Virus record (IMG/VR): IMGVR_UViG_3300021963_000522
Span: 1 to 28,101 of that record
Length of the DNA stretch: 28,101 nt
Source of the DNA: a virus
Strand: one strand, 5' to 3'
Positions 1 to 28,101 of this stretch are shown piece by piece (the first letter of the stretch is position 1; each line of letters opens with the position of its first letter). The translations under genes and the position numbers were made by a program. Under the pieces are notes generated by a model. The model saw only the letters and a program-made list of their open reading frames with translations, was not told the DNA's origin and ran no database searches.

Positions 1-63
1 CCAAGCATACGCAAACGCAATGACTAGAGTTCCTTCGACCAGGATGTGGTAGGCAGTGCTCAT
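1..63 (-). CDS. Leftward gene, 5' part only (runs off the left edge)
   Basis: An ATG at 63 (reverse strand) opens a frame that stays open for 21 codons to the window edge, beginning MSTAYHILVEGTLVIAFAYA. The start is supported by a purine-rich Shine-Dalgarno (ACGGAGA) about 8 nt upstream, in a leader nearly identical to that of the gene starting at 622 (both contain CACACGGAGA). The visible residues are mostly hydrophobic, which would fit a membrane segment or a signal anchor, but too little is present to name a product. It is the second gene of the leftward group and is separated from the gene above it by a terminator, so it may be expressed less or from its own promoter. Confidence 0.55.
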   Translation of the reverse strand, partial: MSTAYHILVEGTLVIAFAYAW

Positions 64-81
64 GATGTGTCTCCGTGTGTG

Positions 82-110
82 AAGAAAAGGGGAGAGCCGA
101 AGCCCTCCCC
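82..110 (-). terminator. Rho-independent terminator with UUCG tetraloop
   Basis: On the reverse strand the stem GGGGAGGGC / GCTCTCCCC (one G-U pair) closes a TTCG tetraloop and is followed directly by TTTTCTT. This is a textbook intrinsic terminator. It lies just after the stop codon at 119-121 of the 167-aa leftward gene and before the start at 63. Confidence 0.85.
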
Positions 111-118
111 TGTGGGTG

Positions 119-622
119 TTAGGCGGCTTCCTCCGAAGCCACCTCGACACCGCCACCGCGCGTCATCTCACCGTCGATGCCATACCGCTTGGCAGCATCG
201 AGTGCCGCGCTCTGGAACTTGCGTTCCGCCTGCGGCTTGATGGTGGGAGTGACGAAGCGTTCGTCCGTGTGCTGTTCGTAGCGATACGTTGCAGCTTCGA
301 GCACCTGTTCCAGGTGGACGATCTGAGTCTCGATCCGCTGAGCCCAATCGATAGCACGAGCCAGCTGAACCTCGGAAAGCTCATCACCCCGGTGCGACTT
401 GGCAGCCAGGCGAACCTTGGCGACGGCCTCATCGTGGCTGGTCTTGCTGGACTGGAGCGTCATCGCGGCGGCGTAGCAGATGCCGTTGAGGATGCGCTTC
501 TGTGCATAACCGAGCTTGTTGCGACGGACGATCTGTCCTTCCTTCGTCTGATACTCTTCAATCTCAGTCATAAACTCAGCGATGGTCTGGATCGCTTTGG
601 ACATAGCAGCAACTGAAGTCAT
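119..622 (-). CDS. Hypothetical phage protein (167 aa), helical
   Basis: This leftward gene has no family I can name. The start at 622 is chosen because GGAG lies 9 nt upstream; the reading frame extends further upstream to 739, but those codons are Arg/Pro-rich and lack a ribosome binding site. The product is predicted to be mostly alpha-helical and charged, with alanine-rich heptad-like stretches in the middle (residues about 50-125), an acidic tail ending in VASEEAA, and no membrane segment. A second in-frame ATG six codons later (MSKAIQ) is an alternative start. It is followed by a terminator and faces the structured divergent region. By position it is probably an early gene. Function is unknown. 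Confidence 0.7.
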   Translation of the reverse strand: MTSVAAMSKAIQTIAEFMTEIEEYQTKEGQIVRRNKLGYAQKRILNGICYAAAMTLQSSKTSHDEAVAKVRLAAKSHRGDELSEVQLARAIDWAQRIETQIVHLEQVLEAATYRYEQHTDERFVTPTIKPQAERKFQSAALDAAKRYGIDGEMTRGGGVEVASEEAA

Positions 623-696
623 GGTAGTTCTCCGTGTGACCACCGGGGACCGCCCCCGGCGTAGCAACAACGCAGCAGGGCGTTCGCGGTTCTGCA

Positions 697-745
697 TCAA
701 GGGCGGAGCGCAGCGACGTCCCGGAGGGATGCGAAGCACCCTTGA
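697..745. repeat. Inverted repeat TCAAGGG / CCCTTGA, stem-loop
   Basis: A perfect 7-bp inverted repeat (697-703 with 739-745) encloses 35 nt that can fold further through CCC-GGA-GGG. A second hairpin, CGGGTT-CCG-AACCCG at 748-762, follows immediately. Neither is followed by a T-run, so they are not obvious terminators. The second resembles a tRNA T-arm, but no acceptor or anticodon arm is present. Confidence 0.6.
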
Positions 746-873
746 GGCGGGTTCCGAACCCGTGCAAGGAAGGTGCGGCCGGTGCGGTTCCTGTGGGCAC
801 TGGGACTACCAGACGATGTGCAAGTGGTCCGAAGCGATCAGAACGAGCCTCTCTGTTCTATATCTGTCTTGAT

Positions 874-914
874 TGTCAGTGCGTTGGGATGCCTATCAGT
901 TTCGTGCATTGACA
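874..914. promoter_or_regulatory. Spaced dyad TGTCAGTGC / GCATTGACA, candidate operator or promoter
   Basis: Two 9-nt arms, 874-882 and 906-914, are inverted with respect to each other with one G-T wobble and a 23-nt spacer. The right arm contains a perfect -35 hexamer (TTGACA) pointing rightward at the terminase gene about 65 nt away. A regulator bound to the dyad would cover that hexamer. The XRE protein encoded at 26267-26491 is a possible ligand, but this is inference. Confidence 0.4.
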
Positions 915-978
915 GGTGTTTGGAGAGGGCTCACATAAGGATCGCGCGCGCAGCAGTAACAACCACAAGAGAACTCCC

Positions 979-1371
979 ATGGGTAATGTGCCTTACGTTG
1001 CAGACACACCGAATGGTCCGCTGACAGACCTGCAGGACCGGTTTGTAGATGCGTATGTGACCAATGGTGGGCGTATAGAAGCAGCCGCAATTGAGGCAGG
1101 TTACTCGGAAGACTCCGCACGCACCCTGGGCAGTAGATTGCTCAAACAAGACAAGGTGTTGTCCGAGATATACAGGCGCACGATGAGTCGTGTAGCAGTG
1201 GTCGCTCCGAAGGCACTGGATGTAGTTGAGCGTCTGGCAGAATCCTCACGCAGTGACAAAGTTCGCCTTGAGGCTGCTGTAGATTTGCTCAATCGTGCGG
1301 GTCTTCGGGCTCCTGACCGTGTAGACCATCGTGTATCTGGCGAGATCTCGGTACAGATTGACCTTAGTTAA
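979..1371 (+). CDS. terS: Terminase small subunit (130 aa)
   Basis: This is the DNA-recognition subunit of the packaging motor, which selects the phage DNA and hands it to the large subunit (5004-6512). The sequence shows the Terminase_2-like pattern: LTDLQDRFVDAYVTNGGRIEAA, then AAIEAGYSEDSARTLGSRLL, an N-terminal HTH in which 'AGYS..SA...GSRLL' forms the recognition helix. It continues with a helical oligomerisation stretch (AVVAPKALDVVERLAESS) and a short basic/beta tail. ATG 979 is preferred over the in-frame 916 start because an AAGAG motif lies about 8 nt upstream and homologous proteins begin just before the LTDLQ segment. It is the first gene of the rightward block. Large and small subunits are separated by about 3.6 kb, so the packaging genes are not adjacent. 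Confidence 0.85.
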   Translation: MGNVPYVADTPNGPLTDLQDRFVDAYVTNGGRIEAAAIEAGYSEDSARTLGSRLLKQDKVLSEIYRRTMSRVAVVAPKALDVVERLAESSRSDKVRLEAAVDLLNRAGLRAPDRVDHRVSGEISVQIDLS

Positions 1372-1375
1372 GGGG

Positions 1376-1469
1376 GTGGGGGTCCAAAAACGGGGCTGTG
1401 AGTATGGCAAGTGGACCTCAGTATGTATTTTTCCCCGAAAACCCACGGGCCCCCACTCTGAAATTTTTT
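1376..1469 (+). terminator. GC-rich nested inverted repeats ending in a T-run
   Basis: GTGGGGG at 1376-1382 pairs with CCCCCAC at 1450-1456, and inside it CGGGG at 1391-1395 pairs with CCCCG at 1433-1437. The structure starts 5 nt after the terminase small-subunit stop and is followed by T6 at 1464-1469. It could be an attenuator or terminator. Because it adjoins the small terminase gene it is also a candidate packaging-recognition region. The loop is long, so the terminator reading is not strong. Confidence 0.4.
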
Positions 1470-1514
1470 CCCCTCTGAATCTTTCGATGTTGTTTTTGGT
1501 GAGAGGAGACTGTG

Positions 1515-1652
1515 ATGCCTAAGGTTGGTGGTAAGATGTTTGGTTATGGTGCTGCTGGTATGGCTGCTGCCAAGAAGGCTGCTGTTAAGACTGGCAAGCC
1601 GATGAAGATGACGAAGGCTGCTGCCAAGCCGATGGCTAAGGGCAAGAAGTAA
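1515..1652 (+). CDS. Lys/Ala/Met-rich mini-protein (45 aa)
   Basis: This small gene has a strong Shine-Dalgarno (AGGAG at 1504-1508, 6 nt before the ATG). The product, beginning MPKVGGKMFGYGAAGM, contains 12 Lys and 11 Ala with 6 Met and no Asp or Glu at all, so it is strongly cationic. Repeated AAAK and KPM units make it look histone-H1-like. It is the first of four consecutive basic mini-proteins (1515-2395). Cationic peptides of this kind are common near structural genes in environmental phages; a role in binding or neutralising packaged DNA is plausible but unproven. The gene ends one base before the GTG start of the next gene, indicating translational coupling. Confidence 0.7.
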   Translation: MPKVGGKMFGYGAAGMAAAKKAAVKTGKPMKMTKAAAKPMAKGKK

Positions 1653-1653
1653 G

Positions 1654-1836
1654 GTGGCCAAGGCTCCCTCTCGTGTGAACGAGGCTGGTAACTACACCAA
1701 GCCTGGTATGCGAAAGTCTTTGTTCGAAGCGATCAAGGCTGGAGGCAAGGGAGGGAAGCCGGGTCAGTGGAGTGCCCGTAAGGCACAGATGCTGGCTAAG
1801 GACTACAAGGCCAAGGGCGGAGGCTATCGGGACTGA
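1654..1836 (+). CDS. Small basic conserved phage protein (60 aa)
   Basis: A GTG start lies one base after the previous stop, and the stop overlaps the next ATG (TGATG). The core reads YTKPGMRKSLFEAIKAG followed by GGKPGQWSARKAQMLAKDY and a GGGY tail. I recognise 'KPGQWSARKAQ-L-a-eYk--GGGY' as a widespread small-protein motif of phages and large eukaryotic viruses (possibly a DUF5872-type family; the name is from memory and should be verified). It is predicted to be helical with an aromatic-basic face and no membrane segment. The tight coupling with neighbours suggests the four basic proteins are made together. Function is unknown. Confidence 0.75.
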   Translation: MAKAPSRVNEAGNYTKPGMRKSLFEAIKAGGKGGKPGQWSARKAQMLAKDYKAKGGGYRD

Positions 1837-2081
1837 TGAAGAAGCCGCAGAAGTCACTGGCCAAGTGGACCAAGGAAGATTGGCGCACGAAGTCTGGCAA
1901 GCCTTCGACGCAAGGTAAGGACGCTACTGGTGAGCGTTACCTTCCTGCCAAGGCGATCAAGGCGTTGTCTGCCAGTGAGTATGCGGCGACCACGAAGGCC
2001 AAGCGCGAGGGATCGAAGGCTGGCAAGCAGTTTGTAAAGCAGCCCGCCTCGGTAGCCAAGAAGGTGAGGAAGTTCCGGTGA
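1836..2081 (+). CDS. Small basic conserved phage protein (81 aa)
   Basis: The ATG overlaps the preceding stop, and the following gene's GTG overlaps this stop. The sequence has the pattern KWTKEDWRTKSGKPS, then TGERYLPAKAIKALSASEY, then KAGKQFVKQPASVAKKVRKF. This combination (W-x-T-K-x-x-W-R-T-K-S-G, R-Y-L-P, K-A-I-K-A-L-S-x-x-E-Y) recurs in marine and environmental phage proteins of about this length, where it also neighbours the 60-aa and 105-aa types found here. It is lysine-rich and strongly basic. No enzymatic motif is visible. It may be a virion-associated DNA-binding protein; function is unproven. Confidence 0.75.
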   Translation: MKKPQKSLAKWTKEDWRTKSGKPSTQGKDATGERYLPAKAIKALSASEYAATTKAKREGSKAGKQFVKQPASVAKKVRKFR

Positions 2082-2395
2082 AGAAGGAACATAAGAATCC
2101 TGCTGGTGGCCTGACGGCTGCTGGCCGTGCTTTCTTCAAGCGGACGACGGGCGCGAACCTGAAGGCTCCGGTTAAAGGTGCTGCCGATACGCCCGAGAAG
2201 ATGCGGCGCAAGGGAAGCTTCCTTGTTCGTATGGGTTCTGCTGCCGGTCCTCTCAAGGACGAGAAGGGTAGGCCAACTCGATTGAAGCTATCGCTGGTAG
2301 CCTGGGGACATGGCGGCGATAAGGCGAGTGCGGTGGCTAAGGGCAGATCACTGCTGGCCCGATACCGCGCAGCTAAGGAACGCAAGAAGGACTAG
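2078..2395 (+). CDS. Small basic conserved phage protein (105 aa)
   Basis: A GTG start at 2078 overlaps the preceding TGA by 4 nt; the next codons read KKEHKNPAGGLTAAGRAFFK. The signature 'NPxGGLTAAGR' near the N-terminus and 'GPLKDEKGRPTRLKLSL' with 'AWGHG' downstream belong to a small conserved family of environmental phages (I believe close to DUF6321, to be verified). It is rich in Lys/Arg and likely binds nucleic acid or assembles with DNA. Its TAG stop codon is the first three bases of the repeated 10-mer TAGTCCATTG (2393-2402). It is the last of the four-gene basic cluster. Its exact role is unknown. Confidence 0.75.
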   Translation: MKKEHKNPAGGLTAAGRAFFKRTTGANLKAPVKGAADTPEKMRRKGSFLVRMGSAAGPLKDEKGRPTRLKLSLVAWGHGGDKASAVAKGRSLLARYRAAKERKKD

Positions 2396-2402
2396 TCCAT
2401 TG
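2393..2402 (+). repeat. Repeated 10-mer TAGTCCATTG, copy 1
   Basis: An exact copy of a 10-base element present four times in the window. It begins with the TAG stop of the 105-aa basic protein and ends 45 nt before the ATG of the spike-base-like gene at 2448. Confidence 0.7.
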
Positions 2403-2447
2403 AGGTTGGCTTCGAGCTAGGTGTAGCGGTGCGCCAAGGAGATTGTC

Positions 2448-2687
2448 ATGTCGATTAGCTATAACGAAGCTTGGGTGCCGCAGGGCGCGGTTGCAGTCAC
2501 GCCGTCAGACTCGACGTTGGTAAACTGCGTTGCTCTTTATGTGGGCACTACTGGCAGCGTGGTGATTGACACGATTGCCAATACCAACGTGACGTTTGCT
2601 AACGTGCCGAGTGGCACTACCCTTTGGATTAAAGCTATTCGTGTGAAGGCTGCGACGACCGCGCTTAACATTGTGGCGCTGTTCTAA
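2448..2687 (+). CDS. Spike-base-like small virion protein (79 aa)
   Basis: A strong AAGGAGA lies 6 nt before the ATG. The protein has the pattern VAVTPSDSTLVNCVALYVGTTG, a short variable turn, then VTFANVPSGTTLWIKAIRV and NIVAL. This beta-rich layout (TPSDST, ALYVG, V.F.NVP.GT, I.A..V) matches the 'spike base protein, RCAP_Rcc01079' type known from gene transfer agent head spikes and many tailed phages, where it anchors a fiber on the capsid. Its stop overlaps the ATG of the 615-aa fiber (TAATG), which supports a base-plus-fiber pair. It is probably on the capsid surface rather than the tail because it lies among the head and packaging genes; this is inference. Confidence 0.65.
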   Translation: MSISYNEAWVPQGAVAVTPSDSTLVNCVALYVGTTGSVVIDTIANTNVTFANVPSGTTLWIKAIRVKAATTALNIVALF

Positions 2688-4534
2688 TGAGTTTTGGAGC
2701 CGGCGTTTTTCTGCCGCAGAGGTATACTAACAATACCACTGGGCCTGGATCGCTCCATCTGGATTTTCTGACCGGCGCGCCGCTGGACAGCCGCATCACG
2801 TTCAGCCGCACGACGAACGCCACGCTGGTCGATAGCACCGGGCGCGTGACCTACGCGCCGAACAATCTGGTGCTGCGGTCTGAGGAGTTTGAGAACGCGT
2901 TTTGGACTAAGGCGAACGCTACGGTCACTGCTAATGCGACAGCAGCACCCAACGGCACGACTACCGCAGATGCAATTATTGAAAACACGGCAACAGCGAC
3001 GCATGGCGTAACCGCCGCTGTTACGGTAACGACTGGCGTTTCTTACATTTTTAGCGTGTATGCCAAACAGAACGGGCGTAGTTTGCTGCGTGTAGGTTCC
3101 GCTGACTCCCAGAAATATGGGGTGTTTGATCTAATTGCGGGCGTTGTTCAGTATGTAGATGCTGGCGTTTCTGCGTCTATCACTCCTGTAGGGGATGGGT
3201 GGTACAGGTGCGCAGTCACTGAGCGCGCGACTTTAAGCGGAACAGGCACTTACCTTTTCCGTATGCAGTCCAACACTTCAGAGTGGCCGGGAACTGGTCA
3301 GTATACCGGCAACGGCACCTCTGGCGTTTTCCTCTGGGGCGCGCAGTTTGAAGCCGTCACCTACCAGACGCTGCCCTCGACGTATGTGCAGACGGTCGCC
3401 TCGGCCTACTACGCCCCGCGTTTCGACTACAATCCGGTCACGCTGGCTCCGCGCGGCCTGCTGATTGAAGAGCAGCGGGTAAACTTGGTGCTGTACTCGG
3501 AGCAGTTCGATAACGCGGGTTGGACGAAGCTCAACGGGTCGGTTACCGCGAACACCACAACGTCGCCGGATGGCACGGCCAACGCCGATGCTTTTATCGA
3601 AAACACTGCCGCGTCCGCTTTCCACGCTATGGGTCAAGCCGTCACCAAGGCGGCGTCTAGCATTGAATACGCGGGCAGTTTCTATGTCAAAGATAAAGGC
3701 CGTCAGGTAGCATTTAACATTCAAAACGCCGCTGGCTCCAGCGGAGTTCAGGGTCGCGTCAACCCCGCAACAGGTACGGTGACGCAGAACGCTACGGCGT
3801 TTGGATCGGGCTTTACTGCCGGAACCATAACCATAACCAATGCCGGTAATGGTTGGTATCGGGTTGTGATGACCGCAACATCCGACACGTCCACAACCGT
3901 TACGTTTCAGCTTATCCTGCACAACGGCACGACATCCGTTTACACGGGCGATGGCGTCTCCGGCGCGTTCCTCTACGGCGCGCAACTCGAAGCCGGCGCG
4001 TTCGCCACCAGCTACATCCCCACCGTGGCCTCCACGGTCACCCGCGCGGTTGACGTTGCGTCTATGACGGGTACGAACTTCTCTAGCTGGTACAACGCCA
4101 GCGAGGGGACTCTGTTTGCCGCAATTTCCAGCGCCGCACCTACGGCTGCCGGAGCAGCAAGGCGTATCGCAAATATCAATAACGGCACGGAGAGCAATCG
4201 CATAACGGTTGCGTGGGCGGGTAGCACTGGTGTTTCCGCAGCTTTTGTTACTGATGCTGGCGCTACGCAGGCAAACTTTGTGTCGCCGGCAGGGGCTTAT
4301 GCGTTCCCAACCAAAGTCGCGCTGGCCTACAAAGCCAACGATTTTCAGGCGTCTGTCAATGGAACTATTTTCACGGCAGATACCAGCGGTTCGATTCCAA
4401 CTGTTGACCGCATGACGCTTGGCGATGTGGTTTCGGGAGGGACGGGGCCGCAAAATATCAACGGCCACCTTAGCTCCATCACCTACTACGCCACCCGCCT
4501 CACTAACGCGCAGCTACAGGCGCTCACTTCATGA
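2687..4534 (+). CDS. Fiber protein with duplicated carbohydrate-binding-like domains (615 aa)
   Basis: This is a likely virion surface fiber that contacts host or environmental glycans. Residues 1-58 form an N-terminal attachment segment (LDFLTGAPLDSRITFSRTT). Two related beta-sandwich-like units follow: residues about 60-240 (NLVLRSEEFENAFWTK, then GDGWYRCAVT and FLWGAQFEA) and about 265-450 (NLVLYSEQFDNAGWTK, then GNGWYRVVMT and FLYGAQLEA). The PRFDYNPVT..PRGLLIEEQR linker at 244-264 is typical of phage fibers of this class. The C-terminus (about 453-615) reads like a concanavalin/LamG-type lectin domain, with a 'GTLFAAIS', 'ITVAWAGS', 'NGHLSSITYYATRLTNAQL' order. The protein is very rich in Thr, Ala, Asn and Gly with almost no Lys or Cys, as expected of an extracellular fiber. 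It is translationally coupled to genes on both sides. Confidence 0.8.
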   Translation: MSFGAGVFLPQRYTNNTTGPGSLHLDFLTGAPLDSRITFSRTTNATLVDSTGRVTYAPNNLVLRSEEFENAFWTKANATVTANATAAPNGTTTADAIIENTATATHGVTAAVTVTTGVSYIFSVYAKQNGRSLLRVGSADSQKYGVFDLIAGVVQYVDAGVSASITPVGDGWYRCAVTERATLSGTGTYLFRMQSNTSEWPGTGQYTGNGTSGVFLWGAQFEAVTYQTLPSTYVQTVASAYYAPRFDYNPVTLAPRGLLIEEQRVNLVLYSEQFDNAGWTKLNGSVTANTTTSPDGTANADAFIENTAASAFHAMGQAVTKAASSIEYAGSFYVKDKGRQVAFNIQNAAGSSGVQGRVNPATGTVTQNATAFGSGFTAGTITITNAGNGWYRVVMTATSDTSTTVTFQLILHNGTTSVYTGDGVSGAFLYGAQLEAGAFATSYIPTVASTVTRAVDVASMTGTNFSSWYNASEGTLFAAISSAAPTAAGAARRIANINNGTESNRITVAWAGSTGVSAAFVTDAGATQANFVSPAGAYAFPTKVALAYKANDFQASVNGTIFTADTSGSIPTVDRMTLGDVVSGGTGPQNINGHLSSITYYATRLTNAQLQALTS

Positions 4535-4812
4535 TCGACCTTTACCTCTGCGCGCCCACCGAAGCCGACATGACCGCCGCGCTGACCGCTGCGGGCATCA
4601 TCAACGACGAGGGCTTCCCAGTGGCGGGCGTCTCGCTGGATCACATCGGGCCATTCAGCCGCGTGACGGGCTACGACAAGGCCGGTGAGCCTATCGTTGT
4701 GGCCTACCCCGACTGGCACACCAATCTGCGCGGCACATTTGACGATGAGCAGCTTGCGGCTTTGGAGCCGATCAGCGTTGAACCCTCAGTCCCGTATCGG
4801 GTGTGGGCATAA
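4531..4812 (+). CDS. Small acidic phage protein following the fiber (93 aa)
   Basis: The ATGA overlap with the fiber gene indicates coupled translation. The product begins MIDLYLCAPTEADMTAALTA and continues with a 'FPVAGVSLDHIGPFSR' segment and a 'HTNLRGTFDDEQLAALEP' end. Similar small proteins (an MIDLYL-type start, a 'D.IGP' middle and a 'HANLR' motif) often follow fiber genes in proteobacterial phages. It may be a fiber assembly chaperone or a minor virion component, but no experimental role is known to me. It is predicted to be soluble and slightly acidic. Confidence 0.7.
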   Translation: MIDLYLCAPTEADMTAALTAAGIINDEGFPVAGVSLDHIGPFSRVTGYDKAGEPIVVAYPDWHTNLRGTFDDEQLAALEPISVEPSVPYRVWA

Positions 4813-4815
4813 GTT

Positions 4816-5007
4816 ATGGCATTCACAGGGGAACTCACCATTGCGGATCGCATTCGCCTTCGAGCGATTGTCCGTAAGGTGCATCTCTCACACTATCCGC
4901 AACACATGCTGGATAACTACGAGTGTGATAAGTTGATCGACGCCTGGGGGCCCGAGGTTGCTGGCAACATTGTCAAGGCAGCCTTGGACAAAGGGCTTGT
5001 TGCGTGA
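4816..5007 (+). CDS. Small helical protein preceding terminase (63 aa)
   Basis: The gene starts 3 nt after the previous stop and its stop overlaps the GTG start of the terminase large subunit (GTGA). The sequence is helical (LTIADRIRLRAIVRKVHLSH, then DNYECDKLIDAWGPEVAGNI). I do not recognise a family. The position between the fiber accessory gene and the terminase, and the 4-nt overlap, suggest it is co-translated with the packaging ATPase. No strong Shine-Dalgarno is visible, so coupling from upstream probably drives its expression. Confidence 0.6.
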   Translation: MAFTGELTIADRIRLRAIVRKVHLSHYPQHMLDNYECDKLIDAWGPEVAGNIVKAALDKGLVA

Positions 5008-6512
5008 GTCTCAAATACAAGCCGGGTGGTGATACACTCAAGGCTTTTATGAAAGACGATCACTTCTTCCGTGGTCTGCGTGGCCCGGTAGGAAGTGGCA
5101 AATCTGCTTGCTGCGCTATTGAAATGTTCCGCCGCGCTCTTGCTCAAGAACCTAACGAGCAGGGTATCCGCCGCACTAGGTGGGCCGTGGTGCGTAACAC
5201 CAACCCACAGCTGCGAACCACGACAATCAAGACTTGGCTAGACTGGTTCCCAGAGAACATCTGGGGCAAGATGCTTTGGCATCCGCCGCCTTATACCCAC
5301 CACATTAAGAAGGGCGATCTTGATATGGAGGTCATCTTCTTGGCCCTCGATAGGCCGGAAGATGTGAAGAAGCTTCTTTCGCTTGAGCTTACTGGCGTTT
5401 GGATCAACGAGGCGCGCGAAGTGCCCAAGCAGATTGTTGACGCCTGCACCATGCGCGTTGGCCGCTTCCCCTCGATGAAGGATGGCGGGCCAACATGGTA
5501 TGGCGTGATTGCTGATACGAACGCGCCTGACGAAGATCACTGGTGGCCAATCATGGCGGGCGAGGCCCCTATCCCTGACCATATTGGTAGGGAAGAATCC
5601 CTCATGCTTATCAAGCCGGATACCTGGGCCTTCTTTACTCAGCCTGGCGGCATGGTTGCCAATGTGGATCAAGAAGGCGTAGTCACTGACTACAAGCTGA
5701 ATCCGAAGGCAGAGAACCTTAAGAATCTTACGCCTAATTATTATCCCTCGATCATCACCGGCAAAACCAAAAGCTGGATCGATGTCTATGTTTTGAACAA
5801 GCTGGGAAGCTTAACTGATGGCAAAGCGATCTATCAGATGTTTGATGAAGCGGCGCACATATCCAAAGAACCAATCCTGCCCACGCCAGGAGTCCCGATC
5901 ATTGTCGGCCTCGACTTTGGTCTTACGCCTGCTGCCGCGTTTTGTCAGAACGTCCGTGGCAGATGGTATGTGCTACATGAGTTGGTTGCTCAAGACATGG
6001 GCATTGTCCGCTTTGCTGAGATACTCCGCATGGAGATGGCGCAGCGATTCCCCGGCTCACAGTTTGTAATCTACGGAGACCCTGCCGGTGATTACCGAGC
6101 GCAGACTGATGAGCGCACACCTTTCCAGATTCTAAGGCAGGCCGGACTCAAGGCTTACATCGCTCCAACGAATGATCCATCATTGCGAATTGAAGCGGTA
6201 AGCAATCCACTGAATCGCATGGTCGATGGCCAGCCTGGATTTATGATCGACCAAAGATGCGTCAATCTTATCAAGGGCTTCCGTGGTGGCTACCAGTATC
6301 GACGCCTACAAGTTTCTGGCGGTGGTCGTTACGAGGACAAGCCCGACAAAAACAAATACAGTCACGTCCATGATGCGCTACAATATGCCCTATGTGGCGG
6401 TGGAGAATCTCGGACACTGACTGTCGGCAGAGGGGACACTAGGCCTGTGGTAGCTCGAGCAATGTTCGATGTGTTCCGTAGGCAACCTTCGGTGCGCCGA
6501 TCTGTTTTTTAG
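5004..6512 (+). CDS. terL: Terminase large subunit (502 aa)
   Basis: This is the packaging motor ATPase and headful/end-cutting nuclease. The ATPase domain has Walker A G27-P-V-G-S-G-K-S34 and a Walker B-like segment L129-T-G-V-W-I-N-E136, where Asn replaces the usual Asp before the catalytic Glu, as in several terminase subfamilies. The C-terminal RNase H-fold nuclease has its acidic triad in GLDFG (D304), YGDPAG (D359) and HVHDALQYA (D457). The length matches complete large subunits. Translation starts at a GTG overlapping the upstream stop. Its own TAG stop (6510-6512) is the first part of repeat copy 2. The closest-looking family is that of podoviruses with a T7-type connector, not the T7 terminase itself. 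Confidence 0.95.
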   Translation: MSLKYKPGGDTLKAFMKDDHFFRGLRGPVGSGKSACCAIEMFRRALAQEPNEQGIRRTRWAVVRNTNPQLRTTTIKTWLDWFPENIWGKMLWHPPPYTHHIKKGDLDMEVIFLALDRPEDVKKLLSLELTGVWINEAREVPKQIVDACTMRVGRFPSMKDGGPTWYGVIADTNAPDEDHWWPIMAGEAPIPDHIGREESLMLIKPDTWAFFTQPGGMVANVDQEGVVTDYKLNPKAENLKNLTPNYYPSIITGKTKSWIDVYVLNKLGSLTDGKAIYQMFDEAAHISKEPILPTPGVPIIVGLDFGLTPAAAFCQNVRGRWYVLHELVAQDMGIVRFAEILRMEMAQRFPGSQFVIYGDPAGDYRAQTDERTPFQILRQAGLKAYIAPTNDPSLRIEAVSNPLNRMVDGQPGFMIDQRCVNLIKGFRGGYQYRRLQVSGGGRYEDKPDKNKYSHVHDALQYALCGGGESRTLTVGRGDTRPVVARAMFDVFRRQPSVRRSVF

Positions 6513-6519
6513 TCCATTG
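6510..6519 (+). repeat. Repeated 10-mer TAGTCCATTG, copy 2
   Basis: Exact copy starting with the terminase large-subunit TAG stop and ending 47 nt before the ATG at 6567. AGTCCATTG (6511-6519) can pair with CAATAGGCT (6541-6549) over nine positions with one C-A mismatch and one G-U wobble. Confidence 0.7.
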
Positions 6520-6566
6520 CTATAGCGCGACCAGTTTACCCAATAGGCTGGCAAGGAGCTTCTGGA

Positions 6567-6800
6567 ATGTGCATGAAAACCCCCAAGCCTCCAGTTCCGA
6601 CTGCTGAGGAAAGGGCAATGGAAGAGGACGCCAAGATTCAGCGTGAATCTATGGCTAACGAACGCCGTCGTGCCCTTGCTGAGGCTAAGGAAGGCCGACT
6701 CGAATCTGAGCTTTCTCGCGTTCGCGGTTCTGGTATGCGCTCACTTATTTCTGGTCGCCGTGGTGGTCAGGGCTTCCTTCGCTCTATGCTAGGCTCTTAA
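6567..6800 (+). CDS. Small charged protein between terminase and portal (77 aa)
   Basis: The start at 6567 has AGGAG about 9 nt upstream; a second in-frame ATG two codons later (MKTPKPPVPT) is possible. The product begins with a Pro-rich tract (KTPKPPVPTAEER), continues as a highly charged helix (residues about 13-50, ERAMEEDAKIQRESMANERR) and ends Gly/Arg-rich with SLISGRRGGQGFLRSMLG. The 'M-C-x-K-T-P-K-P-P' start and 'SL.sGRRGGQGFL' end recur in small proteins located next to the portal in podovirus genomes. It is likely a minor virion or assembly factor. It is encoded 3 nt before the portal ATG. Confidence 0.7.
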   Translation: MCMKTPKPPVPTAEERAMEEDAKIQRESMANERRRALAEAKEGRLESELSRVRGSGMRSLISGRRGGQGFLRSMLGS

Positions 6801-6803
6801 ACT

Positions 6804-8375
6804 ATGCCGGTGATTCCGACTCCAGTTGTTCCAGTCACAGCCAGTGCTGGACTGCTTGGCAAGTTGCAGGCTCGATATGCTCGGGCCAAGCAACTGCGAG
6901 AGCCATGGATTTCGGAGTATGAAGAGTGCTACGAATATGCGCTGCCTAGCCGCGAAAGCTTCTATGCCCAGGCTGCCGGTCAAAGCCGCACTGATAAGAT
7001 TTTTGATGAGACTGCTGTGGTGGGTGTGCAGGAGTTTGCATCTCGCCTGCAAGCCGGTTTGATTCCCAACTATGCGCGGTGGGCAGAGCTTGTCTCTGGT
7101 AGCGAAGTGCCGGAAGATGATCGCTCCGAAGTGAATGAGGCACTCGAGGCCGTCACTGAGTATGTGTTTGAGGTAATTCAGAACAGTAACTTTGCCCAGG
7201 AAGCAAATGAGACGCTACTGGACATTGCTCTTGGCACTGCCTGCATGAGGATCGATGAGGGTGACGCCCTCAATCCTGTCATGTTCACTGCCGTGCCCTT
7301 GCCGCAATTGGCGTTAGACGTTGGCCCGGATGACAAGCTCGATACAATCTTCCGTGAGCGTTCGATCCGTACCTCAAACATTAAGATTGCCTATCCGAAG
7401 GCCGTCCTGCCTGCCGAACTCGAGCGTGAGTTGGCAACTGGCGTGGACAACTTTGAGTCTCTAGTTGAGTGCGTGTACCGTGACTGGTCTACTCCAGGTG
7501 AGGAAGTAAACATGCTTGCCGTGTTCCTTCCCCAGCGGAACCATATGCTTTTCACGGAAACCTATAAAGGCATTGGTTCCAATCCCTATGTGGCATTCCG
7601 TTGGTCCAAAGCTGCTGGTGAAGTTTGGGGTCGCGGCCCTTTGCTGTCTGCTATGCCCGCTGTAAAAACCACCAACCTGGTGGTGCAGATGATCCTCGAG
7701 AATGCTCAGATGGCAATCTCGGGAATCTACACTGCGGAAGATGATGGCGTAGTAAACCCGGCAACGATCCGACTTGTGCCAGGAACAATCATTCCTGTTG
7801 CGCCTGGTAGCTCCGGGCTGCGCGCCGTAGGCAGTGCCGGTAACTTTGATGTGGCTCAGTTGGTGCTTTCCGACATGCGCCTTAACATCAAGAAGGCTCT
7901 CTACAACGAGATGCTCGGCAATCCCAACACAACGCCGATGTCTGCAACCGAAGTGGCGCAGCGTATGGCTGACTTGTCACGGCAGATCGGCAGCGCCTTT
8001 GGTCGTTTGCAGGCAGAGTTTGTGAACCCCGTGCTTCGCCGGGTGGTGTACATCCTCAAGAAGCAGGGTCGTATCTCTATCCCGGTCATCAACGGCCGCG
8101 AAGTGAAGGTGCGCTCGACAAGCCCGCTTGCTCAAGCCCAGGCTTTTGAGGACATCAACGCTATCAACCGATTCCTTGAAATGGTACAGGGCCGCTTTGG
8201 CCCGCAGATGGTCAACCTATATGTGAAGGGCGATGAGACCACCAAGTATCTGGCTGCCAAGTTTGGTGTGCCGGAAAGACTGATCCGCGATGAGGCGGAA
8301 CGGGAACAGCTTGCTGGTCAGATAGCGCAAATGGGGCAGAATGGCATCGACACAAGCCAAATTACTGGGGCCTGA
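6804..8375 (+). CDS. Portal / head-to-tail connector protein (523 aa)
   Basis: This protein forms the dodecameric ring at one capsid vertex through which DNA is packaged and ejected. The sequence matches the podovirus Head-tail_con family (T7 gp8, 536 aa): an N-terminal helical region with KLQARYARAKQLREPWISEY and YALPSRESFY, the conserved D-x-T/V-A-V-x-G-V-Q-E-F-A-S-R-L-Q-A-G-L-I-P block (residues about 61-85), a 'W.E......P' motif after it, and a central FRWSKAAGEVWGRGPLLSAM segment, followed by the NPNTTPMSATEVAQRMADLS region typical of the wing/clip. The length is normal. It follows the small charged gene by 3 nt and overlaps the next gene by 35 nt. Confidence 0.95.
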   Translation: MPVIPTPVVPVTASAGLLGKLQARYARAKQLREPWISEYEECYEYALPSRESFYAQAAGQSRTDKIFDETAVVGVQEFASRLQAGLIPNYARWAELVSGSEVPEDDRSEVNEALEAVTEYVFEVIQNSNFAQEANETLLDIALGTACMRIDEGDALNPVMFTAVPLPQLALDVGPDDKLDTIFRERSIRTSNIKIAYPKAVLPAELERELATGVDNFESLVECVYRDWSTPGEEVNMLAVFLPQRNHMLFTETYKGIGSNPYVAFRWSKAAGEVWGRGPLLSAMPAVKTTNLVVQMILENAQMAISGIYTAEDDGVVNPATIRLVPGTIIPVAPGSSGLRAVGSAGNFDVAQLVLSDMRLNIKKALYNEMLGNPNTTPMSATEVAQRMADLSRQIGSAFGRLQAEFVNPVLRRVVYILKKQGRISIPVINGREVKVRSTSPLAQAQAFEDINAINRFLEMVQGRFGPQMVNLYVKGDETTKYLAAKFGVPERLIRDEAEREQLAGQIAQMGQNGIDTSQITGA

Positions 8376-8601
8376 CGGCTTCGTTCGAGCTCCTGCAGAG
8401 GAGCGCAAGCTAAACGAATTGGCAGCCTCGACCTTCAGTAGCAATGGAGCTCGAGAGTTCTTGGCGTATTTGCGCTCGATTACCATCGAGGCAGTCGCTG
8501 GCCCGCACATTGGATCAGATGAGTTACGGCATCGAGAGGGTATGCGCTATCTCGTAGCCATCATTGAACAGCGCATAAACAAGGGGAAGCAAAATGACTG
8601 A
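8341..8601 (+). CDS. Bbp19-like small phage protein (86 aa)
   Basis: The frame starts inside the portal gene's 3' end (35-nt overlap) and ends inside the scaffold gene's 5' end (8-nt overlap). The helical core NGAREFLAYLRSITIEAVAG followed by ELRHREGMRYLVAIIEQRI resembles the Bbp19 family named after a Bordetella phage BPP-1 protein: a 'G..vL..LR' helix, a short loop, and an 'RxxEGxRxLv..I...i' helix. The function of this family is not established; it is regularly found between portal and scaffold/capsid genes, so an assembly role is likely. The family call is from memory of the pattern. Confidence 0.7.
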   Translation: MASTQAKLLGPDGFVRAPAEERKLNELAASTFSSNGAREFLAYLRSITIEAVAGPHIGSDELRHREGMRYLVAIIEQRINKGKQND

Positions 8602-9325
8602 GATGGTGGAAGGCAATAACGGCGAGACTCCGATTGAGAGCGCAGCGCCCGTTGACGAGTCACGTCCCGAGTGGCTGCCTGAGAAGTTTTGGGTTGAGGG
8701 CAAGCCGGCCTACGATAAGCTGGCTCAATCCTATGGCGAGCTCGAAAAGATGCGCGGCAATCTGCGCGAGAAGCTTGTCGAGGAATTGACAACCGAGCGC
8801 CTTGCTGCGCGGCCTGAAGCGCCTAATGCCTACAAACTGCCGGAACACGAGAAGCTCGATCAGGAGCAACTTGAAGCATCGGGCGTTGTTCAGTGGTGGC
8901 GTCAGTTTGCCCACGATCAGGGATACAATCAGGAACAGTTTGAAACTGCCATCAATACCTACGCCGACCTACAGGTGAAGGAGATTGAGGAAAGCTATCA
9001 GCGCGAGTTTCAAAAGCTTGGCGAGAGCGCAACTGCCCGCATCGAGGCCGTCCAACTGTGGGCTGGCAACTACTTCAACGAAGAAGAGCAGGTTGCAATT
9101 TCTGCTGCTTGCACCAGTGCCGCTGGCGTGGCCGCAATGGAAAAGTTAATGTCTGCGCTTAAGGGTTCGGGCGTGGTTGACAACACCATGTTCGAAAAGA
9201 AGCCGGAGCCTACTCGAGCAGACGTTGAGAAGATGATGCAGGATCGCCGCTATTGGCATCCGGCAGATCGTGATCCTGCGTTTGTGCGCCAGGTGGAAGA
9301 GTTCTTCGCCAAGACCTTCCGCTAA
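8594..9325 (+). CDS. Capsid assembly scaffolding protein (243 aa)
   Basis: This is an internal scaffold that directs capsid shell assembly and leaves before or during packaging. The sequence is acidic and helical, with the podovirus scaffold opening RPEWLPEKFWVEGKPAYDKL and SYGELEKM (residues about 24-55), a 'PNAYKLPEHEKLDQE' linker, a central WWRQFAHDQGYNQEQFETAI helix pair, and a C-terminal ADVEKMMQDRRYWHPADRDP segment ending in a basic helix. That order (P-E-W-L-P-E-K-F-W, Y..La.sY.eLek) is characteristic of T7 gp9-type scaffolds. The Shine-Dalgarno is GGGGAAG. Position just before the capsid genes supports the call, although a GNAT gene intervenes. Confidence 0.85.
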   Translation: MTEMVEGNNGETPIESAAPVDESRPEWLPEKFWVEGKPAYDKLAQSYGELEKMRGNLREKLVEELTTERLAARPEAPNAYKLPEHEKLDQEQLEASGVVQWWRQFAHDQGYNQEQFETAINTYADLQVKEIEESYQREFQKLGESATARIEAVQLWAGNYFNEEEQVAISAACTSAAGVAAMEKLMSALKGSGVVDNTMFEKKPEPTRADVEKMMQDRRYWHPADRDPAFVRQVEEFFAKTFR

Positions 9326-9804
9326 TGCGCGTTCGCTTTATGGAGGAGCGGGATATTCCCGTTGTCATTACGCTTGGCAGCTTAATGCACCGTGAAGCGC
9401 CGGAGTATGCTGACTTTCAATTTGACGAGGGCAAGCTCGAGCGCCTTGCTTGGGCTTGCCTCTCTGAAAGGGACTGGTCAACAATCGTCGCAGAGACTGA
9501 GGTGAACGGTGAGATTCGAATCGTCGGATTCCTTGTAGCCGCCGCAGTCGAAACTTTCTTTGGGCCCGACCGATTCACTGAGGACTTGGCATTCTATGTA
9601 ATGCCAGGATTTCGAGGCACGTCGGCTGCTATCAAAATGCTAACGCTGCTTGAGGTTTGGTCGAATGCCGTTGGCACAAAGCGTGTACGGATTGGCATAA
9701 CTACCGGCATTAATGGCGATGTAGCGGGTAGGTTTCTGCTGCGTATGGGTTATGTTGATAGTGGCGCGCTTTACTCTAAAGCAATTAGTCCATTGCCGGC
9801 TTGA
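9325..9804 (+). CDS. GNAT-family N-acetyltransferase (159 aa)
   Basis: This is an acetyl-CoA-dependent transferase predicted from the GNAT fold. An N-terminal beta-alpha unit (MRVRFMEERDIPVVITL) is followed by strands at IVGFLVAAAVETFFG, and motif A with the pyrophosphate-binding loop in FYVMPGFRGTSAAIKMLTLL (residues about 91-110). A strand at VRIGITTGING and an 'AGRFLLRMGYVDSGALYSK' end fit motif B and the usual G-F/Y-x end. The gene overlaps the scaffold stop (TAATG) and sits between scaffold and major capsid, so it is made with head proteins. The substrate is unknown; modification of a capsid or host protein is possible. Repeat copy 3 lies in its last codons. Confidence 0.85.
   Translation: MRVRFMEERDIPVVITLGSLMHREAPEYADFQFDEGKLERLAWACLSERDWSTIVAETEVNGEIRIVGFLVAAAVETFFGPDRFTEDLAFYVMPGFRGTSAAIKMLTLLEVWSNAVGTKRVRIGITTGINGDVAGRFLLRMGYVDSGALYSKAISPLPA
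9786..9795 (+). repeat. Repeated 10-mer TAGTCCATTG, copy 3
   Basis: Exact copy inside the 3' end of the GNAT gene, where it spans part of the Ile-Ser-Pro-Leu codons. It lies 141 nt before the capsid ATG, the longest distance among the four copies. Confidence 0.7.
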
Positions 9805-9880
9805 TCTGTTTGCAAGACATCACAAGCAGGCCCGCAAGGTCTGGCTATGGAGCCCGCCAGGACAACTCCTTTCGCATCGT

Positions 9881-9914
9881 TTGCGGATAACCGGCAAAAA
9901 CCAGTTTTTCGCAA
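9881..9914 (+). promoter_or_regulatory. Leader stem-loop upstream of the major capsid gene
   Basis: TTGCG (9881-9885) and CGCAA (9910-9914) flank an inner inverted repeat AAAAAC-CA-GTTTTT (9896-9909). The structure ends 10 nt before the capsid Shine-Dalgarno AAAGGA. The 132-nt gap between the GNAT stop and the capsid ATG contains no gene and no clear sigma-70 promoter, so this leader may influence mRNA stability or translation of the capsid. Confidence 0.4.
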
Positions 9915-9936
9915 GCCTGAATGAAAGGATTGAACA

Positions 9937-10761
9937 ATGGCAATTGATATTAATGACGCCTTTGTGAAGCAGTTCGAGAGCGAAGTGCACATGGCGTATC
10001 AGCGTATGGGCTCCAAGCTCCGCAATACCGTTCGCTACAAGGGCAACGTCCGTGGTTCCAGCACCACCTTCCAGAAGGTTGGCAAGGGCACCGCTGGCAC
10101 GAAGTCGCGTCACGGCAACGTGCCGGTGATGACCATCGACCATACCCCGGTTGAGTGCACCCTGTCTGACTTCTACGCTGCTGATTACGTGGACAAGCTG
10201 GACGAACTGAAGATCAACCATGACGAGCGCATGGTTGTTACCCAGTCCGCTGCTGCCGCAATTGGCCGCAAGACCGACGACCTGATCGTTACTGCGCTCG
10301 ACACGACTAGCAATGCTATCGTTGAGTCCGGCACGACTGGCCTGAACCAGACGAAGGTCAACACCGTGTTCGAATTCTTCGGCAACAATGATGTGCCGGA
10401 TGATGGCGAACGCTATTTCGTGATCTCGCCTGGCGCATGGACCGATCTGCTGGGTCTGAACGCCTTCTCGAGCGCTGACTTCGTTGGTCCCGATGAACTG
10501 CCTTACAAGGGCGGCATGGTGGCCAAGCGTTGGATGGGCTTCATGTGGATGACGTTCTCGGGCCTGTCGGTTGCTTCCAACATCCGTAAGAACTTTGCTT
10601 ATCACCGTAGCGCCCTGGGCGTGGCGGCTGGTTCGGAAGTGCAGACCGAAATGAACTACGTGCCGGAGAAGGCCGCTCACCTGGCAACCTCGATGATGTC
10701 GCAGGGTGCCGTGTTGATCGACAGCAACGGTGTGTACGAAGTTCAGACCTACGACGCTTAA
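9937..10761 (+). CDS. Major capsid protein (274 aa)
   Basis: This is the main shell protein, inferred to have an HK97-type fold. Evidence: it follows portal, scaffold and GNAT, has a strong AAAGGA ribosome site, and uses a markedly restricted codon set (frequent GAC, AAC, CTG, ACC), as for very abundant proteins. The sequence has an N-arm (MAIDINDAFVKQFESEVHMA), a 'TVRYKGNVRGSSTTFQKVGKG' region, an E-loop-like 'TIDHTPVECTLSDFYAADYV' segment, a central 'ERYFVISPGAWTDLLGL' P-domain strand-turn, and a C-terminal 'GAVLIDSNGVYEVQTYDA' end, a pattern shared by the shorter capsid proteins of many podoviruses. It is shorter than T7 gp10A (about 345 aa). Confidence 0.9.
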   Translation: MAIDINDAFVKQFESEVHMAYQRMGSKLRNTVRYKGNVRGSSTTFQKVGKGTAGTKSRHGNVPVMTIDHTPVECTLSDFYAADYVDKLDELKINHDERMVVTQSAAAAIGRKTDDLIVTALDTTSNAIVESGTTGLNQTKVNTVFEFFGNNDVPDDGERYFVISPGAWTDLLGLNAFSSADFVGPDELPYKGGMVAKRWMGFMWMTFSGLSVASNIRKNFAYHRSALGVAAGSEVQTEMNYVPEKAAHLATSMMSQGAVLIDSNGVYEVQTYDA

Positions 10762-10773
10762 GGAGCAAAGAAC

Positions 10774-11034
10774 ATGGCTTTTACTCCCGCAACTTTGATT
10801 AAGCTGGCTGGTGCTGAACCGGCTCTGCATATCTACTCGAACTCCGATGCAATCGCTACGATTGTTGCCTCGGGCTACTTCAACACGGTGACGGACAACC
10901 TCAAGCAGAATGATGTCATTCTGTGCGTGGGTTCGACTGGCGGCACCCGTACCATTGACGTGATCTGTGTTACGAGTGCGACTGGCGCGGCGACCGTTAC
11001 GACGACCGCTTTGGAAGGCGTCACCGCCTCGTAA
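10774..11034 (+). CDS. Small capsid-associated (decoration-like) protein (86 aa)
   Basis: AAGGAG lies 9 nt before the ATG, and the gene starts 12 nt after the capsid stop. The beta-rich sequence (ALHIYSNSDAIATIVASGYF, NTVTDNLKQNDVILCVGS, then VTSATGAATVTTTALEGVTA) matches a small protein type that very often follows the major capsid gene in podo- and siphoviruses. It resembles a decoration or stabilising protein or a small beta-fold head accessory. It shares the high-expression codon style of the capsid gene and lies before the double-hairpin terminator, so the pair forms the most strongly expressed unit. Confidence 0.75.
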   Translation: MAFTPATLIKLAGAEPALHIYSNSDAIATIVASGYFNTVTDNLKQNDVILCVGSTGGTRTIDVICVTSATGAATVTTTALEGVTAS

Positions 11035-11040
11035 GCAACA

Positions 11041-11107
11041 GGGAGAGGTTCTCCCCCCTGACCTCTCCCGGGCCAGCCTTGTCTTGTGCAGGGCTGGCCT
11101 TTTCTCT
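11041..11107 (+). terminator. Tandem double-hairpin terminator after the capsid genes
   Basis: A first perfect 9-bp stem GGGAGAGGT (11041-11049) / ACCTCTCCC (11061-11069) is followed at once by an 8-bp stem GGCCAGCC (11071-11078) / GGCTGGCC (11092-11099) and then TTTTCTCT. The second hairpin with its U-run is a standard Rho-independent terminator; the first may stabilise the capsid mRNA 3' end or strengthen termination. The next gene starts at 11119, so some read-through is expected. Confidence 0.85.
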
Positions 11108-11118
11108 AGGAGCGCACC

Positions 11119-11700
11119 GTGGCAGTTACCGACATTGATATTTGCTCTCGCGCCCTGATCTTGATCGGTGCCGCACCCATCACATCGTTTGCAGATGGCA
11201 CGACTGAGAGCACGGTTGCTGCCAATCTCTATGAAGATACGGTGCGCGACCTGATGTCTCGCTTCCGCTGGCGCTTTGCTTCTGGCCAGGCTCAACTGTC
11301 TCGTCGCGTGGAAGAACCGGATTCTAAATGGGATGCCGCGTATAACTTGCCGGCCGATCTGCTGCTGCTTCATGACGTGACCGTCAATGACAACATGATT
11401 GAGTATGACCGCTACCAGAACCTGGTCTATTGCAATGCGACCACTGAAGAGGTTGTGGCTGCTGATTATACGTTCCGAGCAGAGGAGGACCTTTGGCCTC
11501 CTTACTTTGTAACGCTGGTCGAACTGCAACTTGCCTCGATCTTCGCCTACTCGGTGGCCAACCAGATTAATACGGCTGACTTCATGGAGAAGAAGGCCTT
11601 GCGTCAGATGGCATTGGCGCGCAACATTGACAGCACGGCACAGACTTCGCGCCGTTTCGATCTCAGCCGATTCGACAAAGCGCGTAGGACGATCCGCTAA
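11119..11700 (+). CDS. Tail adaptor protein, T7 gp11-like (193 aa)
   Basis: This protein forms the adaptor ring joining the portal to the tail nozzle. The GTG start has AGGAG about 7 nt upstream, located right at the end of the terminator. The signature IDICSRALILIGAAPITSFA followed by STVAANLYEDTVRDLMSRF and 'WRFASGQAQLSR' is typical of the 'tail tubular protein A' family, and the length (193 aa) equals that of T7 gp11 (196 aa). The C-terminal helices (ELQLASIFAYSVANQIN, then a basic 'FDKARRTIR') also fit. It overlaps the nozzle gene (TAATG). Confidence 0.9.
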   Translation: MAVTDIDICSRALILIGAAPITSFADGTTESTVAANLYEDTVRDLMSRFRWRFASGQAQLSRRVEEPDSKWDAAYNLPADLLLLHDVTVNDNMIEYDRYQNLVYCNATTEEVVAADYTFRAEEDLWPPYFVTLVELQLASIFAYSVANQINTADFMEKKALRQMALARNIDSTAQTSRRFDLSRFDKARRTIR

Positions 11701-13877
11701 TGCCGACCATCAAGCAGGTCCAAACCAACTTCTCATCAGGGGAAGTTGATCCGCTGCTGCGTATGCGTGTGGATACTGGCGCATACCAGAATGGCGCGGC
11801 CACTCTGCGTAACTGCTCATTGCTGAATACTGGCGGCGTAAGCAGGCGGGCGGGCACCCGTTATCTTGCCACCCTTACTACTGATAGCAGGCTTTTGCCG
11901 TTCGAGTTTTCGTCCTCGGAGCGTTATGTCTTTGCTTTGAGCAATGGTCGCCTCGATGTGTTCAGCACGTCGGGGACACTGCTAACTACGATCACAAGCA
12001 CCGTTCCGTGGACAGGCGCACAGCTTCGACAGATTAGCTACACTCAGGCAGCGGATGTGATGATCCTGTGCCATCCATCTTGGGCACCTCGCGTGGTGCG
12101 TCGGACGGGCGCATCCAGTTTTACGATTAGCACCTTTGCGTTTGACACGAGCCTAGACGGCAACAAGATTTATCAGCCTTATTATAAGTTTGCCGATGAC
12201 ACGGTGACGATCAGCGTTAGTGCCGTATCAGGCACGGGCGTAACCATTACCGCTTCGAGTGCCGTATTCACGTCTGCCTATGTGGGCACGATTGTGCGCT
12301 GGAAAGACGTTGAGATTCTCATCACTACCTACACAAATGCCACGACCTTGGTAGGTAACATCAAGGGACGGCTTGAAGGCTCTCTTGATATTAATCCGCT
12401 TCGCACCTCGCATAGTAGCGATGTTGTTGAAGTGACTCATGCTTTGCATGGATTTGCCACTGGGCAGAGTGTGACGATTAGCGGTGCCAATGGCTTTGCT
12501 GGTGTTACTTTTGCTCAGATCAACGGCACTTTTTCGATCACCGTGATTGATGACAATCGCTATAGTTACGCGACTGGACATAACGCAAACGCATCAGAAG
12601 ATGGCGGCGGCCCTACGGTCAAATTTACAAGCAGCACAACTTCCACTCGAGACTGGTCCGAGCAGACTTACTCTGCGGTCAATGGCTATCCTGGAGCGGT
12701 TGCTTTCCACGAAAGTCGCCTTTGGTTTGGCGGTAGCAGTGCCGTGCCTGATGGCTTGTGGGCTTCTAAAATTGGCCTGTTCTTCAACTTCGATGTGGGC
12801 GAAGGCCTCGATGATGAGAGCATTCAGATCACTATCGGCAGTGAGGATATCTCGAACGTAAAGCACATCGTATCAAACCGAGACTTGCAGATTTTTACAG
12901 CAAGCGGCGAGTTCTTTGTGCCGCGTTCAAGCACCCAGGCAATGACGCCCACTACCATTCGAATCTCAAGGCAAACGCCATTCGGCTCGAGTGATGTCAC
13001 TCCGCTTCCGTTTGATGGCGCTACTCTGTTTGTGCAGGGCTCGGGCAAATCTGTGCGCGAGTTTGTCTATAATGACAGCGCGAATGGTTATGCCTCGACC
13101 GACATTACCTTGCTATCTAGCCACCTTATCAACAGCCCCGTTGATATGGCGGTGCTGTTTGGTTCGACCGTGCGCGGTGAGCAGTATGCTCTGGTGGTGA
13201 ACAATGATGGCACGATGGCAGTGTTCAACTCGGCACGGTCTGAAAACGTGGCAGGGTGGACAACGTGGGAATTTGGAACCAAGGCCATCAACCTGTTTCG
13301 CTCGGTATGCACCTTGGGCGAACTGGTATTTGTCGCAGTGCAGCGCAACCTGACATATACGCTCGAGTTGCTCTCGGACGCCGAAGCCCTGACGGTTGAT
13401 AGCGCGATAAGCCTGACCGGATCGTCAAGCGCAACTTGGACGCTGGGCTCTTACTACGCTAACAAGGTGGTCGATGTTGTCTCGAGCAACATGTATCTTG
13501 GCACCTTCACTGCAAACGGCTCCGGCGTCATTACGCTTACTGAGCCAGTGACGAAGGTAACTGCCGGGTTCACCTATCCGGTGGAGATTACCACTCTGCC
13601 CGTACACTTGCAGCTTCCCACTGGCTCACTCTTGGGTATGCCTAAACGAATCAACCGTGTTCTTGTTGGGCTGAACAGCACCCTATCTTGCGTGGTCTCG
13701 AACAACCGACTGCTGCTTCGTCAGGTGACAGACGACTTGTCCGTTGCACCTGCCCTATTTACAGGGATTAAGGAGTTCTTCTTGCTTGGTTACAATCGAG
13801 AGGCGAAGGTCACGATTACGCAGGATGAGCCTCTGCCATTGAGGGTGCTAGGGATGAACATGGAGGTGTCTTTCTAA
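11700..13877 (+). CDS. Tail nozzle protein, T7 gp12-like (725 aa)
   Basis: This protein builds the hexameric nozzle of the short tail. The N-terminus QTNFSSGEVDPLLRMRVDTG followed by 'AATLRNCSLLNTGGVSRRAGTRYL' is the recognised opening of podovirus nozzle proteins of this class. The body is beta-rich with propeller-like repeats, including a central 'AVNGYPGAVAFHESRLWFGG' segment and 'FVQGSGKSVREFVYNDSANG'. The length (725 aa) is near that of T7 gp12 (794 aa). No enzymatic motif is visible. It is coupled to the adaptor upstream and to the 170-aa core protein downstream by TAATG overlaps. Confidence 0.85.
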   Translation: MPTIKQVQTNFSSGEVDPLLRMRVDTGAYQNGAATLRNCSLLNTGGVSRRAGTRYLATLTTDSRLLPFEFSSSERYVFALSNGRLDVFSTSGTLLTTITSTVPWTGAQLRQISYTQAADVMILCHPSWAPRVVRRTGASSFTISTFAFDTSLDGNKIYQPYYKFADDTVTISVSAVSGTGVTITASSAVFTSAYVGTIVRWKDVEILITTYTNATTLVGNIKGRLEGSLDINPLRTSHSSDVVEVTHALHGFATGQSVTISGANGFAGVTFAQINGTFSITVIDDNRYSYATGHNANASEDGGGPTVKFTSSTTSTRDWSEQTYSAVNGYPGAVAFHESRLWFGGSSAVPDGLWASKIGLFFNFDVGEGLDDESIQITIGSEDISNVKHIVSNRDLQIFTASGEFFVPRSSTQAMTPTTIRISRQTPFGSSDVTPLPFDGATLFVQGSGKSVREFVYNDSANGYASTDITLLSSHLINSPVDMAVLFGSTVRGEQYALVVNNDGTMAVFNSARSENVAGWTTWEFGTKAINLFRSVCTLGELVFVAVQRNLTYTLELLSDAEALTVDSAISLTGSSSATWTLGSYYANKVVDVVSSNMYLGTFTANGSGVITLTEPVTKVTAGFTYPVEITTLPVHLQLPTGSLLGMPKRINRVLVGLNSTLSCVVSNNRLLLRQVTDDLSVAPALFTGIKEFFLLGYNREAKVTITQDEPLPLRVLGMNMEVSF

Positions 13878-14389
13878 TGTGCGTCTCAGCAACCGTTCTT
13901 GCTGCTGCATCCCTTGTCGCGGCAAGTGCCGGCACCGCCGTTTCCATTTCCGCTGCTCAGGCAAACAAACGCGCTCAACAGAGTATGCTTGATGAGCAAC
14001 GCAAGCAACTGAATGAAGAGCGTGAGATTGCCCGTCTGCAGGCCCAGGAGGCCGAGGTGGAGCGTCTTAATGACTTCCGTAGGCAAAGGGCTAGCAACGC
14101 TGCTTCACTGGCAGCATCAGGTGTGCGCGAGAACATTAGCTTCCTCCAGGGCGTTATGCCAGCGGAGGAGCGCGCCTTGCGTTTAGACATTGGCGCTATT
14201 CGCATGGGCGACATTACTGGCCAGAATCGCATTGCTTCGCAGATTCGCGTTAATCGTTTTTCGCGCGATGTTGCTGGGTTCAATGCCCGAGCGCAGACTA
14301 TTGGTGCAGTGGCTAGCCTTGTTGGAACGGCTGCCAGTGTTGGTTCTTCATATAATCAAACTAAAATACCAAAACCAGCTGGAGGCTAA
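13877..14389 (+). CDS. Internal virion (ejection) protein, T7 gp14-like (170 aa)
   Basis: This is a predicted capsid-core protein ejected into the host envelope. The N-terminus is a small-residue hydrophobic helix (TVLAAASLVAASAGTAVSIS), followed by a long charged coiled coil (residues about 30-75, QSMLDEQRKQLNEEREIARL) and a second Gly/Ala-rich hydrophobic stretch near residue 150 (GAVASLVGTAASVG). This layout and length (170 versus 196 aa) fit T7 gp14, which forms the outer-membrane pore of the ejectosome. Position directly between nozzle and the 705-aa protein matches the T7 gene order 12-14-15-16. Assignment is by architecture, not by a clear sequence motif. Confidence 0.75.
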   Translation: MCVSATVLAAASLVAASAGTAVSISAAQANKRAQQSMLDEQRKQLNEEREIARLQAQEAEVERLNDFRRQRASNAASLAASGVRENISFLQGVMPAEERALRLDIGAIRMGDITGQNRIASQIRVNRFSRDVAGFNARAQTIGAVASLVGTAASVGSSYNQTKIPKPAGG

Positions 14390-14392
14390 TTC

Positions 14393-16510
14393 GTGGCCAT
14401 TCAACCTTTTCGCCGTCGCATTGGTATCTCCAGTCCTGGCAGCCTGCTGTCTGGCAATGCTCCGCAGATTGCTGACGTTGGCCCATCAATCTCTCGTGCA
14501 GCTGGCCAGGTGTTTGAAGCTGCGCAGCCTGCCATGCGGGCGAAGGCTGTTCGAGAAGGTCAGCTTGCTGCAGGCCAGGCGGAAATTAAACGCGACGAGA
14601 AGGGTCGCGCGCTTCCCATTGAGACGCCCAAAGATGCTGGCTTGCTGTATCAACAGGCGTTTGAGGAAGTGGCACAAGCGCGTTACATTTCCAACGTGTC
14701 GCTCGACTTCCAATCAAAGCTTGATGCTGAAATTGAAGCCATGCGCTCTGGTAAGGATGGCAAGAAGCTAGACGCTGAATCTTATCGCGCCTTCGTCGAG
14801 GGGACTGCTCAAGGCATACTCGAGGTTGCCGATCCGCGTGTGCGCCCACTGCTCGAACAAACACTTGGCCGTGAAGGACAGGAGCGCACTCGTGCTGTCT
14901 ACGGCGAAGCTGGGCAACGTGCACGACAGGATTTGATGAGCGCGTTGAACAACGACTACACTCGGCTTACCAAACTAGTGGCTGATGCGTCTAGTAGAGG
15001 CGATGTAGCCCAGGTAGCTAATTACCAAGCTCAAATGACCGCTCTAACTGATGCTGCGATAAAAGCGGGCACTATTGGAGAAAAGTTTGCAGGGTCAAAG
15101 CAGGAGGATCAAAAGGTCCAATATGCAGAAGCAGTTAACAACGCAATTAGTATGCGTACCGTTAATGAGGCAACCCCTCTAATCTTTGGTCTTTCTGGCG
15201 ATGAACTGCAAATAGTTGAGCAGAGACTCAATAATATTAGTTCAGGAGGAAGCCTGCGGAAAGAGGCTCCTATCCTTGCAACTGACAAGCTTTTTAAATT
15301 GAGTGATTTTTCCAAGCGGACTCTTCTTGGCGTAGTCACTGATCGCAGGCAGCAGATTGCTGCTGAAGCGGCAGCTGCTCGCGCTGCGCGGGCAGAGGCG
15401 ATTAGAGATGCGAGGGAAGAGGCGCGCACTGCTCGGATTGAAAATGCTCTTATTGAAGCAAAGAGCGGAGATTATACCGGCAACTATGACGCCAAAACTC
15501 AAGCCTATCTAAGCCAAAAGTTTATGAAAACCGTTGGGTTTAAAGGGCTTAATGCGCCCAACGGAAGCGATGCGTTGCTGGCTTTTATTGGCGACACACA
15601 GTATGTGCCGAAAGAGGTTATTAGCTGGATGGATAATAGTATCCGTTCGAGCAACCCAATGACAGCGGTCAATCTGTTTAGCAGCGTTAGCAAAGCCCGT
15701 GTGAATGGTGCTGCGGTTGGCGATCTAATGCTGGCGAGGATGGACTCGCGTTCTGCCGCCCTGTTCCGTCGTGCTACTATGGCGTTGGAGATGAACACCC
15801 CTCCGTCCGATGTGCTAACCTTGCTCGATAAGACCAGAACATCTACTGGCTTTACGTTTGACGAGGCTCGTTCGACCTACAATCGTGGATCATCAAAGAC
15901 TAGGGGCTTTGACGTTGACCTTGATAGCAAGGCTCCGTCTTATTTTGGCTTGCCAAAGGGCTCGACGGTGCCTTCTAATATTCGCTCTCGAGTGAATCAG
16001 GCATACGTTGACAACCTTGATCTTCACCCCGGCAATCCAGAGGCTGCTCTGGACGCTGCGTTGGGACAGGTAGCGCCGCTGTACACAAGAAACAGTGTGT
16101 TCAGAGGAGGCATTGGTCCCGCTGTGCTTATGCGTGTAGCCACAAACCAGAAGCTTGCCGATCTGGTGAGCAACCTTACTATCCAGGGCAAGCCGTTTCT
16201 GACTGCAGCACCGGGCGGTAAGAAGCACACAGTTGGTCCAGGTGGCAATGTTAAGTTTGTTCCAGCTGATGACGACGTTGCCGACGTAGGCGCATATCGG
16301 ATTGAGGTTTACGATCCTACCAACCCAAGCAGGCTAATGCTGCCCGTGCTATCTATCGACCTTGGTGCCGCACTAGCTTTGCGCGGCGAAGAGAACGCAA
16401 AAACTAAAGGTGCGCCATTGACGCCTCTAGCATCTCAGCCTCTAACTCAAGCTGAAAAAGACAAAATTGCTTTTGAGCGTAAAAACCGCGAACCATTGTG
16501 GGTGAAATAA
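14393..16510 (+). CDS. Internal virion (ejection) protein, T7 gp15-like (705 aa)
   Basis: A GTG start at 14393 follows a GGAGG site about 8 nt upstream. The protein is largely alpha-helical, with many Ala/Glu/Arg/Gln-rich helices, e.g. ISRAAGQVFEAAQPAMRAKA and an 'AAEAAAARAARAEAIRDARE' coiled coil at about residues 323-350. No lysozyme or transglycosylase motif (E-S and GLMQ pattern) is visible. Size and position match T7 gp15 (747 aa), the periplasmic tunnel component of the ejectosome. It is co-translated with its 1438-aa partner (the stop adjoins the next ATG). Assignment rests on order, size and helical composition. Confidence 0.75.
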   Translation: MAIQPFRRRIGISSPGSLLSGNAPQIADVGPSISRAAGQVFEAAQPAMRAKAVREGQLAAGQAEIKRDEKGRALPIETPKDAGLLYQQAFEEVAQARYISNVSLDFQSKLDAEIEAMRSGKDGKKLDAESYRAFVEGTAQGILEVADPRVRPLLEQTLGREGQERTRAVYGEAGQRARQDLMSALNNDYTRLTKLVADASSRGDVAQVANYQAQMTALTDAAIKAGTIGEKFAGSKQEDQKVQYAEAVNNAISMRTVNEATPLIFGLSGDELQIVEQRLNNISSGGSLRKEAPILATDKLFKLSDFSKRTLLGVVTDRRQQIAAEAAAARAARAEAIRDAREEARTARIENALIEAKSGDYTGNYDAKTQAYLSQKFMKTVGFKGLNAPNGSDALLAFIGDTQYVPKEVISWMDNSIRSSNPMTAVNLFSSVSKARVNGAAVGDLMLARMDSRSAALFRRATMALEMNTPPSDVLTLLDKTRTSTGFTFDEARSTYNRGSSKTRGFDVDLDSKAPSYFGLPKGSTVPSNIRSRVNQAYVDNLDLHPGNPEAALDAALGQVAPLYTRNSVFRGGIGPAVLMRVATNQKLADLVSNLTIQGKPFLTAAPGGKKHTVGPGGNVKFVPADDDVADVGAYRIEVYDPTNPSRLMLPVLSIDLGAALALRGEENAKTKGAPLTPLASQPLTQAEKDKIAFERKNREPLWVK

Positions 16511-19500
16511 ATGGAAGTTCCTCTTCCCGGAATCCGTCAGCGTTCGCCGCAGTCACTTCTTCCAGGGCAACCAGCCGAAGAAGCGTATGGGGCATTTGAT
16601 GCCTTCAAGAACCAGATGGCCCTTGGTGTCTACGGGCAGATAAAGGACTTTGGGGAGCGGCTGTACGCTCGAGGTGCAGGCATTGATGCTACCTTTGACG
16701 GTTTGGATAACATCCCTCGTGGATACGAGAAGTACGCTCGAGAGTATGCTTATGCTCGCAATGCCGAAGAGGCAGACGTAATCACCCGCAACATTAATGA
16801 GAACGATGCGGCTCGTCAGCGGCTGTCGGAATACGACTTGAGCACAAACTTGCTGTCTGGTTTTGTTGCTGGCCTTGTTGATCCGGTGAACCTAATTCCT
16901 GTTCCAGGATTGGCGGGGATTGGCTTTGTCAAAGCAGCATTGCGTGGCGGTGCTGCGATTGGCGCAATCAACACTGGACAGGAAGTGCTTCGTCACGAGC
17001 TCGATCCAACAAGCTCGAGAGCGGAAACCGCTATCAACATTGGCGCTGGCGTTCTACTTGGTGGCCTGTTCTCTGGCGCTATTGGTCACGCGCTACGTAA
17101 TCGTCAGCCTGTGCCGCTAGATGGTCTGGAGCAGGATGCAGTTAACTCGCTGGCTGCTCGCTTTGATGAAGCTGCTGCTGTTGGCGATAGCATTTCTCCG
17201 CTGTCGTCTTTTGATATGAGAGGTAAGGGCTTCAAAGTTGTCGATGGCAACACCGGCAAATACGATCCCAGTGGTAATTATCAGTTTGCTTCCTACCGAT
17301 CTGCAAGTGAAACCAATGCAGTAGGCGCTCGAGTTACGATTGACGAGGTTCCTGTAGGAGCCAAGAGTGGTGACGAGTTGCTGCAAGATGAACTCTCTAA
17401 GCCAAATCCTTTTGAGTACGATATTGATGCACCCATTGGACCAACCGTTTATCACGGAACCAGGGTGTCATCTGATAACGTAGATTCTTTCATCGACGGC
17501 AATGGCAATCTGACGCTTACGCCGGGTGAAAACTTTGGCCTATCGGGCGTCTCCTTTGGTGTGCAGCGACAAGTAGCAACTGACTACTCGACTCGTGTTC
17601 GCGGTGGTGACCGATCTGCCAACAACTCGGTGGTATTCGAAGTTGAGGCTGATGCCGTTCCTGGTCTAAAGCGCGAAACCATGGGAGAGGCTGCGATCTA
17701 CACAGACGCGCCTATCGTTATCCCACCTGGCAAGTGGCGCTTGACGGACGCCATGACTGGAGAGCCTATCAATGTTCGTATTCCAGAGGGTGTGGCTGAC
17801 GATTCTATTGTAATCGATAGCTCCGCTGCAATCGCAGAGTTTCCAGCCAAGCCGTGGACTCGTCCTTCAATCGAAGGTGCAACTCCACTGCCTGCCGACG
17901 CCTTCCGCACCCCTGCGGAGTGGCTGGACTTCCTTATGTTGAAGGAAGCCAATCGCAGCATCACGACAAAACTAGCAACCGAAACTGATGCGGCATTTGA
18001 AAATCGGATTAGCCAGATTGCTCTTGAGGAAGTTAAGAGTGAGCGCGCACCGTTGGCCGCTGCCGGTGGTCGGATTGCTAGAAGCTGGCTGGCTGTGATT
18101 CCAACAGGCCGACTAGTATCATTGCTCGGTCAAAAGCATCGCGCTGCATATGAACTCTTTGAGGGAATTGGGGGCGACTATCAGAGCATGACGGTGGCTA
18201 ACCAAGTGCTTCGCGCAACCACGCCAGGCGGCTCTGTGTTTATGAAGTCGCTCATGTGGCAGCGTCACGTTGCGTTTGTTAAGGATGCAAACGAGCAAGC
18301 CTATATAAACTATCTTCGTGGTGAAACACCGCAACCGCGTCCTCAACTTTCAGCATCAACTCAGACGCTTGTTTCCGAGATCCCCCGGATTGGGCGGGTT
18401 TTTCGCGGAAACAAAATGACCTTTGCTCAGTTTCGTGAGTTTACTGGTCGGGCTGCAAACACCGACGAAGATTTTACGATGAACGGCATAAGCCTGACGC
18501 CAAAGGAAATGTCTTTTGTCCGCAAGGCCGGCGATCAAATTCGCAAAAGCCTTGCCGACTTTGAGGAGGGCTCTCGGGCTGCCGAACTGTTTGACGGCCA
18601 GAAGTCTCTCAAGCGGGAAGTTGCATGGCGCAATGCTGCGCTTGATCGGAATCTGGAGTATCTAATTGAACTGCAAGGCAAGGTCGATCAGGCTAAGGCT
18701 CGAGAAGCAGAGCTTGGTCGCCGCCTAACTACAGGCGAGAAGGCTGAAATATTTGGCAAGGAGATGGGCAAGGTTGCCGAGCTTGCTGAGAAAGAGCGCC
18801 TTGCTGGCAAACCTCCTTATGATCCTGGCTTCATGCCCGATGGAACGCCGCGCACACCTCCTTCCCTGTCAACAAGGGCTAAGGGTTATGCTGAACGCAT
18901 GGTGCCGTTCTTGAAAGAGCAAAACCAGAAGCACGTTGATAGGTTGCTCGAGCTTGTCGATCTGGAGCAGACTCTTAATACGATTCCAATTAAGCCCGCT
19001 CGTGAGAAGTACTACTTCCCTCGCTTTTTTGACATTCAAAAAATCACAGACAACTTTGATGGGTTCGTAAAGCGCGTTGCTGAATCGTTTGGCGGCGATG
19101 AGGCAGCTTTTGGCCGCGCAAGAGACGTGGCTAATCGAATCATTGGCAATGGTGGCGAAGAGTTTTTGCCTACTGATGGTATTGGTAGCCCGAAAAACAC
19201 GCGTGGACGCCAACTTGATCTGACCAACGAAGAGTTGGCTGACTTTATCGTGTGGGATTCTGATGCGGTCATGGGTATCTATGCCCGTCGCATGGGCTCG
19301 GCAATTGAAATGCAGAGCCGATACGGTTCTCTCGATTTGGAAGAGCAACTGGACGAACTTAAAACCACCCTAATCTCTGAAGGCTATAAGGCTGATGAGA
19401 TTACAAAGGCTATTCAAATTATTGAAGATACCCGCGACAAAACGCTGAACAGATTTCACGGCAAGGACCCGATGAGTTGGAACAATCGAGCTGTTCGTGT

Positions 19501-20827
19501 AATTAAAAACGTCGAGCGCCTTCAGACAATGGGCAGCGCCATATACTCACAGACAACGGACGTTACTAAAGCGTTGGCTCAGATTGGCTATCGTCCCGTT
19601 CTTTCCGCACTTAGCACTGCATGGGATGGCCAGTTTAAGTCGCTTGCTCGGGCTGCAAACGCTCAACAATTTGCTGAAGGTCTTGAGTTAGCAATGTCAT
19701 CTTCAATGTCTCGTATGATTGAAAACGATTCGGCGCTTATGGTGACAAGGCAGACCGCATTTGAGCGCGGCCTTGCTGCGTCTCAGCCTTGGCTTTTCCG
19801 CGCCAACTTGATGAATCCATTCACCGTTGTTTGGAAACAAGCTGTTGCCATGATAGGCAATCACCGGATGATTGAGGATGCTGTTGCTATTGCAAAAGCG
19901 TTCAATGAGGGGCGCACCGCAGAAACCCTGACCAAAGCTGAGTTGAAAACAGCAGCAAGGTTGAGCAGTTTTGGTATTAATCCTCGCATGGCTCGAGTAA
20001 TTGCAGAAATGCCCTGGGAAAAAACCACGGATACCGGCCTGATTCTACCTAATATTGACGCTTGGCCGGGACAGCTTGGCTCCGAAGCGGCGGATGTTTT
20101 TAGGGCGGCAGCGCAAGGGCAGATTAGATCGGCAGTTATTACTCCTGGACCAAATCAACGTCACCCAATTATGGATGGCGTGGTGCGTTGGAATGGGGAG
20201 CGTAAAGAAATGCCTTTCCTTTCCCTTCCATTCAGTCTGCTTTCTTTCACCGTCTCGAGTTCAGCTAAGTTCAACCATGCCGCCGCAACCGGGCGAGATC
20301 GCAGCGTAACCATTTCGCTGGCCGCTCTGCTTATGGGTGGCTACATCACCACTTGGTTTCGGGCCGGTGATCGTTGGGAAAGCATGGATTGGAAAGAGCG
20401 CTTTGTGGGGGCTTTTGAAAGTTCTGGCATCATGGGCTGGATGGGCGAGGTTATTAAAAAGGAAGAAATGATAACCGGCTACGGCTTGAAAAGCATTGCT
20501 GGCATTGAACCTTATGGAGAGGATTTGATTAGTCAAAAAGTTGGCGCAGTTGCCGGACCTGCGGCTGGCATTATGGCCGGTGTGATCGAGGCGTTCGCCA
20601 ACACCGATCCTAACATTACTGAATACCAACGTGCTGGCATGATTCGCCGCGCATTGCCTTTTGCCAGCCTAATTGAGTTTGATTTTTTCATGAAGGACTT
20701 CAACAAGATGGCGGTTGATTCCGGCTTGATCGAAGACTTTGTGGAACCAGAACCTGACTTTGAGGAAGAGGACGCTGCGGTTGAGGCAGCTAGTCCATTG
20801 TCACCAGAATCAGAGTTGAACAATTAG
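16511..20827 (+). CDS. Large ejection protein, T7 gp16-like, with an ADP-ribosyltransferase-like segment (1438 aa)
   Basis: This is the largest gene of the window. Order and length match T7 gp16 (1318 aa), the inner-membrane part of the DNA-ejection tunnel. The N-terminal region has two Gly/Ala-rich amphipathic membrane-interacting stretches (residues about 118-150 and 177-200, 'NLLSGFVAGLVDPVNLIPVP' and 'INIGAGVLLGGLFSGAIGHA'). Residues about 310-410 hold a YHGT motif (Y314-H315-G316-T317), then 'GLSGVSFGVQRQVATDYSTR' (Y359) and 'MGEAAIYT' (E393), which reads as a candidate ADP-ribosyltransferase fold with a possible H-Y-E triad. No transglycosylase motif like that of T7 gp16 is seen. Long helical regions fill the centre, a hydrophobic segment (SLAALLMGGYITTWF) lies near residue 1270, and the acidic tail ends in repeat copy 4. 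The start adjoins the previous stop and lacks a strong ribosome site, so coupling is likely. Confidence 0.8.
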   Translation: MEVPLPGIRQRSPQSLLPGQPAEEAYGAFDAFKNQMALGVYGQIKDFGERLYARGAGIDATFDGLDNIPRGYEKYAREYAYARNAEEADVITRNINENDAARQRLSEYDLSTNLLSGFVAGLVDPVNLIPVPGLAGIGFVKAALRGGAAIGAINTGQEVLRHELDPTSSRAETAINIGAGVLLGGLFSGAIGHALRNRQPVPLDGLEQDAVNSLAARFDEAAAVGDSISPLSSFDMRGKGFKVVDGNTGKYDPSGNYQFASYRSASETNAVGARVTIDEVPVGAKSGDELLQDELSKPNPFEYDIDAPIGPTVYHGTRVSSDNVDSFIDGNGNLTLTPGENFGLSGVSFGVQRQVATDYSTRVRGGDRSANNSVVFEVEADAVPGLKRETMGEAAIYTDAPIVIPPGKWRLTDAMTGEPINVRIPEGVADDSIVIDSSAAIAEFPAKPWTRPSIEGATPLPADAFRTPAEWLDFLMLKEANRSITTKLATETDAAFENRISQIALEEVKSERAPLAAAGGRIARSWLAVIPTGRLVSLLGQKHRAAYELFEGIGGDYQSMTVANQVLRATTPGGSVFMKSLMWQRHVAFVKDANEQAYINYLRGETPQPRPQLSASTQTLVSEIPRIGRVFRGNKMTFAQFREFTGRAANTDEDFTMNGISLTPKEMSFVRKAGDQIRKSLADFEEGSRAAELFDGQKSLKREVAWRNAALDRNLEYLIELQGKVDQAKAREAELGRRLTTGEKAEIFGKEMGKVAELAEKERLAGKPPYDPGFMPDGTPRTPPSLSTRAKGYAERMVPFLKEQNQKHVDRLLELVDLEQTLNTIPIKPAREKYYFPRFFDIQKITDNFDGFVKRVAESFGGDEAAFGRARDVANRIIGNGGEEFLPTDGIGSPKNTRGRQLDLTNEELADFIVWDSDAVMGIYARRMGSAIEMQSRYGSLDLEEQLDELKTTLISEGYKADEITKAIQIIEDTRDKTLNRFHGKDPMSWNNRAVRVIKNVERLQTMGSAIYSQTTDVTKALAQIGYRPVLSALSTAWDGQFKSLARAANAQQFAEGLELAMSSSMSRMIENDSALMVTRQTAFERGLAASQPWLFRANLMNPFTVVWKQAVAMIGNHRMIEDAVAIAKAFNEGRTAETLTKAELKTAARLSSFGINPRMARVIAEMPWEKTTDTGLILPNIDAWPGQLGSEAADVFRAAAQGQIRSAVITPGPNQRHPIMDGVVRWNGERKEMPFLSLPFSLLSFTVSSSAKFNHAAATGRDRSVTISLAALLMGGYITTWFRAGDRWESMDWKERFVGAFESSGIMGWMGEVIKKEEMITGYGLKSIAGIEPYGEDLISQKVGAVAGPAAGIMAGVIEAFANTDPNITEYQRAGMIRRALPFASLIEFDFFMKDFNKMAVDSGLIEDFVEPEPDFEEEDAAVEAASPLSPESELNN
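20791..20800 (+). repeat. Repeated 10-mer TAGTCCATTG, copy 4
   Basis: Exact copy in the last codons of the large ejection protein, spanning part of Ala-Ser-Pro-Leu. It ends 42 nt before the tailspike ATG. As at copy 2, TAGGCT follows after exactly 24 nt (20825-20830), and ATTG/CAAT plus AGTC/GGCT can form a hairpin. Confidence 0.7.
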
Positions 20828-20842
20828 GCTTTGGAGATTTAA

Positions 20843-22942
20843 ATGGCCATTCTTATCAACGACAACACCGCTCGTGTCCAATATACTGCTACCAGCGGTC
20901 AGACCACGTTTGCTGTGCCATTTGAGTTCTTCGAAAACAGCGATCTCGAGGTGTATCGCAACGGTACGCTGCAGACTATCTCGACTCACTACACTCTGAC
21001 TGGCGCAGGCGTCACTGGCGGCGGCAACCTGACGTTTGTTAGTGGCGTTACGCTCAATGACGTCATTACCATCGTGCGCGATGTGCCTATCCAGCGCGTG
21101 TCGGACTTCCCGCTCTCTGGCCCGTTTAACATCGAGGCTCTGAACACTACGCTCGACAAGATGACTGCCATGATGCAGCAAATTGAAACGAGCGTTGCGA
21201 CTCGCGCGTTGATTATCTCGGATACCGATCTCCCAACCTCTCTTAACAAGATTCCTTCTAAAGATGTGCGCGCTCTAAAGCTTCTTGGCTTTGACTCCGC
21301 TGGCAACCCGGTGGCTTCGGCCCCTGCTGATGGCAGTGCGGCATCTTTAGCCACGTCACTTTCCGCAACGACTGGTGCCGGAAGCATTGGTTACGGCTCA
21401 AACGTAACTTACAGCGCAGGAACAGTGGGCAACGAACTGGTGCCCCGTGTTACTATCGCCCTGCTTCCTGGCGTTTCTCCGGTTGCCGGCAAGGTTGCTT
21501 TTATTCAAGACGCGGGCCGCGAAGGCCACTTTATTTGCCGAGCAGGTAGTGCGCCAGCCGATACGCAACAAGGCATTTACATAGCTTCGAGCACTCCCAG
21601 CTTTTACTGGGAGCGCGTTTGGGACGGGGTTTATTGCCCACCCGAATGGTTTGGCGCGCAGATTAATGATGCCGGCTTTGATAGTTATAATGCTCTTGCT
21701 GGTGCTTTGAGTGTTACAGGGATTCTTTCGCTTGGTAAGGGCACTTACTATTCCTCCCAAGGTATTGTTTTGCCTGCTTATTGCGTAGTTAAAGGGCAGG
21801 GGGCTTTGCATAGCGCCATTGTTATTAATCACGCTACCCAGCATTTGATGAGCCAGGATGGTGTCTACCCTGGAACTTACATTGGCGGCGCTAATCTGCA
21901 GGGTTTTGGTATTTCTCGTGGCGTTGCGGCTACTGTTCCTGGTTCGTCAACAAACGATAGGACGCAAGGACACGGCTTGCACTTTGCAATGTGCAGCAAC
22001 CCTATTGTGAAGGACGTTTATACCTACAACAACCTTGTAGAAATTTACGTTAGCAACGTTTTGAGCATCGACTTTTCAGTTGTGCGTGGCATCAATCTGA
22101 CTGGTGCAAGCATGGCCCGTCACTATGGACTTTGGGTTGATGGTGTCAGCGCAATAGGTTCTTTTGGTGGGCCCTCTCCCAATCCTTCTGCGCGCATTTC
22201 AAAGATCAACATGGTTGGCGGTGGCGCAACGCAGGCTTACGGATACTATCTTGAAGGCGCTATTCAGGATTTGTGGATTCACGAACTTGAAAGTGCGGGA
22301 TGCAGTAAGGGTATTTTCATCAACAGCGGCGGTGCAACCTGCGGAGATGTGCATTTGAATGCCTCTGTGATGGATGGCTATCGCACAAATGGAATCCATA
22401 TTCTGGACGTTCCGCAAGGATCGTCTCTTTATATGTCGAATCCTTGGGTTGCCGGCGCGTCTGGCGCAACGGGAGCTGGCATTCGAATTGAAGCTAGCCA
22501 TGGTATTAACATTGTTGGCGCAACTGCGGATGGTCAGTTGGCAAACACTGTCTACATGTTCCACCTGTCTGACTCGTCTAATGTTGAGGCAACGCTGACA
22601 GCAAATAACTACGTCAATCCATGTTATCTAATCAGCGCTTCCAGCTGCAATATTAATGTTAAGGCGTTTAAAAACATTACAGGTGGCGGCGTATCTGGTG
22701 CCATCATTACGGCAATTGGTGGGGCTAACACTTCTTTGACTGCGGCTGGCACAAAAACTAGCCAAGGCTGGGCACAGGGCATTGCTGTCGATGCAAGCGT
22801 TACCACGTATATGTTGAATGTTGTCGGCGTTGATCCTGCGGCTGTTACCGATAGAATCACACGGGCTGGCACGGCAGTTACAACACAAGGCAATGTCAGC
22901 GGCAACATTATCTTCAACCCTGGCGCAGGCGCAATGCTGTAG
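20843..22942 (+). CDS. Tailspike / tail fiber with T7-type N-terminus and beta-helix body (699 aa)
   Basis: This is a receptor-binding tail protein. GGAG lies 7 nt before the ATG. Residues 1 to about 115 form the virion-anchoring domain of T7 fiber type: ARVQYTATSGQTTFAVPFEF, 'NSDLEVYRNGTLQTI', then 'VRDVPIQRVSDFP' and 'IEALNTTLDKMTAMMQQIET'. A linker follows, with a 'WDGVYCPPEWFGAQINDAGF' segment (about 260-280) typical of phage pectate-lyase-like tailspikes. The body from about 280 to 600 has short repeated strands with Asn, Gly and Ser turns, as in a right-handed parallel beta-helix, so a polysaccharide depolymerase or binding role is likely. Catalytic residues cannot be assigned by eye. 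A C-terminal 'VTTQGNVSGNIIFNPGAGAM' ends the protein. Confidence 0.85.
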   Translation: MAILINDNTARVQYTATSGQTTFAVPFEFFENSDLEVYRNGTLQTISTHYTLTGAGVTGGGNLTFVSGVTLNDVITIVRDVPIQRVSDFPLSGPFNIEALNTTLDKMTAMMQQIETSVATRALIISDTDLPTSLNKIPSKDVRALKLLGFDSAGNPVASAPADGSAASLATSLSATTGAGSIGYGSNVTYSAGTVGNELVPRVTIALLPGVSPVAGKVAFIQDAGREGHFICRAGSAPADTQQGIYIASSTPSFYWERVWDGVYCPPEWFGAQINDAGFDSYNALAGALSVTGILSLGKGTYYSSQGIVLPAYCVVKGQGALHSAIVINHATQHLMSQDGVYPGTYIGGANLQGFGISRGVAATVPGSSTNDRTQGHGLHFAMCSNPIVKDVYTYNNLVEIYVSNVLSIDFSVVRGINLTGASMARHYGLWVDGVSAIGSFGGPSPNPSARISKINMVGGGATQAYGYYLEGAIQDLWIHELESAGCSKGIFINSGGATCGDVHLNASVMDGYRTNGIHILDVPQGSSLYMSNPWVAGASGATGAGIRIEASHGINIVGATADGQLANTVYMFHLSDSSNVEATLTANNYVNPCYLISASSCNINVKAFKNITGGGVSGAIITAIGGANTSLTAAGTKTSQGWAQGIAVDASVTTYMLNVVGVDPAAVTDRITRAGTAVTTQGNVSGNIIFNPGAGAML

Positions 22943-22953
22943 GACATATGGCT

Positions 22954-23148
22954 ATGAACGAAGGTCACGACTTTAACGCCATAGCCAAGACGGTTATGGA
23001 TGCTACGGCTGCTGGCGTGGGCCTTGTGTCATGGGTAAGCGTGGAGATATTCCCGGCAATTCTGCAAATCCTGTCGGTAGTATGGCTAGTGTTACGTATC
23101 TACGAGATGGATACGATCCAGCGATTGCTAGGACGAAAGCCTGACTAA
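22954..23148 (+). CDS. Small membrane protein, holin-like (64 aa)
   Basis: The ATG at 22954 is preferred because AGGA (22941-22944) is 9 nt away; the in-frame ATG at 22948 would be too close. The product begins MNEGHDFNAIAKTVMDATAA and has one clear hydrophobic segment (residues about 20-46, GVGLVSWVSVEIFPAILQIL and beyond) followed by a charged tail (RLLGRKPD). One membrane span with a cytoplasmic basic tail fits small class II/III-like holins or pinholins and T7 gp17.5-like proteins located just after the tail fiber gene. The stop overlaps the ATG of the phosphoesterase (TAATG). Holin function is inferred from position. Confidence 0.7.
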   Translation: MNEGHDFNAIAKTVMDATAAGVGLVSWVSVEIFPAILQILSVVWLVLRIYEMDTIQRLLGRKPD

Positions 23149-24200
23149 TGGCGACAAACGCGTACTATGTAGACCCGGCGCGTGACGCCGAGATATTTGT
23201 TGCGCTGCAACAGGCGGGGAGCGCCAGGGCATTAGCCCGCACTGGCAACTACGGCGGCAGGTGGGCTATTATCTCTGCGGCTAAGCGGCACCAGGAGCGC
23301 ATTGCCCATGCGACTACCTCACCTTTGCCGAGTGCGCCTGATTTGCCTGACGATGATGTGCCAATCGAGGACATCATTGCGCTGCAATCGCGGCGCTTTG
23401 AGAAAGCTCTGGAACATCAGAAGGCAAAGCGGTGGCGGCAGTTTGATGTGCCGATTGATGGCCCGTATGCGCTCATGTTCTTTGGCGATCCGCACGTCGA
23501 TGACAACGGCTGTCACTGGCCGCTGCTTCAGAAGCACTGCGAGTTGGCCCGTGATACTGAGGGTCTTTACGCTATCAACATTGGCGACACCACGAACAAC
23601 TGGGTAGGCCGCCTTGCCAAGCTTTGGGCTAACCAGGATACGTCAGCTAGCACTGCCCGCAAGATGGCCAAGTGGCTGCTTCACGACAGCGGTGTGCCGT
23701 GGTTTATCTGGCTGCACGGTAACCACGATATGTGGGATGGGCCGGTAAGCACTACCTGGTTCAATGCCATTAAGCCACATCATGTGCATATGGATGACTG
23801 GCAATCAAAGTTTACGCTGCGCTCTCCGAACGGCTTCGACTTCCGAGTGTGGGCAGCACACAACTTTAAGGGCACCTCCGTGTGGAACAACCTGCATGGC
23901 CTGGAGAAGGCGGCTCAGATGCAGGATTGGGCACACCTGTATGTTGCTGGCCACCATCACGATACCGGCTTGCGGCAAGGTGAGAATCCTCATCGGCAGT
24001 TCTGCTACTGGCTGATGCGGGTGCGTGGCTACAAGTTTATGGATGAATACGCTGAGTTGCATGGCTTTGGCGAACACCAGTTTGGGGCATCCGGTCTGGT
24101 CGTTGTCGATCCAGATGCAAGTAAACCCAACGCTGTGCAGTGCTTCCTCGATCCCTTTGAGGGTGTGGAATATCTGAAGTGGAAACGGAGCAAGCTGTAA
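23148..24200 (+). CDS. Calcineurin-like metallophosphoesterase (350 aa)
   Basis: This is a predicted dinuclear-metal phosphoesterase. All family motifs are visible in order: D114-P-H116 in FFGDPHVDD, D147 in INIGDTTNN, G191-N-H-D194 in LHGNHDMWD, and G268-H-H-H271 in VAGHHHDTG; a further His region lies in 'VWAAHNFKG'. The first about 105 residues form an extra N-terminal helical/HTH-like part (ARALARTGNYGGRWAIISAA) with an acidic 'LPDDDVPIEDIIAL' segment, which could bind DNA. Possible substrates are cyclic nucleotides, nucleic-acid ends or phosphoproteins; none can be chosen from sequence. It is embedded between a holin-like gene and the endolysin, overlapping both. Confidence 0.9.
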   Translation: MATNAYYVDPARDAEIFVALQQAGSARALARTGNYGGRWAIISAAKRHQERIAHATTSPLPSAPDLPDDDVPIEDIIALQSRRFEKALEHQKAKRWRQFDVPIDGPYALMFFGDPHVDDNGCHWPLLQKHCELARDTEGLYAINIGDTTNNWVGRLAKLWANQDTSASTARKMAKWLLHDSGVPWFIWLHGNHDMWDGPVSTTWFNAIKPHHVHMDDWQSKFTLRSPNGFDFRVWAAHNFKGTSVWNNLHGLEKAAQMQDWAHLYVAGHHHDTGLRQGENPHRQFCYWLMRVRGYKFMDEYAELHGFGEHQFGASGLVVVDPDASKPNAVQCFLDPFEGVEYLKWKRSKL

Positions 24201-24700
24201 TGCGATGGCTAACAGAGGCGCGCCGTCACATCGGTATGCGTGAAGTGCCAGGCGTAGCTAACAACCCAGTCATCATGGGCTGGGCGGATAGGCTTGGTGC
24301 GCGTGTGCTGGGTATCAAGTATAACGCGGACAGTGTGCCCTGGTGCGGTTTATTTGCCGCCTGGTGTGTGCACCAAGCTGGCTTGCGTCCACCTGGCATC
24401 TCGATCCGCGCAAAAGCCTGGGCGGACTGGGGCGATGCTGTCTCGATGGTCGCTACACGTCCACCGCTTGGTGCCATTGCTGTGTTTGGCCGTGACGGTG
24501 GAGGGCATGTTGGCTTTGTCGAGAGCGTCAACACCGATGCCAGTCTCAATATTATCGGTGGCAACCAGAGTGATGAGGTCAACGTGCGCCGATTTGCACG
24601 GAACAGGCTGATTGCGTTAAGGTGGCCAAAGGGTGTGGCAAGGTCAGACCCTGCACCATGGGCAAGGTCGGCAGTGATTGACACTGGCGGCGAAGCGTAA
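24200..24700 (+). CDS. Endolysin, TIGR02594 / CHAP-NlpC-P60-like amidase (166 aa)
   Basis: This peptidoglycan hydrolase is used for host lysis. The ATG 24200 overlaps the previous stop (TAATG) with CGGAG about 9 nt upstream; an upstream in-frame GTG at 24179 is less likely. The papain-like catalytic cysteine is C49 in PWCGLFAAWC and the histidine is H103 in GGGHVGFVES, with 'IGGNQSDEVNV' as the third conserved element. This Cys/His pattern with 'GMREVPGVANNPVIMGWA' at the N-terminus is the hallmark of the TIGR02594 family of phage and prophage endolysins. No signal peptide is visible, so export must depend on a holin. The C-terminal about 20 residues are a basic/neutral extension. Confidence 0.9.
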   Translation: MRWLTEARRHIGMREVPGVANNPVIMGWADRLGARVLGIKYNADSVPWCGLFAAWCVHQAGLRPPGISIRAKAWADWGDAVSMVATRPPLGAIAVFGRDGGGHVGFVESVNTDASLNIIGGNQSDEVNVRRFARNRLIALRWPKGVARSDPAPWARSAVIDTGGEA

Positions 24701-24710
24701 GGAGAACGAC

Positions 24711-24887
24711 ATGAAGTTTGTTTCTTGGATTGTGAATCGACTGAAAGAGCCGAGCACCTATGCGGGCGTTGCCAGCCTTGCGTTGGCGCTGGGCCTGTCG
24801 GACGTGCAGTGGGAAGCGATCTCGGCTGCGGTTGCCGGTCTGGCTGGGCTTGCCGCCGTGTTCCTGATGGAAAAGCCTGAGGCGTGA
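24711..24887 (+). CDS. Holin candidate (58 aa, membrane segments)
   Basis: AAGGAG (24699-24704) lies 6 nt before ATG 24711. The peptide has a short basic amphipathic start (MKFVSWIVNRLKEPSTYAGV), then hydrophobic residues about 19-30 (ASLALALGLSD) and about 37-53 (AAVAGLAGLAAVFLM), with a charged 'EKPEA' end. Two short membrane spans and the place between endolysin and spanins make a small two-span holin likely. It overlaps the endolysin operon on one side and the i-spanin GTG start on the other (GTGA). Confidence 0.75.
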   Translation: MKFVSWIVNRLKEPSTYAGVASLALALGLSDVQWEAISAAVAGLAGLAAVFLMEKPEA

Positions 24888-25087
24888 TTAAACTCCTGAC
24901 GCTCTTGCTGTCGTTACTTGACCGCGTATTCACCGAATGGGGAAACGCCAAGCTGCGAACACAAGGGCGTCAGGATGCACAGGAGCAACTTGATGCAAAT
25001 GTCGCCAAGGCTGAGGTCGCTGTTGATGCTGACGACCTTGCTCGTGTTGACCGGCTGCGTAACAGGTTCGACCGCGCTCGTAAGTGA
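24884..25087 (+). CDS. i-spanin (Rz-like), inner-membrane lysis subunit (67 aa)
   Basis: A GTG start at 24884 overlaps the holin stop by 4 nt. The product is a short N-terminal membrane anchor (IKLLTLLLSLLDRVF) followed by a charged coiled coil (residues about 20-65, LRTQGRQDAQEQLDANVAKA through RVDRLRNRFDRA). This is the layout of an inner-membrane spanin. The small size (lambda Rz is 153 aa) means only a short periplasmic rod. The o-spanin frame begins inside it, a classic embedded or overlapping Rz/Rz1 pair. Confidence 0.75.
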   Translation: MIKLLTLLLSLLDRVFTEWGNAKLRTQGRQDAQEQLDANVAKAEVAVDADDLARVDRLRNRFDRARK

Positions 25088-25211
25088 CTACTGCCGCATT
25101 GCCAAACCGATTAGCTATGACAGCAAGGCGGATAGCGCAGAGACAGTGAAAGCAATCGAAACGCATAACAGCCAGTGGGCTTGCGTCTGCGACAACGACT
25201 GCCCGCGTTAG
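24993..25211 (+). CDS. o-spanin (Rz1-like) lipoprotein (72 aa)
   Basis: This is the outer-membrane partner of the i-spanin. ATG 24993 has AGGAG 7 nt upstream (24981-24985) and starts within the i-spanin gene in another frame (95-nt overlap). A signal peptide with lipobox follows: MQMSPRLRSLLMLTTLLVL then T-G-C (C22), the cysteine that is lipidated. The mature part, CVTGSTALVSDYCRIAKPIS followed by a 'NSQWACVCDNDCP' end, fits the Rz1-like o-spanin pattern 'D.C....kPI'. It has three further Cys near the C-terminus. The TAG stop overlaps the stop of the convergent leftward gene by 3 nt. Confidence 0.85.
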   Translation: MQMSPRLRSLLMLTTLLVLTGCVTGSTALVSDYCRIAKPISYDSKADSAETVKAIETHNSQWACVCDNDCPR

Positions 25212-25231
25212 GGCTTTAGTGCATCGCGGGC
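25201..25231. terminator. Perfect inverted repeat at the convergent junction
   Basis: GCCCGCG (25201-25207) and CGCGGGC (25225-25231) form a 7-bp all-GC stem with a 17-nt loop across the tail-to-tail stop codons of the o-spanin gene and the leftward 60-aa gene. No U-run follows on either strand, so intrinsic termination is weak; a bidirectional pause or processing hairpin is possible. Confidence 0.45.
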
Positions 25232-25390
25232 AAGTTGCCGGATTTCATGGAGAAAACGATAGGACGTTCCATCGTGATCGAGGATTTGCTTTAACGCATC
25301 CTCCAGCACCTCGATCCGCTTGCGCTGCCAGACCAGCATGTCCAGCGCGTCGTCAATAATTTCCTCGTCGCCTCTGCTCATTCCGATCAT
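25208..25390 (-). CDS. Small helical protein, last gene of the leftward operon (60 aa)
   Basis: The gene starts at ATG 25390 with AAGGAG 8 nt upstream and overlaps the gene before it by 4 nt (ATGA). The sequence is helical and charged (SRGDEEIIDDALDMLVWQRK, then RIEVLEDALKQILDHDGTSY), with coiled-coil potential over residues 20-45 and a 'RFLHEIRQLARDALKP' end. I do not recognise the family; small coiled-coil proteins with this 'L..L..AL..IL' pattern are common in phage early operons. Its stop meets the o-spanin stop head-on. Confidence 0.65.
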   Translation of the reverse strand: MIGMSRGDEEIIDDALDMLVWQRKRIEVLEDALKQILDHDGTSYRFLHEIRQLARDALKP

Positions 25391-25704
25391 TGGTCATGCT
25401 CCTTTCGCTGCTGCGATGGCTGCATAGTCCTGTATGGATGCACTGCCATTTTGTGTTTCTTTGCCCAGGCAATGTAGGTTTTTAGGAACATCTCATTGCT
25501 GTCGCAAGTTGCGGCTGCAGCCCTTGGTTGCCTGTCTTGAATCTGCACTTCTCGAAGCCTTTCTAAGCCAAGAGCCCTGGCTCGATGATACACCTGTCGC
25601 TTACTTGTGCCTGTTTGTTTGGCAATGACACCTGCGGTTACCTTGCCCCACAGGCTTTGCAGTATGGCATCCTGCTCATCTATCCACTTGTGTCGTATGA
25701 CCAT
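25387..25704 (-). CDS. HTH DNA-binding protein, GcrA-like (105 aa)
   Basis: This is a predicted DNA-binding protein. The N-terminal about 50 residues form an HTH: HKWIDEQDAILQSLWGKVTA, then GVIAKQTGTSKRQVYHRARA and LGL. The pattern W-x-x-x-x-x-x-x-L-x-x-L-W, I-A-x-x-x-G-x-S-x-x-x-V-x-x-R-A-x-x-L-G-L is shared with GcrA-type cell-cycle regulators and similar phage proteins. The C-terminal half contains 'FLKTYIAWAKKHKMAVHPYR'. It overlaps the following 60-aa gene (ATGA) and the preceding DnaA-like gene by about 29 nt. It could control host or phage transcription. Confidence 0.7.
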   Translation of the reverse strand: MVIRHKWIDEQDAILQSLWGKVTAGVIAKQTGTSKRQVYHRARALGLERLREVQIQDRQPRAAAATCDSNEMFLKTYIAWAKKHKMAVHPYRTMQPSQQRKEHDQ

Positions 25705-25987
25705 CAGCTTCCGCTTCCATCAAGTGACACAGGGCATCGAAGCGCTTGTTGGCAAGCCTAACTTCGGCCGACTTGCTCAATCCGTGCAGCACTGTTGAGT
25801 GATCCCGATTGCCAAGCAGCCTGCCAATCTCAGGTGATGACAAGCCTGCTCGTCGAAGCCCGAGCATGATCGACCATCGAGCATGGACAACATGGCCCTG
25901 CCTCGATGAGCCAATCAACTCGGACTTTGTGACCTCTGCTTCTTTGCAGGCAATGGCTACTAGCTTTGGAAAGAGTCCAATCCTCAT
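25676..25987 (-). CDS. DnaA domain IV-like protein (103 aa)
   Basis: This is a stand-alone protein resembling the DNA-binding domain of the replication initiator DnaA. The core VTKSELIGSSRQGHVVHARW, SIMLGLRRAGLSSPEIGRLL and GNRDHSTVLHGLSK reproduces the DnaA signature (a basic loop 'S.R....v.aR', the 'S..eIG..l..RDHSTVlh' helix-turn-helix, with R-D-H-S-T intact). There is no AAA+ ATPase domain in this length. The frame is open upstream to 26119 but there it overlaps the neighbouring gene; ATG 25987 is the first start after that gene's stop, although it lacks a good ribosome site. A role in phage origin recognition or in competing for host DnaA boxes is plausible. Confidence 0.75.
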   Translation of the reverse strand: MRIGLFPKLVAIACKEAEVTKSELIGSSRQGHVVHARWSIMLGLRRAGLSSPEIGRLLGNRDHSTVLHGLSKSAEVRLANKRFDALCHLMEAEADGHTTQVDR

Positions 25988-26003
25988 CCGTGCGTATACC
26001 GGC

Positions 26004-26270
26004 TCACGTCTGAAATGCGCGGACGCGATCGGCAACCAGCTTGGCATAGCCAGCAATGTCATCCCAGCTGTCGGCGTAGTTGGGGTCACCATTAATAATC
26101 CTCCCAATCTTGTTAGCAATCATCTCGAGCGCCTCTTTGTGGTCGTATTCAAGATTGTCCAGGTCGGCATGAAGAAAGATCGCGCCCTTGATTCCTTGTG
26201 CAATGCGGGCTTGATCGAGGAAAGCGCCGTAGCGCCTTCCCCTTTCTATTAGAACGTCATCAATGTTCAC
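26004..26270 (-). CDS. DUF6378-like protein (88 aa)
   Basis: This small phage protein matches, by pattern, DUF6378: 'ERGRRYGAF', 'ARIAQGIKGAI', 'LEYDHKEALEMIANKIGRII' and the strongly conserved 'GDPNYADSWDDIAGYAKLVA'. The motif K-I-x-R-I-x-x-G-D-P-x-Y-x-D-x-W-x-D-I-A-G-Y is diagnostic. The family is frequent in phage early/nucleotide-metabolism regions. Its all-helical acidic style resembles MazG-type folds, but a function has not been shown to my knowledge. It overlaps the XRE gene by 4 nt (ATGA). Confidence 0.8.
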   Translation of the reverse strand: MNIDDVLIERGRRYGAFLDQARIAQGIKGAIFLHADLDNLEYDHKEALEMIANKIGRIINGDPNYADSWDDIAGYAKLVADRVRAFQT

Positions 26271-26491
26271 TGAAGGTCCTCGGGCATGGGAAACGGTTCG
26301 ATTACCAAGCGGGCATCGAGCGCCTTAAGCATGAGCAGCAGCGTCTCCAAGGTGGGGCTGGTCTTGCCATGCTCCACATTGAATACCGTAAGGCGTGACA
26401 CGCCTGCGTTCATGGCGGTTTGGTCGAGGGTGAGGCCGCGCTTTTTGCGCAGCCCCCTCAACTCTTGAGCGACAGAATCAGAAAGGAACAT
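26267..26491 (-). CDS. XRE-family HTH transcriptional regulator (74 aa)
   Basis: This is a DNA-binding regulator with one helix-turn-helix domain. LRGLRKKRGLTLDQTAMNAG followed by VSRLTVFNVEHGKTSPTLET and LLLMLKALDARL is a complete HTH_3/XRE domain (helices 2-3 around 'T.dq.A..aGVS..TV...E.G'), with little else in the protein. Such short proteins often act as Cro/repressor-like or antitoxin-like regulators. No adjacent toxin gene is visible. The start lies inside the end of the SSB gene (14-nt overlap), so it is translated from the recombination operon. Possible targets are the dyad at 874-914 or the four TAGTCCATTG copies. Confidence 0.85.
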   Translation of the reverse strand: MFLSDSVAQELRGLRKKRGLTLDQTAMNAGVSRLTVFNVEHGKTSPTLETLLLMLKALDARLVIEPFPMPEDLQ

Positions 26492-26882
26492 CGTCGTTCA
26501 TCTCGTCAGCAAAGGAGGATGAAGCGCTGGGTCGGCTCGGCTGTGTGTTGCCATCCGCCCCAGCTTTATCGAGCACAATGCAAGTGCCGCCATAGGCACC
26601 AACCGTGACTTCGCACACGGTCTTTTCCATGCCGTCCTTGCCCTGGTAGTTACGCATGAAGAGCTCGCCTTCAACGTAGACCTTACTGCCTTTGCGGGCA
26701 TCCTTGGCCACCCACTCGGCCTGCTTGCCGAACACGGTGACGTTGACCCAGGCCGTTTGCTTCTCGCCCTTGACCTTCTTGTTGATAGCCACGGAGAAAC
26801 TGGTCAACTGGTTGCCGTCTCCGTAAGCCTTGGACTCGGGATCACGCCCGAGGTTGCCGATGATAACTGCTTTAGAGAGCAT
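26478..26882 (-). CDS. ssb: Single-stranded DNA-binding protein (134 aa)
   Basis: This OB-fold protein coats single-stranded DNA in replication and recombination. The N-terminus MLSKAVIIGNLGRDPESKAY is the canonical SSB opening; 'VAINKKVKGEKQTAWVNVTV', 'FGKQAEWVAKDARKGSKVYV' and 'GELFMRNYQGKDGMEKTVCE' complete the OB fold (residues 1-105). A disordered Ser/Pro linker follows, and the acidic tip ends in D-D-V-P-F, the peptide bound by SSB partner proteins. AAGGATAA precedes the ATG. It neighbours the ERF-type annealase, forming a recombination pair. Length (134 aa) is shorter than E. coli SSB (178 aa), as usual for phages. Confidence 0.95.
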   Translation of the reverse strand: MLSKAVIIGNLGRDPESKAYGDGNQLTSFSVAINKKVKGEKQTAWVNVTVFGKQAEWVAKDARKGSKVYVEGELFMRNYQGKDGMEKTVCEVTVGAYGGTCIVLDKAGADGNTQPSRPSASSSFADEMNDDVPF

Positions 26883-27069
26883 TGATCTTATCCTTCAGAT
26901 AGTTGAGATACGCTTGAACTTCGGTTGCATCAGCACTGGTAGTGTGACGCGGTAGCCACTCCTCGAGTAGCTCGATCACCTTGCGCTTGACTGCGAACGG
27001 TGGATCGAACTCGACAGAGGGTTGAGGGGCGGGCGTCCCCTCCTTCTTTGCCCGTGGCTTTGTTGTCAT
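26872..27069 (-). CDS. Small hypothetical protein between ERF and SSB genes (65 aa)
   Basis: The ATG overlaps the ERF stop (ATGA) and its end overlaps the SSB start by 11 nt, so it is a tightly coupled part of the recombination operon. The first about 25 residues are Lys/Pro-rich and probably disordered (TTKPRAKKEGTPAPQPSVEF); the rest is helical (VKRKVIELLEEWLPRHTTSA, then VQAYLNYLKDKINAL). I recognise no family. A role as partner of the annealase or SSB is suggested only by position. Confidence 0.65.
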   Translation of the reverse strand: MTTKPRAKKEGTPAPQPSVEFDPPFAVKRKVIELLEEWLPRHTTSADATEVQAYLNYLKDKINAL

Positions 27070-27653
27070 GCGGTAAGCTCCTTCTTCCTCTTGGCGTAGG
27101 CCTGCCGCACCATCGCAACCTTGGCTGCGTCGATGGTCGAGGCCTTGTCGATGCTAGCGCGATACTGCTCAAGCAGCGTGGCCAACTCTTCGACGCTTGC
27201 TGCAGTGGCAATGCCGCTGGAGAACAAAGCGAGATCCTCAAGCGAGGGATCACGATAGCTTGTGTCCTGGTCAAGATCGGGATCATCGCCCGTCTCAAGG
27301 CCCAGCGTCTTAAGCAAAGCATACTTAACAGCGTAGGACATAGCCTTGCCCGGGCCCTTATCCTGGTCATCGAGGCCGTAGCCAAACGTCTCAACGTCGA
27401 TGAAGTCTGCAGTGTCATCGATGTTGACAAAGCGGATCGTCATGCGGGCTTCGGTGCGGTTGCCCATCTGCTGCGTCTCGCAACGGATAGGGTAATAGAG
27501 GATGCCAGCTTCGAGCAGAGGCGGGCGCACCTTAGCAGTCACCGCGTCATGGCTGACGATGGTGTAGCGCATCCCCACCTTCTTCTCTTTCTGAATGTAG
27601 GTGACCTTGCCCATCACTTCGGCAAGGCGTTGGTGCAGGTTCTTCAAGTTCAT
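27066..27653 (-). CDS. erf: ERF-superfamily single-strand annealing protein (195 aa)
   Basis: This phage recombinase promotes annealing of complementary single strands. The ERF signature is clear: an N-terminal 'NLHQRLAEVMGKVTYIQKEK', 'YTIVSHDAVTAKVRPPLLEA', a central 'MTIRFVNIDDTADFIDVETF' strand pair, and the hallmark GYGLDDQDKGPGKAMSYAVK, YALLKTLGLETGDDPD block (residues about 90-125), followed by an acidic linker and a C-terminal helical part (SVEELATLLEQYRASIDKAS). With SSB two genes downstream, it forms a homologous-recombination module. The ATG overlaps the upstream stop (ATGA). Confidence 0.9.
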   Translation of the reverse strand: MNLKNLHQRLAEVMGKVTYIQKEKKVGMRYTIVSHDAVTAKVRPPLLEAGILYYPIRCETQQMGNRTEARMTIRFVNIDDTADFIDVETFGYGLDDQDKGPGKAMSYAVKYALLKTLGLETGDDPDLDQDTSYRDPSLEDLALFSSGIATAASVEELATLLEQYRASIDKASTIDAAKVAMVRQAYAKRKKELTA

Positions 27654-27991
27654 GCTTCATGTCCCGACAGAATGTCATTGATTTCAGTATGTATCCATTG
27701 AGGAGACACGTCCGCGCTGTGCTCAATCGTTGTCATCACGAACAGCAAGCGATCCAACAACTTGGCTTGATCGGCTTTGAGCTTTTCAATTTGGCTTGAG
27801 GCCTCATTAATAATGTCCGTGCCGCCATTGAGAAGCAGCCGATCAAGAACGGATCCACCTTCAAGCAATCGGATTTCCCGTGCTGCGTCATCTAGCAAAA
27901 CCCAATCGAGTCCGCCTCCACCTTGCTCGCCAGCCAATTGCTGCGACCTTGCATCCAATGCAGCGAGCAATTCTTGTTGTCTCTTATTCAT
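27650..27991 (-). CDS. Hypothetical helical protein upstream of ERF (113 aa)
   Basis: GGGAGGAA lies 3-7 nt before the ATG, among the strongest ribosome sites in the window. The sequence is mostly helical and acidic: KRQQELLAALDARSQQLAGE, 'DWVLLDDAAREIRLLEGG', a coiled-coil-like 'EASSQIEKLKADQAKLLDRL', and 'IHTEINDILSGHEA'. No family is recognised. The stop overlaps the ERF start (ATGA) and the start overlaps the stop of the gene entering from the right edge, so it belongs to the same operon. Confidence 0.65.
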   Translation of the reverse strand: MNKRQQELLAALDARSQQLAGEQGGGGLDWVLLDDAAREIRLLEGGSVLDRLLLNGGTDIINEASSQIEKLKADQAKLLDRLLFVMTTIEHSADVSPQWIHTEINDILSGHEA

Positions 27992-28101
27992 ACTTCCTCC
28001 CTGTAGTAATCACGATGGCACCACACGACGGCGTGACGCCCACTGGAAAGGCGCGCACGGCGACGGGTGGGGACAATCAACCCCTGTGCCGTCAACTCTG
28101 C
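27988..28101 (-). CDS. 3' end of a leftward gene entering from the right edge
   Basis: The frame is open from the window edge for 37 codons and ends in TGA at 27990-27988, overlapping the ATG of the 113-aa gene (ATGA), the same junction style as the rest of this operon. The visible C-terminus, ending RHAVVWCHRDYYREEV, is Arg-rich with aromatic residues. No family is recognisable from this fragment. Confidence 0.55.
   Translation of the reverse strand, partial: AELTAQGLIVPTRRRARLSSGRHAVVWCHRDYYREEV

What the first reader, a model, noticed from the sequence alone, without database searches (positions are those of the whole stretch)
17447..17740. ADP-ribosyltransferase-like segment inside the 1438-aa DNA-ejection protein
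Residues V313-Y-H-G-T317, then a G-x-S-F-G segment with A-x-D-Y359, and an E393 in GEAAIY, spaced as in YHGT-type ART domains with an H-Y-E triad. The host protein is the T7 gp16-like component predicted to enter the cell with the DNA. An ART delivered this way would modify host targets before any phage gene is expressed, in analogy with T4 Alt. T7 gp16 carries a transglycosylase domain, which is not seen here, so this lineage may have exchanged one N-terminal enzymatic cargo for another.
Basis: partly seen in the sequence, partly recalled or inferred. Interest (0 to 1): 0.65.

Follow-up and report, generated by a model that had tools for sequence, protein, structure and literature searches.

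The report
Possible ADP-ribosyltransferase cassette in phage ejection protein
A T7-like phage carries, inside the large protein it injects together with its DNA, a transplantable ~140-residue segment that is probably an ADP-ribosyltransferase-type enzyme, sitting where related phages carry other effector domains or nothing at all.

Summary
The motifs are real: residues 313-317 VYHGT, 346-350 GVSFG, A356-T-D-Y359 and E393 lie in a 1438-aa gp16-like ejection protein. The combined signature occurs in 6 of 20,000 shuffles and, in 285,603 aa of other ORFs, hits only known or same-family ARTs plus one false positive. The segment (residues ~284-425) is a discrete cassette: absent in Hodr, replaced by a linker in sister phages, under dN/dS 0.05-0.1, and apparently exchanged between two lineages (79% identical there, 45% elsewhere). 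In relatives the same interval also holds a second ART-like domain, a DarB-type polyvalent-protein domain, or a zeta-toxin kinase. Against certainty: no library HMM recognises it; two AlphaFold models are poor (pLDDT 51, 58) and Foldseek is not significant, though its leading PDB hits include ART-superfamily entries. The 'swap for transglycosylase' idea fails: relatives without the cassette also lack that domain, and the cassette lies after the membrane segments, on the predicted cytoplasmic side. Verdict: probable injected ART cargo, a new variant of a known theme; activity unproven.

The parts
16511..20827 (+). gp16-like DNA-ejection (internal virion) protein, 1438 aa
   Evidence: PHROG_342 E 9e-33 at residues 70-224 and phrog_16310 E 6e-20 at 868-1389; third of the gp14-gp15-gp16 gene run
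16760..17080 (+). residues 84-190: conserved N-core with two hydrophobic segments (126-144, 174-192), aligned with T7 gp16 298-404
   Evidence: hhalign P 1.6e-5, 30% identity; hydropathy
17360..17785 (+). mobile ART-like cassette, residues ~284-425
   Evidence: absent in Hodr and replaced by a linker in L081-L083; 79% identity between lineages that are 45% identical elsewhere; dN/dS 0.05-0.10
17447..17749 (+). ART-like core, residues 313-413: YHGT, GVSFG-x6-ATDY, SVVFEVE strand, E393, IVIPPGKWRL
   Evidence: motif test; hhalign register with phage ART-PolyVal
17453..17455 (+). His315, predicted strand-1 NAD-binding histidine
   Evidence: aligns with H of YHGT in RPP1 and other phage ARTs; invariant in 8
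17552..17554 (+). Ser348, at the position of the ART triad aromatic residue (Tyr/Phe/Trp in the other phage ARTs aligned)
   Evidence: register GVSFG/GLFFT/GFYFT/PLWFT
17585..17587 (+). Tyr359, the A-x-x-[YFW] aromatic position 11 residues after Ser348
17687..17689 (+). Glu393, predicted strand-5 catalytic acid (E/D/Q position)
   Evidence: invariant in 8; placed by eye against the Asp of YDG in ART-PolyVal; the automatic alignment did not reach it
19112..20677 (+). residues 868-1389: conserved C-terminal ejection-protein core with C-terminal hydrophobic segments
   Evidence: phrog_16310; hydropathy
13877..14389 (+). gp14-like internal virion protein
   Evidence: phrog_418 E 1.6e-4
14393..16510 (+). 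gp15-position protein, 705 aa, no family match
   Evidence: position; no match at E 0.001 in PHROGs or at E 5 in Pfam

Best explanation
Residues ~284-425 are an ADP-ribosyltransferase-superfamily domain carried as an exchangeable cargo cassette inside the gp16-like ejection protein of a T7-like podovirus. The protein would be packed in the head, ejected with gp14 and gp15, and span the inner membrane by its hydrophobic segments; the ART sits just after them, at the start of the part that in T7 gp16 lies in the cytoplasm. There it would use host NAD+ to ADP-ribosylate a host macromolecule (or deplete a defence signal) before phage genes are expressed, in the manner of T4 Alt and the ARTs of polyvalent proteins. 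Shown: gp16 homology, motif signature, cassette presence/absence, exchange between lineages, purifying selection, other effector domains at the same site. Inferred: ART fold, catalysis, delivery, topology, target.
For: Signature in 6/20,000 shuffles and near-specific for ARTs. hhalign with a 7-member phage ART-PolyVal profile puts YHGT on YHGT and SGVSFGVQRQVATDY on SGLFFTNSLELARDY; the family ranks 4th of 520 ORF segments behind three genuine or likely ARTs. Foldseek on two crops gives ART-related entries among the leading PDB hits (TreX/TreTu complexes; Tpt1 from two archaea), none significant. Cassette boundaries by empty site in Hodr and linker in L081-L083. Exchange: within lineages cassette and core diverge about equally (0.880 vs 0.894; 0.946 vs 0.941), between lineages 0.79 vs 0.45; dS 1.2-1.5 vs 1.9 to saturated. 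dN/dS 0.05-0.10. The same interval holds a zeta-toxin domain in L047 (E 1.3e-10), with an ART-like insert further on; L052 has a polyvalent protein with two PF18760 ARTs just upstream of gp16; L001/L002 carry a DarB-type polyvalent domain (63% to PBC5 gp22; phrog_938 E 4.5e-61). T7 topology: gp16-C (411-1118) modelled as cytoplasmic (PMC8954989).
Against: No Pfam, NCBIfam or PHROG ART model matches. AlphaFold pLDDT 51 and 58 from only 7-8 close sequences; no Foldseek hit under E 0.1. With a 10-member ART profile the score is matched by about 7 of 1,000 shuffles. The triad tyrosine position is serine in all 8 members, so catalysis is uncertain. Conservation of the named residues is not diagnostic in so small a family.
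Confidence: 0.6

Rival explanations
1. ART-fold pseudoenzyme: the cassette has the ART fold but, with Ser at the triad aromatic position, binds NAD+/ADP-ribose or a partner rather than transferring ADP-ribose, for example a decoy or sponge for a NAD-based defence signal.
For: Ser348 replaces the Tyr/Phe/Trp seen in the other phage ARTs aligned and is fixed in all 8 members.
Against: H315, E393 and Y359 are all retained; R-S-E ARTs (own knowledge) work with serine on the equivalent strand.
Confidence: 0.17
2. Not an ART: a lineage-specific structural or linker domain of the ejection protein in which the YHGT and GxxF-x6-AxxY motifs coincide by chance.
For: No library model, poor AlphaFold models, non-significant Foldseek; one unrelated protein shows the same motif by chance.
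Against: Clean absence in relatives, lineage-to-lineage exchange and effector domains at the same site fit cargo, not structure; motif match 3e-4 per protein by shuffling.
Confidence: 0.2
3. One reading: the ART replaced the N-terminal transglycosylase as an alternative enzymatic cargo.
For: The window protein begins at about T7 gp16 residue 215, so the transglycosylase region (1-156) is missing.
Against: Hodr and L081-L083 lack both domains; the two domains occupy different positions on opposite sides of the hydrophobic segments.
Confidence: 0.03

Closest known systems
ART-PolyVal (PF18760) domains of phage polyvalent proteins, e.g. Roseovarius Plymouth podovirus 1 vRNAP (Iyer et al. 2017, PMC5512222)
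   Same: YHGT strand-1 motif, GxxF-x6-AxxY spacing, virion-protein context, injected with DNA (predicted), podovirus
   Different: Not matched by the HMM; Ser at triad aromatic position; Glu where that clade has Asp in strand 5; host protein is a gp16-like ejection protein, not a vRNAP or MuF protein
T4 Alt (R-S-E clade, injected ART)
   Same: Proposed mode of action: ART delivered with the DNA before gene expression
   Different: Different ART clade (R-S-E against H-x-E); Alt is a free head protein, this is a domain of the DNA conduit itself
T7 gp16 internal virion protein
   Same: Homologous membrane-flanked N-core, gene order gp14-gp15-gp16, hydrophobic pattern
   Different: Lacks the transglycosylase and most of the molecular-tape region; has a ~140-aa cassette that T7 lacks
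Pelagibacter phage EXVC031P (Hodr) gp16 homologue WDQ27578.1
   Same: Collinear on both sides of the cassette, 24-32% identity
   Different: Empty site: the cassette interval (window residues ~281-452) is missing
DarB-like polyvalent protein PBC5_gp22 of Sinorhizobium phage PBC5
   Same: Shares at 63% identity the second cassette found next to the ART in L001/L002
   Different: That second cassette is absent from the window; PBC5 gp22 has no detectable ART of this family

Membership tests
ART superfamily, H-Y-[EDQ] clade | Histidine in strand 1 (xHG[TS]) | tested here: met
   H315 in VYHGT, invariant
ART superfamily, H-Y-[EDQ] clade | Aromatic residue at triad position in strand 2 | tested here: not met
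   Ser348 in all members; the other phage ARTs aligned have Tyr/Phe/Trp
ART superfamily, H-Y-[EDQ] clade | Second aromatic in A-x-x-[YFW], 11 residues after the triad position | tested here: met
   Y359
ART superfamily, H-Y-[EDQ] clade | Glu/Asp/Gln in strand 5 | tested here: inconclusive
   E393 is invariant but its register with the ART-PolyVal Asp was set by eye; hhalign stops before it
ART superfamily, H-Y-[EDQ] clade | Split beta-sheet ART fold | tested here: inconclusive
   pLDDT 51 and 58; Foldseek leading hits include ART folds but E 0.25-2
ART-PolyVal PF18760 | HMM score over the curated cut-off 31.2 | tested here: not met
   No match at E 10
Any ART | NAD+-dependent ADP-ribosyl transfer or NAD hydrolysis | not testable with these tools
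   Needs protein
T7 gp16-like internal virion proteins | Homology of the membrane-flanked core | tested here: met
   PHROG_342 E 9e-33; hhalign to T7 gp16
T7 gp16-like internal virion proteins | Third gene of gp14-gp15-gp16 run downstream of tail tube genes | tested here: met
T7 gp16-like internal virion proteins | N-terminal transglycosylase (phage-specific, not universal) | tested here: not met
   Protein begins at about T7 residue 215; no Pfam match
Phage polyvalent proteins | Large virion-encoded protein with several disparate effector domains | tested here: inconclusive
   Window has one candidate effector; L001/L002, L007 and L047 have two
Phage polyvalent proteins | Encoded among late virion genes | tested here: met

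The most novel reading that the evidence does not exclude
The interval just after the membrane segments of gp16-like ejection proteins is a general cargo bay: phages swap effector domains (ART, zeta-toxin kinase, DarB-type polyvalent domains) through it, so that the DNA conduit itself delivers enzymes to the cytoplasmic face of the membrane at the moment of DNA entry.
Probability: 0.5. Interest if true: 0.68.

Novelty: new variant of a known kind. Interest (0 to 1): 0.5.

Why it matters
Injected ARTs are known as free head proteins (T4 Alt) or as domains of vRNAP, MuF and polyvalent proteins, and only about 3% of podoviruses were found to encode an ART (PMC9503650). An ART inside the gp16-like conduit protein would place the enzyme at the DNA entry site, and an exchangeable site in that protein would give a defined place to look for early-acting, possibly counter-defence, enzymes in podoviruses. 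It also predicts that the start of gp16-C tolerates a folded ~140-residue insert, which bears on models of how gp16 unfolds and refolds during ejection.

Tried and rejected
Pfam, PHROG and NCBIfam scans of the segment: nothing usable. PDB sequence searches: nothing. PF18760 directly on the loci: nothing. Pattern scans of viral contigs with the whole protein, the ART family and another gp16 part found no cassette relatives beyond 7 contigs. Phage and plasmid records: no usable match. The genome search around a cellular centre was not possible. A mixed alignment of this ART with L007/L052/L047 ARTs for a threaded AlphaFold run was tried in MAFFT and rejected because GVSFG was not put in register, and because it would have been circular. 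A ten-member ART profile lowered rather than raised the window score. The 'transglycosylase swap' was rejected on Hodr and L081-L083. Conservation of H315/Y359/E393 as proof was rejected because most columns are invariant.

Full report
What is there. The window is a virus record holding a T7-like structural cluster: terminase, portal (head-tail adaptor), T7-type scaffold, major head protein, tail tube A and B, gp14-like protein, a 705-aa gp15-position protein, the 1438-aa protein in question, and a tail fibre. The 1438-aa protein matches PHROG_342 (internal virion protein, E 9e-33, residues 70-224) and phrog_16310 at the C-terminus. Profile alignment with T7 gp16 pairs window residues 84-190 with T7 298-404 at 30% identity (P 1.6e-5), and the two proteins share the layout of hydrophobic segments, two near the N-core and three near the C-terminus. 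The window protein therefore starts at about T7 residue 215; the transglycosylase (T7 1-156) and most of the molecular tape (157-228) are missing.

Is the motif more than chance? The signature [YFWL]HG[TSG], 15-60 residues, Gxx[hydrophobic]x6Axx[YFW] occurs once in the protein, in 6 of 20,000 shuffles of it, and in 285,603 aa of ORFs from the fetched loci only in recognised ARTs, in this family, and once by chance. Against a seven-member profile of phage ART-PolyVal domains built around the Roseovarius Plymouth podovirus 1 vRNAP ART, hhalign put YHGT on YHGT and SGVSFGVQRQVATDY on SGLFFTNSLELARDY without a gap in the second block (P 0.009). Among 520 ORF segments the family ranked fourth, behind two ARTs of L052 and one ART-like segment of L047, with a fifth, probably non-coding, segment close behind. 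A wider ten-member profile gave 19.4, a score reached by about 7 of 1,000 shuffles. This is suggestive, not proof.

Structure. Only eight family members (window included) exist in the collections searched, so AlphaFold had little to work with: pLDDT 51 and 58. The second model has strands at VYHGTRVS, SVVFEVE, EAAI, IVI and KWRLT, an order compatible with an ART. Foldseek found nothing significant, but the leading PDB entries were TreX and TreTu complexes for the first crop (TreX is an ART, PMC12605009; whether the matched chain is the toxin was not checked) and, by probability, archaeal Tpt1 structures for the second. Tpt1 belongs to the ART superfamily (own knowledge).

Residues. Ungapped comparison with phage ARTs places Ser348, not Tyr359, at the triad aromatic position; Tyr359 is the A-x-x-[YFW] residue 11 positions on. 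Glu393 fits the strand-5 acid by eye.

A cassette. In Pelagibacter phage Hodr the gp16 homologue aligns on both sides and lacks window residues ~281-452. In the sister lineage L081-L083, flanks GNTGKYD and DDAAIL...KPWTKPR are kept and a low-complexity linker stands between. Within lineages the segment and the rest of the protein diverge alike (win-L002 0.880 and 0.894; L003-L004 0.946 and 0.941), but between the two lineages the segment is 79% identical and the rest 45%, with synonymous divergence unsaturated in the segment (dS 1.2-1.5) and 1.9 to saturated elsewhere. The simplest reading is exchange of the cassette after the lineages split. The tree of the rest of the protein joins the two ART-bearing lineages with only moderate support (88/80). 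dN/dS of 0.05-0.10 shows it is a maintained coding domain.

Other cargo at the same place. L007 carries a second ART-like domain (LFHGYG...ARYMSFSKTEAQNF...IDGIVIAF) directly after the first (hhalign to the ten-member ART profile P 0.004). L001 and L002 carry instead a domain 63% identical to part of the DarB-like polyvalent protein of Sinorhizobium phage PBC5 (phrog_938 E 4.5e-61). L047 has a zeta-toxin domain (PF06414 E 1.3e-10) in the interval and an ART-like insert further on; L052 has a polyvalent protein (LPD23, putative metallopeptidase, ART-PolyVal domains) just upstream of its gp16 gene. Most other relatives have a short interval and no cargo.

Mechanism. In T7, gp16 residues from 411 are modelled as the cytoplasmic part of the ejection complex (PMC8954989). 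T7 404 aligns with window 190, so the cassette at 284-425 should be among the first cytoplasmic segments. An ART there would act on host NAD+ and a host target at DNA entry, as T4 Alt does and polyvalent-protein ARTs are thought to do (PMC5512222, PMC9503650). Target, activity and topology in this phage are inference.

What is new. Injected phage ARTs and polyvalent proteins are established; the two survey papers read do not mention gp16, and searches for ART with ejection proteins or internal virion proteins brought up no such report in the open-access library. The new points are the host protein, the exchangeable site behind its membrane segments, and the odd serine. The idea that the ART replaced the transglycosylase is not supported.

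Noticed in passing
window 9325-9804 (+): GNAT acetyltransferase (PF00583 E 3.3e-5, over cut-off) encoded between the scaffold and major head protein genes, an unusual place for such an enzyme.
   Followed up: no
L002 14801-15598: The gp16-like protein of L002 has a long C-terminal extension ending in a motif (ITFGCITASREVF) reminiscent of YkuD L,D-transpeptidases; Pfam gave no match.
   Followed up: partly
L047 8059-12336: gp16-like protein with a zeta-toxin domain (PF06414) at residues 381-463 and an ART-like YYHGG insert near residue 1105.
   Followed up: partly
L052 5706-9598: Polyvalent protein with LPD23, putative metallopeptidase and ART-PolyVal domains directly upstream of a gp16-like gene.
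   Followed up: partly
L001 and L002, after the ART cassette: Second cassette of ~130 aa, 63% identical to part of DarB-like PBC5 gp22, lost or never gained in the window.
   Followed up: yes
window 2687-4534 (+): A 615-aa protein matching a tail-protein family (phrog_5939 E 3e-98) lies upstream of the terminase, apart from the other tail genes.
   Followed up: no
window 14393-16510 (+): The 705-aa gp15-position protein has no PHROG match at E 0.001 and no Pfam match at E 5, although its neighbours are recognised.
   Followed up: no
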